A DNA stretch of 64,000 nucleotides from an uncultured SAR86 cluster bacterium (lineage in GTDB: Bacteria; Pseudomonadota; Gammaproteobacteria; Magnimaribacterales; Magnimaribacteraceae), in the NCBI GenBank assembly GCA_902618945.1, contig CACNCK010000002.1:62001-126000 (forward strand). Direction: 5' to 3'. Below, one piece after another: positions 1 to 64,000 of this stretch. Within the stretch, counting starts at the first letter, position 1, and every line of letters begins with the position of its first letter. The notes beneath the pieces were generated by a model. That model was not told where the DNA came from. It saw only the letters and a list, made by a program, of their open reading frames with translations, and did not search any database. The translations under genes were made by a program, and so were the position numbers.

Positions 1-752
1 ATTGCCGAGGACCAATCCATTGATTTAAAATCATTAGTCCTTTTCAGGGCATGTTTCAACCAGCCTATAGTTATTCCTCTAATGCCTAAATCAGGAAACT
101 GGCTAAGAAACTTAAAAGTCCTACTAAATCTTTCTTCATCTGTTGTAAGGGCATTCTCTAGAAAAGATTCTTCTTGCCATCCCGAGTCTTCATCCCAAGA
201 AGGTTTCTGCATTGGAAATTCACTTAAGCCGAAATTTTCGAAAATTCCCAATAAACTAACCATCCTTCTCGAAACAGCATTTGCTCTGACAGAAACCATT
301 GGAGCGCAGAGTATGCATTTACTTAATATATTTTCAGAAGAAATAAAGTAAGAAGTCATAAGACAACCACCCATTGAATGTCCAAAACCTATGAAAGGTT
401 GTGGGCACTTTAAAGCAAAACACTCATTAATAACTTTAATAAAGTCTAGGTCATAAGTCTCAAATTTATCGATATGACCAATTTTTTTATTACTTGCCTT
501 TCTGGTAGAAAGACCCTGTCCTCTCCAATCCATCATCGCAACAGAAAAGTCTCTCTCAATAAATTCACAAACCACTTCATAATACTTTTCTATAAATTCT
601 GTCCTACCGGATTGAAGAATAATCGTACCTTTGTTGCTATCAAGGTTCCAAAAGGCAACTCTTAATTTGTTCTCATTGTCTAATGGAAAATAGTAAGCGC
701 TTCCATCAGGACAGTTTACACCGTCAATTTTACATAATGGTGCATCAATCAT
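1..752 (-). CDS. alpha/beta hydrolase (lysophospholipase-like), C-terminus truncated by window edge
   Basis: Reverse-strand ORF open to the window edge, starting ATG at 752 (MIDAPLCKIDGVNCPDGSAYYF...); contains GFGHSMGG nucleophile elbow and MMDWRGQGLS. Absent from the ORF track because no stop lies in the window. Confidence 0.85.
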   Translation of the reverse strand, partial: MIDAPLCKIDGVNCPDGSAYYFPLDNENKLRVAFWNLDSNKGTIILQSGRTEFIEKYYEVVCEFIERDFSVAMMDWRGQGLSTRKASNKKIGHIDKFETYDLDFIKVINECFALKCPQPFIGFGHSMGGCLMTSYFISSENILSKCILCAPMVSVRANAVSRRMVSLLGIFENFGLSEFPMQKPSWDEDSGWQEESFLENALTTDEERFSRTFKFLSQFPDLGIRGITIGWLKHALKRTNDFKSMDWSSA

Positions 753-785
753 TGTTGATAAAGAATATTAAAAAAGTTAAAGGTA

Positions 786-2795
786 TTAAGTGGCTAAGTA
801 CTTATTAAAAAAGGCACTTATACGTTTAAGTTTTTCAATTCTATTTTCTTCATCAGAAAAGCCATGACCTTCTTTTTCAACAATCATTTTTTCATAAGTG
901 ATACCTTTTTTATCGAGCTCCTTCATGAAAGTAACTGCTTCTTTATATGGCGTCCTAATATCTTTCCCGCCGTGAATTATCATGAAAGGGGTCTTCAATT
1001 TATCAACATAATTAACGGGAGATTGTTTTTTAGCTTCATCGCCATCACCAAATGTTGCTTGCAGAAATTTCTTTCCTCCTCTGGCCCATCTTATATCGCC
1101 ACTTTTATACTGAGCATTTATGTCATAGAGTCCAGCTTCACTTATGGCACATTTAAATAGATCTGGTCTCATCATTGGTGCCTGAGTGGATGCATAACCA
1201 CCATAGCTGCCTCCATAAATACAAACATTTGATTTATCAATAAGTCCTTTTTCTTCAAAAAAATCTAAAGAATCAAACATATCTTCGAGAACTGTATCAA
1301 AATTCCCGTAGACTTCTTTCATATGTTTAAGTCCATATCCGCTGGATCCTCGAATATTATTTTGTATTACATTAAATCCTTCTGCAGCAAGAAATTGAAC
1401 TTCGGGATCAAAACCCCACATGTCTCTAGCCCAAGGCCCTCCATGAGGCATAATTATAGTAGGTGCATCTTTTTTCCCAACTGCCTTAGTGAAATATGAC
1501 TGGATCAAATCTCCATGCTTATTTTTAAAGTCATAAACTTCCATTTTTGAAAGAGAATCGTAAGAAGTTTTAGACCAAAATCTTCCTAAAGGCGCGATTT
1601 GGTTTTTCTTTACATCTAGTAAATAATAAATTCCAGGATTATCATCTGCAGACACATAACCAACTGCACGGGAGTAATCAGTTGATCTTGACGTTAACAT
1701 AGTCTTGCTTCCAGGGAATGCATTGAAAAACTTTATATGTAGATCTTTTAGGCGGTTAGGTTCCGATAAATACAGATATTCAGGTTTTCCGTCATCTATC
1801 CTAATTCCATATGGACCATCATCAATACTTGAAGCTACGCCTGTTATGTCAACTCTTGGATGCCTGTAAATTAGTTCATATGTATTCTTTTTAAGATCAT
1901 ACTCATATAAACCTGTAGTATCTTGATCCATATATTCAGTCACCATCATCTTTCCATTTGGACTGAAACCTTCGATCGACGCATTTTTTGGGAATTCGAA
2001 ATCTTTGTAGAATACCCATCCAGGCATCTTATTGTCTTCTCTGATTGGTGGTATATAACAATTATTTTCAGAACCGCATTCTCTACTTGAGAGGGACCCA
2101 GAAGGTAAATTAGGTTTATAAAGATAAATCTCAGATGTATTTTCCAGATTTGAAGTCCAAACTCCCATTAAATCACCTTTATTGTTAAATACCCATGTGG
2201 GGTATATGACTGGAGAACGAGTAATAAATGTTACTTTTCCTGAAATGATGTTGAGTTTTGCTAAATCATTAAAACCAGCATTATCGAAAAAGTTAACAAG
2301 AATATGATCATCATCATCGGGCAATCTATGAACTATGCTAGCCGGCCTCTCCGGATTTGATTTTGCCCTGTTTCTGACACCCTGAAGATGGTCAGGTGCA
2401 GAACCGTATCCTGCTATTAATTTGGTATTTCTTCCATCTAAATCTGCAGCGACTAATTGTCCAATATTGAATTCTGCAGTACTCCTTGAATCTGGTCTCG
2501 TGACCGAGAAGACAATTCTATTATCTGTTGCCCAAAAGAAGTCGCTTATACGTCCTTTTTTTCCAAAATCATGTACGTTGACTAGCTGAGAAGAGTCTAG
2601 ATCAAGTATTTTGACGATTACTGTCTCCTCAGTTTTTTGTTGGACTGCGATATATCTTCCGTTTGGAGAAATTCTCACTTCATAAATATCAGGCAGAGAT
2701 CCGAAAATCTCTGCATTTTTTGAAGTATCGGAGTATATGTATTGGGGTAAGGCGAGGCTAAAGAATATAGAAAGAGCTATTAAGTGTCGTTGCAT
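786..2795 (-). CDS. S9 family prolyl oligopeptidase-like secreted peptidase
   Basis: 669 aa, signal peptide, beta-propeller-like N-terminus, catalytic GGSYGGYA and C-terminal GHGF motif. Confidence 0.9.
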   Translation of the reverse strand: MQRHLIALSIFFSLALPQYIYSDTSKNAEIFGSLPDIYEVRISPNGRYIAVQQKTEETVIVKILDLDSSQLVNVHDFGKKGRISDFFWATDNRIVFSVTRPDSRSTAEFNIGQLVAADLDGRNTKLIAGYGSAPDHLQGVRNRAKSNPERPASIVHRLPDDDDHILVNFFDNAGFNDLAKLNIISGKVTFITRSPVIYPTWVFNNKGDLMGVWTSNLENTSEIYLYKPNLPSGSLSSRECGSENNCYIPPIREDNKMPGWVFYKDFEFPKNASIEGFSPNGKMMVTEYMDQDTTGLYEYDLKKNTYELIYRHPRVDITGVASSIDDGPYGIRIDDGKPEYLYLSEPNRLKDLHIKFFNAFPGSKTMLTSRSTDYSRAVGYVSADDNPGIYYLLDVKKNQIAPLGRFWSKTSYDSLSKMEVYDFKNKHGDLIQSYFTKAVGKKDAPTIIMPHGGPWARDMWGFDPEVQFLAAEGFNVIQNNIRGSSGYGLKHMKEVYGNFDTVLEDMFDSLDFFEEKGLIDKSNVCIYGGSYGGYASTQAPMMRPDLFKCAISEAGLYDINAQYKSGDIRWARGGKKFLQATFGDGDEAKKQSPVNYVDKLKTPFMIIHGGKDIRTPYKEAVTFMKELDKKGITYEKMIVEKEGHGFSDEENRIEKLKRISAFFNKYLAT

Positions 2796-2868
2796 AGTAA
2801 AATTTTTATCAAAAAAAAATAAGTAGTTATAGTATCATTTTCAACAGTGACAGTGAATGTTGTAATTT

Positions 2869-2944
2869 GGGGCTATAGCTCAGCTGGGAGAGCGCAACAC
2901 TGGCAGTGTTGAGGTCGGCGGTTCGATCCCGCCTAGCTCCACCA
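2869..2944 (+). tRNA. tRNA-Ala(GGC)
   Basis: GGGGCTA...TAGCTCC-A-CCA acceptor stem, GGTTCGATCCC T-arm, anticodon stem CAACA/TGTTG with loop CTGGCAG; CCA encoded. Confidence 0.97.
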
Positions 2945-2945
2945 A

Positions 2946-3791
2946 CTAAAAAATAGATAATTCTATAAAAAGGGCTGGATGATCGCTCAAAGGACCTTCT
3001 TCTGTAAAAAACGATCTATCTTCTCCAACTGAATTTATCTTAAACCTCACATCTTCTCCTTGTTTTAAGAGGATATAGTCCAAGATGGACCATCTTCCAT
3101 CAATTTGAGTACCTTCAAAAGTATCCATTAAGGATAATTCATTCTTAAATTTTTTTAACAGCTGCATATCTCCTGGATCGTTGGAATTTAAATTTAGATC
3201 GCCCGCAACAATTAGAGCTTTTATGTCCTTTTTCTTCCTAATAGTTGAGACAATATGTTCCAGTTGCTTCTCTCTAGCATATCTATCTGAGTCTCTTCTG
3301 CCCGCATCCATATGAGTATTGATAATATAAAAATCCTTCTTATTTGGAGAGGTAATTTTGATTATCTGGAATCCTTTATACGCAAAACAGTCATTTGCTC
3401 CACTTAACCAACCAGAACAATCCTGATAGGTTTCATTCTCAACTTCAATCAACCAGCTATCAGGTAAATTGAATATGGAAGTTAGACCTGAGCCAGTACA
3501 AAACGGACAAAGAAAAGTTCCCATTCCACCTCTATAAGCTATGCTTTCGGTGCCGAGTCCAGAAGATAATTCTTCATGATGAGAATAGTCTTCTTGCAAT
3601 AAAGAGATATTAAAATTTCGTGTTTTTTCCCCGATAATGGGAAAGCGCATTTTAGGATTATCATCTATAAATATTTCAGGTAGTCCATGGGTGTTATAAA
3701 CCAAAATATTTAGATCTAAACTTTCATCTCCTGAACAAAAAACTTGAAAAGGTATAAATAAGTAAATAATTAATAAAAAATTACATTTCAT
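2946..3791 (-). CDS. secreted endonuclease/exonuclease/phosphatase superfamily protein
   Basis: Signal peptide; NTHMDAGRR, AGDLNLN, LSDHPALF motifs typical of the EEP fold. Confidence 0.85.
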   Translation of the reverse strand: MKCNFLLIIYLFIPFQVFCSGDESLDLNILVYNTHGLPEIFIDDNPKMRFPIIGEKTRNFNISLLQEDYSHHEELSSGLGTESIAYRGGMGTFLCPFCTGSGLTSIFNLPDSWLIEVENETYQDCSGWLSGANDCFAYKGFQIIKITSPNKKDFYIINTHMDAGRRDSDRYAREKQLEHIVSTIRKKKDIKALIVAGDLNLNSNDPGDMQLLKKFKNELSLMDTFEGTQIDGRWSILDYILLKQGEDVRFKINSVGEDRSFFTEEGPLSDHPALFIELSIF

Positions 3792-3793
3792 AT

Positions 3794-4576
3794 CTACTTC
3801 TTGTTATTCCTTTTTGTAATTTTATTCCAAATGCTTGTTGATAATGACATTCCGAGGAATGGTCTTACAAGTTTATAGACTTTACCTGGTATTACGGTCG
3901 ATTTTCTTTTTAGAGAAGCTTCTTCAGTTTCGGATACTACTTTTTCGGCATCTATCCACATCCATGATGGTATTTTTTCTCTGAGATGTTCTAAGCCTGC
4001 TCTGGAATGAGCTTCAGTTTTTACATACCCTGGCAAACTCACGGTGATAGATATATTTTTAGAAGAAAGTTCTTGGGATAGGGATTGACCATATGAATAT
4101 ATTGCAGATTTAGCAGATGCATAGATTGAAGACTTAGGCATAGGTGTTATTGCTCCTATACTTGATATGATCACAATTCTTCCTTTACCCTTTTTAACCA
4201 TATTTGGAACATAGGATTCTATTAAATCAATCACACCATTGCACAGGAGATAAAATAGATCTTTTCTAGCTTCTTTATCGATACTTCCTGCTTCACCAAA
4301 CATAGTGATGCCTGCGTTAGCAATTATTAAATCAGGATCTTTCACTTTGTTTGTAATCTCTTGCACTCCCTCAGGCTTCGATAGATCTGCAAGATGATAG
4401 GTAGAGTCCTTATTTTTAATTGCATTAAAAGCCATCTCAGATTTTTCTGGATTTTGTGCTACGAGCTCAAGTTGCCAATTATTTAACGCCAAATATTTCG
4501 AATACGCGAGACCAATTCCAGAGGAGAAACCTGTTACCAAAGCTTTAGATTTTTGGTTGGTTTTAATAGTATTCAT
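3794..4576 (-). CDS. SDR family oxidoreductase
   Basis: Rossmann TGFSSGIGLAYSK, NAG, Ser...YASAK catalytic motif. Confidence 0.9.
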   Translation of the reverse strand: MNTIKTNQKSKALVTGFSSGIGLAYSKYLALNNWQLELVAQNPEKSEMAFNAIKNKDSTYHLADLSKPEGVQEITNKVKDPDLIIANAGITMFGEAGSIDKEARKDLFYLLCNGVIDLIESYVPNMVKKGKGRIVIISSIGAITPMPKSSIYASAKSAIYSYGQSLSQELSSKNISITVSLPGYVKTEAHSRAGLEHLREKIPSWMWIDAEKVVSETEEASLKRKSTVIPGKVYKLVRPFLGMSLSTSIWNKITKRNNKK

Positions 4577-4687
4577 TGAAATAAAGGTAAAACTCTCTTA
4601 TTCATTAAGTATATTTAAATTTTACTTAAATGACTTAAAAAAGATTTCTATCTTCTTTTAAAATTTGTTTTGTCGTACTATTGATTG

Positions 4688-5407
4688 ATGACGGATATAA
4701 ACACAACTAAATACTTTAGCGGGTGGTGGGCAGTACTTTTTATTTTCCTATCCTTTAACTTGATTCCAATTCCTTTTGCCATGCTCATAGGATTTCTTGG
4801 AGAGTGGGTTTATCAGAATCCAGTAGAGGTTGATATGAATTACCTGGGATTGATCAACATGCACCCAATTGCAGATAATTTAGTTTCAATTTTCTCAATG
4901 ACAACCTTGCTAGCTTTTGTACTCTGGAGAATGAGAGTTAGGCAAATACCTTTTGGTGACCTAGGTTCTTTGAATCTATATAAAAAAGATTTATTTTTCG
5001 GAACGCTCTTTTTAGCTGCCTTTATTTTATTAGAAGAAATCTATATGTGGACCCTTGGCATTGAGATGCCCATGGGATTTTTAGAATTTATGTTGTCTGA
5101 ACCTTTAATCTTAGGTCTCATCTCAGTTGTCATTATTGCTCCCATAGCAGAGGAATTTATTTTTAGAGGCTTTTTGTATTCTCAGCTAAGCCGAACAAGA
5201 ATAGGTCCATGGGGCGCTGTTACCCTTAGCAGCCTTTTATGGACTGTAATCCATTTTCAATATGAACCTCTTATCTTAATCGTATTATTTATTTTTGGTA
5301 TTTTTCTCGGTTACATAAGGATGGCCTATAAGTCGTTAAGCCTGCCGATAATGCTTCATGGAATAAATAACCTATTTGCCTTTTTTATGGCATATTATTT
5401 CTATTAG
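4688..5407 (+). CDS. CPBP-family intramembrane metalloprotease
   Basis: Hydrophobic helices with EEFIFRGFL, HFQYE and HGINN motifs; ATG at 4688 preferred over the TTG at 4685. Confidence 0.88.
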   Translation: MTDINTTKYFSGWWAVLFIFLSFNLIPIPFAMLIGFLGEWVYQNPVEVDMNYLGLINMHPIADNLVSIFSMTTLLAFVLWRMRVRQIPFGDLGSLNLYKKDLFFGTLFLAAFILLEEIYMWTLGIEMPMGFLEFMLSEPLILGLISVVIIAPIAEEFIFRGFLYSQLSRTRIGPWGAVTLSSLLWTVIHFQYEPLILIVLFIFGIFLGYIRMAYKSLSLPIMLHGINNLFAFFMAYYFY

Positions 5408-5521
5408 ATTTTTCTTGATTGAATATCTAATTAGGGGTATTTTGATAGTTATATATTTCAAAAAAAGGAAATTTTTGTACTAGAAACATATTCAGTCTGA
5501 CAAAAGGATAGGTCTTCTGAT

Positions 5522-5540
5522 GAAACTTTGGGGAGGTTTC
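5522..5540 (+). promoter_or_regulatory. hairpin GAAAC-N9-GTTTC enclosing the Shine-Dalgarno (GGGGAG) of the TonB receptor gene
   Basis: 5-bp inverted repeat directly abutting the ATG at 5541, with the purine-rich SD in the loop/3' arm. Confidence 0.4.
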
Positions 5541-8420
5541 ATGAAAAAGATAATCTTTTTTATATCTTTTACTTTAATGCCATTTCTTGCTTTATCAGAT
5601 GATGAAGAAAGAGGGGGCATAGAAGAAGTAATCGTAACCGCAGAGAGGCAAGCATCTTCTATTCAAGATACTGCGATTTCCATTACAGCCTTTGATTCAA
5701 CTTTAATTGAAGCATTGAATCTAAGAAATCAGGAAGATCTTCAGAACTATATTCCTGCAACGACTATTCAGCCATATGATATATCTATTCGAGGTATCGG
5801 AAGGATGTTTAGGGCATTGGGGGGGGATCCGGGTGTTGGAACTTATGTTGATGGTGCATATTCCGTTGATTTTGGTATTGCGTCTACAGATAACGGACTT
5901 TATGACATAGAAAGAATAGAGATTCTTAGAGGACCTCAGGGAACTCTTTATGGAAGGAACAGTATTGGAGGGGCAGTCAACTTTATAACCGCAAAGCCCT
6001 CTCAGGATTTTTCTGCAGAAGTAAGAACTTTAGCTGGAAGCTATGGAATGGCTGAAGGATATGGTTTTATCAACGGAGGCTTGACTGATAACTTAAGTGC
6101 AAGGCTGATAGTAGTAAACAGAAGTAGAGATGGTGTTATTAAAGATCTTGGTGCCGGTGAGGATCTTGATAGTTATGAAGATGAAAACTACACACTAGCA
6201 TTACGTTGGGAAAATGATAACCATACTTTTGATATTAGAGGAAATGAAAGAAGTTATGGAAGAATTATCAGTTCAGCACAAGGTGCAGGTCTACTGACAA
6301 CTAGTGAATATGGAGGAAATGTTAGAAGAAATGATCTAATGGTACACGGATACAGGCCAGTAGATCCTAATACTCCTTGCTCTAGTTTAGTTGACAGAAC
6401 CATTGCCAATTGTGCTACTCCAGGATATCAAATTTTTGAATTTAATCATAAAGGATTACAAAGATTTGGACAGTTTTTAGTACCTGGTGTGGACCCTGCG
6501 ACAATGGCAGGAACTGGTGTTAGCCCTAACTTTGCTTTCGGATACGACTCAAATATTCTTGCCGCAACTATGATAGGTGACGGAAAGGGCATTCCATCAA
6601 TGACAGGAGATGATCTTGTTACATCTACCAATGGATTTAATGATGAATACTTTGATCATCAAGCAGGTACAATTAACTACTCATGGGATGCTAGAGACGA
6701 TTTAACAGTCAAATATATTGGTGCCTATACTGATTACCTTTATACCAGAATTACTGATGATGACAGGACAGGAAATCCAAAGTTTGATGAACAGTTTCAC
6801 GCGATGCAAGAGACCGAAAATTTCCAACACGAAATTCAAGTATTTTGGGACATAACTGATGACTGGAGTTTTGTTGCAGGCTTATTTGAGTATCATGAAC
6901 ATATAGACCAAGATTTAGACTTTTTTACTCCGATTGCTGATGATTCCAGATATGCACAGCCAGCTGACTATGGTTCAGTGGCCGAAGAATTAGCTGGTGC
7001 AGACGCCTCAAGGCAAGTCCAGATGTTGACTGCTATTGCGGCCTTTGGCGGAGCTAATCCAACTGTACCTGCTTATACAACTACTGCGGGTCCTTACACA
7101 GCTAGGGATTTTGGTTGTGGAGTTGCAAGTTTATTAGGTGCTGCACCCGTGCCTGATTTTGCAGATCCTTCACTTACACAGGTGTGTATTGTCTCTGGTC
7201 CATGGGATGGAGAAAATGCTGTTCTCAAAAATGGTCCTAATCCATCTCCTGGAACCACATTTGTATGGCAGACACTAAATAAAACAGATGCTTACGCGGT
7301 CTATTTCCAGACTGAATATCAAATCAATGATACTTGGGCCATAACTTTAGGGGGTTCTTATAGTGAAGATGAAAAAGTTGCAGAGGAAAACCTTGTTCAA
7401 TATAACGAAGCGGATTTAACTGCTGCAAACCTTCTAGCATTTAATGTTTCAACCGGCGCGCTAAACGCTGATGGTACGCCAACAGGAGAGGGTGTAATAA
7501 GATTTAAAGGTGTTCCTTACTCTAGATCATTTTATAGGTCGATGGAGAGAGAATTTGAAGAATCTAACTATAGGGTAAATATTGATTACTCTCCAACAGA
7601 TAATGCATTATGGTATTTATCTGTAACCACGGGACATAGAGCAGGTGGATTTAATTTGGGTTATTTTTCTGCCTTCCCATCTTATGATTCAGAAGAGGTT
7701 ACTTCATATGAATTAGGCCACAAAGGCTCCTATATGGATAACACTCTGCAAATAAATGCTTCAACTTATCAATATGTTTACGAAAATATTCACGGACAAT
7801 TTGAATCTGCAGGCTTTTTGGGTGGAGTAAGTACATCTGTTATTGGTTATCCTGAAGCAGAAACCAAAGGATTTGAGCTTGAAGCAATATATATGCCACA
7901 GCCTAATTGGATTATTGGTGGTAACTATAGTTATACAGATGCTAGATTCTCAGAAGAGCTTGTTGATGCATTTGGTAATAGAGGTGTCATTGAGGTTAAT
8001 AATCCTGATGCTCCTAGTTCTCTTTACTCAATTAAAGAAAGAGAGAGACCAATTAATGGAGTAAAAATGGAAAGAATTCCTGAAAATAAACTTTCAGTTT
8101 ACTCTAACTATACTCAAGAATTAAATGATGGCTCTATAGACTACTTGGTAGGTGTTTCATGGACCGATGAAATCATATGGTCAGACGCAGCTATGCCTTA
8201 TCACATTTCGCCAGCATTCAGTCGGGTAGATATGAAAGCTACGTGGACTAATAATGAAGGTGACTTAGAAGTAATGTTCTTTGTAAACAACGTAATGGAC
8301 AAAATCGGTGTAAGAAATATCTCAACTGATGATGAAACCCAAGGTTTCTTAGTGTCTGTTGTTCCAACACTTCCTCGAATGGGAGGTATTTCGTTTACTA
8401 AGAAATTTGGAGCTTACTAA
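5541..8420 (+). CDS. TonB-dependent receptor (TBDR 1)
   Basis: Signal peptide, TonB box-like EEVIVTAERQ, plug motif VERIEILRGPQGTLYGRNSIGGAVNFIT equivalent, C-terminal aromatic beta strand; ATG at 5541 has a GGGGAGG SD. Confidence 0.95.
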   Translation: MKKIIFFISFTLMPFLALSDDEERGGIEEVIVTAERQASSIQDTAISITAFDSTLIEALNLRNQEDLQNYIPATTIQPYDISIRGIGRMFRALGGDPGVGTYVDGAYSVDFGIASTDNGLYDIERIEILRGPQGTLYGRNSIGGAVNFITAKPSQDFSAEVRTLAGSYGMAEGYGFINGGLTDNLSARLIVVNRSRDGVIKDLGAGEDLDSYEDENYTLALRWENDNHTFDIRGNERSYGRIISSAQGAGLLTTSEYGGNVRRNDLMVHGYRPVDPNTPCSSLVDRTIANCATPGYQIFEFNHKGLQRFGQFLVPGVDPATMAGTGVSPNFAFGYDSNILAATMIGDGKGIPSMTGDDLVTSTNGFNDEYFDHQAGTINYSWDARDDLTVKYIGAYTDYLYTRITDDDRTGNPKFDEQFHAMQETENFQHEIQVFWDITDDWSFVAGLFEYHEHIDQDLDFFTPIADDSRYAQPADYGSVAEELAGADASRQVQMLTAIAAFGGANPTVPAYTTTAGPYTARDFGCGVASLLGAAPVPDFADPSLTQVCIVSGPWDGENAVLKNGPNPSPGTTFVWQTLNKTDAYAVYFQTEYQINDTWAITLGGSYSEDEKVAEENLVQYNEADLTAANLLAFNVSTGALNADGTPTGEGVIRFKGVPYSRSFYRSMEREFEESNYRVNIDYSPTDNALWYLSVTTGHRAGGFNLGYFSAFPSYDSEEVTSYELGHKGSYMDNTLQINASTYQYVYENIHGQFESAGFLGGVSTSVIGYPEAETKGFELEAIYMPQPNWIIGGNYSYTDARFSEELVDAFGNRGVIEVNNPDAPSSLYSIKERERPINGVKMERIPENKLSVYSNYTQELNDGSIDYLVGVSWTDEIIWSDAAMPYHISPAFSRVDMKATWTNNEGDLEVMFFVNNVMDKIGVRNISTDDETQGFLVSVVPTLPRMGGISFTKKFGAY

Positions 8421-8437
8421 GCGGGCGAAAATGAGTT

Positions 8438-8468
8438 AAAAAAGGCCTGCATCTTGCAGGCTTTTTTT
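8438..8468. terminator. intrinsic terminator, probably bidirectional, between convergent genes
   Basis: AAAAAAGGCCTGCATCTTGCAGGCTTTTTTT: GCCTGC/GCAGGC stem flanked by A-run and T-run. Confidence 0.88.
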
Positions 8469-8472
8469 ATGG

Positions 8473-10911
8473 CTATTGCATTAATAATTTTTTAGGAGAT
8501 TGTTTTGCGATGCCGCTTATTAAGTAATAACAAAGAGAAGACACAACAATAATTCCTAAGAGAGGCCCCATTAAGGATATTTCAAGATAGAAGTTTGCAG
8601 TTGTTTCGAATACTTTTGTCTCTATGAAATAGATTCCGGCATACGCAACTAAAGCTCCAAGTGTTCCTGAAATTAAACCTAATAGGGTAAACTCAAATAA
8701 AGTTGATTGTTTAATCAGAATATTTGATGCTCCTAAAGTTCTAAGTACTGCTGACTGATGCTTCCTGACACTGAAGCCATCTTGTAACGCTGAGAAAGCT
8801 AAGAAGAGGGCACTAAGTGATGTAAGTAATAATATAGAATTTAATGCTTGAGTAACCTGCTCAATTATTTCTTTGACTTGTTCTATTAATTCCTCTATAG
8901 AAAATACCGAAACAGTTCTGAATTCCCTCATAAGGTCAGCAGCGAGATATTGTTTATCAGATGGAATATAAAAAGAAGTTATATAAGTAGAGGAGATATC
9001 TTTAAAAAGAGAAGGATGACCAATAATGAAAAAATTTGGGGAAAAATTATCCCAATTGACCGTCCTAGTACTTTGGACATAGGACTTAATTATTTCTTCA
9101 CCTACCTTAATGAATACTTCATCTCCTATTTCTAACTCATATCTATCAGAGATATCATCAGAAATAGAAATACCATTATTTAAATTTTTATCAAACCATT
9201 CTCCCTTCAGTATGTCATTTTGTTCAGGAAGTTCTTCAATCCAAGTAATATTGAAATTTCTATCTATTTTGTCCTCTTCGTTTTGCTCCTCTTTTTTAAA
9301 AATAGTTGCATTGGTGACGGGATAGAAAGGTTTAGATTGAATATTATTCTCCTGCAAGAAAGATTGCATATTTTCTTTATCCTCGGGAGTTATGTTAATA
9401 GCAAAATTATTGGGTGAGTCTTCAGGAATAGAAGTTTGCCAAGATCCCAGAAGGTTTTTACTTGCAGAAAACGTTATCAGTGTTAAACCTATAGCAATCG
9501 TAAAGGCAAATATTTGGAAAGAATTACCAAATTTTCTTCGCCTAAGTTCAGATAGAGCTAGCAATATAGGGCCAGAAGCGCCTAAACCTTTTTTATTTTT
9601 TCCAAGCAGCAAATATATGGATCCAATACCTATCGCTGAAAAGCCGATGACACCGAAAAAGATTATTAAAGATAAAGTTAATTGATCTGTATAAAGGTAG
9701 AGAAGAAGAAGGAAAGCAGCCAGTCCCATTAGAAAAACTGGAATGAACCCATAGTCAAAGGATATATCATCTTTCAATACTCTCATTGGAGATATAGTTA
9801 TGAGTTTTATTATGTGAGGATAAATGAAACCAAATTGGCAGATCAAAACAGTTAAGCAAGTTATAAGTATTGGATAGTAACCTGGAGGAGGTAATTCAGT
9901 AGGAAAATAAGATGACATCAAGTTTATAAATTGGGACTGTAGAGTCCATCCGAGTATTAGACCAAATAATAATGTAAGGAAAGTCATGAATAGGAATAAA
10001 AGGAAATACATTGTCCTAATTTGTGTAGTTTTCATTCCAAGCGTCTTCAATATAGCAACATAACTTACATGTCTTCTAGTAAATCTTTGAGACGCAATTC
10101 CAACAGTACAAGCTGATAACAGAACAGCTATTAAGCCCCCTAAGAGAAAGAAATTTTCTGACCTATCAATAGTTCTTCCAAGAGAGCTAGAATCTTCACT
10201 TAGCACCTCTATGTTGTCTCCATTTTCTTTAATGGTCTCAAGATAATTTCTGACATTTTCTATTTCGTCTTCAGGCCCTTTAAATAAATAATTGTATTCA
10301 ACTCTACTACCTGGCTGGATGATATTTGTAGAATCTACATCCTTAAAATTCATGATAGTTTTGGGGGCGAACGCAAAGTTACCTGATGCTCTATCCGGTT
10401 CATACAGAATTGTAGCTGCAAAAATAAACTCTGAATCACCGATAAAGATTTTATCTCCGTAAGATAAATTCAATAAATTTTGCAGTCTTTCATCCATCCA
10501 AACCGTTCCTAATTCAGGACTTTGTTTAGTTAAGAATTTTCCGGATTTATTTTGAAGTTCCAACTCTCCAATAAGTGGATAGGCATTATCAACAGCCTTT
10601 ACGGAGCTCAGCTGCATGTCTTCTTCAGAAAAGATGACTGAAGCAAACAGAACCATCTCCATAAAATCTATATCTTGGAAAACTTGTGTTTGTAATTTAC
10701 TTTTAACGGTATTTTGATTTGACTCAAATTTAAGGTTTCCACCAAGGAATTCTTCCGTTTCAGCACTCAAGGCTTTTTCCAACCTATCTGTAAAAAGTGA
10801 TATTCCAGAAACAATTGTTATGGCTAATACCAAAGAAACAAGTATAGAAGTCAAATAACCTGATCTAAGCTCTCTTAAAAATATTTTAAATGAGAGGTTA
10901 AACAACATCAT
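8473..10911 (-). CDS. ABC transporter permease, FtsX/MacB-like (YbbP type)
   Basis: 812 aa with repeated FtsX-like membrane segments; ATGA overlap with the downstream-numbered ATPase gene; next to tesA as in the ybbAP-tesA arrangement. Confidence 0.88.
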   Translation of the reverse strand: MMLFNLSFKIFLRELRSGYLTSILVSLVLAITIVSGISLFTDRLEKALSAETEEFLGGNLKFESNQNTVKSKLQTQVFQDIDFMEMVLFASVIFSEEDMQLSSVKAVDNAYPLIGELELQNKSGKFLTKQSPELGTVWMDERLQNLLNLSYGDKIFIGDSEFIFAATILYEPDRASGNFAFAPKTIMNFKDVDSTNIIQPGSRVEYNYLFKGPEDEIENVRNYLETIKENGDNIEVLSEDSSSLGRTIDRSENFFLLGGLIAVLLSACTVGIASQRFTRRHVSYVAILKTLGMKTTQIRTMYFLLFLFMTFLTLLFGLILGWTLQSQFINLMSSYFPTELPPPGYYPILITCLTVLICQFGFIYPHIIKLITISPMRVLKDDISFDYGFIPVFLMGLAAFLLLLYLYTDQLTLSLIIFFGVIGFSAIGIGSIYLLLGKNKKGLGASGPILLALSELRRRKFGNSFQIFAFTIAIGLTLITFSASKNLLGSWQTSIPEDSPNNFAINITPEDKENMQSFLQENNIQSKPFYPVTNATIFKKEEQNEEDKIDRNFNITWIEELPEQNDILKGEWFDKNLNNGISISDDISDRYELEIGDEVFIKVGEEIIKSYVQSTRTVNWDNFSPNFFIIGHPSLFKDISSTYITSFYIPSDKQYLAADLMREFRTVSVFSIEELIEQVKEIIEQVTQALNSILLLTSLSALFLAFSALQDGFSVRKHQSAVLRTLGASNILIKQSTLFEFTLLGLISGTLGALVAYAGIYFIETKVFETTANFYLEISLMGPLLGIIVVSSLCYYLISGIAKQSPKKLLMQ

Positions 10912-11570
10912 TCAACTATTTTTCCTAATTTAAGATTAATCTTTTTATCACACCTATCTGCTAGATCATGATCATGCGTCACAACAACTAATGCATTGTC
11001 AGTTTCTGAATTAACTTCAAAAAGAAGGTCTGAAATCATTTCTCCATTCTTTGGATCTAGGTTACCGGTCGGTTCATCAGCAAATAATATCTTTGCAGAG
11101 CAAGCAAATGCTCTTGCGATAGCAACTCTTTGCTGCTCTCCACCGGATAATTGATTTGGATAGTGATGTTCTCTTTCTTTTAACCCAACTCTATCCAAGA
11201 AATATTTTGCTCTTTCTTCTGGTTCATCTTCATCTTTTAACTCAGAAGGTAACATAACATTCTCTAAAGCGGTAAGGCTTGGGAGGAGTTCGAATGATTG
11301 GAAAACAAAACCAACTTTTTCCTTTCTTAAAAGTGCTCTTTGCTCTTCATCTAATTCATGTAAAGCTTCTTTATTAAGGTAAATTTCACCACTGGTGGCG
11401 GTATCAAGTCCAGCTAGAAGACCAAGTAATGTTGATTTTCCGGATCCAGATGGTCCAGTTATTGCCAAAGACTGACCTTCGAGAAGATTAAAACTCACAT
11501 CATCCAGTATGACTAATTTACCTTCTCCTGAAGAGACTTCTTTCCTTAATTTGTTCACTTCAAGGATCAT
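10908..11570 (-). CDS. ABC transporter ATP-binding protein (YbbA/LolD type)
   Basis: Walker A GPSGSGKST, signature LSGGEQQRVAIARA, Walker B ILFADEPTGNLD. Confidence 0.93.
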   Translation of the reverse strand: MILEVNKLRKEVSSGEGKLVILDDVSFNLLEGQSLAITGPSGSGKSTLLGLLAGLDTATSGEIYLNKEALHELDEEQRALLRKEKVGFVFQSFELLPSLTALENVMLPSELKDEDEPEERAKYFLDRVGLKEREHHYPNQLSGGEQQRVAIARAFACSAKILFADEPTGNLDPKNGEMISDLLFEVNSETDNALVVVTHDHDLADRCDKKINLKLGKIVE

Positions 11571-11674
11571 TTTTATGTTTAAATAGGTGTATTACCCAAC
11601 TATAACACCTCTAAGAATCAGAATAAATCTAATTCTTTGACTATAATGCAAATTTTGATTTTTGTTCTTAAATA

Positions 11675-12283
11675 ATGAAAACCTTAAGTTTATTTATATT
11701 TATTCTCATTGCTTCAAATACGAGCTCAGAAGAAAATAAATCAATATTGATTTACGGAGATAGTATCAGCGCTGGATATGGAATGGAAAAAGAGAGCCAA
11801 TGGTCAGAATCTCTTAAAACTTTACTATCAGATGAAAGTTTTGAAATTAGTGTCCATAACAGGAGTATTTCAGGTGAAACAACAGGAGGCGGATTAACTA
11901 GAATCTCTAGAATATTAGATGAATTAAAACCAACATTTTTACTACTTGAACTGGGTGGTAATGATGCATTGAGAGGTTATCCTCCCAAAAATATTTATGA
12001 AAATCTTAATAAAATGATAGAAGCTTCAGAAAAACGAGGTGTTGAGGTCTTTTTAATGCAAATTAGAATATTACCAAACTATGGAAAGAGGTATCAGACT
12101 CAGTTTGAATCTATCTATCCCACTTTATCCGAAGAAAAAGAGGTAATCTTGTTACCCTTTATGTTGAATGATATTGCACTTAAAGAAGAACTTATGATGC
12201 CTGATGGAATTCACCCTAATAAGGATGCTCAACCTTTAATTGCAGAAATTGTTTTTAACAGTCTGAAACCTCATCTAGAATAA
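11675..12283 (+). CDS. tesA: SGNH arylesterase/acyl-CoA thioesterase I (TesA family)
   Basis: GDSISAGYG, LLELGGNDALRG, DGIHPN blocks; divergent from YbbA/YbbP-like genes. Confidence 0.92.
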   Translation: MKTLSLFIFILIASNTSSEENKSILIYGDSISAGYGMEKESQWSESLKTLLSDESFEISVHNRSISGETTGGGLTRISRILDELKPTFLLLELGGNDALRGYPPKNIYENLNKMIEASEKRGVEVFLMQIRILPNYGKRYQTQFESIYPTLSEEKEVILLPFMLNDIALKEELMMPDGIHPNKDAQPLIAEIVFNSLKPHLE

Positions 12284-12290
12284 GTTGAGA

Positions 12291-12863
12291 ATGAAAAAAT
12301 TAAGTAAGTTTTTTAATAATCCCTTATTTCTGTTAATTGCTTTTGCCTTAACATGGGGGATAACTCGAGACTTTTTTTATTTGACTTTTGTAATCATGGG
12401 ACTCGTGACAATCCAAGTTATCTTAGAAAAGCTTGCTCATTCTAAGGTTTCTAAACCTTTGTTCATATCATGGTGTCTGTTGATGCCTCTAGGTATTATT
12501 ACGATTGCTCTTCGAGATCCTATTTTTTTACAGTGGAAATTTTCAATCGTTCATTGGCTTTTCGGTTTAATTCTTGTTATTTCTAATCTTTATAGAGGTC
12601 CAATTTTACTTAATATGCTTCTATCACAATTGGGTCCTCAGTCTAACTCAGGATCCTCATCTGCTAGATCAAATGTGACAAATTTCGCAGGTTTTTTCTT
12701 AATTTTTGTCGGTTTTATAAACCTATACTTCATATATTTCATGTCACTAGAGGCTTGGGTGCAATTTAAAATATGGGGCGTTACAATTTTAAATTTTGTA
12801 ATGATGTCAGCTGCAATTGCCTATCTAATGAGAAAGGGTGAGCTTGAGACTCCAAAGAGCTAG
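12291..12863 (+). CDS. membrane protein of unknown function
   Basis: Multiple hydrophobic segments; ATG at 12291 immediately after tesA (ORF-track start is a TTG at 12285). Confidence 0.7.
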   Translation: MKKLSKFFNNPLFLLIAFALTWGITRDFFYLTFVIMGLVTIQVILEKLAHSKVSKPLFISWCLLMPLGIITIALRDPIFLQWKFSIVHWLFGLILVISNLYRGPILLNMLLSQLGPQSNSGSSSARSNVTNFAGFFLIFVGFINLYFIYFMSLEAWVQFKIWGVTILNFVMMSAAIAYLMRKGELETPKS

Positions 12864-12968
12864 ATTTGACTGATAATAACATCTAAAAATACATTAAAAA
12901 TAAATTGCACTGTGACCCTTTAAAAGGCATAGTAAGCTAAAGAAAAGGATTTCGTTGTGTTTACAGGG

Positions 12969-12999
12969 TAGCTTCTGTAGGAATAAGAAGCTATTTTTT
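12969..12999 (+). promoter_or_regulatory. terminator-like hairpin in the leader of TBDR 2 (candidate attenuator)
   Basis: TAGCTTCT-GTAGGAATA-AGAAGCTA followed by TTTTTT, ending about 12 nt before the ATG at 13011. Confidence 0.45.
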
Positions 13000-13010
13000 A
13001 GGGGAAAAAC

Positions 13011-15989
13011 ATGAACAACAGATTCTTCATTTATTCATTAAGCCTTTTTCTATTAGTACCATTAACTCTATTTTCTGAAGATGAAGATAGAGAGAGAGGA
13101 GGAATAGAAGAAATTACAGTTACAGCTGAGAAAAGAACTTCAACTGTCTCTGATACATCTATGTCAATTACAGCGTTTGATGGATCCTTGTTGGAAGATT
13201 TAGGTATGCAAGGTGCTGATGATCTTATGGATCAGCTACCAGCAACAACTCGCGATGCTTTTGATGTAAGAATACGTGGTGTAGGTAGGAACTTTAGAGC
13301 ACTTGGTGGAGATCCTGGCGTTGCAACTTATTACAATGGAATTTACTCACCAGACTTTGGTATTGCTGCTTCAGAAAACTATTTGTATGACGTAGAAAGG
13401 ATCGAAGTTCTAAGGGGCCCCCAAGGAACTCTATACGGTAGAAACTCTATTGGAGGAGCAATAAACTACATAACTAAAAAGCCAGCCTTTGAATCTGAAG
13501 GTGAAGTAAGAACAGTTCTTGGAGATTATGGCCTTGAACAATATTTCTTGATGTCCTCCGGTCCAATAACTGATGATATTGCTTATAGATTTACTGGAAT
13601 ATCTGTTGAGAGAGACGGTATACAGAAGAGTGTTGGTACCGGTCCTGATACTAACTCTTTAGATGACGAGAACATAACCTTCACATTACTTTGGAACATC
13701 AATGACGATATGACAGCTCAAATAAGAGCAAACGATAGACTCTCAGATAGAATTATAAATAACAACGTACTCCTTACTGAAGGGTACGGTCCAAATAGAG
13801 GAATGAGGAATACCACTGATCCTGTTTATGGATTAAGAAGTGCGACTGAGTCTACTCCTGGAGCAGTAGCTTTTACAAGTCCTGTTACAGGCCAAATAGG
13901 CTATGCAGCACCTCTGAGACCAGGTGTTGACCAATCGGGTTTTCCATGGAGATTTAACCCGGCCTACCAATATAATGGACCCGACGTAATAGGAACTTAC
14001 GATGTGAATGTAAATCATGACGAAAATTGTGAAGATTTTCCTTATGGTCCTCCCGGTTGTGCTTCAAATCATGTTATGTTTGAACAAGAGGGGCTTCAAG
14101 GTAGTTTTACATGGGATATAAACGATACAACGACTATAACTTATCTATTTGGTAAAGTTGATTTCGACTATACCTTCAATATTGATCTTGACAACATAAA
14201 CAGAGATTTTTCTCAATACAGAACAACTGTACTTGAAGATGTTCACATGACTACTCATGAGATTAATATCAATTGGATGATTGGAGATGAAATAGAGGTA
14301 ACCTCTGGTGTTTTCTTTATGGATGAAAATAGGAAACAAATCTATTCTTTAAGTAATAATGTACCTATGATCACACAGGCTGCAAACTATGGAAATCTGG
14401 AAGTACCACTTTCAGCAATCTCACCTGCATTACCAGTTCAAGTAAGTATTATGACTGCTCTAGGTTGGCCTAATGCAACACTTGCGCCTCATGTTAATTT
14501 AGGTGATGCCCCTTTAGGAGCAACTATCTCAGGCAGATGGCAGGGTGATCCTATGGGGCATGTTTATGCTCATGATAATGAAAATCAAACAGATGGTATT
14601 GCTTACTTTACCCAAGGTACTTGGAGAATTAATGATTCTTGGGCGCTAACATTAGGTGCAAGATACGCTGAGGATGAAAAAGAGGCTTTAGAATTGACTT
14701 ATGGTTATGCAGAGCTTTACGCAAGCGCTCTTGGTGGCTTAATCCCTTTTGCCAACTTAGCATCAGGTAATCCATTTATTCCTGTAGGTCCAAACACCAC
14801 TATTGAGGCGCAGACTAATGTTGCTATGGGAGCTGCAAGTTGGAATTATGATCCTGCAACAGTAGCACAATTGACAGCTCTTGCAGGAGCTGGACTTTTA
14901 GATGCTGCAGCCATCTATCCTGGATCAATAAATCCTGCGCAACCAATAACTCCTACTTGCGATTATACTGCGACAACTTGTGCGGCTCCTTTGAGACTTG
15001 GTCAAGGTATTCCATATTCTTACACTAGAAGAATCGGTGGAGAAGATTCATGGGACGATACAAATATCAGAATAAATCTTGATTATGAACCGAATGAAAA
15101 TCAACTTTGGTATTTGTCTTTTACAACTGGATTTAGATCTGGTGGTTATGCGTTGGGAGTATCTGGTCAAAGGGATGATCAAAGAGATGCAAATGGTGTA
15201 CCAACAGGAACTGGTCAAAGACTTGTTGATTATGACGAAGAGGTTGTTGAAGCTGTTGAGCTGGGATACAAAGGTCTCCATTTAGACGACACATTGCAAA
15301 TTTTTGCTTCTGTATACCACTATGATTACGATGGCTATCAAGATGAGTTAGAGCAATTTGATCCTATAAGAGGAGCAGGTGCTAACTTTGTATCAAATGC
15401 TGATGGTATTACTAACGAAGGGTTTGAAATAGAAATCCAATATCAAGCGAATGATCGCTTGAACATCGCTGGAAATTACAGTTATACCGAAACAGAATAC
15501 GGTGAGGACTATCTTGTTTTCACAGTAGACGATCCTACAAATCCAGTTGCAGCATTCGGTCAATGTGTTCAAGGATATATCTCTTGTGATGTTACTAATC
15601 CAAATTTTGCTTCAGACTATACTGTCAACCTAAAGGGAGGTCCTCTGAAAGGAATACCTGAACAGAAATTCACTATTAATCTGACTTATGAAATGGATTC
15701 ACGTTGGGGTCCAGTTTGGCTTTTTGCAACTCATTCTTATACAGGTGACTTTTCTGCTTCAGGTGTGCAGAGGGAACTTGATAGGATTGAAGCTCGTGAG
15801 GTCACAAACATAAGTGCATCATGGTATAGCGAAGATGGCAGTATCAATGTAAGAGCTTACATAGATAATCTGATGGATAATAAGATGTATTATGCTTTAT
15901 CGACAGCTAGTGCAGAACAGAACTTTAGGAAAACTGTTAGTCCCTTAAACCCCAGAACAATGGGTATAGATTTACGTTATAAATTCTAA
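13011..15989 (+). CDS. TonB-dependent receptor (TBDR 2)
   Basis: Signal peptide, EEITVTAEKRTSTVSDTSMSITAFD, VERIEVLRGPQGTLYGRNSIGGAINYITKKP, C-terminal DLRYKF. Confidence 0.96.
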   Translation: MNNRFFIYSLSLFLLVPLTLFSEDEDRERGGIEEITVTAEKRTSTVSDTSMSITAFDGSLLEDLGMQGADDLMDQLPATTRDAFDVRIRGVGRNFRALGGDPGVATYYNGIYSPDFGIAASENYLYDVERIEVLRGPQGTLYGRNSIGGAINYITKKPAFESEGEVRTVLGDYGLEQYFLMSSGPITDDIAYRFTGISVERDGIQKSVGTGPDTNSLDDENITFTLLWNINDDMTAQIRANDRLSDRIINNNVLLTEGYGPNRGMRNTTDPVYGLRSATESTPGAVAFTSPVTGQIGYAAPLRPGVDQSGFPWRFNPAYQYNGPDVIGTYDVNVNHDENCEDFPYGPPGCASNHVMFEQEGLQGSFTWDINDTTTITYLFGKVDFDYTFNIDLDNINRDFSQYRTTVLEDVHMTTHEININWMIGDEIEVTSGVFFMDENRKQIYSLSNNVPMITQAANYGNLEVPLSAISPALPVQVSIMTALGWPNATLAPHVNLGDAPLGATISGRWQGDPMGHVYAHDNENQTDGIAYFTQGTWRINDSWALTLGARYAEDEKEALELTYGYAELYASALGGLIPFANLASGNPFIPVGPNTTIEAQTNVAMGAASWNYDPATVAQLTALAGAGLLDAAAIYPGSINPAQPITPTCDYTATTCAAPLRLGQGIPYSYTRRIGGEDSWDDTNIRINLDYEPNENQLWYLSFTTGFRSGGYALGVSGQRDDQRDANGVPTGTGQRLVDYDEEVVEAVELGYKGLHLDDTLQIFASVYHYDYDGYQDELEQFDPIRGAGANFVSNADGITNEGFEIEIQYQANDRLNIAGNYSYTETEYGEDYLVFTVDDPTNPVAAFGQCVQGYISCDVTNPNFASDYTVNLKGGPLKGIPEQKFTINLTYEMDSRWGPVWLFATHSYTGDFSASGVQRELDRIEAREVTNISASWYSEDGSINVRAYIDNLMDNKMYYALSTASAEQNFRKTVSPLNPRTMGIDLRYKF

Positions 15990-16000
15990 TGTATTAGTGA

Positions 16001-16032
16001 AAAAAAGCAGGTCAATTGGCCTGCTTTTTTTT
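16001..16032 (+). terminator. intrinsic terminator after TBDR 2
   Basis: AAAAAAGCAGGTCAATTGGCCTGCTTTTTTTT. Confidence 0.88.
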
Positions 16033-16137
16033 GTTGCAAAAAAAAACGTAAATGTGCTAATGTAGTGCAATTCTACATAGAATATTTGTTAAAAGGATTT
16101 AAAAAGAGCTTAAAGCTCTATATTTGGGGAGGATACC

Positions 16138-19062
16138 ATGCAAAAGATTATCTATACGTTAATCGCTTTTTCAATTTCCGTTTTACCTTTCTCTATTTCT
16201 TCTGAAGAGGAAGAAGTTAATAGAGGTGGTATTGAAGAAATCACAGTTACAGCTGAGAAAAGAACATCAACTGTTTCTGATACTTCAATGTCAATTACAG
16301 CTTTTGATTCTTCGTTGATAGAAGATTTAGGTCTTCAAGGCCCAGATGACTTGATGGATCAACTTCCTGCTACTACTCGAGATCAATTTGACGTAAGAAT
16401 CAGAGGGGTTGGAAGAAACTTTAGAGCTTTAGGAGGAGATCCAGGTGTAGCGACATACTACAACGGTGTCTTTTCTCCAGATTTTGGTATAGCTGCGGGT
16501 GAAAACTATCTTTATGATGTAGAAAGAATCGAAGTTCTTAGAGGTCCTCAAGGTACTTTGTATGGAAGAAACTCTATAGGTGGAGCGATTAACTACATAA
16601 CAAAAAAACCAACTTTCGAAGCTGAAGGACAGGTTAGAGTATTGGTAGGGTCTGATGGTACGCATCAAAATTATCTTATGTCATCTGGCCCAGTCACAGA
16701 TACTTTCGCTTATAGATTCACAGCCATGACGGCCGATACAGATCCACTCCAAGATGGACTGGGTGGAGAGGACTTGCAGGAAGTTGATGATGAAAATATT
16801 ACTTTATCTTTTACATGGAATATTACAGATGAAGTAACATGGAATATAAGGGGAAATGATAGGCTAGCTGATTTGACAACAAATGCACCTATATTATTGG
16901 ATCAAGGTTGGGGTCCTAATAGAGGTACTCATAGTGAAGGCCAGCAAGTTTATGGACTTAAACAAGTTAGCTCAACATATCCTGGCGCTACTGCATTTAC
17001 ACATCCCATAACTGGAGAGGTTAGATATGGAGCACCTCTCATACCAGGAGTTGATAGAAACTCATCTATATTACATCACTTGAATCCTCAGTTTGGTGCT
17101 GATCCATCTGAAAGAACAATTGGAAAGTTTGGTGCAAGAGTCAATATGGAAGGTTGTGATAATGCAAAATTCCCATATAGCAACAGCAACTGTCAGCATG
17201 TAATGTTTGAGCATGAAGGAATTCAATCAGACATAACATGGGATTTATCAGATACGGTCCAGGTAAAGTATATCTATGGATTTGTTGATTTTGATTATAC
17301 TTTTAATAGAGACTTTGATCTTTCAAATTCAACAATAAGCACAAGAAGAGAGACTGTTTTAGAAGATGTACATATGACAACTCATGAAATTTTAGTGAAT
17401 TGGCAGTTAATGGAAGATGTTGAGGTTACCTCAGGAATTTTCTACATGGACGAGATTAGAAAACAGGACTATACCTATCTTACAAATAATCCTAGTGTTG
17501 TTAATCCAACAAACTATGGATTACTAGATGCTCCGGTTGGCTTTTTAGGAGGAGCTAGTATTAACTTTTTCCTTGGTACTGCTGGACTAGGTCCGCATGT
17601 TGCTCATAAGAGCGCACCTCTACAAGACGTTATAACGGGAAGATGGCAAGGTTCACCAGATGGAAGGGCTTATGAGTATTCCAATGAAATCGAGACTGAA
17701 GCTTCCGCTATATTCACTCAGGGCACATGGTACATCAATGATGAATATGCTTTAACAGTTGGAGCAAGACATGCAAAGGATAAAAAAGCTGCAGTTGAAA
17801 TGAGTAGTGGATATGCAGAGCTAAGTTTAGATTTTGCACGAGGTTGGATGCCTGCAATTCTAGCTGGAGCTGGAACCTTGGGACCATTTTTGGAAACTGC
17901 AGCAGGTGGTAATTTACTTCCTGATTCTGGTCAAACCACTCTTTCTTTAACTAATCTAATGAGAGGTAGTGCAACCTATACAGGAGCCGCTGGTGTTGCT
18001 GCCAATGGAAGTAACATTGCTGCCGTATGTGCTACGACAGATACAACTTGTGCAACCCCTTTGGCTGTTAATCAGGGTGCACCTTACAGTTATACTAGAA
18101 CCGTAGTTGATGATGACGAATGGTCAGATACAAACATAAGAGTGAATCTAGACTACACACCAAATGATGATCAGCTGTGGTATGTGTCTTTCACAACAGG
18201 ATATAGATCGGGAGGATATATATTAGGTGTAGCTGGCGGTAAGGATAGCTTAAGAGATGAATTCGGTCTACCTATAGGTGGAGCAGATCTAAGGCTAGAA
18301 ACATATGATAAGGAGACAATCGATGCTTTTGAGATCGGTTACAAGGGATTACACCTAGATGATACATTACAGATCTTCGCTTCAACTTATTATTATGATT
18401 ATGATGGTTATCAAGATAGAGTAACTCAATTTAATCCCAACGTAGGATGGGCAACTGATAGAGTTACAAATGCTGATGGTATAACTAATAAGGGATTTGA
18501 AGCTGAAGTTACATATGCAGCGACTGAAAGATTAACTCTTTATGCCAATTATAGTTATACGTTGACTGAGTATGGAGAGGATTATCTGATTGCAAATATA
18601 GATGATCCGTCTGTACCAAGCCAGATTTGGGGTACTTTTACACAAGTTGATACGGTTGATTATGTAGCAGTAGGTGCAGATGCAGATCTCTTTACATATA
18701 ACTTAAAGGGAAATGCGCTTAAAGGTATACCGGAACAAAAGTATACAATCAATGCTACTTATGAGGCCGACTCAATGTTTGGACCACTATGGTATAACAT
18801 AAGTTATTCATACACTGGTGATTTCTCAGCTTCAGGTATTGAGAGAGCTTACGATACTGTCCCATCTAGAGATACCACTAATGTAAGTGTTTCATGGTTT
18901 AGTGAAGATGGAGATATATCCATAAGAGCTTATGTAGATAATATAATGAATAACAAAGATTATTACACAATAGTAACAAGTGAAATAACAAGAGATTATC
19001 AAAAGTATGCATGGCCTTTAGCTGAAAGATCTTATGGGATAGATATGCGTTATAATTTCTAA
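16138..19062 (+). CDS. TonB-dependent receptor (TBDR 3), close paralog of TBDR 2
   Basis: Plug-domain blocks nearly identical to TBDR 2 (GGIEEITVTAEKRTSTVSDTSMSITAFD; RIRGVGRNFRALGGDPGVATYYNG); GGGGAGG SD. Confidence 0.96.
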   Translation: MQKIIYTLIAFSISVLPFSISSEEEEVNRGGIEEITVTAEKRTSTVSDTSMSITAFDSSLIEDLGLQGPDDLMDQLPATTRDQFDVRIRGVGRNFRALGGDPGVATYYNGVFSPDFGIAAGENYLYDVERIEVLRGPQGTLYGRNSIGGAINYITKKPTFEAEGQVRVLVGSDGTHQNYLMSSGPVTDTFAYRFTAMTADTDPLQDGLGGEDLQEVDDENITLSFTWNITDEVTWNIRGNDRLADLTTNAPILLDQGWGPNRGTHSEGQQVYGLKQVSSTYPGATAFTHPITGEVRYGAPLIPGVDRNSSILHHLNPQFGADPSERTIGKFGARVNMEGCDNAKFPYSNSNCQHVMFEHEGIQSDITWDLSDTVQVKYIYGFVDFDYTFNRDFDLSNSTISTRRETVLEDVHMTTHEILVNWQLMEDVEVTSGIFYMDEIRKQDYTYLTNNPSVVNPTNYGLLDAPVGFLGGASINFFLGTAGLGPHVAHKSAPLQDVITGRWQGSPDGRAYEYSNEIETEASAIFTQGTWYINDEYALTVGARHAKDKKAAVEMSSGYAELSLDFARGWMPAILAGAGTLGPFLETAAGGNLLPDSGQTTLSLTNLMRGSATYTGAAGVAANGSNIAAVCATTDTTCATPLAVNQGAPYSYTRTVVDDDEWSDTNIRVNLDYTPNDDQLWYVSFTTGYRSGGYILGVAGGKDSLRDEFGLPIGGADLRLETYDKETIDAFEIGYKGLHLDDTLQIFASTYYYDYDGYQDRVTQFNPNVGWATDRVTNADGITNKGFEAEVTYAATERLTLYANYSYTLTEYGEDYLIANIDDPSVPSQIWGTFTQVDTVDYVAVGADADLFTYNLKGNALKGIPEQKYTINATYEADSMFGPLWYNISYSYTGDFSASGIERAYDTVPSRDTTNVSVSWFSEDGDISIRAYVDNIMNNKDYYTIVTSEITRDYQKYAWPLAERSYGIDMRYNF

Positions 19063-19073
19063 CCTAAGAAAAG

Positions 19074-19105
19074 AAAAAAAACAGGCCACTAGGCCTGTTT
19101 TTTTT
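19074..19105 (+). terminator. intrinsic terminator after TBDR 3
   Basis: AAAAAAAACAGGCCACTAGGCCTGTTTTTTTT. Confidence 0.88.
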
Positions 19106-19145
19106 GGCTTTCACTAAGTCTTATGTAGAATGCAGCATTTAAAAT

Positions 19146-20558
19146 ATGAAACACAAACGTACCAAGATCATCTGCACTATCGGGCCTACTACCGCGAACT
19201 TCTCCAGCATCAAGAAATTACATGAAGCAGGAATGAATGTTGCTAGATTAAACATGTCGCATTCAGATCATACAAATGCAAAAAAGATTATTGATCGTAT
19301 AAAGAAACTTAATAAAACAATCAATAATCCAGTAGGCATTTTACTAGATACCCAAGGTCCAGAAATAAGAACAGGAGATACTTCCCAAATTGTCACTCTT
19401 GAGCCAGGTCAATTAGTTTCTTTCACGATTCGAGATGAGGTTGATGTGGAAACTACTTCAATTAGAGTTCATTACGATGAACTTATTCAAAGTGTTAATG
19501 TAGGGACACTCATTAGTTTAGACAATGGTCTACTCAATTTTAAAGTACTAAAAAAATCTAAAAATGAACTTGAATGTAAAGTTTTAGATGGAGGAAAACT
19601 AGGCAGCAAAAGACACGTAAATTTACCTGGTATACGTATTAATTTACCTTCAGTAACAGAAAAAGACAAAAGAGACATTGCGTTTGGTTTGAAAGAAGAT
19701 GTAGATTTCATCGCCTTGTCCTTTGTTAGAAATGCATCAGATATAGATGATTTAAAAAAGTTTCTTAAGAATAAAACTAAAAAAGTAAAAATCATTTCTA
19801 AGATTGAAGATAGAGAAGGGTTATCGAATATTGAAGAAATCTGCAAAGTTTCTGACTCCGTCATGGTAGCACGAGGAGACTTAGGCATTGAAACTGATCT
19901 TGCAAATTTACCAAATATCCAAAGAAAGATAATGTCAAACTGTGCAAAATACGGAGTGAGGTCTATTGTTGCTACTCACCTTCTAGAATCAATGATTGAT
20001 AATCCCACACCCACAAGAGCAGAGGTTACTGATGTTGCAAATGCAATTTATGAAGGAGCTGATGCAGTTATGCTTTCAGGTGAGACTACTATCGGAAAAT
20101 ATCCAATTGAGTCTGTAAAATTTATCTCAAGAATTGCAAAGCAAACCGAAAAATACAGAACTCTCGGCTATGAAAGCCAACTAATATCAAAAACAGACTG
20201 GCAACATCTTGGAGTGGCAGCAAAGGACATTGCAGAATCTATTAAGGCCGATGGGATTATTGCAATTACTCGGTCAGGCCAAACTGCTGAAATTGTAGCT
20301 AATGCTAAACCCTTTATGATCCCTATATTTGCATTCAGCAATAATAAAAAAACCATTAAACAATTGTCTTTAACAGGCTCAGTTCATGCCTATAAATCCT
20401 CTATGTATTCAGATCATGAAAAGAATCTTCAATCAATTATGAAAATTTTGAAGAAAGAGCTTTCGCCCACAAGAGAGTTAAAATTTGTTGTTATTTCTGG
20501 AATTCTTTCAGAACATTCCGCTGATGCAATAGAAGTGAGATCATTGAATACTTTATAA
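19146..20558 (+). CDS. pyk: pyruvate kinase
   Basis: RTKIICTIGPTT, GMNVARLNMSH, ISKIEDREG, MVARGDLG, EVTDVANAIYEGADAVMLSGETTIGKYP. Confidence 0.97.
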   Translation: MKHKRTKIICTIGPTTANFSSIKKLHEAGMNVARLNMSHSDHTNAKKIIDRIKKLNKTINNPVGILLDTQGPEIRTGDTSQIVTLEPGQLVSFTIRDEVDVETTSIRVHYDELIQSVNVGTLISLDNGLLNFKVLKKSKNELECKVLDGGKLGSKRHVNLPGIRINLPSVTEKDKRDIAFGLKEDVDFIALSFVRNASDIDDLKKFLKNKTKKVKIISKIEDREGLSNIEEICKVSDSVMVARGDLGIETDLANLPNIQRKIMSNCAKYGVRSIVATHLLESMIDNPTPTRAEVTDVANAIYEGADAVMLSGETTIGKYPIESVKFISRIAKQTEKYRTLGYESQLISKTDWQHLGVAAKDIAESIKADGIIAITRSGQTAEIVANAKPFMIPIFAFSNNKKTIKQLSLTGSVHAYKSSMYSDHEKNLQSIMKILKKELSPTRELKFVVISGILSEHSADAIEVRSLNTL

Positions 20559-20639
20559 AAAAACCAGCTGACTAGTAAGAATAAAGTATTCTTTAGATAA
20601 GACTTTAATCTTTATTTTATACCTATAAACTTATCTTTG

Positions 20640-21995
20640 ATGACTCAATCTATAGTCGAAAGATTAACATTAAAGACAAGGATAGGCTACGGAATAGGAG
20701 ATATAGCAATTTGTTTATACTGGAGTGGGGTAGGCTTATATCTTCTATATTTTTATACAGATGTTGTTGGTATCTCCGGATCCTTAGCAGGGTTGATTTA
20801 TTTTATTGGTATGGCTTGGGATGCCGCCACTGACCCATTCATGGGTTATATCGCTGAAAGAACAAGAACAAAATGGGGTGTTTATCGTCCATATTTATTG
20901 TTTGGCAATATTCCTTTGGCTTTGTCATTTGTTTTATTATTTTGGGTTCCACCTCTGGAAGGTTCTTCACTATTCTTTTTTCTTTTATTTGCAAATTTAC
21001 TGCACAGGACTTGCTTTACATTAGTAAGCGTTCCATTTTCATCTCTCACTCCAAGGATAACTTCTGACAGTCAAGAAAGGACTAATTTGACTGGCTTTAG
21101 AATGCTAGGAGCCCAAACTGGAACAAACCTAATGGCCCTTTTAGCTTTTCCAATTATTTTTTGGGTTGGAGGAGAGGATGAAAGTATGGGGTTTATAGTT
21201 TTAGCTTCTATAGCTGGAATAACTGCCATACTCATACATTCAATAACTTTTATAACAGTAAAAGAACCTGAGAGTGATCAGGGTATAGAGAGAGTTGGTG
21301 GAAGTCTTGCTGATGCAGCAATGGCAATTGGAAAGAATAAACCCTTTTGGCTGGTTTTTTCTGCAACTTTAATTGTAGGAATTACAACTATATTTTTTGG
21401 AAATAATTTAATTTATTACACGAAATATGCTCTGGATCTGCATGAACACCAAGGAGTGATTCTATTTACTAGTGGCATTGTAGCGTTTTTAAGTATACCA
21501 ATTTGGTGGATCATCTCTAACAGATTAGGTAAGAAAATTACATGGTTAATCTCAAGCGCAATAACCCTGTCTTCATTAATATTATTTTATTTTTATGATA
21601 TCAAGACACTAAATGAATTACTTTTTTTAGTCGCGTTTATTGGTTTTGGCAGTGGTGCAGGAGGGATTTTATTTTGGTCTATGCTTCCTGATACTATTGA
21701 ATATGGTGAAGTACATACTGGGGTTAGAAGTGAGTCATCATTGTATGGATTTATGACGTTTGCTCAAAAAGGGTCTATAGCATTAGCAGTATTAATCTTA
21801 GGCTGGGTTTTAGATGCAATTGGGTATCAGGCAAATCAAGTTATGTCTGCAGCTACAGTTGATAATATGAAAACTATAATGACTTTGATACCTATATTAT
21901 GTATTTCATGTAGTTTAATAATAATTTATTTCTACCCTATAGACTCAAAAATGCATAAGGATCTATTGAGACAACTTCAAAAGGAAACAATATGA
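20640..21995 (+). CDS. MFS transporter, GPH (glycoside-pentoside-hexuronide) cation symporter type
   Basis: 12-TM MelB-like protein; YGIGDIAICLYWSGVG, WDAATDPFMGYIAERTRTKWGVYRPYLLFG. Confidence 0.88.
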   Translation: MTQSIVERLTLKTRIGYGIGDIAICLYWSGVGLYLLYFYTDVVGISGSLAGLIYFIGMAWDAATDPFMGYIAERTRTKWGVYRPYLLFGNIPLALSFVLLFWVPPLEGSSLFFFLLFANLLHRTCFTLVSVPFSSLTPRITSDSQERTNLTGFRMLGAQTGTNLMALLAFPIIFWVGGEDESMGFIVLASIAGITAILIHSITFITVKEPESDQGIERVGGSLADAAMAIGKNKPFWLVFSATLIVGITTIFFGNNLIYYTKYALDLHEHQGVILFTSGIVAFLSIPIWWIISNRLGKKITWLISSAITLSSLILFYFYDIKTLNELLFLVAFIGFGSGAGGILFWSMLPDTIEYGEVHTGVRSESSLYGFMTFAQKGSIALAVLILGWVLDAIGYQANQVMSAATVDNMKTIMTLIPILCISCSLIIIYFYPIDSKMHKDLLRQLQKETI

Positions 21996-24001
21996 AAATA
22001 ATTAAATGGGGAATATTAGGTACTGGTTCAATAGCAAAAGCGTTTGCAGATGCTTTAAAAGAAACTGAAGGTGAATTAGTTGCTGTAGCCAGTAGCACTG
22101 AACAAAGGGCAAAAGAATTTTGTGCACCTTATGGTTGCAAACCAATTGGAGGTCATCACAATTTAATTTCAATGCCAGAAATTGATGCGATTTATGTAGC
22201 AACACCTCACACAAGTCACTTTGAACTCACAGCCCAATGCCTAAAAAATAAAAAAGCAGTTCTTTGTGAGAAGCCTATGACTATTAATGCGACCGAAACA
22301 ATGGCTCTTATAGATCTATCCAGAAAAAATAATACACTTCTGATGGAAGCATTTATGTACAAAATACACCCGCAAACCAAAAAAATAATGGAGATTATTC
22401 AACAGAAGTTGAATGCTCCATTAGATATAAGTGCTGAATTTTGCTTTTCAGTTGATGTCCCAGAAACTCATCGACTGGTTAACCGTGAATTAGGTGGCGG
22501 ATCTATTTTGGATATTGGATGTTATCCAGTTTCCATATCACGACATGCTGTAGGAGCTGCAAATGGTAAGAACTTTCTAAATCCAATATCAATCGAAGGA
22601 AAGGGAGAGTTAAATTCTCAAGAAATAGATCTAAATGCTTCAGCAATTTTAACGTTTGAAGATAAATCAGTAGCTAGAATAAAGTCAGCTACCAATCTAA
22701 GCTCAGAGAGTGATGTAAGAATTACAGATGGCACCAATACTATCTTAGTAAATCAACCTTGGCATTGTGGAGAGTTTACAGACAGAAAATCTCAATTAAA
22801 AATAATAGATAAAGAAGGTAATGAAGAGGAGATTGATATTTCAACTGATAAAGGAATTTATGCATTAGAAATAGATCATTTTTCAGAAACTTTTCATACC
22901 CAAGCTACAGAATCGTCGCTTATTCCACATAATGATTCTCATGGCAATATGATCGCTCTGGATACTTGGAGAAAAGATTTAAGAGTCGTTTATGATGAAG
23001 ATAGGGGGGAAAGAAGAAAGTTTCCCGTCATTTCTAACAAAATTCCAAGAGAAATACTGCCAACTCTAAAGATTCCAGGAATTGATAAAGAATTGTCTCG
23101 TTTAGTATTCGGTTGCGATAATCAATCCGATACTAATCATGCATTTGCAATGTTTGATCATTTTTACATGAAAGGAGGAAATGTTTTCGATACAGCCTAT
23201 ATTTACAATAATGGAAAGAGTGATTATTACTTGGGAAGTTGGATTGAATCTAGGAATTTGAGAGAAGAAGTTGTAATTCTTGGAAAAGGGGCACATACAC
23301 CCGATTGCGAACCAGACAAAATTAGGCCGCAATTAGAGGAAACTTTAAATAGAATGTCCTCTGAATATCTGGATATCTATTGCTTACATAGAGATAACGA
23401 GTCTTTACCAGTTGAAGGTTTTATCGATACTTTAAATGATCTCAAAGAAGAAGGACTGATAAAGGTTTTCGGTGCTTCGAATTGGTCATTAAAAAGATTT
23501 AAACAAGCGAATAACTATGCTTTATCCAATGGAAAGGAGCCCTTTACAGTTTTGAGTAATAATTTCAGTCTTGCACGCATGAACAATCCTGTTTGGCCAG
23601 GATGTTACAGCTGTTCTAATGATGATTATGTCGAATATCTTACCGATAGTCAGGTTGCTATCTTTCCTTGGTCTAGTCAAGCCAGAGGTTTTTTTCTAGA
23701 CTCTCAAGAATTTTCTGGATTAAGACATGTTGCTGATCCAAACAGAGAAGAGCAAGAAAGGGTATGGGGAAGCAAAGAAAACAAAGAAAGACGAAAGAGA
23801 TGTTTTGAGTTAGCTTCCAAAAAGTCAGTTGCTCCAATCCAATTGGCTTTATCATTTGTGCTTAACCAAAAGTTTCCATCTTTTCCATTGATAGGTCCTA
23901 GAAACTTTTTTGAAACTGAAAGTTCATTAGAAGCTATAAAAATTGATTTAACTGCTGATGAAATCTCTTGGCTTAATCTAAATTCTCAAACTATAAAATA
24001 A
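21992..24001 (+). CDS. fusion protein: N-terminal Gfo/Idh/MocA oxidoreductase + C-terminal aldo/keto reductase
   Basis: N-half: WGILGTGSIAKAFADAL, VLCEKPM. C-half from about aa 350: VFDTAYIYNNGKSDYYLG, LDIYCLHRDN, VFGASNWS, single uninterrupted 669-aa frame. Confidence 0.9.
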   Translation: MKIIKWGILGTGSIAKAFADALKETEGELVAVASSTEQRAKEFCAPYGCKPIGGHHNLISMPEIDAIYVATPHTSHFELTAQCLKNKKAVLCEKPMTINATETMALIDLSRKNNTLLMEAFMYKIHPQTKKIMEIIQQKLNAPLDISAEFCFSVDVPETHRLVNRELGGGSILDIGCYPVSISRHAVGAANGKNFLNPISIEGKGELNSQEIDLNASAILTFEDKSVARIKSATNLSSESDVRITDGTNTILVNQPWHCGEFTDRKSQLKIIDKEGNEEEIDISTDKGIYALEIDHFSETFHTQATESSLIPHNDSHGNMIALDTWRKDLRVVYDEDRGERRKFPVISNKIPREILPTLKIPGIDKELSRLVFGCDNQSDTNHAFAMFDHFYMKGGNVFDTAYIYNNGKSDYYLGSWIESRNLREEVVILGKGAHTPDCEPDKIRPQLEETLNRMSSEYLDIYCLHRDNESLPVEGFIDTLNDLKEEGLIKVFGASNWSLKRFKQANNYALSNGKEPFTVLSNNFSLARMNNPVWPGCYSCSNDDYVEYLTDSQVAIFPWSSQARGFFLDSQEFSGLRHVADPNREEQERVWGSKENKERRKRCFELASKKSVAPIQLALSFVLNQKFPSFPLIGPRNFFETESSLEAIKIDLTADEISWLNLNSQTIK

Positions 24002-24039
24002 TTCTTTTATAAAAATAAATTTATTGATATTCTTGCTTT

Positions 24040-24261
24040 AGGCGTCCCACATTCAATTTAACACGAGGGGAATTGAATTTGTGGATCTTTATTACCCTCT
24101 ACAGGAGGTGATCACTATTAGTATTTATTTTAGAAGAGGAACAACAGGAGTATCCTTCTGACACGGGTTACCCCGGTTCCGGCTAACAGTTTTAACAGTT
24201 AGTTGAAAAGTAGTTGAGATACGCTTTTCGGAATCCCCGCCCTAGGGTGGGGATTTTTTTT
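24040..24261 (+). ncRNA. candidate structured small RNA or 3'UTR-derived RNA of unknown class
   Basis: No ORF of 60 aa or more on either strand. Contains GAGGG/CCCTC, CTAAC/GTTAG and GAAAAG/CTTTTC inverted repeats, an AGGAGGTGATC segment, and ends in a 12-bp GC-rich terminator with T run. 5' end is a guess. Confidence 0.5.
24232..24261 (+). terminator. strong intrinsic terminator
   Basis: AATCCCCGCCCTAGGGTGGGGATTTTTTTT: near-perfect self-complementary stem with one G-T pair followed by T run. Confidence 0.9.
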
Positions 24262-24658
24262 ACTTTCTAGCACCCTCGCTATCGAAAACTCTTAGATAAA
24301 TGAGCTGCTCGAGTTTGGATGTATTTTTAACTTTTACGTAGTCACCTTCTTCAGCTAAGATGATATTCCCTGCAGTTATAGTCAACTCAGCTTTGTGTTC
24401 AATACCAAAACTAGGATTTGTTCCATGACCGGCTTCGTGATTTGCATACTCAACGACTTCCATTTCACCAACACCAGATAGAAATACATAAACAACTTCC
24501 GATTCAATCAGCCTATGTCCACCAGTAGATCCATTTGGATCAATAATTGTTTTACTCGCAACAAGTTTCTCTAAAATAGTGTTCGTGTAAACTTTGTAAG
24601 TATTTTCACTTCTCCAAAGATTTTCTCCGACCTGGAAGTTTTCGTATTTTTTTGCCAT
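24260..24658 (-). CDS. cupin-domain protein
   Basis: 132 aa, small beta-rich protein with GGHRLIESEVVYVFLSGVGEMEV and ITAGNIILAEEGDYVKVKN cupin-like blocks. Confidence 0.7.
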   Translation of the reverse strand: MAKKYENFQVGENLWRSENTYKVYTNTILEKLVASKTIIDPNGSTGGHRLIESEVVYVFLSGVGEMEVVEYANHEAGHGTNPSFGIEHKAELTITAGNIILAEEGDYVKVKNTSKLEQLIYLRVFDSEGARK

Positions 24659-24746
24659 ATCTATAAAAGTTAAAACATTATTCTAACATTACTTCTTCTT
24701 TACTGTTTAGTAACTTGCACTATAAGATCTACAAAGGAGAGATTAA

Positions 24747-26372
24747 ATGAGAGCAAGAAAATTTTGGGGATGGGGTTATGAAGATGAACTTCTTACTTTG
24801 GAAGAAGAAAATAATATAGACAAGAGTATAGCTAAAACTTTTGTATTAGATTCTGTAGAGAGAATAGAAATACCAAAAATAGATGACATAAACCTACCTG
24901 AATCCTCTTTAAAGAGTCCAAATAGTCTTAAAGCTATTGTCTCAAATGATAAATTAGAGAGACTCAATCATTCATATGGCAAATCTTTCCCGGACTCGGC
25001 AAGATCCATATTAGGTCAATTTCCGGCACCTCCTGATTTCGTAGCTTTCCCCAATTCTGAAGAAGATATAACAAACTTACTTGATTGGGCTTCTTCAAAT
25101 GATATAGCAGTTATTCCTTATGGTGGAGGCTCGAGTGTGTGTGGTGGAGTTGAAACTAATGTTGGTGGTGATTACAACGGGGTGGTTTCTTTAGATATGA
25201 AAAATCTTAATTCTATTATTGAGATAGACAGAGATAGTAGAACAGCTCTTATACAAGGAGGAATTCTTGGTCCTGACCTTGAAGGCCAACTTAAAGAATA
25301 TGATCTAACAATGCGTCACTATCCTCAGAGTTTTGAGTTCTCCACTCTTGGGGGATGGATAGCAACTAGATCTGGTGGACATTATGCTACTTTGTACACT
25401 CATATTGATGATTTCGTTGAATCCATAAAGATGATTACTCCATCAGGCCTATTTGAATCTAGAAGATTGCCTGGATCTGGTGCTGGACCAAGCCCTGATA
25501 GATTCGCTATTGGATCTGAGGGTATCATGGGTGTCATAACTGAGGCATCAATGCGCTTGCAAGATAGACCGACTTATCGATCTTCTTGTACAGTTGAATT
25601 TACTGACTATGAAAATGCATTAAGTGCACTGAAGCACATTAGCCAAGCTGGTTTATTTCCAGCAAATTGTAGATTATTAGATTCAAACGAAGCCTTATTT
25701 AATGGTGCTGGAGATGGGTCTAAACACTTATTAATCATTGCTTTTGAATCTGCAGATCATGATAAAAGTCATTCCTTAAAGAGAGCTTTAGAAATAGTTG
25801 AAGAATATGAGGGTATTTTTGAAGAACCAAAAGAATCAAAAGATGCTCATAGAAGCGGATCATCTGGTAGTTGGAGAAGTAGCTTTATTAGGGCACCATA
25901 TTTAAGAGAAAGCTTTACTAGAAGAGGTATTATTCAAGATACATTTGAAACAGCCATAACTTGGGATAAAAGTCATAAATTTATAGAAAATATCAAAAAT
26001 CAGGCTGCCAAAGCAATTTTAGAAATAACTGGAAAGCCTTCTCTAATAACTTGTCGTATCACTCATAGCTATCCAGATGGATTGGCTCCTTATTTTACTT
26101 TTGGAGCTTTCTCTACTCCCCAGTCTATGATTGAAATATGGAAAGAAATAAAGCTAGCCACTAATGAAATTTGTATTGCTAACCAAGGGACAGTAACTCA
26201 TCACCATGCTGTAGGAAGAGATCATCGTCCTAAAGGTTATGATGATCAAAGACCAGATCTTTTCAATAAAGTTTTAGTTGCAGCTAAATCATCTCTAGAT
26301 CCAAAAGGCATCATGAATCCCGGCGTTTTAATTGATCCTGAGGGAAAAAATATAAGTAACTGGATGGCCTGA
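24747..26372 (+). CDS. FAD-binding oxidase, alkyldihydroxyacetonephosphate synthase-like
   Basis: WGWGYEDE N-terminus, PYGGGSSVCGGVE FAD-binding (PCMH) motif, HYPQSFEFSTLGGWIATRSGGH, THHHAVGRDH. Confidence 0.88.
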   Translation: MRARKFWGWGYEDELLTLEEENNIDKSIAKTFVLDSVERIEIPKIDDINLPESSLKSPNSLKAIVSNDKLERLNHSYGKSFPDSARSILGQFPAPPDFVAFPNSEEDITNLLDWASSNDIAVIPYGGGSSVCGGVETNVGGDYNGVVSLDMKNLNSIIEIDRDSRTALIQGGILGPDLEGQLKEYDLTMRHYPQSFEFSTLGGWIATRSGGHYATLYTHIDDFVESIKMITPSGLFESRRLPGSGAGPSPDRFAIGSEGIMGVITEASMRLQDRPTYRSSCTVEFTDYENALSALKHISQAGLFPANCRLLDSNEALFNGAGDGSKHLLIIAFESADHDKSHSLKRALEIVEEYEGIFEEPKESKDAHRSGSSGSWRSSFIRAPYLRESFTRRGIIQDTFETAITWDKSHKFIENIKNQAAKAILEITGKPSLITCRITHSYPDGLAPYFTFGAFSTPQSMIEIWKEIKLATNEICIANQGTVTHHHAVGRDHRPKGYDDQRPDLFNKVLVAAKSSLDPKGIMNPGVLIDPEGKNISNWMA

Positions 26373-26427
26373 CTATAGAAAAAATTTACATATTCTGGCA
26401 AAATTAAATTAATAAACGGGAGGGTTT

Positions 26428-27006
26428 ATGTCAAAACAAGCAACTTTTACTGAAATGCTAAATGGTACTGCAGAAGACTATGCAATCATTGGTAGAGAAA
26501 CCTCTGAATATGCTAAAAAATTACCGGATAGGATATTAGAACATCTTGCCATTTTAAAAGGCGATACTGGCGGTTTTGCTGTTGATCGTTTTACTCATTG
26601 TTTACAAACAGCAACAAGAGCATATAAAGATGGAAGAGATGAAGAATATGTAGTTTGTGCCTTACTTCATGACATTGGAGATACCTTGGCCTCGGCAAAT
26701 CATGCCGACCTTGCTGCTACAATGTTGCAACCGTTTGTTTCTGAAGAGAACTACTGGATAGTGAAACATCATGGAATTTTCCAAGGCTATTATTTCTTTG
26801 ACTTTCTAGGACTGGATAAAAATATGAGAGATGAATACAGAGATAGTCCTTATTGGCATGCTTGTGCTGAATTTTGTGCAAAATATGATCAAAATTCTTT
26901 TGATCCAGATTATGAATGCATGTCCATCGAAGAGTTTGAACCGATGGTAAGAAACGTATTTGCCAAACCAAGAAATTCTATCTACAAGGCAAGAGATTAC
27001 GCTTAG
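26428..27006 (+). CDS. HD-domain protein related to the HD oxygenase/hydrolase superfamily
   Basis: DRFTHCLQTATRAYKDGRDEEYVVCALLHDIGD...KHHGIFQGYYFF...KYDQNSFDP arrangement of metal ligands. Confidence 0.8.
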   Translation: MSKQATFTEMLNGTAEDYAIIGRETSEYAKKLPDRILEHLAILKGDTGGFAVDRFTHCLQTATRAYKDGRDEEYVVCALLHDIGDTLASANHADLAATMLQPFVSEENYWIVKHHGIFQGYYFFDFLGLDKNMRDEYRDSPYWHACAEFCAKYDQNSFDPDYECMSIEEFEPMVRNVFAKPRNSIYKARDYA

Positions 27007-27021
27007 TCACAACCTGCTTCT

Positions 27022-29457
27022 ATGGACAGAATAGAATCCTTAATAGGGGAGCTTACCCTTGAAGAAAAAGTTTCTATTTTGTCAGGTTCTTCAGCTTGGC
27101 ATACCACTGCGGTACCTAGACTTAACATTCCGCGAATAAAGATGACTGATGGCCCTATAGGCGCCAGAGGAGATTCAGTTTCTGGTGCTACTTCTGCTTG
27201 CTTTCCAAGTGCCTCATGCCTTTCTTCTTCTTGGGATAAAGAAAATATTGAAAATATTGCAAGAGCTATTGGGATAGAAGCAAAGAGCAAAGATGCCGAT
27301 GTTTTATTGGGTCCAACCATTAACCTGCACAGACATCCATTAGGTGGAAGACATTTCGAATGTTACTCCGAAGATCCTATTCTGACTGGTGAGCTAGCAA
27401 GTAGCTATGTAACAGGTGTTCAATCTGTTGGAGTCTCAGCGTGTCTGAAACATTTCATCGGTAACGATACTGAATATCAAAGACACTTTGTGAGTTCAAA
27501 TATTGATGAAAGAACCTTGAGGGAACTATATCTTTTACCCTTTGAGATGGGTGTAAAAGCTGGATCTTTGTCAGTCATGTCAGCTTACAATCAATTAAAT
27601 AATATATTTTGCTCTTCTCATGATGAGATGCTCAATAAAGTACTTAAAGATGAATGGAATTTTCCTGGATATGTAGTCAGTGATTGGGGTGCCGCACAAG
27701 ATACTATCGGCAATGCGAATGGTGGTCTTGATTGTGAAATGCCAGGACCTGCAAGAAGTTGGGGTGAAAATTTGGTAAAAGCGGTAAACAAAGGAAAAGT
27801 AGAGGAGAAAGTAGTTGATGATAAGGTAAGGAGGATCCTCAGAGTTGCTGAATTTACCGGAAGACTAGACAAACCAGATGAAAAACCAGAGGAAAGTAAC
27901 AATCTGGAAGAAGATAGAATTTTGATTAGACAATCTGGATCTGAAGGTATGGTTTTACTTAAGAACGATGGAGTCTTGCCCCTACAAAAAGACAAAATCA
28001 AAAAACTTGCCATTATTGGACCCAATGCCCTAAAGGGACAATATATGGGAGGAGGGAGTGCATCGCTTAGCCCGCATTATGTTATTCATCCATTAGAAGG
28101 TATTGAGACCGCTTTAGGTAAAGGTAAAAAAGTTGCTTATGCTAAGGGCTGCCACACTCATAAATTTCTTCCTGCAATTCCTGGTGAACTTTTTAAAGAA
28201 AATAATGGATTTAAGGTTGAATTTTTTGATGGACAAGAGTTTGAAGGTCAACCAATTGAAACCAAGATTCTTAAAGGTAATAAGTTTTGGGCAATGGGAG
28301 GCTTTGGTTTAGATATAGTTGCGCAATCTAAACGACCTTCATTGAGTGTTAGATTTACAGGTGAATTGCAACCTAAATTTTCTGGAGAGTATGATTTTGA
28401 AATATTTAGCATTGGACCTTCTAGGCTATCAATTAATGGTGAAAATCAGATCGATAATTGGAATTCTCAAGATCCGGGTGATGCATTTTTTGGAATGGGT
28501 TCTGCTCCAAAAAGAAAAAAAATAAATTTTGAAGAAGGGAAAACATATCTATTAGAGGTTGAATATAAATGGGAAGGTAGATTCCCAGCTGTCCAAATTG
28601 GAATGCAGGCACCAGATCAACATGACTTAATGGAGGAAGCTATTTCTGTAGCCAAGGAGGCGGATGCGGTTATCTTAATAGTTGGTACTAATTCAGATTG
28701 GGAAACTGAAGGAAATGATAGGTCAAACCTAGACTTACCCTCCAACCAAGATGAGTTAATTACGACCATATGTAAAGTCAATAAAAATACTGTAGTTGTA
28801 TTGAATACTGGATCACCTTGCTTAATGCCTTGGGTTGAAGACGCTGGTTCAATCTTACAAAGTTGGTTTCCAGGTCAAGAGTTTGGAAATTCTTTATCTG
28901 ACATAATCTTTGGAAAAATAAACCCGTCAGGTAAATTGCCAACTACATTTCCAAAATCAATCAAAGATACGCCAGCTTATGCGACATACCCAGGTAAAGA
29001 TCTACAAATGGATTATGCAGAAGGTTTATTTATTGGATATAGATGGTACGACAAGGAAGAAATTGAACCATTATTCCCATTTGGACATGGATTATCATAT
29101 ACGTCCTTTGAGTATTCAAATTTGAGAGCTGTTCCTCCAAAAGGAAATGCTTCGGTGGCTGCTTTCGAATTAGAAATAAGCAATGTTGGCAATGTAGCTG
29201 GCAAGGAAATCATACAAGGCTATATTAAAGTGCCAGATTCAAAAGTTGATCGTCCTCCAAAAGAATTGAAGAAATTTACGAAAATTTCTTTAGAACCAGG
29301 TGAGACTCAAAAGATAAAATTTGAATTATCAGAAAGAGATTTATCCTTCTGGAATGTTGATAATCATTCTTGGCAAGTGGAACCTGCAGAGTATATATTT
29401 GAAGCTGGTGCTTCAGCAACTGACATAAGATGTGCAGCTTCTGTCTGGTTGGGTTGA
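27022..29457 (+). CDS. glycoside hydrolase family 3 beta-glucosidase-like, with PA14-like insert
   Basis: GPIGARGD, KHFIGNDTEYQRH, VVSDWGAAQD, C-terminal fibronectin III-like domain; central SVRFTGELQPKFSGEYDFEIF block. Confidence 0.92.
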   Translation: MDRIESLIGELTLEEKVSILSGSSAWHTTAVPRLNIPRIKMTDGPIGARGDSVSGATSACFPSASCLSSSWDKENIENIARAIGIEAKSKDADVLLGPTINLHRHPLGGRHFECYSEDPILTGELASSYVTGVQSVGVSACLKHFIGNDTEYQRHFVSSNIDERTLRELYLLPFEMGVKAGSLSVMSAYNQLNNIFCSSHDEMLNKVLKDEWNFPGYVVSDWGAAQDTIGNANGGLDCEMPGPARSWGENLVKAVNKGKVEEKVVDDKVRRILRVAEFTGRLDKPDEKPEESNNLEEDRILIRQSGSEGMVLLKNDGVLPLQKDKIKKLAIIGPNALKGQYMGGGSASLSPHYVIHPLEGIETALGKGKKVAYAKGCHTHKFLPAIPGELFKENNGFKVEFFDGQEFEGQPIETKILKGNKFWAMGGFGLDIVAQSKRPSLSVRFTGELQPKFSGEYDFEIFSIGPSRLSINGENQIDNWNSQDPGDAFFGMGSAPKRKKINFEEGKTYLLEVEYKWEGRFPAVQIGMQAPDQHDLMEEAISVAKEADAVILIVGTNSDWETEGNDRSNLDLPSNQDELITTICKVNKNTVVVLNTGSPCLMPWVEDAGSILQSWFPGQEFGNSLSDIIFGKINPSGKLPTTFPKSIKDTPAYATYPGKDLQMDYAEGLFIGYRWYDKEEIEPLFPFGHGLSYTSFEYSNLRAVPPKGNASVAAFELEISNVGNVAGKEIIQGYIKVPDSKVDRPPKELKKFTKISLEPGETQKIKFELSERDLSFWNVDNHSWQVEPAEYIFEAGASATDIRCAASVWLG

Positions 29458-30366
29458 TCAGACTTTCCTTGGTGCACCTTTTTCTTCTACCTCTTGATCA
29501 TGAAATTTTCTAGTTTCAACCAGTTCCGGTATGAGTTTATCTAATTGTTCTAGAGTCCATAAATTGTCAGTAGTAAAAGATTGAATAATCGCAGGTTGTT
29601 GCATAATACCAAGTATTCCACCTTGAGAATGTATGATTTGTGAAGTTACCTCGCTAGCTTCCTCTGTACATAGCCAGGCTACTACAGGAGCTATTTGACC
29701 CGGTCCTTGTGTCCAATCATTTTCATCATATTTTCTTCCTGCAGCTTCAATAAGATCAATTGTCAGTCTAGTAGCTGCTCCAGGAGAGATTGTATTAACT
29801 GTACATTTATACTTAGCAACTTCTAATGCAAGTGATCTGGTAAAGCCGGCTATACCTTCTTTGGCTGCGCCATAATTTACTTGTCCAAAATTTCCAAATA
29901 AACCTGATACAGAGGACATGTTAATAATTCTGCAACCCAAGACATTGTTATCTCTCATATGCCTTACTAAGGGTCTTGTGCAGTTATAGTGACCTTTTAA
30001 GTGAACCTCCATGATGACATCCCAATCAGATTCTTCCATGTTATAAAGCGTTCTGTCCCTTAAAACTCCTGCATTATTGACAAGTATATCTGCACGACCG
30101 AAAGAATTTATTGCGGTATCAAATATATTTTGGCCCCCTTCAACGGTTCCTACAGAGTCATAATTAGCTGCTGCATCTGAGCCCAAAGCATGTATCTCCT
30201 CAACAACTTGATCAGCTATTTTTCCTTCACCACTTCCGTCTCTATCTCCACCCAAGTCATTGACAACTATCTTGGCCCCCTCCGATGCTAAATATAGACA
30301 TATTTCTCTTCCTATTCCCCTTCCAGCTCCAGTTATTATTGCAACTTTATCTTGTAATCTTCCCAT
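29458..30366 (-). CDS. SDR family dehydrogenase (HSD17B4/hydroxyacyl-CoA dehydrogenase-like)
   Basis: VAIITGAGRGIGREICLYLASEGAKIVVNDLGG, NNAGVLRDRTLYNM, YGAAKEGIAGFTRSLALE. Confidence 0.9.
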   Translation of the reverse strand: MGRLQDKVAIITGAGRGIGREICLYLASEGAKIVVNDLGGDRDGSGEGKIADQVVEEIHALGSDAAANYDSVGTVEGGQNIFDTAINSFGRADILVNNAGVLRDRTLYNMEESDWDVIMEVHLKGHYNCTRPLVRHMRDNNVLGCRIINMSSVSGLFGNFGQVNYGAAKEGIAGFTRSLALEVAKYKCTVNTISPGAATRLTIDLIEAAGRKYDENDWTQGPGQIAPVVAWLCTEEASEVTSQIIHSQGGILGIMQQPAIIQSFTTDNLWTLEQLDKLIPELVETRKFHDQEVEEKGAPRKV

Positions 30367-30472
30367 AATTCATCCTTTTAACATTAGAATAATTCTTTTT
30401 TAGTTTAAATTCAGCTATTTATTTATTTCCTTTTCGTATACAAATACTAGCTTTAATTAGTAATATGAGAGT

Positions 30473-31903
30473 ATGGGAGATACTTCTTTATTAGCACACA
30501 GGGCATCTAAGTCCACACAGTTCTTTTATGGCTTCGGATCAATTTCCGTAGGTATAAAAAATAATCTTCTTGGAAGTTTTCTCTTAATATATTACAACCA
30601 AGTGCTTGGAATGGATGCAATGACTGTATCCATAGCCTTTTTCATAGCACTCATGATCGATGCTATATCTGATCCCTTGATAGGTATATGGTCTGATCGA
30701 ACGCAAACAAGATATGGAAGAAGGCATCCTTTTTTATACTTTTCAATAATACCTTTTGCCCTTGCTTATTACTATATTATCGCAGGGCCAGAACCAAATG
30801 ACCCAAATTTATTTTGGAAGCTAGTAGGCTTGTTGTTTGTTTTACGTATCTCAATGACACTCTTTGAGGTTCCTCGTGGCGCATTGGCTCCAGAACTTTC
30901 TAAAGATTATGATCAAAGGAATAATCTGGCAGCACTGGGAATGATGTTTGGCTGGATAGGGGGCTCCGGAATTGACTTCTTGGCGAAGTACTTTTGGCTT
31001 GATTCTTTTGTAGATTTTAATGGATATCAAACCCTAGCTTTTTGGGGGGGATTAGGAATTTTTATCGGAACTGCTGTAACGACTATTGGAACACATAAAA
31101 ATATTAAAAGTTTATATATACCTCCTCCTAGATCATTGGACTTGAGCACCTTTTCTAAAGAGTTGAAACAGACACTTAATAATAGATCTTGGATTGTTTT
31201 GTTTTGCTCGGGTATTTTTTATGCTCTTTTAGTAGGTTTGGAAGGAGGAGTTGGAACTTATTACAATGAATTTCTATGGGAATGGAACCCTAAGCGAATA
31301 GCTATATGGTCATTAGTAACTCCTTTTTGTGTTGTTGGATTGGTAGCTCTAGCACCATATATAGCTTTAGGAAGAAACAAAAAGAAGATAACTGTAGGTA
31401 TATTCTTTACCACTATTCTAGTTGGACCTATTCCTGTCGCTCTCAGGCTGATGGACTACTACTACGGAACAGATATATTACCAGCCAATGGATCAGATGC
31501 TTTGTGGTGGATTTTGGGTGTGCATGGAGCTTTAATGGCCTCATTAGGTGCCCTTGGATTTGTGTTCATATCATCTATGTCTATGGATATAGTTGAGCAG
31601 GTAGAGGGTAATACTGGCAGAAGAGAGGAAGGTCTTTTGGGTACGGTAAGTTCCTTTGTACATAAAGTTGTGGGCGGGGGTGGCGTTCTAGTAGCAGGCC
31701 TTATCCTGAGCTTCTCTGGATTTGACGACCCCAACTTAGTCAATGAGTTAAAAGGTGAAGTTATCAATAAGTTTGCTTTTATTCACCTTTTGATCGGGCT
31801 AGGGCTACCTTTAATTTCTACCTCGCTAGTATTAATGTATGAAATCGATAGAGTTGAACATAATACTAATATTTCAGACTTGGGATATGTTGAAGAGAGA
31901 TAA
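30473..31903 (+). CDS. MFS transporter, GPH-like
   Basis: FFYGFGSISVGIKNNLLGSFLLIYYNQVLGM, DAISDPLIGIWSDRTQTRYGRRHPFLYFS. Confidence 0.88.
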   Translation: MGDTSLLAHRASKSTQFFYGFGSISVGIKNNLLGSFLLIYYNQVLGMDAMTVSIAFFIALMIDAISDPLIGIWSDRTQTRYGRRHPFLYFSIIPFALAYYYIIAGPEPNDPNLFWKLVGLLFVLRISMTLFEVPRGALAPELSKDYDQRNNLAALGMMFGWIGGSGIDFLAKYFWLDSFVDFNGYQTLAFWGGLGIFIGTAVTTIGTHKNIKSLYIPPPRSLDLSTFSKELKQTLNNRSWIVLFCSGIFYALLVGLEGGVGTYYNEFLWEWNPKRIAIWSLVTPFCVVGLVALAPYIALGRNKKKITVGIFFTTILVGPIPVALRLMDYYYGTDILPANGSDALWWILGVHGALMASLGALGFVFISSMSMDIVEQVEGNTGRREEGLLGTVSSFVHKVVGGGGVLVAGLILSFSGFDDPNLVNELKGEVINKFAFIHLLIGLGLPLISTSLVLMYEIDRVEHNTNISDLGYVEER

Positions 31904-32691
31904 TGTTTTTTTTTCCTATTTCGGATGACAATGATAGCTCCTCAAGACCTTATGTATGTTATTTCATTATTACCATTTGCTCTTTTATTTTTCTCTGGCA
32001 AAACACATTACCTATCAACTTAAATCAAGAGGCTATTTATAATTTCGGAGTTGTTCCTGCAGCTATTTTAAGTGATCAACCAAGCTATTTAAATCCTTAT
32101 ATAACTATTTTTACTTCTATGTTCATGCACGGAGGATGGATGCATCTAATAGGTAATATGGTCTTTCTTTGGATCTTTGGCGATAACATTGAGGATAGTA
32201 TGGGGCACAAGAAATTCCTAATCTTTTATTTGATGTGTGGTGTAGTTGCTGCTTTGCTTCAGGCATCAATCGACCCTGAATCCAATATCCCAATGATTGG
32301 TGCAAGTGGTGCAATTGCTGGAATTTTAGGAGCATATTTGGTTCTTCATCCGAAAGCTAATGTAAATGTTTTGTTTTGGTTATTTATCTTTATAACAGTA
32401 ATAAAAGTTCCTGCTTTTATTGTTCTGAGTATCTGGATCATTAGTCAATTTTTTAGTGTTTCAATGGGTAATGAAGGTGGGATTGCGTATTTTGCTCACA
32501 TTGGTGGTTTTATAGCAGGTTGCTTTTTAATTTATTTTTTTAAATATTCTCATATAAGGTTATTTCAAGAGGGAAATTCAAAATCTTTTGAATCAAGTAA
32601 TTTCTCTATTGAAGGATTTTTTAGTCAAAGAAGAGAAAGAGATTTTATGCAGGAATTTATCGACACAGCAAACAAAAAAGATAAAAATTAA
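31903..32691 (+). CDS. rhomboid family intramembrane serine protease
   Basis: MHGGWMHLIGNMVFLWIFGDNIED, GASGAIAGILGAYLV, AHIGGFIAG. Confidence 0.93.
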   Translation: MFFFPISDDNDSSSRPYVCYFIITICSFIFLWQNTLPINLNQEAIYNFGVVPAAILSDQPSYLNPYITIFTSMFMHGGWMHLIGNMVFLWIFGDNIEDSMGHKKFLIFYLMCGVVAALLQASIDPESNIPMIGASGAIAGILGAYLVLHPKANVNVLFWLFIFITVIKVPAFIVLSIWIISQFFSVSMGNEGGIAYFAHIGGFIAGCFLIYFFKYSHIRLFQEGNSKSFESSNFSIEGFFSQRRERDFMQEFIDTANKKDKN

Positions 32692-32694
32692 TTA

Positions 32695-34917
32695 ATGCGA
32701 TACATATATTATCTGTTCGGAACTATCTTTATTATTTCCGGGATATACATAGCCGGAATATATCTAGATTTATATGGTGAATTAGAGGAGCCAGGTTTTT
32801 CAGTGAATTCTGAACTTCCTAAATCTTTAGTGGATAAAAAACAAATTTCTCAAAAACCATTTGGGAGACAGAAGCAAATCTTATTTGGAGATACCCATGT
32901 TCATACTACATATTCAACTGATGCTTTTCTTTGGAGCTTGCCAATACTTAACGGCGAAGGTCCTCATCCGATAGCTGATGCTTGTGATTTTGCACGGTTT
33001 TGCGCCAATCTAGACTTTTGGGTTTCTACGGATCATGCAGAGGCTTTAACACCGAGAAAGTGGAAATCCATAAAAGAAGCAGTAAGAAATTGTAACAGTC
33101 CCACAGATGCAAAAGATCCTGATTTAGTTACTTTTCTTGGATACGAGTGGACCCAAGTTGGAAATACAGCTGATACACATTATGGTCATAAAAATGTGAT
33201 GTTTCTAGACATTGAAGAGGGTAAAGTTCCAGAGCGTGCAATTGGAGCAGGTGGATTAGCGACTAATGGAATGAGAGCCGGTATACCTGGGCAATCAAGA
33301 CAGTTGAGACCTGCTGCACTACTTGATTTTGAAAATAGACATCGGTATTTTAATTTTATAGCTTTTGCAGATGAATTAGCTGAAGCGCAAATGTGCGAAG
33401 AGGGCATACCTTCAAGTGAATTAAGCGACGATTGTTATGAATATGCTGATACTCCGAAAGATTTATTTGAAAAGCTTAGAGATTTAAATTTCCCAACGAT
33501 TGTAATACCGCATGGGAATACGTGGGGTTTTTACACTCCCCCTAATTCAACTTTAGACAAGCAACTAGAAGCAGACTTTAATGATGATAATTTGCAAATT
33601 CTGTTTGAGGTTATGTCGGGTCATGGAAATTCTGAAGAGTATAGGTCATGGAGATCATTAAATGTTGATCAAAATGGAAATTTAATTTGCCCTAAGCCTA
33701 CTAAAGAATATTTACCAAGTTGTTGGAGAGCTGGAGAAATTATTGAAGAAAGATGTCTTAATAACGGATTTTCAGATAGTGAATGTTCTTTAAGAGCTGA
33801 AGAGGCTAGAGATAATTACGCTGCAATGGGTGTTGCAGGACATTTAACTGTGCCCGGTGTAACAATAGAAGATTGGCTAGATTCTGGACAATGCAGAGAT
33901 TGTTATCTACCTTCTTTTAATTATAGGCCTGCGGGGTCAGCTCAATATGGGCTTGCAATCTCTAATTTTGATGAAGAAAGTCCCAAAAGATTTAACTTTG
34001 GATTTATTGCATCGAGTGATAATCATAGAGCTAGACCAGGCACAGGATACAAAGAAATTGATAGATTTGTCACAACTGAAGCCAATGGACCAAGTCATGA
34101 CTATGTGGGCGAAGTTCTTTACCCTGTTGAAGAAATTAAAGACAGATCAAATGATTTAAGAAATCAGCCATTACTTGGATTGAGAGCTGGATTTGGAGCT
34201 TTCGAAGCAGAGCGAGAAGCTTCCTTTTTTACAACAGGAGGATTAGCTGCTGTTCATGCCTCTGGTAGAGATCGGCAATCTATATGGCAAAGTCTAACCA
34301 GTAAAGAAACTTACGGGACTACAGGGGATAGGATTCTTCTTTGGTTTGATTTAGTGAGTCAAGATTCTCTAATTCCAATGGGAAGCACTGTCAATCAAAC
34401 AGACAACCCTACATTCAGAGTTAAGGCAGTTGGTGCATTTGAGCAGAAGCCAGGATGTCCCGATTATTCTTCCACTGATATAACTAAGGAGGAAATAGAG
34501 AGAATTTGCAAAAATGAATGCTATAACCCTTCAGATACAAGAAAAATTATCTCCAGAATTGAAATAGTTAAGATTACACCCCAGATTGCTAAGTCCGAAC
34601 GTATCGAAGGCCTTATTGATGATGCTTGGAAAACTTTTGAATGCAAACCAAGTCAGCAAGGATGTGAGATTGAGTTTATAGACGAAGAGTTTGAAGATAA
34701 TTCAAGGGATACAATTTATTACGTTAGAGCAATCCAAGAACCTTCACCTGTAGTGAATGGTGGCAATCTTCGTTGTACTTTCAATGATAAAGGAGAATGT
34801 ATTAAGGTAAACATCTGTTATGGTGATTCAAGAACTGACAAGGAAGATGACTGTTTGACTCTTTCAGAGGAAAGAGCTTGGTCTTCTCCTATTTATATAA
34901 ATTTTACTGAAGCTTAA
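32695..34917 (+). CDS. DUF3604-type protein (PHP-like metallohydrolase fold), N-terminal membrane anchor
   Basis: LFGDTHVHTTYSTDA, STDHAEAL, FIASSDNHRARPGTGYKE, TGDRILLWFD; 740 aa. Confidence 0.82.
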   Translation: MRYIYYLFGTIFIISGIYIAGIYLDLYGELEEPGFSVNSELPKSLVDKKQISQKPFGRQKQILFGDTHVHTTYSTDAFLWSLPILNGEGPHPIADACDFARFCANLDFWVSTDHAEALTPRKWKSIKEAVRNCNSPTDAKDPDLVTFLGYEWTQVGNTADTHYGHKNVMFLDIEEGKVPERAIGAGGLATNGMRAGIPGQSRQLRPAALLDFENRHRYFNFIAFADELAEAQMCEEGIPSSELSDDCYEYADTPKDLFEKLRDLNFPTIVIPHGNTWGFYTPPNSTLDKQLEADFNDDNLQILFEVMSGHGNSEEYRSWRSLNVDQNGNLICPKPTKEYLPSCWRAGEIIEERCLNNGFSDSECSLRAEEARDNYAAMGVAGHLTVPGVTIEDWLDSGQCRDCYLPSFNYRPAGSAQYGLAISNFDEESPKRFNFGFIASSDNHRARPGTGYKEIDRFVTTEANGPSHDYVGEVLYPVEEIKDRSNDLRNQPLLGLRAGFGAFEAEREASFFTTGGLAAVHASGRDRQSIWQSLTSKETYGTTGDRILLWFDLVSQDSLIPMGSTVNQTDNPTFRVKAVGAFEQKPGCPDYSSTDITKEEIERICKNECYNPSDTRKIISRIEIVKITPQIAKSERIEGLIDDAWKTFECKPSQQGCEIEFIDEEFEDNSRDTIYYVRAIQEPSPVVNGGNLRCTFNDKGECIKVNICYGDSRTDKEDDCLTLSEERAWSSPIYINFTEA

Positions 34918-34934
34918 GATAATACTCATAAATC

Positions 34935-36416
34935 ATGGAAAAGCAGCCACAGGAAACTCAGTTAGATTTTAAAACAAAGTTCTTTTATGGGTTTGGATCC
35001 ATATCATTTGGTATTAAAAACAACGGTTTTAGCTTTTTTGTTCTTTTTGTTTATAACTCTGTATTCGGTTTGCCTGGATGGATGACTGGACTTGCGCTGA
35101 ATATAATTCTAGTAATTGATGCAATCACAGATCCTTTAGTTGGTTATTATTCAGATAGAACCAGATCTAAGTGGGGTAGGCGACATCCGTATATGTACGC
35201 AGCTGCTATACCAGTCGCGATAACTTACTATTTCCTCTGGACACCTCCAGAATACTACTCCGATTGGCAACTATTTTTCTATTTTTTGATATGTGCAATC
35301 ATAATTAGAGTTTTTATAACATTTTATGAGGTCCCTTCAATATCACTAGGACCTGAGCTTACTAGCAATTATGTAGAAAGGACTTCCCTAATGTCTTATA
35401 GATATTTCTTTGGTTGGTTTGGAGGGTTAACCACTTACAATTTAGTTTGGTTTTGGTTTGGACCAAATAATGTAACTGATACGTATTCTGATGGTAGATT
35501 TAACCCTGATGCGTGGGCAGATTATGGTTTAGTCGCAGCTTTTCTTATTTTTGTCGGAATCCTAGTCACGAGTCTTGGTACCCATAAACATATTCCAAGG
35601 TTATTAGCTCCGCCCGAATCTAAAGCTGCACCTCTAGGAAAAGTTCTAAAAGAACTTAAAGAAACCTTACTGTCTAATAAGTCTTACATGTTTCTATTTT
35701 TTTCAGGTCTTCTTGCCGCTATGGCAGGCGGAATTGAAGCAGCATTTGCAATATATTTTGATTCTTTCTTTTGGGGTTTAAACACGAATGAGATGTTAAC
35801 AAGAGGGCTATGCCTTTACCTTGCTCCAATAATAGCCATTTTCATTGCTCCAATTCTTACAGATAGGTTTGGTAAAAAGAATACTGTTATGTCCATTTGG
35901 GCATTTCAGATAATATTTGCTGCTTTGCCTTTTGCACTCAGATACATTGATTTGGTTTATGGAACTTCTCTTTTCCCGGCTAATGGTAGTGCTTATCTAT
36001 TACCTGTGTTGTGCGTACACGTAGTTATAAATGTCTCCGCAGGTATCATAGTATTTGCTACTCTCGCCTCGATGCTTATGGACTTGGTTGAAGATATTCA
36101 GCTTAAAACAGGCAGAAGGGAGGAAGGAATACTCTTCTCGGCTAGAAGTTTTGCGGATAAAGCAGTTAGCGGTTTTGGTTTAACGTTTGCTGGAATAATT
36201 TTAACACTTATTTCTTTTCCTGACCCTGAAGCCCGACAGATGCTCGATAATGTCATTCCAGATCAAATACTCGCTAACCTAGCTTTATGGTATGTACCAA
36301 TTTGTATTATTGCTTTTGGAAGTGCCTTATCTCTAGTTTCAGGTTACACACTTACCCGAGATGATCATGAAGAAAATGCTGCAAACCCAGATACAAAGGT
36401 TTGGAAAGATAGTTAA
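34935..36416 (+). CDS. MFS transporter, GPH-like, paralog of the 30473 gene
   Basis: FFYGFGSISFGIKNNGFSFFVLFVYNSVFGL, DAITDPLVGYYSDRTRSKWGRRHPYMYAA. Confidence 0.88.
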   Translation: MEKQPQETQLDFKTKFFYGFGSISFGIKNNGFSFFVLFVYNSVFGLPGWMTGLALNIILVIDAITDPLVGYYSDRTRSKWGRRHPYMYAAAIPVAITYYFLWTPPEYYSDWQLFFYFLICAIIIRVFITFYEVPSISLGPELTSNYVERTSLMSYRYFFGWFGGLTTYNLVWFWFGPNNVTDTYSDGRFNPDAWADYGLVAAFLIFVGILVTSLGTHKHIPRLLAPPESKAAPLGKVLKELKETLLSNKSYMFLFFSGLLAAMAGGIEAAFAIYFDSFFWGLNTNEMLTRGLCLYLAPIIAIFIAPILTDRFGKKNTVMSIWAFQIIFAALPFALRYIDLVYGTSLFPANGSAYLLPVLCVHVVINVSAGIIVFATLASMLMDLVEDIQLKTGRREEGILFSARSFADKAVSGFGLTFAGIILTLISFPDPEARQMLDNVIPDQILANLALWYVPICIIAFGSALSLVSGYTLTRDDHEENAANPDTKVWKDS

Positions 36417-36874
36417 TGCTATACGTACACTTATACAACTCACCAGTTGGAGATATAAGCTTAATAAAGGACGAAATGGATTTAATAGGCTTATCTTTTT
36501 CAAATCAAATCCTAAATAATATTGATGCAAAAAATGATATAAATTTCTTCAAAATAATAATTGATCAGTTAAATGAGTATTTTTATGAAGGTAGAAAAAA
36601 TTTTACTATCCAATACAGATTGCCCTTTACTGGTTTTAGATCAGCAGTTTTTAAAGAGATGATTAAGATACCTTATGGAGAATGTGTTTCATATTCTTAT
36701 CTTGCAAAAAAAGTCGGTAATCCGAATGCTTATCGAGCAGTTGGTACTAGCTGTGGAAAGAATCCACTTCCAATAGTCGTGCCTTGTCATAGGGTTGTAT
36801 CAAAATCAGGACTAGGGGGCTTCACTGGGGGATTAGATGTTAAAAGATTTCTCTTAGAGCTTGAAAGCAATTAA
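36416..36874 (+). CDS. ogt: methylated-DNA--protein-cysteine S-methyltransferase
   Basis: IPYGECVSYSYLAKKVGNPNAYRAVG, active site PIVVPCHRVV, GFTGGLDVKRFLLELE. Confidence 0.93.
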   Translation: MLYVHLYNSPVGDISLIKDEMDLIGLSFSNQILNNIDAKNDINFFKIIIDQLNEYFYEGRKNFTIQYRLPFTGFRSAVFKEMIKIPYGECVSYSYLAKKVGNPNAYRAVGTSCGKNPLPIVVPCHRVVSKSGLGGFTGGLDVKRFLLELESN

Positions 36875-36883
36875 AATTCAATA

Positions 36884-37204
36884 ATGAGTGCAATTACATC
36901 TATAGAAGAAAAATTGAAAAAAGCTCTAGATCCTAATCATTTAGAGGTAATAGACGAAAGTTATCTTCATAATGTAGAACCAGGGAGAGAATCCCACGTA
37001 AGGATAGTGGCTATCTCTAATCTTTTTGAGGGACTCAATTTAGTTAAAAGACACCAGCTTATTTATGCCGAGATACAAGAAGAGATAGATGGACCGATAC
37101 ATGCCTTATCTATTCATACTTTTACCGAAAATGAATGGATAGAAAAAAATAAAAAAGCAGAGCCTTCTCCAAATTGTCTGGGCGGCAGTAAAAACGATAA
37201 CTAG
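36884..37204 (+). CDS. bolA: BolA family protein
   Basis: HLEVIDESYLH...ESHVRIVAISNLFEGLNLVKRHQLIYAEI...IHALSIHTFTENEW. Confidence 0.9.
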   Translation: MSAITSIEEKLKKALDPNHLEVIDESYLHNVEPGRESHVRIVAISNLFEGLNLVKRHQLIYAEIQEEIDGPIHALSIHTFTENEWIEKNKKAEPSPNCLGGSKNDN

Positions 37205-37213
37205 AAAATTAAA

Positions 37214-38137
37214 ATGGCAGATAATCATGTCGTTACCTTCTATTCAATAGAAAAAATAGGTGACCATAAAAAAGTTGGTAGGACTGTTGAACGACACTGT
37301 ATTAAAAACAATATAGTAGGAACTTTTTTTTCGACGCCGCAGGGTATCAACACTACTTTGTCTGGAAAGAAAAAGGCCTTAATCGAGCTTGTTTCCTTAT
37401 TGGAAAAGAAATTTAAATTAATAATACAAGATGAAACATGGTCTTCGTCTAATTCTTTGCCTTTTAAGAGATTAAAAATAAAGTGTAGAAATAGATTATT
37501 GCCATTAAAGGGTGATTTCGATCCAGTTAATGCAAGAGGTAAACATTTGAATTACCAGGACTGGAATAAATTAATTAAGGATCCCAATACAATTATTCTT
37601 GATGTCAGGAATAATTACGAAACGGAAATAGGCACCTTTAAGAACTCCATTATCCCCAAAATGAACAATCTAACTGAATTTCCCCATTTCGTTGATAAAG
37701 AGTTATCTGAAACAAAAAAGAAAAAGATAGCTATGTTTTGTACAGGAGGTATAAGGTGCGAAATAGCCTCCTCTTTCATGATGAACCAAGGTTTTGAAGA
37801 TGTCTATCAACTTGATGGTGGTATTTTAAGATATCTCAAAGATGTTCAAGAAGAAAACTTATGGGAAGGCGAATGTTTTGTTTTTGATGAAAGAGTAACT
37901 GTAGATAAGAATTTAAAACCAGGAAGTTTTCTTCAATGTTTTGGTTGCAGAAGACCTCTTTCAAAAACTGATCTTGAATCAAAATATTACAAAAAGGGCG
38001 TATCTTGTCATAAGTGTTACAACATCTCTTCTAAAAAAGATAAGGAAAGATTCTCTCAAAGACAATTACAGATTGATTTAGCGGAAGAAAGAGGGCATGT
38101 TCATATGGGTGCTAACGCAAAACAAAATAAGATATAA
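37214..38137 (+). CDS. trhO: rhodanese-domain tRNA uridine(34) hydroxylase (TrhO/YceA family)
   Basis: LDVRNNYETEIGTF, MFCTGGIRCEIASSFM, YQLDGGILRYLKDVQEENLWEGECFVFDERVTV. Confidence 0.92.
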   Translation: MADNHVVTFYSIEKIGDHKKVGRTVERHCIKNNIVGTFFSTPQGINTTLSGKKKALIELVSLLEKKFKLIIQDETWSSSNSLPFKRLKIKCRNRLLPLKGDFDPVNARGKHLNYQDWNKLIKDPNTIILDVRNNYETEIGTFKNSIIPKMNNLTEFPHFVDKELSETKKKKIAMFCTGGIRCEIASSFMMNQGFEDVYQLDGGILRYLKDVQEENLWEGECFVFDERVTVDKNLKPGSFLQCFGCRRPLSKTDLESKYYKKGVSCHKCYNISSKKDKERFSQRQLQIDLAEERGHVHMGANAKQNKI

Positions 38138-38139
38138 AA

Positions 38140-40617
38140 ATGTCTAAAGTCTTTTCTAAATTCGTTACATCTTACCCAAAGATGCTTCTTCTTTCTTTTC
38201 TTATCGTTTTAACTTTCTCTATATCAAATCTTAGTAACTTTAAGTTAGATGCCTCATCTGACTCTCTTGTATTGGAGAGTGATGATGATCTCAAATATTA
38301 TAGAGAAGTAAATTCTGATTATTCTTCATCTGACTTTTTAATAATAATCTTTAAACCAAAAGAAGACCTATTTTCTGATGTGACCATTTCTCAAGTGAGA
38401 GAAATGGTAGATATTTTTGAACAAATCGAAGGAGTTGATTCTGTTCTTAGTTATTTAGATGCGCCATTACTTTTTAGTCCTAAAATGAGTATGAGCGAAC
38501 TAGCTGATAATCTTCGGACTATTGAAGACGAAGGCACTGATAAAAACTTAGCAAGGCTAGAATTCAAAAATAGCCCTTTATATACAGAACTACTGACGGA
38601 TAAAGATGTAACTTATACCGCAATGCAATTATTGCTAGAAAGTAATGATTCTTACGAAGCAGCTATTAATCAACGTTATCAAATTCTTGACCTTATAAAT
38701 TCTGAACAATATTCCCCTGCTATTCATGATTTACAACTACAAAATATAAATGAGGAAATAAAATCACTCAATTCACAAGCATCTATAGATAGAGATGCGC
38801 TAATTGAATCGACAAGAAAAGTCATAGAAAGTTTTAGAGACAACGGTGATATATACCTTGGCGGCACAGCGATGATTGCTTCGGACATGATTAGTTTTAT
38901 AAAAAGCGATCTTCAATATTTCGCTCTTGGTGTGCTGATTATGTTTGTAATAACTTTAAGTCTCATTTTTAAAAAATTACGTTGGGTTGCAATGCCCTTG
39001 ATTTCGAGCGCTTTAATTGCTCTTTTCGTTATAGGGTTTTTGGGCTGGATGGACTGGAGGGTTACTGTAGTTTCTTCAAATTTCATCTCACTTTTATTAA
39101 TAATATCAATCTCTTTAACAATACACTTAATTGTTAGATATCAAGAGTTGTATGAGATTAATCCTTCACTCGAAAAAAAGGATTTAGTAGCTTTAACATT
39201 AGAGCAAATGTTGAAACCTTGCTTTTATACTGCTCTAACTACAATCATTGCTTTTGCCTCTTTGGGAGTGAGTGAAATTAAACCCGTTATGGACTTTGGT
39301 AAGATGATGGTTGCAGGAATATTTTTTGCTTTTATTTTTTCTTTTTTTCTTTTTCCAATATTCAGTCTACTTTTTACCTCTAGTCTTGACCAAGAATCGA
39401 AAGATTTTAGTAAGGGGGTAACCGTAGGTTTTTCTAAGTTAACTGAAAAATTAGGGAGTTACGTTAGTCTTATTGGCATTATTTTATTTTGTATATCTAT
39501 ATACGGTATCAACCAACTTACAGTTGAGAATAGATTTATAGACTATTTCAAGCCATCTACAGAAATCTATAAAGGTATGGACTTACTTGATAATAAGCTT
39601 GGAGGTACAGCACCTTTAGATATTGTTATCAATGCACCCAAAAATTGGGTAACTGATGTAGAAGAAGAATCTTTCGATGATGACTTTGGTTTTGAAGATG
39701 AGGAATCAACTATTAATGGTTACTGGTGGAATACTATTTCTTTAGAAAAGCTTGAGCAGATTCACGACTACTTAGATTCTTTACCAGAGATAGGAAAAGT
39801 TCTTTCTGTTGCTAGTGGTATAAAAGTAGCTACTGAATTGAAAGATGGTGAGCCTTTGTCGGAGCTAGATTTAGCTCTTGTTAAAAATATGCTTCCAGAA
39901 GATATTAAAGAGAATTTATTGAGTTCTTATATTAGCAACGACGAAAATCAAGTTAGGATATCAGCCAGAGTTATTGAGTCTGCCGAGGGTCTCAATCGAA
40001 ATGAACTCTTGTATGAAATTTCTGAGACTTTAAAAACAGATTATAATTTGGAAGAAGAACAATTTAGGCTGACTGGCTTAGCAGTGCTTTACAACAATAT
40101 GTTACAAAGCTTATTTGATTCCCAGATCGGTACTATTATTATTGTCTTTAGCATTATTTTTTTAATGTTTTTAATCCTTTTTCGTTCTTTGTATTTATCC
40201 ATTATTGGGATTATTCCTAATCTATTGGCAGCAGGAGTTGTATTAGGAACTATGGGTATTTTTTCAATACCCCTAGACATTATGACCATTACTGTTGCTG
40301 CTATCAGTGTTGGTATGGCAGTAGATAATACGATCCACTATATTCATAGATTTAAAAAAGAATTTAAAGTTTCAGGAATCTATATTCAAGCTATGAAAGA
40401 TAGTCATAGAACCATAGGAAGGGCAATGTTTTATACTTCATTAACTATCATTCTTGGATTTTTAGTATTTTCAACTTCTAATTTCAATCCAAGTGTCTAC
40501 TTTGGGTTCTTTGTATCATTAGCGATGGTTATGGCATTATTAGGAGCACTAACGTTATTACCCCAATTGATTCTTTATTTTAAGCCATTGGGAAAAGAAA
40601 AATTAATAGGAGACTAG
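38140..40617 (+). CDS. RND/MMPL family transporter
   Basis: 825 aa, two RND-like repeats each with large periplasmic loop and multi-TM block. Confidence 0.88.
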   Translation: MSKVFSKFVTSYPKMLLLSFLIVLTFSISNLSNFKLDASSDSLVLESDDDLKYYREVNSDYSSSDFLIIIFKPKEDLFSDVTISQVREMVDIFEQIEGVDSVLSYLDAPLLFSPKMSMSELADNLRTIEDEGTDKNLARLEFKNSPLYTELLTDKDVTYTAMQLLLESNDSYEAAINQRYQILDLINSEQYSPAIHDLQLQNINEEIKSLNSQASIDRDALIESTRKVIESFRDNGDIYLGGTAMIASDMISFIKSDLQYFALGVLIMFVITLSLIFKKLRWVAMPLISSALIALFVIGFLGWMDWRVTVVSSNFISLLLIISISLTIHLIVRYQELYEINPSLEKKDLVALTLEQMLKPCFYTALTTIIAFASLGVSEIKPVMDFGKMMVAGIFFAFIFSFFLFPIFSLLFTSSLDQESKDFSKGVTVGFSKLTEKLGSYVSLIGIILFCISIYGINQLTVENRFIDYFKPSTEIYKGMDLLDNKLGGTAPLDIVINAPKNWVTDVEEESFDDDFGFEDEESTINGYWWNTISLEKLEQIHDYLDSLPEIGKVLSVASGIKVATELKDGEPLSELDLALVKNMLPEDIKENLLSSYISNDENQVRISARVIESAEGLNRNELLYEISETLKTDYNLEEEQFRLTGLAVLYNNMLQSLFDSQIGTIIIVFSIIFLMFLILFRSLYLSIIGIIPNLLAAGVVLGTMGIFSIPLDIMTITVAAISVGMAVDNTIHYIHRFKKEFKVSGIYIQAMKDSHRTIGRAMFYTSLTIILGFLVFSTSNFNPSVYFGFFVSLAMVMALLGALTLLPQLILYFKPLGKEKLIGD

Positions 40618-40618
40618 T

Positions 40619-41749
40619 ATGGGACCACTTAAGGGATTCAAGATAATTGAAATGGCTGGAATAGGTCCAGGGCCATTCTGTGGAATGATTTTGGCTGATC
40701 TCGGAGCAGAGATAATAAGAGTTGATAGAGCTTCGGCTGCAGGGACAGGTTCAAGAGAAGAGCCAGCTAACCGTGGTAAGAAATCAATCGCTGTAGACTT
40801 AAAGAGCGAAGATGGAGTAGAGGTAGTATTAAAATTAATAGAAAGTGCTGATGCTATTTTTGAAGGTTTCAGACCTGGTGTAATGGAAAGATTAGGACTA
40901 GGACCTGATGTATGCCAAAAAAGGAATGAGAAACTAGTTTTTGGAAGAATGACTGGATGGGGTCAAACTGGTCCATTAGCAAATGCAGCTGGACATGATA
41001 TTAACTATATTGCTTTATCAGGAGCTTTAGCTGCAATGGGAAGAGATGATTCTCCACCTGTTCCACCTTTAAATCTCATTGGAGATTTTGGAGGCGGTGG
41101 CATGTTATTGGCATTAGGTATTGTTGCTGCTCTCTTAGAGACTCAGAATTCTGGTAAAGGCCAGGTCATTGATGCAGCCATGACTGATGGATCTTCTCTA
41201 CTAATGACAATGATGTATTCAATGCATCAATCAGGGTTTTGGAACTTGGAACGCCAAACTAATCTTTTAGATGGAGCAGCACATTTTTATGATACTTACG
41301 AGTGCAAGGATGGAAAATATGTATCAATTGGGTCGATTGAACCTCAATTTTATGCCTTACTTTGTGAAAAGGCTGAGTTGTCAATTGATGACTTTGGAGA
41401 TCAAATGAAACGAGATACTTGGCAAAATAAAAAACAACTGATTAAGGACGTCTTTTTAACAAAAACAAGAGAAGAATGGTGTGATCTTATGGAGGGGAGT
41501 GATGTATGTTTTGCACCTGTATTGGATATGAGTGAAGCACCTATGCACCCGCATAATATCGCTCGACAAACGTTTATTGAAATTGAGGGTGTAACCCAAC
41601 CCGCACCTGCACCAAGATTCGATAGAACTCAAAATGAAATTACACTACCTCCTGCCATTGCAGGTGAACATTCAAAGGAAATACTAGAATCAATAGGTAT
41701 TGATAGTAATGAATATGATAGATTAATTTCTTCGGGTTCTGTAGTTTGA
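40619..41749 (+). CDS. CaiB/BaiF family CoA-transferase (alpha-methylacyl-CoA racemase-like)
   Basis: LKGFKIIEMAGIGPGPFCGMILADLGAEIIRVDR, ANRGKKSIAVDLKSEDG, GHDINYIALSGAL. Confidence 0.92.
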   Translation: MGPLKGFKIIEMAGIGPGPFCGMILADLGAEIIRVDRASAAGTGSREEPANRGKKSIAVDLKSEDGVEVVLKLIESADAIFEGFRPGVMERLGLGPDVCQKRNEKLVFGRMTGWGQTGPLANAAGHDINYIALSGALAAMGRDDSPPVPPLNLIGDFGGGGMLLALGIVAALLETQNSGKGQVIDAAMTDGSSLLMTMMYSMHQSGFWNLERQTNLLDGAAHFYDTYECKDGKYVSIGSIEPQFYALLCEKAELSIDDFGDQMKRDTWQNKKQLIKDVFLTKTREEWCDLMEGSDVCFAPVLDMSEAPMHPHNIARQTFIEIEGVTQPAPAPRFDRTQNEITLPPAIAGEHSKEILESIGIDSNEYDRLISSGSVV

Positions 41750-41973
41750 GAGAGCTCATCCTAATCTCCGGAGAGGACTGTAATTTATGCAGAGAAGCTC
41801 AACTATTACTTTCTCAGATAAATCTGAAAGACTGCATAATAACTACTGTAGATATATATTCAAAGAGAACATATGTTGATAAATATTGGGATAAAATTCC
41901 AGTCATTCTCTATGGTGAACAAGAGTTACTTTGGCCATTTGATAAAGAGAAAGTAATTAAACTTTTAGACTGA
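41746..41973 (+). CDS. glutaredoxin-like/thioredoxin-fold protein
   Basis: ISGEDCNLCREAQLLL CxxC motif, KIPVIL; TTG start overlapping the previous stop. Confidence 0.8.
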   Translation: MRELILISGEDCNLCREAQLLLSQINLKDCIITTVDIYSKRTYVDKYWDKIPVILYGEQELLWPFDKEKVIKLLD

Positions 41974-42768
41974 TATATCAAAAAAATCTAATGAATTCAT
42001 ATAAATAGCTGAAAAAACTAATTCTTCACTTTCTCTTCTAAACTCTGATACCTTTCTTGCGATATGATTCAAGTACTTGGGTTCATTTCTGGAGGATTTA
42101 TCAATGTCCATATCTCTAGGTAGTAAATATGGAGCATCCGTCTCTATCATTAATTTTTCTAGTGGTATTTGAGAAATTAGCTCTTCTAGATGCTTACCTC
42201 TTCTTTCATCACATAACCAGCCAGTTATTCCTATGTAGAATCCCATGTCGAGGTATTTCTTCAAAGCTTCCTCTGTTCCTGTGAAACAATGCACAACACT
42301 CTTAGGTAAATCTTTTAAGTATAAAGATGTAATTTCAACAAATTTTTCATGGGCGTCTCTCTCATGTAAGAATAATGGTTTATTTAATTCAATGGACAAC
42401 TCGAGATGGGCTTCAAAACTCTTTTGTTGATCTTCCGGGGAAGAAAAATTTCTATTAAAATCTAAACCCGTTTCTCCTATCGACTTAACTAAATCATTTT
42501 TTAATAAATCTTTAATTTCACTAAAGGCAGAAGTTGAATATTCCTTTGCATTATGTGGATGTATTCCAGCGGTAGAAATACAAGTTTTGGGATATCTCTG
42601 AGTAATCTCGAAGGCTTCTAAGCTATCTTTAACTGAAGATCCGGTGACTGATAATCTTTTTACCCCAAGTTTACTTGCTTCAGTTATTACAGAATCTAAG
42701 TCTTTCGTAAAAGACTCATGTGTCAAATTGGCTCCGATATCAAAAAATTGTTCTTGAACTAGTGGCAT
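41965..42768 (-). CDS. TatD family hydrolase
   Basis: FDIGANLTHESF, IHPHNAKEY, SIGETGLDFNRN, LFLHERDAH, HCFTG, IETDAPYLLPR. Confidence 0.94.
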   Translation of the reverse strand: MPLVQEQFFDIGANLTHESFTKDLDSVITEASKLGVKRLSVTGSSVKDSLEAFEITQRYPKTCISTAGIHPHNAKEYSTSAFSEIKDLLKNDLVKSIGETGLDFNRNFSSPEDQQKSFEAHLELSIELNKPLFLHERDAHEKFVEITSLYLKDLPKSVVHCFTGTEEALKKYLDMGFYIGITGWLCDERRGKHLEELISQIPLEKLMIETDAPYLLPRDMDIDKSSRNEPKYLNHIARKVSEFRRESEELVFSAIYMNSLDFFDISV

Positions 42769-42810
42769 TATGAGCTCTATTATAAAACAGTATATTTTTT
42801 AGGGGGAGAT

Positions 42811-44034
42811 ATGAGCGGACCATTTAAAGGAGTTAGAGTACTTGAATTAACTTCTACAGTATCAGGACCTTTTGCTGGAATGATGCTTGCTGATCAAGGC
42901 GCTGAGGTTATTAAGATTGAACCACCCGGTATAGGAGATCTTGCTAGATTCATGGGAACTATTAAAGATGGAATGGGTGCTATGTTTTCTACTCTTAACA
43001 GAAACAAGAAGTGTATATGTTTAGACTTCAAAAACGAAGAAGACCTGTCAGTCTTAATGCAACTTGTTTCAACAGCTGATGTGTTAGTTGAAAATTATAG
43101 ACCAGGTATTGTTAAAAAACTTGGAATTGATTATGAGACTTTAAAAAAAATTAAACCTGATTTGATATATTGCTCCATATCAGGTTACGGACAGTCAGGG
43201 CCTTATAAAGAAAAGAAAGTATATGATCCATTGATCCAAGGAACAGTAGGCATTCCTCATGCTCAAAATAGTGAATTTCCAGAATTGATAAGAACAATTA
43301 TTTATGACAAGGTCACTGGATTAACGAGCGCTCAAGCAATTTCGGCCGCTCTTTATCAGAAAGCTAATGGCGAAGGTGGTCAGTATCTGCCAGTATCAAT
43401 GATGGAATCAGCTCTCTACTATAATTGGCCCGATTTAATGATGAACTATACATTTGAGGAGGGTGGTATAAATTTAGGTGAACTAGCAGATTTATTTGAG
43501 GTTTATGAAACTAAAGACGGAGGAGTGGTTCTAATAATTATTGCAAATGATGAAGTATTCACAAAATTTTGTGAAGTTTTTAGCCTCTCATTACACCATG
43601 ATGAAAAGTACAATAATCTTGTCTCTAGAATAGTTAATAAAGAAGAATTAACTAAGGAAATAAATAAAATTACTAGGAATTTATCTAGCAAAGAACTCGA
43701 AGATAAAATGGATAATGAAGGAATCTCGGCTTCAATTTGTAATAATTTAAACGAAGTTCATCTTGATCCTCAGGTAATTGAACAAGGTTCGATTGTTGAA
43801 ATAGACCATCCTGAATTGGGTAAAATGAGAATGCCAAAACCACCAGCTAACTTAAAAGGGCAAAAAGAGTTTCCGCGAACTCTGGCGCCTATCTTAGGCT
43901 TTGATAATAGGCAAATCTTGGAAGAGCTTAAGATTGAAAATGATATAATAGACAGAATGGAAGAAAGAGAGAATCAAAACAGGATGTTGATAAAAGCAAT
44001 GATGGATGCTCAAAATCAATCCCAAAATGGTTAA
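42811..44034 (+). CDS. CaiB/BaiF family CoA-transferase
   Basis: FKGVRVLELTSTVSGPFAGMMLADQGAEVIKIEPP, LNRNKKCICLDFKNEED, ENYRPGIVKKLGIDYE. Confidence 0.93.
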   Translation: MSGPFKGVRVLELTSTVSGPFAGMMLADQGAEVIKIEPPGIGDLARFMGTIKDGMGAMFSTLNRNKKCICLDFKNEEDLSVLMQLVSTADVLVENYRPGIVKKLGIDYETLKKIKPDLIYCSISGYGQSGPYKEKKVYDPLIQGTVGIPHAQNSEFPELIRTIIYDKVTGLTSAQAISAALYQKANGEGGQYLPVSMMESALYYNWPDLMMNYTFEEGGINLGELADLFEVYETKDGGVVLIIIANDEVFTKFCEVFSLSLHHDEKYNNLVSRIVNKEELTKEINKITRNLSSKELEDKMDNEGISASICNNLNEVHLDPQVIEQGSIVEIDHPELGKMRMPKPPANLKGQKEFPRTLAPILGFDNRQILEELKIENDIIDRMEERENQNRMLIKAMMDAQNQSQNG

Positions 44035-44485
44035 AACGTTCTTTGATTTACTACTGACTGCTATAGTCGTGACTATTCTTGTTGTAGTCGTATCCACATC
44101 TAGCAATCTTTTATGGCTCAACTCTATGAATATGCCGATTGATTTTAGTTTAGTTACCTCTACTTTCTTAAAAGATGTAGTTGGTATGAACTTTAACTCT
44201 CAGATACCACTCTATTTGCTAATTTCAATACCCTTGATTCTATTTTTATTTAGTACAAAACTAATATCTAAGAGATTTTTGTTAAATAGAGTATTTCCTT
44301 ATGTTCTTGCCGGAGGATTGTCTATGCTCTTTTTGATGATTCTCTTGCCATTTGCTCTTGATAACTTGGAACCTATATCTGGATCAAGAACAAATATTGG
44401 AAAGTTATGTATGACAATATGCGGATGCCTCGGTGGATATTTATATGGTTTTAGACAAATAAGGAAAGATGATAATGAGATATAG
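44027..44485 (+). CDS. membrane protein of unknown function
   Basis: Four hydrophobic segments; overlaps the previous stop codon (ATGGTTAA); an upstream ATG at 44006 is an alternative start. Confidence 0.65.
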   Translation: MVKTFFDLLLTAIVVTILVVVVSTSSNLLWLNSMNMPIDFSLVTSTFLKDVVGMNFNSQIPLYLLISIPLILFLFSTKLISKRFLLNRVFPYVLAGGLSMLFLMILLPFALDNLEPISGSRTNIGKLCMTICGCLGGYLYGFRQIRKDDNEI

Positions 44486-45572
44486 TCAACCTACGTTAAT
44501 TTTAGTGATATCAATTATATCTCTCTTTCTCAGATCTGAAGAGGTTAATTACAATTACACAATAATTGCTGAAGGACTTGATAGGCCTTGGAGTCTTGCT
44601 GTAATCGATGATGAAAATATTATTTTTACAGAGTTATCGGGAAACTTAAGACAGATAAAAGATGGCAAGTTACTTTCTGCTCCAGTAGCCGGTACACCTG
44701 AGGTGCTTTTCAAAGGACAAGGCGGTATGTCAGGAGTCGTTTTAGATCCGAATTTTCAAAACAATAAAGTTTTGTATTTGGCATTTTCTGCTCGTGATGT
44801 AGGGGTAAGAACTAATACTTTAAAAGTAGTCAGAGCAGTTCTTTCCAATAATGAGCTTAGAGATGTTAGTGAAATCTTCAGTGCCTTTCCTTCGCGAAAT
44901 ACCGCTCTTCACTATGGAGCTAAAATGGTGTTTATGGATGACGGCACTTTGCTAATTACTAATGGTGATGGTTTTAACTACCGTGAGAAGGCTCAGTCAT
45001 TAGATAACCATTTTGGGAAAATTGTAAGGATAAATTCAGATGGTTCTTTGCCAGCAGATAATCCATTTTCAGATGATCCAAATGCTCTTCCTGAGATCTG
45101 GTCTTATGGACATAGAAACCCCCAAGGCATAATAAATTACAAAGGTGAGATTTATGGGTTAGAGCATGGTCCAATGGGTGGAGATGAAATAAATGTTATT
45201 AAACCAGGGAATAATTATGGTTGGCCTGCCATAACTTATGGCAAGGATTATAACGGTTCGATCATTTCTCCATTTACTGAGATGAAGGGAATGGAACAAC
45301 CAATTAAATACTGGGTACCATCTATAGCACCTTCTGGAATGATGCTTTATGACAAAGACTTATTTCCTGAATGGAAAGGAAGTATATTTGTCTCTTCAAT
45401 GAAACCTGGAAGCGTTAGAAGATTGGAGCTTAAAGAGAATAAGATTACTCAAGAACATATAATTTTCGATGATTTAAGCAGGATTCGTGATATTGCATTC
45501 CTCCCAAATGGCTCAATACTTCTGGCGACTGATGGAAGTGGAGGAGAAATAATAAGTGTGCAACCAAATTAA
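44469..45572 (+). CDS. PQQ-dependent aldose sugar dehydrogenase-like beta-propeller protein
   Basis: LDRPWSLAVI, GQGGMSGVVLDPNF, GHRNPQGI, EHGPMGGDEINVIKPGNNYGWPAITYG, IAPSGM. Confidence 0.92.
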   Translation: MIMRYSQPTLILVISIISLFLRSEEVNYNYTIIAEGLDRPWSLAVIDDENIIFTELSGNLRQIKDGKLLSAPVAGTPEVLFKGQGGMSGVVLDPNFQNNKVLYLAFSARDVGVRTNTLKVVRAVLSNNELRDVSEIFSAFPSRNTALHYGAKMVFMDDGTLLITNGDGFNYREKAQSLDNHFGKIVRINSDGSLPADNPFSDDPNALPEIWSYGHRNPQGIINYKGEIYGLEHGPMGGDEINVIKPGNNYGWPAITYGKDYNGSIISPFTEMKGMEQPIKYWVPSIAPSGMMLYDKDLFPEWKGSIFVSSMKPGSVRRLELKENKITQEHIIFDDLSRIRDIAFLPNGSILLATDGSGGEIISVQPN

Positions 45573-45581
45573 GGAAAGAAT

Positions 45582-45956
45582 ATGTGGGCAAGGATAATTC
45601 CTGGAATCATAGGTTCAATTATGATGTTAATCGCTTTTAATTGGATAATTGATCCATCCTCAGCTGCTGCAGGCTTATCCATGTCTTTATTGCAAGGAGA
45701 AGGCGGTAATACTCAAATAGGTGATTTCACCTCTTTCTTTTTTACTGCTGGAATCATGGCCATCATAGGTGCTTATAGAAATGAGCATATATGGATTTAT
45801 GCTACTGTTTGTCTTCTGGGCTCAGCGGCTATATTTAGAATTTATGCAGGTCTTATGCACGGAACAGAATTCTTAACGTCAGCGATTTTTTTCGAAATCT
45901 TGACCTCTATATTATTAATAATCAGTATAAAAAAGATTAGATCAACAAATCAATAA
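45582..45956 (+). CDS. small membrane protein (DUF4345-like)
   Basis: Four hydrophobic segments, 124 aa. Confidence 0.6.
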   Translation: MWARIIPGIIGSIMMLIAFNWIIDPSSAAAGLSMSLLQGEGGNTQIGDFTSFFFTAGIMAIIGAYRNEHIWIYATVCLLGSAAIFRIYAGLMHGTEFLTSAIFFEILTSILLIISIKKIRSTNQ

Positions 45957-46071
45957 GCTTGTCAGTTCATAAATAACAATACTAAGATATTGGTAGATTT
46001 AACTCTAAAAAGTTGGTTAGCGATTTTTTTACTTTGTGATAAAGTCACGATAAATCTAAAAAGGAATAAAT

Positions 46072-46926
46072 ATGAAATTTAAAGGGACTGATTCTTATAT
46101 CTCAACTGAAGATCTTAGTATGGCAGTGAATGCCGCAATAGAGCTTGAAAAGCCATTACTAATTAAAGGAGAGCCAGGAACTGGCAAAACTATGCTAGCT
46201 GAGCAAGTTGCCGAATCACTCAATATGCCATTAATTGAGTGGCATATAAAATCTACTACGAAAGCTAGACAAGGTCTTTATGAATATGATGCTGTCACAA
46301 GACTAAGGGATTCACAACTTGGGGATGAACGAGTTAAAGATATCTCTAACTATATTCAAAAAGGAAAAATGTGGGAGGCTTTTACCTCCGATGAAAGAGC
46401 AGTTTTGCTTGTTGATGAAATTGATAAGGCAGATATAGAGTTTCCAAATGACTTATTACAAGAGATAGATCGTATGGAGTTTTATGTTTATGAGACTAAA
46501 GAGACAATTAAAGCGGTTCAAAGACCTTTAGTAATCATTACTAGCAATAATGAGAAAGAACTTCCTGATGCTTTCCTTAGAAGATGTTTCTTCCACTATA
46601 TCAACTTCCCAGATAGACCCACAATGGAAAAAATTGTAAAAGTCCATCATCCTAAGGTTAAGAAAAATTTAGTAAAAGATGCTTTAGAAATTTTCTTTGA
46701 TATAAGAAAGGTACCAGGAATGAAGAAAAAACCTTCTACTTCAGAATTGATCGATTGGTTAAAGCTACTAATGGCTGATGACATTCCTGATGAAATTTTT
46801 AAAAATAGAGATACCTCTAAAGCAATACCACCTTTATATGGCGCACTTGTGAAAAATGAACAAGATGTTCAATTACTCGAAAGATTAGCATTTATGGCTA
46901 GAAGAGAAGGTAATACTAATTCTTAA
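46072..46926 (+). CDS. MoxR family AAA ATPase
   Basis: Walker A GEPGTGKTML, Walker B VLLVDEIDKAD, ITSNNEKELPDAFLRRCFFHYI. Confidence 0.93.
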   Translation: MKFKGTDSYISTEDLSMAVNAAIELEKPLLIKGEPGTGKTMLAEQVAESLNMPLIEWHIKSTTKARQGLYEYDAVTRLRDSQLGDERVKDISNYIQKGKMWEAFTSDERAVLLVDEIDKADIEFPNDLLQEIDRMEFYVYETKETIKAVQRPLVIITSNNEKELPDAFLRRCFFHYINFPDRPTMEKIVKVHHPKVKKNLVKDALEIFFDIRKVPGMKKKPSTSELIDWLKLLMADDIPDEIFKNRDTSKAIPPLYGALVKNEQDVQLLERLAFMARREGNTNS

Positions 46927-48101
46927 TGTTTATATCACTTTTTAATACTTTAAAAGCTACCGGAGTACCCTGTTCCTTAAGAGAACTATTAGACTTAATT
47001 TCTGCTGTAGATAAGAGGCTAGCTTTTGCAAATATAAATGAATTTTACTTCTTGAGTAGGGCTATTCTGGTGAAAGATGAAAAGCACTATGACAAATTCG
47101 ATAGAGCTTTTGATATTTACTTTAAAGGAATTGAAAGCATAGATGATATTTTAGAAATGTTAATTCCAGACGAATGGTTGAAAGCTGAATTTGAAAAACA
47201 CCTTACTGAAGAGGAACTAAAAGAAATTCAATCCTTAGGTGGTCTAGAGAAACTTCTTGAAGAGTTTAAGAAGAAACTTCAAGAACAAGAAGAGAGGCAT
47301 GAAGGCGGCAGCAAACAAATAGGAACCGGTGGCACTTCTCCATTTGGAAATTCTGGGGAGAATCCAGAAGGTATTAGAGTCGGTGGTGAGGGCGGAAAAG
47401 GAAAAGCGGCTAAAGTATGGGAAGCAAGAGATTTTAAAAATCTTGATGACGACGTTGAGCTCGGTACTAGAAACATGAAAGTTGCTCTCAGAAGACTCAG
47501 AAAGCTAATCCGAGACAGTGCTGATGAAGAGTTTGATCTAGACAATACCATCAGTTCTACTGCTAAAAAAGCAGGTCTATTAGATGTTAAATTTCGTCCT
47601 GAAAAGAGAAATGCTGTAAAAGTACTCGTTTTGTTTGATGTGGGCGGTTCTATGGATCCTCATATCAGAGTTTGTGAAGAATTATTTTCTGCAGCCAAAA
47701 CAGAATTTAAAAATTTAGAATATTTCTATTTCCATAACTTTATTTATGAGACTGTGTGGAAGGATAATAGAAGAAGGCAAAATGAAAGAGTTTATACGGA
47801 AGACATAATTCATAAGTATTCAGCTGACTATAAAATTATTTTCGTTGGAGATGCGACCATGGCTCCATATGAAATCACCAATCCTGGTGGAAGCATTGAG
47901 CATTGGAATGAAGAAGCAGGAGCTCTTTGGATGAAAAGAATGGTAGGTATCTATGACAAATTAGTCTGGTTAAACCCAGTGCCTCAAGAGCATTGGGAAT
48001 ATAGTGCTTCTGTTGAACTCACCAGAAGCCTTGTTGAAGACAATATGTTTCCTTTAACTATTAGGGGTCTCGAAGAGAGTATGGCTTATTTGAGTAAGTA
48101 A
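46926..48101 (+). CDS. VWA domain-containing CoxE-like protein
   Basis: VKVLVLFDVGGSMDPHIRVCEELFSAAKTEFKNLEYFYFHNF; coupled to MoxR ATPase. Confidence 0.9.
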   Translation: MFISLFNTLKATGVPCSLRELLDLISAVDKRLAFANINEFYFLSRAILVKDEKHYDKFDRAFDIYFKGIESIDDILEMLIPDEWLKAEFEKHLTEEELKEIQSLGGLEKLLEEFKKKLQEQEERHEGGSKQIGTGGTSPFGNSGENPEGIRVGGEGGKGKAAKVWEARDFKNLDDDVELGTRNMKVALRRLRKLIRDSADEEFDLDNTISSTAKKAGLLDVKFRPEKRNAVKVLVLFDVGGSMDPHIRVCEELFSAAKTEFKNLEYFYFHNFIYETVWKDNRRRQNERVYTEDIIHKYSADYKIIFVGDATMAPYEITNPGGSIEHWNEEAGALWMKRMVGIYDKLVWLNPVPQEHWEYSASVELTRSLVEDNMFPLTIRGLEESMAYLSK

Positions 48102-48104
48102 CTC

Positions 48105-49034
48105 ATGAAAGCCCTTTCCATCAATAACTTAAAGAAAGAATATGCTGGAGGCTTACAGGCCTTAAAAGGTATTGACTTAGAGGTTAGCCAAGGCGACTTT
48201 TTTGCACTTCTTGGACCAAATGGCGCAGGAAAGTCTACAACTATAGGAATTATAAGTTCGCTAGTTACTAAAACCTCAGGCCAAGTAAAAATTTTAGATA
48301 TAGATATTGATGAGAATCACTCGCTAGCAAAGAAGAAACTTGGTGTTGTAGGTCAAGAAGTTAATTTTAATCAATTCGAAAAGGTCGGCGATATCATTAG
48401 GAATCAAGCTGGTTATCATGGATTGAGTTTTAAAGACGCTAGAGAAAATGCTAAATATTATATGCAGAAGCTTGATATCTGGGATAAACGTAATGACCAA
48501 GCCAGAAAGCTTTCTGGGGGCATGAAAAGAAGGGTAATGGTTGCAAAAGCTTTAGTAAATAACCCTGAACTTCTAATATTAGATGAACCAACTGCTGGAG
48601 TGGATATTGAACTTCGCCGATCTCTTTGGGATTTTCTAACTGAAATCAATAATGAGGGAACTACTATAATCTTAACCACGCATTATCTTGAAGAAGCTGA
48701 GAGACTATGCAGGAACATAGCGATAATAGATTCAGGAGAGATCGTTGAAAATACAAGTATGCAAGAACTGTTAACACGCTTAGAAGAGGAAACATTTGTT
48801 TTCGATCTTAAAAACCCTTTACAAACACTTCCTAAAAATCTCGGCTACGCAGCTGTTTTAGAAAATCCTCAAAAACTAAAAATTACTATTGGAAAGGGCC
48901 AGGGTCTAAATACTATTTTTGAAGTTTTATCTGATTCCGGAATTCAAATATCAAGTATGAGAAATGATACAGGTCGTTTGGAAGAGCTATTCATGGGGTT
49001 GGTTGATTCAAACTTGAATGGAAGTGAAAGATGA
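48105..49034 (+). CDS. ABC transporter ATP-binding protein (YadG-like)
   Basis: GPNGAGKST, LSGGMKRRVMVAKAL, LLILDEPTAGVD. Confidence 0.93.
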   Translation: MKALSINNLKKEYAGGLQALKGIDLEVSQGDFFALLGPNGAGKSTTIGIISSLVTKTSGQVKILDIDIDENHSLAKKKLGVVGQEVNFNQFEKVGDIIRNQAGYHGLSFKDARENAKYYMQKLDIWDKRNDQARKLSGGMKRRVMVAKALVNNPELLILDEPTAGVDIELRRSLWDFLTEINNEGTTIILTTHYLEEAERLCRNIAIIDSGEIVENTSMQELLTRLEEETFVFDLKNPLQTLPKNLGYAAVLENPQKLKITIGKGQGLNTIFEVLSDSGIQISSMRNDTGRLEELFMGLVDSNLNGSER

Positions 49035-49819
49035 CTCCTTTAGAGCAGTATAGAGCACTACTAACAATTATTTATAAAGAGATCCATAGATTTATGAGGA
49101 TTTGGACGCAAACTCTCATTCCACCAGCAATAATGATAATACTTTATTTTGTTATTTTTGGAACTCTTATTGGTAAAAGAATTGGACAAATGGGGGGCTT
49201 TGATTATATGCAATTTATGATCCCAGGTTTGATCATGATGTCTGTCATAAGTAATTCATATTCAAATGTCGTTTCCTCTTTTTTTGGTCAAAAGTTTGCG
49301 AGAAGTATTGAAGAGCTATTAATCACTCCATTACCACACTATCTAATTTTGCTAGGTTGGGTTCTTGGCGGAGTGGCTAGAGGACTTTTAGTTGGAGCAA
49401 TAGTAACCTTAGTGTCTCTGTGGTTTTATGATTTATCAGTAAGTAACTGGACTTTGAGCATATTTGTAGTGATTTCTACATCTATACTTTTTTCATTGGG
49501 AGGATTTTTAAATGCTCTATTTGCAGAGTCGTTTGATGATATATCAATTATTCCGACTTTTATAATGCAGCCTTTGATTTATCTCGGTGGGGTTTTCTAC
49601 TCTATTCAATTACTTCCTTCTTTTTGGCAGACAGTATCTCTAGCCAACCCAATTCTTTATATGATCAATGCTTTTAGATATTCTATTTTAGGAGCTTCAG
49701 ACTTAGAAGCTCTTGGTTTTTCAATAAACTCTGCAATTTTTATGATTATAGGATTTATAGTTCTATTTGCTTTTATTTGTTTATGGTTCCTACACAAAGG
49801 ACGTGGTATCAGAACTTAG
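49031..49819 (+). CDS. ABC-2 type transporter permease (YadH-like)
   Basis: Six-TM protein, FDYMQFMIPGLIMMSVI, QPLIYLGGVFYSI, ATGA overlap with ATPase gene. Confidence 0.91.
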   Translation: MTPLEQYRALLTIIYKEIHRFMRIWTQTLIPPAIMIILYFVIFGTLIGKRIGQMGGFDYMQFMIPGLIMMSVISNSYSNVVSSFFGQKFARSIEELLITPLPHYLILLGWVLGGVARGLLVGAIVTLVSLWFYDLSVSNWTLSIFVVISTSILFSLGGFLNALFAESFDDISIIPTFIMQPLIYLGGVFYSIQLLPSFWQTVSLANPILYMINAFRYSILGASDLEALGFSINSAIFMIIGFIVLFAFICLWFLHKGRGIRT

Positions 49820-49822
49820 ATA

Positions 49823-50620
49823 ATGGTTAATACAATCCTAGGACAAGATTCAACTATTCCTTTACTGTATGATCCTTCGATCCTCTCACCAATGAGCAGG
49901 TTAGATTCAAGAATAAAAACTGGTTTAAATGAATTTCAAGATTTCCATGGAAGAGATTTTTGGACTTCCTATGAAACTTCATGGCTAAATAAAGATGGCA
50001 TACCCCAAAATAAAATTCTCAATATCTCTTATGATTGCAACTCAAAATTTTTTGTGGAGTCAAAATCTTTAAAGTTATATTTATATTCTTTTAACAACAA
50101 AAAGTTTAAATCTATAGATTCTCTAAGGAATCTAATAAAAGATGATTTAGAGAAAGCATTGAAAACTGATGTTGATGTTGATTTGAATAAGTTACCAAGA
50201 TCAATTACAGACAGCTCAACTTCGATAGACGAAGTATATTTAGATAAGATAGATTCTTACCCGAATTCTCAAGTAATCCAACCAGGAGAAAAGGAATACA
50301 CCAGCGAACATCTCTCATGCAGTCTTTTTAGAAGCTTATGTCCTGTTACCTCGCAGCCTGACTGGGCAACTATACATATTTCCTATAATGGAAACTCTAT
50401 TCAACATGAGGGACTTCTTCGGTATTTGCTTGCCTACCGAAATCACCAGGGATTCCATGAGGAGTGCGTAGAAAGAATTTTTACAGACTTATTGAAAAGG
50501 TGTAGATTAAAAGAACTTTCAGTAAGGGCAAATTTCCTTAGAAGAGGTGGAATCGAAATAAATCCAATCAGGACGACACCGAATTTTGATATTGAAATAA
50601 CAAGAGATATTAGACAATAA
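49823..50620 (+). CDS. queF: NADPH-dependent 7-cyano-7-deazaguanine reductase (long form)
   Basis: ESKSLKLYLYSFNN, LFRSLCPVTSQPDWATIHI, EGLLRYLLAYRNHQGFHEECVERIF. Confidence 0.95.
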   Translation: MVNTILGQDSTIPLLYDPSILSPMSRLDSRIKTGLNEFQDFHGRDFWTSYETSWLNKDGIPQNKILNISYDCNSKFFVESKSLKLYLYSFNNKKFKSIDSLRNLIKDDLEKALKTDVDVDLNKLPRSITDSSTSIDEVYLDKIDSYPNSQVIQPGEKEYTSEHLSCSLFRSLCPVTSQPDWATIHISYNGNSIQHEGLLRYLLAYRNHQGFHEECVERIFTDLLKRCRLKELSVRANFLRRGGIEINPIRTTPNFDIEITRDIRQ

Positions 50621-50630
50621 ACTTTTATAG

Positions 50631-50831
50631 ATGAAAGATTTAGAGGGTAAAAGATTGAATGAGTTGGAAGCAAGAGCAACATTTCAAGAAGATACCATAG
50701 AAAAGCTAAGTAAAGAATTAAGCATTCAACAGAAAGAAATTATTCAGTTAAAAGACGAAATAAAGTCTTTAAAAGAATCTTTCGTAAAGAACATTATTGA
50801 AGATACAACTGAGAAACCACCTCATTACTGA
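50631..50831 (+). CDS. slyX: SlyX family protein
   Basis: Short coiled coil LNELEARATFQEDTIEKLSKELSIQQKEIIQLKDEIKSL ending PPHY. Confidence 0.85.
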   Translation: MKDLEGKRLNELEARATFQEDTIEKLSKELSIQQKEIIQLKDEIKSLKESFVKNIIEDTTEKPPHY

Positions 50832-50885
50832 TAAACAATTTGTTTTTCAGAGATTTATAAAACAATATAATGCCGATAGAAAAAA

Positions 50886-50975
50886 GGAGAGATGGCAGAG
50901 TGGTCGAATGCGCACGCTTGGAAAGCGTGTAAGGTGTCAAAGCCTTCGAGGGTTCGAATCCCTCTCTCTCCGCCA
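50886..50975 (+). tRNA. tRNA-Ser(GGA)
   Basis: GGAGAGA...TCTCTCC-G-CCA, long variable arm, anticodon stem CACGC/GCGTG with loop TTGGAAA; CCA encoded. Confidence 0.97.
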
Positions 50976-50987
50976 TCATAAAATTAT

Positions 50988-52361
50988 ATGAATGCAAGTA
51001 TAGATCTAGGATGGGAAGAATGGGTGAGCCTGCCTGCAATAAATCTTCCATACATAAAGGCTAAAGTTGATACTGGAGCACAGACCTCTGTTCTTCATGC
51101 TAAACACATTGAAGTATTTAGGGTTAAGAAGAAAAAGTTTGTTAGATTTGAAATATCTCCTTTACCAGAAAAACCAAATTTTACTATTTCTTGTTCGGCA
51201 CCATTGATTGGGCGAAGAAAAGTCACAAGCTCTAATGGAGAATCTGAAAAAAGATACTTCATTAAAACTGATATTGAAATCTCGGGACAAACTTGGCCTG
51301 TTGAAATATCTTTAACAGATAGGCACAGCATGCAATATAGAATGTTATTAGGCAGAAGCTCAATAGGCGAAGATATGACAGTTTTTCCTAACGAAAGTTT
51401 TTTAAATGGGCAGCCTCAATCTAAAAATCCTTACTCAATTAGAAAGAAAAGGGTTTTGAAATCTCGTAGAGCATTAAGAATCGCTCTCTTAACAAGGGAA
51501 CCAAATAATTATACTTCTAAGAGGATAGTAATTGCCGGTCAACAAAGAGGTCATCAAGTAGAACCTATTAATTCCACCAGATGTTTTTTGGATGTAGATA
51601 CTGGAAATCCTGAAATATTTTATGACTCAAATCCTCTTCCTAAATACGATGTGGTAATTCCAAGAATTGGAGCATCAATAACGTCTTATGGTCTTGCTGT
51701 AACAAGACAGTTTCAATTAAGAGGCGCATTACCGCTTAACGATCCTCAAGCAATCGCTAACTCAAGAGACAAGCTTTTAGCACATCAATTACTTGCTTCA
51801 GCCAATATTAATATGCCTGTCACAGGATTTGCTTCTTCTCCTAAGGATACTATGGGAGTAATTAACACTGTTGGAACAATGCCTCTTGTTATTAAATTAC
51901 TAGAATCTTCTCAAGGAAAAGGTGTAATTTTGGCTGAAACTAAGAAAGCTGCTGAGACGGTCATAAATGCATTTAGAGGATTACAAGCTAACTTTTTAGT
52001 ACAAGAGTTCATAGAAGAGTCAAAAGGAGAAGATTTAAGATGTTTGGTCATAGACGGTAAGGTTGTTGGATCTGTTTTAAGATCTAATAAAGAAAATGAC
52101 TTTAGATCTAATCTTCACCAAGGAGGCGTGGCTCACGGTACATCTATATCACCAAAAGAAAGAGGAATAGCAGTTAGAGCTGCCAAGGCAATAGGGCTTT
52201 CCGTTGCTGGAGTTGATATACTAAGGAGCAATAGAGGTCCATTGGTCCTTGAGGTAAATAGTTCACCAGGTATTCAAGGTATTGAAAAGACATTAGAGAT
52301 TGATATTGCAGGTCAAATCATCTCATTTTGCGAAAAAAAATTAGGAATATCACCAAGTTAA
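50988..52361 (+). CDS. fusion: N-terminal ATP-dependent zinc protease-like (RimB/PF05618-type) + C-terminal RimK-type ATP-grasp ligase
   Basis: N-term LGWEEWVSLPAINLPYIKAKVDTGAQTSVLHA; C-term RIALLTREPNNYTSKRIV...DVVIPRIGASITSYG...VQEFIEESKGEDLRCLVIDGKVVGSVLR. Confidence 0.92.
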   Translation: MNASIDLGWEEWVSLPAINLPYIKAKVDTGAQTSVLHAKHIEVFRVKKKKFVRFEISPLPEKPNFTISCSAPLIGRRKVTSSNGESEKRYFIKTDIEISGQTWPVEISLTDRHSMQYRMLLGRSSIGEDMTVFPNESFLNGQPQSKNPYSIRKKRVLKSRRALRIALLTREPNNYTSKRIVIAGQQRGHQVEPINSTRCFLDVDTGNPEIFYDSNPLPKYDVVIPRIGASITSYGLAVTRQFQLRGALPLNDPQAIANSRDKLLAHQLLASANINMPVTGFASSPKDTMGVINTVGTMPLVIKLLESSQGKGVILAETKKAAETVINAFRGLQANFLVQEFIEESKGEDLRCLVIDGKVVGSVLRSNKENDFRSNLHQGGVAHGTSISPKERGIAVRAAKAIGLSVAGVDILRSNRGPLVLEVNSSPGIQGIEKTLEIDIAGQIISFCEKKLGISPS

Positions 52362-52372
52362 AGGAGAAAAAT

Positions 52373-53233
52373 ATGAACGATCTTAAAAATAAAACTTTAT
52401 TTGTTTCAGGGGCGAGCAGGGGTATAGGCCTCGCAATTGCTAAGAGAGCTGCCAAGGATGGAGCAAATATTATTTTAGCTGCAAAAACTGCTGAGCCTCA
52501 TCCTAAACTTCCAGGTACTATTTATACCGCTGCAGATGAAATTATTGAAGAGGGAGGTAAAGCATTACCTGTAATTTGCGATATACGAGACGAAGAAAAC
52601 GTAAGAGAAGCAGTAAATAAAGGTTTAGATCATTTCGGTGGCATTGATATTTGCGTAAACAATGCATCAGCAATTCAACTGACTGGTACTCTTCAAACTG
52701 ATATGAAAAGGTATGATTTAATGAATCAAATCAATGCTAGAGGAACTTTTTTGGTCAGTAAAGTCTGCCTTCCTCATCTGCTAAAGTCTGATAATCCTCA
52801 TATTCTAAATTTGTCACCCCCTTTGGATATGGATCCAAAATGGTTCGGGCCGCATGTTGCATATACGATGGCTAAATTTGGAATGAGTCTTTGCGTTCTT
52901 GGTATGGCAGAAGAATTTAAACAAGATGGGGTCGCTGTGAATGCCCTGTGGCCCAGAACTGCTATTGCGACTGCAGCGATAAAGAATACATTAGGAGGTG
53001 ACAGTATTATGAATATATCAAGATCTCCAGAGATAATGGCCGATGCAGCTTATATAATATTAACTAAAGACTCTAAGGAATTTACTGGGAATTTCTGCAT
53101 TGATGATAACTTGCTTGCTGACAATGGAATGACTGATTTCTCCCAGTATGCCGATGTTCCTTTTTCAGAATTGGCACCAGACTTTTTTGTTCCTGACGAT
53201 ATTGAACCGCCCGAAGCTGCAAAAAATAGTTAA
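52373..53233 (+). CDS. SDR family oxidoreductase
   Basis: KTLFVSGASRGIGLAIAKRAAKDGANIILAAKTAEPHPKLPGTIYTAADEI; ATG at 52373 with AAGGAG SD preferred over 52328. Confidence 0.92.
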   Translation: MNDLKNKTLFVSGASRGIGLAIAKRAAKDGANIILAAKTAEPHPKLPGTIYTAADEIIEEGGKALPVICDIRDEENVREAVNKGLDHFGGIDICVNNASAIQLTGTLQTDMKRYDLMNQINARGTFLVSKVCLPHLLKSDNPHILNLSPPLDMDPKWFGPHVAYTMAKFGMSLCVLGMAEEFKQDGVAVNALWPRTAIATAAIKNTLGGDSIMNISRSPEIMADAAYIILTKDSKEFTGNFCIDDNLLADNGMTDFSQYADVPFSELAPDFFVPDDIEPPEAAKNS

Positions 53234-53706
53234 TGAAAAGATTCTTTCTTACAGTTTTTGTTTTTTATCTATCTAATTTTTTAGTTTCAGATGAAAAAAA
53301 AATTGAAGACTGTACTTTGATAGCAAACGATGAAGAAAGACTCTATTGTTTTGATAGCTTCTTTAAAACCGACAAAAAATTAATTCTTGTCGATCAAGAT
53401 GATATAGCTATCTTTCAAGAAAAGATCGAAGATACTAATGGAGATGATGATAAGGTAATAGTTAAAGCGCCAAGATCTGTTATAAATGATAATCTCGTCC
53501 TAGTAGGAGTGAGACTGTCTGGAAGAAACTATTTATTTGAGTTGAACGATAAGTCTGTTTGGAAAAATATAGAAACTATTAGAAAAAAAGATATTCCCAC
53601 ACCGGGTGATAAAGTAGTTCTTGAAACTGGTTTGTTTGGATCTATGTTTTTAAAAATAAAAGGTGAAAAAAATAAAATTCGAATAAAAAAAGTAAGAAAT
53701 CTATGA
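53233..53706 (+). CDS. secreted protein of unknown function
   Basis: Signal peptide followed by CTLIANDEERLYCFDSFF. Confidence 0.7.
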   Translation: MKRFFLTVFVFYLSNFLVSDEKKIEDCTLIANDEERLYCFDSFFKTDKKLILVDQDDIAIFQEKIEDTNGDDDKVIVKAPRSVINDNLVLVGVRLSGRNYLFELNDKSVWKNIETIRKKDIPTPGDKVVLETGLFGSMFLKIKGEKNKIRIKKVRNL

Positions 53707-54092
53707 ATAAGATAAAAGAAAAAAGGGAGTTTGAAGCTTCTCCAGAGATTATTTGGAATATCGTGAGTAATATCTCTAGAAGCGACTGGGTGCCAGGAGT
53801 TGAGAGTATTGAACTTGAAGGCAATAAGAGGATCTTCAAGATGACAGGTATGGGCAGACTTGTTGAAGAAATAATAGAATGCGATGATGAGAATATGGAG
53901 CTTTCGTATTCTGCGATAGAGACTGTGATTCCTGTTCAACACCATCTAGCAAAAATTAAATTGTCAGAAATGGAAGGTAATACGATTTTTGAATGGACTA
54001 CCGAGATTGATCCTCCTGAATTTTCTGAACCAATCAGACAAGGTATGCTTTCATCTCTTGACCAACTCGAAAAAGTACTAAAAAACACTTAA
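53703..54092 (+). CDS. SRPBCC-family (polyketide cyclase/START-like) protein
   Basis: FEASPEIIWNIVSNISRSDWVPGVESIE...FEWTTEIDPP; ATGA-type overlap. Confidence 0.8.
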   Translation: MNKIKEKREFEASPEIIWNIVSNISRSDWVPGVESIELEGNKRIFKMTGMGRLVEEIIECDDENMELSYSAIETVIPVQHHLAKIKLSEMEGNTIFEWTTEIDPPEFSEPIRQGMLSSLDQLEKVLKNT

Positions 54093-54160
54093 AAAACCTT
54101 TTTCTTATCATGCATAACTGATAAGGTTCTTACACATACATAGATTACTGGGGAGGGTTT

Positions 54161-54328
54161 ATGTTAGTACTAAGCAGGAAAGCTGAAGAATCAATGTACA
54201 TTGGCGATGATATTAAAATTACGGTTTTAGATATCAGAGGAGGGCAAGTCAGGATAGGCATTACGGCACCTCAAGATGTCAAAATTCATCGAGAAGAAGT
54301 ATACAATCGTATCTCAAGTAAAGATTAG
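54161..54328 (+). CDS. csrA: carbon storage regulator CsrA
   Basis: Own translation: [65 protein letters not shown]. Omitted from ORF track because it is 55 aa. Confidence 0.97.
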
Positions 54329-54371
54329 ATAGCGAATGAAGTTATCAAAATAGGAGTTATAATCTATTCCA

Positions 54372-54448
54372 GGGGCTGTAGCTCATTTGGATAGAGTGTC
54401 TGGCTACGAACTAGAAGGTAGCAGGTTCGAATCCTGCCAGCCCCGCCA
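54372..54448 (+). tRNA. tRNA-Arg(ACG)
   Basis: GGGGCTG...CAGCCCC-G-CCA, anticodon stem TCTGG/CTAGA with loop CTACGAA; CCA encoded; follows csrA. Confidence 0.96.
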
Positions 54449-54474
54449 AAAAAAACATTTGATAAGGAAATAAA

Positions 54475-54912
54475 ATGAATGCAGTAGATAAATGGCATGA
54501 AGTAATGAAAAGCGGCGGTTCGGGAGCAAAAGAGAAACTTGATGATCTTCTTCACGAAGATGTCATATTTTATTCGCCGGTAGTATTTACACCCCAAAGA
54601 GGTAAAGAAATTACCAAGTTGTATTTATCAGCTGCATCAGGTGTATTTAGTGCTGAAAAAACAAATAAAGATCCAGATAAAAAGAATTCTAAGTTTAAGT
54701 ATGTGAAAGAGATTATTAGTGGTAATTCTGCATGTTTGGAATTTGAAACAGAAATGAATGGTATATATGTTAACGGCATCGACTTAATAACTTGGAACGA
54801 AAATAATAAGATTACAGAATTTAAGGTTATTGTCAGACCGTTGCAGGCAGTGAACACCTTGCATGAAATGATGGGCAAAATGCTTGATAAATTAAAGACT
54901 CAAGCACATTGA
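54475..54912 (+). CDS. NTF2-like/SnoaL-like small protein
   Basis: MNAVDKWHEVMKSGGSGAKEKLDDLLHEDVIFYSPVVFTPQRGKE NTF2-like pattern. Confidence 0.75.
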   Translation: MNAVDKWHEVMKSGGSGAKEKLDDLLHEDVIFYSPVVFTPQRGKEITKLYLSAASGVFSAEKTNKDPDKKNSKFKYVKEIISGNSACLEFETEMNGIYVNGIDLITWNENNKITEFKVIVRPLQAVNTLHEMMGKMLDKLKTQAH

Positions 54913-55610
54913 GGGTACTTTTATCATACTTAGTACATCTTTTTACCATATCAGGAGTTCTGCTAAGCTTTTTGGCTTTACTTGCAAGTATTGAGCAGAA
55001 TCTGGAGTTAGTTTTTTTCTATCTTGCATTAGCTCTCTTTGTCGATGGTGTTGACGGATCTATGGCAAGAATGGTTGATGTTAAAAGACATACTCCCAAT
55101 ATAAATGGAGAAAATTTAGATAATATCATTGACTACCTCAACTATGTTTTTGTTCCTGTATTTGTTATCTATTGGGTAGATTTCGTTCCTTCAGGTATGG
55201 AGATAGTTGCTGCTTTTATTATCTTGACAGTTTCTTGTTACACATTTGCGAATAGTAAGATAAAAACTTCAGATTTTTATTTTTCAGGATTTCCAGCTTT
55301 ATGGAATATTGTTATTCTCTACTTTTATATATTAGATACTGAGCCTTTTCTTAATTTTTTAATCATATGCTTCTTAGCAATTTTAACCTTTATCCCAATT
55401 AAGTACCTACATCCATTCAGAGTTAAAAGGTTCAGATTCCTATCTCTTGCAATATTGTTCATCTGGATGGTCACAACAGTATTAATGCTTTATTTTAAAG
55501 GGTTAAGTGAGAATGTTATACAGGCAGCATTTATCTTATGGACAATCTCTAATATCTATTTTATTGTTCTTACAATAATAAGAACCTTTAGAAAAGAAGA
55601 ATTCAGCTAA
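54909..55610 (+). CDS. pcs: phosphatidylcholine synthase-like CDP-alcohol phosphatidyltransferase
   Basis: VHLFTISGVLLSFLALLA, DGVDGSMARMVDVKRHTPNINGENLDNIIDYLNYVFVP (CDP-alcohol transferase motif); TTG start overlapping previous stop. Confidence 0.85.
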   Translation: MRVLLSYLVHLFTISGVLLSFLALLASIEQNLELVFFYLALALFVDGVDGSMARMVDVKRHTPNINGENLDNIIDYLNYVFVPVFVIYWVDFVPSGMEIVAAFIILTVSCYTFANSKIKTSDFYFSGFPALWNIVILYFYILDTEPFLNFLIICFLAILTFIPIKYLHPFRVKRFRFLSLAILFIWMVTTVLMLYFKGLSENVIQAAFILWTISNIYFIVLTIIRTFRKEEFS

Positions 55611-56964
55611 TCGGTGTAAAGTGGCAAAATATGTTGGCAAAGCTTCTTCCAAGAAGGGGTTCGGGCCTTCCGTGCAGTAGTCTTGCACTTTCATAGAAGA
55701 CAACTTCGCCGGGTTCAAGGAAGATCAAATGTTTTCTATAAAAATGATCTTCTATCATCAATGGCCAATCCTCATCTAAGTCTTTATCAATATTGATTAT
55801 TGCACTTATTATGTGAGTTTTTTCTCGATCCCTGTGAGGGACTAAAACTGCCCCTTTTTTGTAATTTCTTATTCCATAAACAAAGCTAGGCTCTAAGCTC
55901 GAGCCACTCCATTTTTCAAGAGGTCCTTTTAAAGATTTATGTATTTCCTTTTTTAAATCATCATTTAATTCTAACAAAGTGCTCGGTACTTCTTGTAAAT
56001 CTGAATGTATGAAATTTCCCGAAACAAATTCATCTTTAATTTGACTTCGATTATTCTCATAAAATTCTTTTATCTTTCTAAATAATTGTTTATCGAGAGA
56101 AGACTTTTTAAAGCCCTCATCAGTATATGTTTTTATATGTTTATTTAAGTTTTGAGAAGTTTCTATGCTAAGACTGGTCTGTCTGAACCATTTTGTAATG
56201 ATTGTTTTACTCCCTTTTTTTACAGGATGCGCCTGATGAATAGTATTCTCATTTGGCTTTCCATCTTTATTTAAGTTATTCCAAATTAAGGCCTTACCTT
56301 GAACTGGTGAAAATATTTTATTCAATTGAGGAAATTCAGTTTCACCACCTTCCTCGACATTATTTAAATAAATCATAAATGTATAAGTTCTCTGTCCTCT
56401 ACCACCATCATGTTCTAATAATTGTGTCTTTTCAAAGAAATCCGTATGAGATTTAAATTCCTGATCAATTAAATAATGTTGACCTTGAAGAGTTTCACCA
56501 TATTCGGGATTTATACCAATAAAATTACATATCCTACGGTCTATATCATTTAAAAAATCATTATCTATATTTCCTAAATCACATGTGCTACTTGTACGAT
56601 AGTTATCATCATGTTGTCCTGAACTTGCTATAGTTGATGGGCGAAGCTTAGAACTGATCACTTTAATAAGTTGCTCACATTCAGAGACCGATAAAAAATT
56701 ATCAATTTCATAAAATTCTGCCGGGATTTTTTTTAGAGGTTCCGCACTTATAAGCTCATTTATGGGTTCGATATCAGCTTGATTATTCTGGAGTGGTTCT
56801 CGAATGATATCTCCTTTTGTTAAATCAAGCCCAAGTGCAACTTTACACTGAACGCTATCAAAACCTTCGTCTAGGAGTATAGAGAACAATTCTTTTTTAT
56901 CACAACCTTTTTGGATATTCTCAAATATCCAATTTAACCAATCTTGAGTTAAATCCTTTTGCAT
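55603..56964 (-). CDS. protein with two 2OG-Fe(II) oxygenase (prolyl 4-hydroxylase-like) domains
   Basis: Domain 1: HTDFF...HQAHPVKKGSK; domain 2: HRDREKTH...LLHGRPEPLLGRSF; N-terminal helical WLNWIFENIQKGCDKKELFSILLDEGFD. Confidence 0.87.
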   Translation of the reverse strand: MQKDLTQDWLNWIFENIQKGCDKKELFSILLDEGFDSVQCKVALGLDLTKGDIIREPLQNNQADIEPINELISAEPLKKIPAEFYEIDNFLSVSECEQLIKVISSKLRPSTIASSGQHDDNYRTSSTCDLGNIDNDFLNDIDRRICNFIGINPEYGETLQGQHYLIDQEFKSHTDFFEKTQLLEHDGGRGQRTYTFMIYLNNVEEGGETEFPQLNKIFSPVQGKALIWNNLNKDGKPNENTIHQAHPVKKGSKTIITKWFRQTSLSIETSQNLNKHIKTYTDEGFKKSSLDKQLFRKIKEFYENNRSQIKDEFVSGNFIHSDLQEVPSTLLELNDDLKKEIHKSLKGPLEKWSGSSLEPSFVYGIRNYKKGAVLVPHRDREKTHIISAIINIDKDLDEDWPLMIEDHFYRKHLIFLEPGEVVFYESARLLHGRPEPLLGRSFANIFCHFTPIS

Positions 56965-56967
56965 AAA

Positions 56968-58080
56968 TCAAGAGTCTGGCTTTATAAGATATTTTTTTCC
57001 AGTTTCTTGCTTTGTATAAGAGCGGATATTCTCTAAATACAAGGTTTCTTCCAAAGAAATCATATTAGAATATTTACTTTCAAAGGTAGTGCTAATTTCA
57101 TCCGCTACTTTTTTTCGTAACTCTCCAAATCTTTCTGTTCCAATTCTTCCTATGAAAGGAGTAAGTAGCCAGCCACCCAATCCCCAAGAGAATCCAAAAG
57201 AACGCGTAAGTGTTGTTGGGTTTCTATCTAATCCCCCATAGATATAAACTTGTTTAAATTTATCAGAACCGTATCTGCTATATTCTGTCGCAGTTTTATT
57301 TGCTGCAACTTCCATCGCAGTTAATATTTGGCTGGATAGTTTTCCTCCTCCAGTTGCATCAAATCCTAAAGTTGATCCTGATTGAACAAGGGCCTCCACA
57401 AGATCATCCATAAAACTATCCAAACTTGAATTGCAGACATATTTCGCTCCCATAGATTTAAGCAAATTTACGTGTTCTTCTTTTCTAACTACATTCACCA
57501 AAGGTATGTCTTCCTCTAAGCAAATTTTGATTAGCATTTGTCCTAGATTAGATGCTGCTGCTGTATGAACAAGGCCGGTATGATTTTCCATTCTCATAGT
57601 CTCTACCATTCCCAGAGCAGTTAATGGATTAACAAAACAAGATGCAGCTTGTTCTGCCGTAGTCCCATCATTCATCACTAAGCAACTTGATGCTGGTACA
57701 CATCTATATTCAGAATACATTGCGCCCCCAGCTAGACCTACAGTTTTGCCTATCAAATGTTCTGCCCCTTTACCCGCAGATTCAACTATTCCAGAACCTT
57801 CGTTACCGACAGGCAAGTTTTGATCAAATCTTGCTGCAACAGATCTAATTAACCCATCTGGAACTTTCATTTCTACCACTGAACCTTTTTCAACTTCTTT
57901 TAGTGAAGAAACGTCTGCTGGTCCAACTAAGAGTCCCAAATCCGATGGATTTATGGGTGTTGCTTGAACCTTAATCAGTACCTCGCCATCATCAGGATCA
58001 GGTACATTTACTTCATCTAAAGATATAGTGAGTAAACCTTCCTTGGAGATTTTAGACTTGATTTGCTTTGATACTGTCAT
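56968..58080 (-). CDS. MDR-superfamily zinc-binding/quinone oxidoreductase-like dehydrogenase
   Basis: VKVQATPINPSDLGLL, GNEGSGIVESAGKGAEHLIGKTVGLAGGAMYSEY, GGG-containing Rossmann half. Confidence 0.87.
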   Translation of the reverse strand: MTVSKQIKSKISKEGLLTISLDEVNVPDPDDGEVLIKVQATPINPSDLGLLVGPADVSSLKEVEKGSVVEMKVPDGLIRSVAARFDQNLPVGNEGSGIVESAGKGAEHLIGKTVGLAGGAMYSEYRCVPASSCLVMNDGTTAEQAASCFVNPLTALGMVETMRMENHTGLVHTAAASNLGQMLIKICLEEDIPLVNVVRKEEHVNLLKSMGAKYVCNSSLDSFMDDLVEALVQSGSTLGFDATGGGKLSSQILTAMEVAANKTATEYSRYGSDKFKQVYIYGGLDRNPTTLTRSFGFSWGLGGWLLTPFIGRIGTERFGELRKKVADEISTTFESKYSNMISLEETLYLENIRSYTKQETGKKYLIKPDS

Positions 58081-58087
58081 GATTCAT

Positions 58088-58765
58088 TTAATTAAGACTT
58101 GTAACTTGATAGCTTTCAACTAATTTTCCGTATTTCTCTTCATCAAACCATTCCAATTGTTTTTCTTGCCATTCGGTATCACTCTCCAAAGATGAAAGAG
58201 ACTTTGCTTGGGCTTCTTCTGAAGTTGATAACATAACAAATTGATAATAATTTTTACTACCCAATCCATGCTGCCATAGATCAATGAGAAAGCCATGTTT
58301 TTCGAATATAATTTTTGCCTCTTCTAAAGCTTCTAGTGTTTCAGCTGCTTTACCTTTCTTTGGATCCCATATCCAAACCTGGACTATGTAATCTCCTGGA
58401 TCTATATCATCTAATGAAGTCATTTGGTAACTTCTTACTGGTTCAAGGATGTCTTGACTATTAAATTTTTCTAGATAAGGCGTCCAAGCTTCGGCAGTAT
58501 ATGCTTTTGCTCTATCTTCATATGTGTTGAAGAAGTCAACCCATAAGAACATTTTTTCTGCTCCTCTACCAATATTTTGTTGATGCACAATTACCAGTTG
58601 GTCATTTGCAAGACCAATATCTCTTCCTTCTCTCATCAATTCTGCAGCTTCTGCTAATTTACCGGGTTTGGCTTTATAGAAATAAGCATCAGCATAACCA
58701 GCAGAATATGCCGTTGAAAGAAAACCTATGCATAAAACTGCAACATAATATTTTAGTGATTTCAT
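58088..58765 (-). CDS. secreted protein with internal two-fold repeat (ABM/dimeric alpha-beta barrel-like)
   Basis: Signal peptide; halves end in VRSYQMTSL and VESYQVTSL. Confidence 0.7.
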   Translation of the reverse strand: MKSLKYYVAVLCIGFLSTAYSAGYADAYFYKAKPGKLAEAAELMREGRDIGLANDQLVIVHQQNIGRGAEKMFLWVDFFNTYEDRAKAYTAEAWTPYLEKFNSQDILEPVRSYQMTSLDDIDPGDYIVQVWIWDPKKGKAAETLEALEEAKIIFEKHGFLIDLWQHGLGSKNYYQFVMLSTSEEAQAKSLSSLESDTEWQEKQLEWFDEEKYGKLVESYQVTSLN

Positions 58766-58883
58766 AAAAACTCCAATTTCTTTAAGTTTATAAGATAACA
58801 GACAATAGTGCCTTCATGTAGTTTTTTAAAAGTCTTCTTTACACATGGCAACAAAAGAGTAAGGTAACTCGAGGAGAAAATTT

Positions 58884-59246
58884 ATGAAAAAAATATTAAC
58901 AATTCTAGTTTTATCATTACCGCTAACAATCTTTTCATCTACATTAGTGATTCTTGAATGTGAATTAATAGAGGATGGAACGATAGAAGACGTGAAAAGA
59001 ATTAATTCAGCATGGGTTAAGAGTGTGAATGAATTGAATGATAAACAAGTGAGTAGTCAAGTTTTGGAGGCAGTGTTGTCAGATAATATGGAAGGTTTTA
59101 TGTATATAGATACTTATGAAGATTCCATACATTGGGGACAAATTAGATATGAAATAAAAAATGGCACCATCCAAGATATCGACGAACAATTTGATGCAGT
59201 TTCTAAGTGTACCGCAGGTAAAATGTATGACGCTGAACAAAGTTGA
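58884..59246 (+). CDS. small secreted protein of unknown function
   Basis: Signal peptide and SD (GAGGAG); 120 aa. Confidence 0.7.
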   Translation: MKKILTILVLSLPLTIFSSTLVILECELIEDGTIEDVKRINSAWVKSVNELNDKQVSSQVLEAVLSDNMEGFMYIDTYEDSIHWGQIRYEIKNGTIQDIDEQFDAVSKCTAGKMYDAEQS

Positions 59247-59325
59247 TTATTCAAGTTATCACGGAGGTTAGCAGGTTCATATGTAGAATACATTTATAGA
59301 TTTTATGTATAATGCAAGGCCTTTT

Positions 59326-59401
59326 GCGGGTATCGTATAATGGCTTATTACCTCAGCCTTCCAAGCTGATGATGTCGGTTCGATTCCGACTACCCGCTCC
59401 A
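59326..59401 (+). tRNA. tRNA-Gly(TCC)
   Basis: GCGGGTA...TACCCGC-T-CCA, anticodon stem TCAGC/GCTGA with loop CTTCCAA, T-arm CGGTTCGATTCCG; CCA encoded. Confidence 0.97.
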
Positions 59402-59418
59402 ACTAAAAGTTTTATTAG

Positions 59419-59667
59419 ATGATAGTAACAATAGATATAAGTATGTATCCAAATAGGGAGGAATTTATTGAACCAATAAAAGGTTTTATTGAAATTATAA
59501 ATACTTTCCCAGAAATAAAGATAAAGACTTTTCCAACCAGTACTGTTATACAAGGAGAATATGCCTACACAATGAAAGCTGCACAAGATGCAATCTCCGA
59601 GGCTCATGTTAAATATGACAAAGCCATTTATGTTATGAAAATAATACCTGACTACGAAGCCTTATAA
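59419..59667 (+). CDS. thiamine-binding-like (MTH1187/YkoF family) protein
   Basis: MIVTIDISMYPNREEFIEPIKGFIEIINTFPEIKIKTFPTSTVIQGEY. Confidence 0.75.
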   Translation: MIVTIDISMYPNREEFIEPIKGFIEIINTFPEIKIKTFPTSTVIQGEYAYTMKAAQDAISEAHVKYDKAIYVMKIIPDYEAL

Positions 59668-59689
59668 AATTTCTTTGCTCTGTGTTCCT

Positions 59690-60109
59690 CTAGTTAGTGA
59701 CTCGTTTAGGCTGAGTATTCCAAATATAGACTAAAGAGTAAAACCAAAATCCATTGAGTAAAGGTTCTACAATGGCATCCACAACAGCTTTATCTAGAGC
59801 GAAACCAAGTAATAAGAAGCTCCAAGATGTAGCGATAGTAAAATGTCCAATCGTATAAATAACAGCTAATGTGCTTGTCTTAAGTCTTTTGTGAGCATAT
59901 TTGTGGAGAAGATAGAACCAAAATCCATTGATGATCGGTTCTAAGATAGCATCAGCAGACGCAACTAGAAAGCTCGCATTAAATATTAAAGTAGCGCAAA
60001 CCCAAGCAATGAAGACATGTCCGACAGTGTACAAAATTGAAAGACCGAAGCTACTTAGCGAATGGATTAGTGAGTTAATCCTGCTGACTTCTATTAAGAA
60101 CCTATTCAA
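59690..60109 (-). CDS. membrane protein with duplicated DUF2061-like unit
   Basis: Two copies of YT[VI]GH...A[DE]AI[LV]EP[IL][IL]NGFWFY. Confidence 0.75.
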   Translation of the reverse strand: MNRFLIEVSRINSLIHSLSSFGLSILYTVGHVFIAWVCATLIFNASFLVASADAILEPIINGFWFYLLHKYAHKRLKTSTLAVIYTIGHFTIATSWSFLLLGFALDKAVVDAIVEPLLNGFWFYSLVYIWNTQPKRVTN

Positions 60110-60202
60110 AATTTATCCCTTTTTTGTTTATTGTTTACTATTAATCTAAATAATATAACTCTAACAAGAATTAAAAAAATATCACTACCTACTTTAACTT
60201 TT

Positions 60203-60877
60203 TTACATGATTTGATTCCAAAGTTGCAATTCCTCAATTCTAAGGTAACTATTAATCTTCTTCACTTCCTGTAGAGTTGCAGATTCTTTGGGACCATAAT
60301 TGTGTCCAGGATAGATGATTGTTTCATCAGGAAGTTTAGAAAGTTTACGGAGACTATGGAACATATCTTCAGAGTTTGCACCAGGTAAATCAACCCTCCC
60401 ACATCCTTGAACAAATAGGGTATCTCCTGAGATAAGACTATTATTTACTTTGAAGCACTGAGACCCAGGTGTATGTCCTGGAGTATGAATAAACTCTATA
60501 TCATTATCTCCAATCTTAAAGTGATCTCCTGAATCTACTATATTCATATCTATGTTAGATAAACCAGTAACTTTTTTGAGACCATCGACCTCGTGTTTAT
60601 TGACAAAAGTTTTTACAGGTTCTTTTTCTAATACTTCAGCAAGGCCCTCAATTGAGTGTCCTCCCATACTTCCACCTACATGATCTGGGTGACAATGAGT
60701 TACCAAAACACACGAAAGTTTTAGATCTCTTGCTTGAATATGGTTGAGTAAACCTTCAACATCCCAAGCAGGATCAATTAAAGCCACTTCTCGAGTTTTT
60801 TTGGAACCTAACAAATAAATAAAGTTTTCCATTGGACCTATAAGTATTTGCTCAATATATAAATCATCATTAATCAT
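60203..60877 (-). CDS. MBL-fold metallo-hydrolase (glyoxalase II-like)
   Basis: THCHPDHVGG, HTPGHTPGSQCF, SGDTLFVQGCGRVD, YPGHNYG; ATG at 60877 has GAGGAAAG SD. Confidence 0.93.
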   Translation of the reverse strand: MINDDLYIEQILIGPMENFIYLLGSKKTREVALIDPAWDVEGLLNHIQARDLKLSCVLVTHCHPDHVGGSMGGHSIEGLAEVLEKEPVKTFVNKHEVDGLKKVTGLSNIDMNIVDSGDHFKIGDNDIEFIHTPGHTPGSQCFKVNNSLISGDTLFVQGCGRVDLPGANSEDMFHSLRKLSKLPDETIIYPGHNYGPKESATLQEVKKINSYLRIEELQLWNQIM

Positions 60878-60878
60878 A

Positions 60879-62159
60879 TTAACTTTCCTCTTTAAAAGTT
60901 TCTTCAAGGACTATTTTATCCTCTTTGTACTTTATTCCTGCTAGATAATAACAAGGAATGGATACAATACTAATGATTGAAAAAATTACCAGCATTAAAG
61001 TATAGGGCTCAGAGTAGCCAGAAGATCTGAGAATATCTGCACATAATCCTCCTCCTAACGAGCCAATGGTTAATCCAATTAGATTTAGTGTAAGGATATA
61101 AAATGATACGACTGTCGCTTTAATATTATCAGGAACTAGTTCTTGTACGGTAGAAAAGGTAGGCCCGAAGAAGCACCCTAATTGAAAATATCCTATGATG
61201 ATTCCTATCCAAAATACTGAGGTTCCTGGTTCCACAAATCTGTAGAATATTCCAATAGGTAAAGTTAGTAGTGCTAGCCAGAATAGAAACATAGGTCGTC
61301 CTTGGTTGGTATTTTCTTGCCACCAATCACTCAATATTCCACCTATTAAATTTCCTGATAGACCTGCAAATACACCTATCCAGCCAACAAGCTGAGCTAT
61401 CTCAGATCTTTCATATCCTCTTTCCTGAACTAACCAAAGTTGTTCAAAACCGGAAGCTCCAAGCACTATATGATAAAAAACACCTGCTACTATAGTGAAC
61501 CTTAAAGCGGATGAAGTTTTAAGAGCTTTTATTAGTGTCTTTACTATATTTGCAGTACTTTCCTTAGATAAAGTGGGATTTTTATTTTCGGATGTATTAC
61601 TTTGTCTTTTTCTGTCTTTAAAAAGTAGCGCACAGAGACCTAATAAGAGTCCAATGCCACCTAACAGATAAAAACAATTTCTCCATCCTAAGGATTCACC
61701 TAGATAACCAGCAATTAAGAGACTTACCCCTACACCAATTGGGACGCCCATATAATAAAATCCTGCGGCAAAACCCATTTTTTTTGATGGAAATGAGTCT
61801 GATAAAAGAGACATAGATGTTGGAGTGAGAATTGACTCGCCCACACCAATAAACATTCTTGGAAGCGCCATTGATATAAAACCTTTAGCTGCACCTGTGA
61901 GGGCAGTAAAAATACTCCACAAAACTACACCAAATGCTATGAGCTTTGGTCTATTCACCATATCTGCAAGAACGCCCATAAACAGACCTGCAATAGAATA
62001 AAAAACAATAAAAGGAACGGTTGTTAAGAATCCGTATTGAGTATCTGTGAGGCCCAAGTCAGGGACAATAAAATTAGCAAAGCTGGCAATGAGTTGACGA
62101 TCTACAAAATTTAGAAGATTCAGAAGTGTTAGGAAGAATAAAAGCCTATATGCGTTCAA
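60879..62159 (-). CDS. MFS transporter (Spinster-like)
   Basis: LLNLLNFVDRQLIASFANFIVPDLGLTDTQYGFLTTVPFIVFYSIAGLFMGVLAD, 12-TM pattern. Confidence 0.9.
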   Translation of the reverse strand: MNAYRLLFFLTLLNLLNFVDRQLIASFANFIVPDLGLTDTQYGFLTTVPFIVFYSIAGLFMGVLADMVNRPKLIAFGVVLWSIFTALTGAAKGFISMALPRMFIGVGESILTPTSMSLLSDSFPSKKMGFAAGFYYMGVPIGVGVSLLIAGYLGESLGWRNCFYLLGGIGLLLGLCALLFKDRKRQSNTSENKNPTLSKESTANIVKTLIKALKTSSALRFTIVAGVFYHIVLGASGFEQLWLVQERGYERSEIAQLVGWIGVFAGLSGNLIGGILSDWWQENTNQGRPMFLFWLALLTLPIGIFYRFVEPGTSVFWIGIIIGYFQLGCFFGPTFSTVQELVPDNIKATVVSFYILTLNLIGLTIGSLGGGLCADILRSSGYSEPYTLMLVIFSIISIVSIPCYYLAGIKYKEDKIVLEETFKEES

Positions 62160-62230
62160 AGGTACCTCTTTTACTAAAGATCATAGCATAGAGATTAGAT
62201 TTAATAATATTTGAAAAAATCTAATTCTAA

Positions 62231-62250
62231 GTGTTATAGTTGAGTAACAC
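62231..62250. promoter_or_regulatory. operator-like palindrome GTGTTA-N8-TAACAC upstream of the winged-helix-like gene
   Basis: GTGTTATAGTTGAGTAACAC, 15 nt before the ATG at 62266. Confidence 0.5.
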
Positions 62251-62265
62251 ACTCGGGATACTTAA

Positions 62266-62868
62266 ATGAAAATAAAAAGAGATTGGTCAAATTCAGATAT
62301 GAGGTCAGTAATGCGAGGAGAGGCTATGCATTATTTTTCAGGTGGCCAACATTATTATGTTTCAAAAGATTGGTACGTTTGGTTTCTGGGCAACTCAACA
62401 AGATATTCTATTTTTCATACCTTTCTTTGGAAATACGGAAATGGCGAAATGGTAAGTTATACAGACTTAACTAGAACGGAAAAGATTGGATCTCAAAGAT
62501 TAAAAATAGACTCTATCAAAGCTACAATAAGAGAGGGCTTAAATCTAGGTTATATACAAGCTTTTAAATCTGAAAAGGACAGAAGGGTAACTATGTATTC
62601 TTTCGATGATTCTATCTTACAAGAAGTAACAGATTATTGTTTTATGATGAGACGGAATCGCATGTGGGAGTCGGCATCATTTATCAGCCAAGGATCTACA
62701 GCAACTATTAATAAAGAACTTGCTAATGCAGGAATGAAGAAAGAGTGGTTTGATTCAATAAACAGCTTCATTTCTCTTTTAGCTGGAACAGCTAAAGCTG
62801 TTTTTGGTCAGGAACAGCTACCTAATGTGATTGCTATAGATAAAAATAAAAATAAAAATAAAAGCTAA
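62266..62868 (+). CDS. winged-helix (MarR-like) DNA-binding protein, putative
   Basis: SIFHTFLWKYGNGEMVSYTDLTRTEKIGSQRLKIDSIKATIREGLNLGYIQAFKSEKDRRVTMYSF resembles recognition helix plus wing; C-terminal KNKNKNKS. Confidence 0.6.
   Translation: MKIKRDWSNSDMRSVMRGEAMHYFSGGQHYYVSKDWYVWFLGNSTRYSIFHTFLWKYGNGEMVSYTDLTRTEKIGSQRLKIDSIKATIREGLNLGYIQAFKSEKDRRVTMYSFDDSILQEVTDYCFMMRRNRMWESASFISQGSTATINKELANAGMKKEWFDSINSFISLLAGTAKAVFGQEQLPNVIAIDKNKNKNKS
62841..62864 (+). repeat. hexanucleotide repeat TAAAAA x3 plus TAAAAG in the 3' end of the 62266 gene
   Basis: taaaaataaaaataaaaataaaag, encoding Lys-Asn repeats. Confidence 0.85.
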
Positions 62869-62935
62869 GAAATTAGCTGTAACTTTTAGTCTTTATTAAT
62901 CTTGTACTTGTACAAATTTTCTATAAGTTAATTAT

Positions 62936-62951
62936 GTTACATGGATGTAAC
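62936..62951. promoter_or_regulatory. palindrome GTTACATGGATGTAAC (GTTA-N8-TAAC)
   Basis: Perfect 7-bp inverted repeat with GG centre downstream of the winged-helix-like gene. Confidence 0.45.
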
Positions 62952-63027
62952 TTGAGTGGGCTCATTCTCTAGATTTCACCCATCCCTTCCCAGGATATAG
63001 TCTTTATTTTGGGCCCACTTTCACAAC

Positions 63028-63825
63028 TTAAGAATTCTCATTGAACATTGCCGTTCTTCCGCCATCAACTACGATATCTTGGCAACTGACAAAACTACCT
63101 GCATCACTAGCTAGATAGAGTGCAGCTTCTGCTATATCTGATGCTAGACCCGATCTTTTCAATGGTACTGCTTGAGCAAGATTACCTTCAAGTTTCTTTA
63201 ATTTTCTCTCATTTTCTTCAGCACTAAGTTTATTAGATACTCCTGAGCCACCCCAGAAGATTGGAGTGGCAATGGCTCCAGGTGATATCGCATTGACTCT
63301 TATATTATCTTTTCCAAGTTCAACTCCAGACATTTTTGTGAAATGAGTAACACCTGCTTTTAAAGCTGAATATAGAGGATCCCCTTGTCTATATCTAATT
63401 CCTGCAATACTTGAATTATTGATAATGCAACCTCCGCCATTTTCTCTCATGGGACCAATGGCATATCTGGTACCAAGAATGACACTAGCTAGTAGTAAAT
63501 GAACCCCATAATCAATATCCTTTTGAGTCACATTCTCAAGACCAGCTCCAACAGGCCCACCGGCATTATTAAACAGAATGTCCAGCTTACCTAAGTTTTC
63601 AGTTGTAAAAGAAATTGCCTTTTTTATATCTTCTTCTTTTGTTACATCCGATAAGCAATAAGAGGCATTTTCACCCAATTCCTTTGCTAATTTAGATCCT
63701 TTTTCTTCAGACCTACCTGAAATAACAACTTGTGCACCTTCTTCAATGAATAATCTAGCTGTCTCAGCTCCAATGCCACTGGTTCCGCCTGTAATAAGTG
63801 CTACTTTATTCTCTAGTCGACTCAT
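63028..63825 (-). CDS. SDR family oxidoreductase
   Basis: KVALITGGTSGIGAETARLFIEEGAQVVISGR, NNAGGPVGAG, YSALKAGVTHFTK, DIVVDGGRTAMF. Confidence 0.92.
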   Translation of the reverse strand: MSRLENKVALITGGTSGIGAETARLFIEEGAQVVISGRSEEKGSKLAKELGENASYCLSDVTKEEDIKKAISFTTENLGKLDILFNNAGGPVGAGLENVTQKDIDYGVHLLLASVILGTRYAIGPMRENGGGCIINNSSIAGIRYRQGDPLYSALKAGVTHFTKMSGVELGKDNIRVNAISPGAIATPIFWGGSGVSNKLSAEENERKLKKLEGNLAQAVPLKRSGLASDIAEAALYLASDAGSFVSCQDIVVDGGRTAMFNENS

Positions 63826-63826
63826 A

Positions 63827-64000
63827 TTAATTTTCTCCTTTTAAACATCTATATGTTTCGTTTATGAGTTCTAGTGATCTTCCATCGGCTGCAAAATTAT
63901 TTTTCATGTTATTCATGACATAAGAAATACCAATTTTGTTGATAGGATCTCCAAATCCACACGAACCCCCCCATCCGGAGTGGCCGAAAGAACTTTCCTC
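63827..64000 (-). CDS. serine hydrolase (beta-lactamase/EstB-like), C-terminal fragment, truncated by window edge
   Basis: Own translation of the reverse strand: ESSFGHSGWGGSCGFGDPINKIGISYVMNNMKNNFAADGRSLELINETYRCLKGEN; GHSGWGGS is typical of the family. Confidence 0.85.
   Translation of the reverse strand, partial: EESSFGHSGWGGSCGFGDPINKIGISYVMNNMKNNFAADGRSLELINETYRCLKGEN

Follow-up and report, generated by a model that had tools for sequence, protein, structure and literature searches.

The stretch from 24040 to 24261 on the + strand of the window, which is the whole 64,000-nucleotide piece of DNA from an uncultured SAR86 cluster bacterium analysed here, is by comparative evidence a free-standing RNA gene of SAR86, a marine order, and constitutes a new RNA family, whose expression is untested. 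Judged from the alignments, the invariant core of this RNA is an extended Shine-Dalgarno (SD) sequence together with a mini-ORF and not a hairpin; the pattern suggests that the RNA may work on or through the ribosome. SAR86 bacteria are abundant, mostly uncultured inhabitants of the ocean with small genomes, and for an RNA retained in single copy throughout the order an important role is probable. It allows the idea that an RNA can employ the ribosome as its sensor or partner to be tested sharply, and the new covariance model is usable for marine metatranscriptomes.

Extent, fold and distribution of the RNA

The putative features of the RNA, in window positions, are the following:

24028 to 24033, +: -10-like box TATTCT, 7 nt upstream of the conserved 5' end (no transcript data)
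24040 to 24261, +: whole RNA, from the conserved AGGCGTC through the terminator T run, based on homologues and alignments
24044 to 24046, +: 5' GTC, tentatively paired over a long range with GAC 24160-24162 as a second pseudoknot
24047 to 24084, +: P1 hairpin, CCACATTCAATT / AATTGAAT..GTGG, loop AACACGAGGGG; two-sided changes in 10 of 12 pairs
24065 to 24069, +: pseudoknot 5' strand GAGGG, within the P1 loop; 96% paired
24095 to 24099, +: pseudoknot 3' strand CCCTC, from pair counts in the alignment
24103 to 24113, +: extended SD AGGAGGTGATC, able to pair with the organism's own 16S tail GATCACCTCCT over 11 contiguous positions
24117 to 24161, +: mini-ORF, ATT to TGA, 14 codons (ISIYFRRGTTGVSF), non-AUG start, fixed stop at codon 15
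24138 to 24142, +: stem A 5' strand GGAAC, closing a three-way junction with GTTCC 24176-24180; 100% paired, CG/UA/AU covariation
24145 to 24160, +: hairpin B, CAGGAG / CTTCTG; 96.7% paired, little variation
24164 to 24175, +: hairpin C, CGGGT / ACCCCG, from fold and alignment
24176 to 24180, +: stem A 3' strand GTTCC, from pair counts in the alignment
24182 to 24203, +: hairpin D, GCTAAC / GTTAG; two-sided changes in 4 of 6 pairs, 100% paired
24205 to 24229, +: hairpin E, GAAAAG / CTTTTC, conserved internal loop AGTTGAGATAC; two-sided changes in 8 of 9 pairs
24230 to 24261, +: intrinsic terminator, 12 pairs and a T run; likewise placed in all four families

From its 5' end the RNA comprises a hairpin whose loop takes part in a pseudoknot, then a three-way junction, two further hairpins and the terminator. 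For the + strand of 24036-24262 the folding energy is -74.9 kcal/mol, compared with a mean of -54.9 for dinucleotide shuffles (z -4.18, with 1 shuffle in 200 as low); the fold of the - strand of the same interval was not better than shuffles (z -1.42). To count pairs we used a MAFFT alignment (A1) that had not been fitted to the structure, and on it 93.3% of the pairs of the proposed structure are standard. Changes on both sides of a pair were found in 104 cells versus 26 in shuffles, none of 500 reaching 104, and versus 11-24 when the strands were slid. The predicted fold is supported by covariation. The variable pair of the GAGGG/CCCTC pseudoknot appears as GC, AU, GU, UG or CG. The putative second pseudoknot, GTC/GAC, remains tentative; three of its pairs are nearly invariant, and the fourth (TA/AT/CG) shows some compensatory change and is mismatched in the window's own genus.

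The sequence-only reading had placed a candidate structured RNA at 24040-24261, which agrees with the transcript deduced here (no transcript data being available), and all the inverted repeats that it named are present: GAGGG 24065-24069/CCCTC 24095-24099, CTAAC(AGTT) 24183-24187/(AAC)AGTTAG to 24202 and GAAAAG 24205-24210/CTTTTC 24224-24229. The terminator was also found as described, and it is one of four terminator-like sites within the kilobase, versus 0.6 expected. As for the repeats being hairpins, GAGGG and CCCTC do pair, but they form the pseudoknot between the P1 loop and a downstream strand instead of a hairpin. The description of the spacer as GC-rich was overstated, its G+C of 36-42% being only mildly raised over the approximately 36% found nearby.

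Homologues were identified by blastn among 61 related genomes in the window's own family, and the core was also present in two further families; their alignment gives an RNA of about 220 nt whose 3' end is the terminator. Using a covariance model of the 146-position core (R1), the RNA was detected in 123 of 176 SAR86 genomes, including 36 of the 40 good genomes, and in 20 of 21 genera, as a single copy per genome save for one weak second match in one SAR86 genome. The weak second matches (G144:C6, L083; G000:C2:122171, that is window 60171-60282) were judged to be due to chance; in the search of a 369-genome sample drawn from the class, the extra match of R1 in the window's own genome had an E value of 0.08. 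No match to R1 was found outside the order among these 369 genomes. When 264 Gb of named genomes were scanned for the pattern, 109 stretches were returned, and almost all of them carry SAR86 or Gammaproteobacteria in their titles. Blastn against phage records gave no match to the RNA, and no paper on it was found in the open literature.

The structured-RNA reading is therefore borne out by sequence and structure kept across the whole order, with no Rfam family; a lack of conservation in relatives, which would have refuted it, was excluded by the alignment of homologues. With Rfam 15 no match reached the gathering score, and relaxing the cutoff to E 10 brought up nothing but weak matches, the better ones resting on the terminator (the best has 24.1 bits against a threshold of 55 and rests largely on it). 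It had been stated beforehand that the RNA was not recognisable as 6S, tmRNA, SRP RNA or RNase P, and indeed none of these Rfam models matched 23990-24300 at E up to 10. 6S RNA (RF00013) resembles the SAR86 RNA in being free-standing, about 200 nt long and order-wide, but its fold is unlike; the genome's own 6S lies elsewhere (G000:C1:53113-53290) and no 6S match occurs here to E 10.

The extended Shine-Dalgarno and the mini-ORF

The most conserved unpaired stretch reads GGAGGTG[AG]TC, 2-4 nt, AT[TC]A[GA]TATT. Because the organism's own 16S gene ends GGCTGGATCACCTCCTTA (the 16S tail was read in locus L216), AGGAGGTGATC can form 11 contiguous pairs with it. GGAGGTGRTC is found in 63 of 63 aligned loci and, as an exact match, only once in the window, at the extended SD; the A/G alternation at one SD position pairs with U either way. 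The spacing from AGGAGG to ATT/ATC is 7-9 nt, and the start is always AUU or AUC, with AUG at that codon in no copy. The criterion for an extended-SD/non-AUG site (an SD of at least 10 pairs and a conserved AUU/AUC/AUA at 7-9 nt) is met, and initiation by the ribosome is inferred from it. The GTG inside the SD was considered as a start and rejected, as it lies in a different frame in many copies and leaves no room for an SD of its own. Accessibility of the SD is unproven: single-sequence folds often pair it, leaving it 5-44% unpaired, or 8-56% with the pseudoknot strand blocked, and in such thermodynamic folds it has no common pairing partner.

Conserved AUU/AUA starts paired with extended SD motifs are known from S. 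aureus, where in poor medium expression from them is about 10% of that from AUG (PMC13009471). The genes infC and S. aureus cvfC1 and ccpN share with the SAR86 RNA the long SD-antiSD pairing and a conserved AUU/AUA-type start, with low, IF3-sensitive initiation (PMC13009471); they are, however, protein genes, whereas the SAR86 RNA has a 14-codon ORF within a folded, terminated RNA gene and a peptide free to vary.

The spacer had been described as lacking a long ORF, which is correct, but the 14-codon ORF from ATT 24117 to TGA 24161 had been overlooked, as had the extended SD and the pseudoknot. The frame of this ORF is open for 14 codons and then closed by TGA at codon 15 in all 109 pattern loci and in all 63 aligned loci, which are overlapping sets. 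Among 73 distinct SAR86 ORFs none has an in-frame internal stop, versus 52 and 73 for the other two frames, although part of the other-frame stops is forced by the conserved motif itself. When 12 well separated linkers were shuffled, the probability of finding no stop was about 0.005. It should be noted that the SAR86 UGA overlaps the proposed GAC pairing, which alone could keep it.

Concerning the peptide, we counted 34 synonymous single changes in the SAR86 ORF versus 27.8 expected, and 47, 47 and 51 changes at codon positions 1, 2 and 3. Since the synonymous count is not clearly above expectation and the three positions change at equal rates, the peptide sequence of the SAR86 mini-ORF is by these counts not conserved, with no selection on it inferred; a conserved peptide in SAR86, considered as a candidate, finds no support in the codon statistics, which lack a clear synonymous excess.

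A homologue in a second lineage

One of the 109 pattern matches, L114, comes from a metagenome-assembled genome (MAG) of 3.6 Mb deposited as SAR86 cluster bacterium NORP90. It retains the 5' hairpin, the pseudoknot, the SD and the ORF; the local 3' sequence is not retained. RNAs of the L114 type are present in 31 of 59 relatives and in 12 of 394 genomes of L114's order, the latter searched with a model (R2) built from the second lineage only, without SAR86 sequences besides L114 from its MAG labelled SAR86. In the 369-genome class sample the sole match of R2 was the SAR86 RNA of genome G035, in the correct place (E 8e-5). The consensus fold of R2 has the same layout of hairpin, SD-AUC, stem A, hairpins B and C and terminator, and its stem A, GGGAGC/GCTCCC, lies about 21 nt past the start and is homologous to SAR86 GGAAC/GTTCC. 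As far as models and predicted folds can establish it, the second lineage carries a homologue of the SAR86 RNA with a shared fold.

The 28 distinct second-lineage sequences start with ATC (24) or ATT (4), and their first in-frame stop falls at codon 15 in 22 and at codons 14-16 in 26, with TAA, TAG and TGA all used, while in frame +1 the first stop is scattered from codon 6 to codon 37. The stop lies inside a helix, a structural setting that differs from that of SAR86. This stop-codon pattern outside SAR86 is the best evidence for a real mini-ORF, inferred as it is from sequences alone, and translation is untested. ORF residues 1-10, INSQSIKGAS, are well kept outside SAR86. In L219-L238 the sequence GCCTCC occupies codons 9-10 of the mini-ORF, and its CCTCC could pair with the SD (as in the R2 consensus) or with a downstream GGAG; on these modelled pairings an SD-sequestering switch is possible in the second lineage. 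The copy L225 (genome G858), whose pseudoknot (AGGGG / CACACTG) and SD (GGAGGTGACC) are both altered and whose frame has no stop at codon 15, is possibly decaying.

Gene neighbourhood and mode of action

In the window the gene before the RNA fuses a Gfo/Idh/MocA oxidoreductase to an aldo/keto reductase, and the gene after it is cupin-like and convergent. The fusion gene (21992-24001, +; PF01408 and PF00248) adjoins the RNA throughout most of family f1, and the cupin-like gene (24260-24658, -; 132 aa), whose product has no Pfam match, is likewise retained in most of f1. In f3 the RNA comes after a gene resembling a symporter, with an SDR-like gene converging on it; its neighbours in the second lineage are a PilZ-like or small conserved gene and, convergently, a helicase-like one (the names symporter, SDR, PilZ and helicase were read from sequence by eye, without a search). 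At nearly all f2 and f4 loci read, an EamA transporter gene has its ATG right after the end of the terminator; at L026, L077, L094, L097 and others this ATG almost abuts the terminator, with no visible SD, and leaderless or read-through expression of the f2/f4 EamA gene is suggested. The RNA appears to have no fixed partner gene and is therefore likelier to act in trans than in cis. Between the two origins proposed earlier, a free sRNA is favoured over a 3'UTR product because the neighbouring genes vary among families, because the -10-like box, which has counterparts at the equivalent position elsewhere in the order (e.g. TATATAAT in family f2), closely precedes the conserved 5' end, and because the upstream gene of the second lineage can point the opposite way; discrete transcription is unproven.

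Our best explanation, for which we claim not quite an even chance, is a free-standing RNA in which the SD and the AUU/AUC ORF make up a translation-state-dependent regulator, with 30S docking, initiation and transit all inferred. The 30S subunit would dock via the long SD, and initiation at AUU/AUC would be weak and checked by IF3. A short ribosome transit would follow and open stem A and hairpin B, which begin about 21 nt past the start, so that the 3' domain would have its conformation and activity determined by ribosome occupancy. The RNA would then regulate according to the translation state, in trans in most lineages, the peptide itself not being selected in SAR86. That ribosome binding or transit matters, rather than the peptide, seems most likely, although there are no ribosome data. 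Only tentatively, and as something rather unlikely, do we propose a new RNA class with a near-maximal SD and a poor start between two rigid folds, where IF3 or free-30S levels would set entry into the ORF and switch the 3' domain. We know of no counterpart to a long SD, an obligatory AUU/AUC and a 14-codon ORF of fixed length and freely varying sequence in a conserved fold.

An mRNA mimic that only holds the 30S subunit, for storage, for sequestration or as an IF3/30S sensor, without productive translation, would fit the extended SD and poor start codon as well as the stretch of about 40 nt without conserved pairing between the pseudoknot and stem A, which comes close to the 30S mRNA channel in size. 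That the frame stays open and its stop is retained nevertheless indicates elongation, and a trap needs no stop codon, making this reading unlikely, if the least so of the alternatives. Somewhat more doubtful is a dual-function small RNA whose product is the 14-residue peptide, made at low level from AUU/AUC. SgrS and RNAIII are dual-function sRNAs of this kind, free-standing and with a small ORF as in the SAR86 RNA, and the fixed ORF length and the well kept INSQSIKGAS outside SAR86 would agree with it; but in SAR86 there is no clear synonymous excess and the rates at the three codon positions are equal, the start is never AUG, and the residues kept outside SAR86 fall where the RNA sequence and its helices are themselves retained. 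Differently from SgrS and RNAIII, moreover, the peptide is not conserved in SAR86 and the ORF is central in a conserved fold.

The position of the terminator before the EamA ATG in f2 and f4 raises the question of a cis-acting leader or attenuator of that gene, and the trp and phe leaders also have a short ORF in a structured RNA, then a terminator. The SAR86 RNA differs from them in lacking a downstream regulated gene in the window and most lineages and a diagnostic codon run, and in its non-AUG start. A same-strand gene lies directly downstream only in f2/f4, the next gene being convergent in the window, f3 and the second lineage, and mostly convergent or unrelated in f1; an EamA homologue is present elsewhere in the f1 genomes and most f3 genomes tested, yet the RNA is single copy. 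Such an attenuator cannot explain the window copy and is very improbable as a general account. An ordinary base-pairing sRNA or 3'UTR-derived RNA, with the SD-like stretch as a seed for a C-rich target, is given a still smaller chance: the terminator, the single copy and the free-standing position or one 3' of a gene are compatible with it, but the conserved unpaired stretch is the complement of the 16S tail at start-codon spacing, and the ORF pattern would be left unexplained.

The preferred reading of a ribosome-dependent regulator was also weighed against sequestration of CsrA/RsmA. CsrB, RsmY and RsmZ resemble the SAR86 RNA in their GGA motifs (here ACAGGAGG, GAGGAAC and ACAGGAG), free-standing position and terminator, and CsrA is encoded in the window's own genome, in f1 and in f3. 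No f2 or f4 genome that was searched yielded CsrA, a clean lineage-specific absence, and since these families keep the RNA with the same motifs, sequestration is disfavoured; conservation also reaches far beyond GGA, in one extended core and not in repeated GGA hairpins, so that we regard this as the least probable of the readings. The csrA gene itself lies in the window at 54161-54316 (+; PF02599, E 1e-26).
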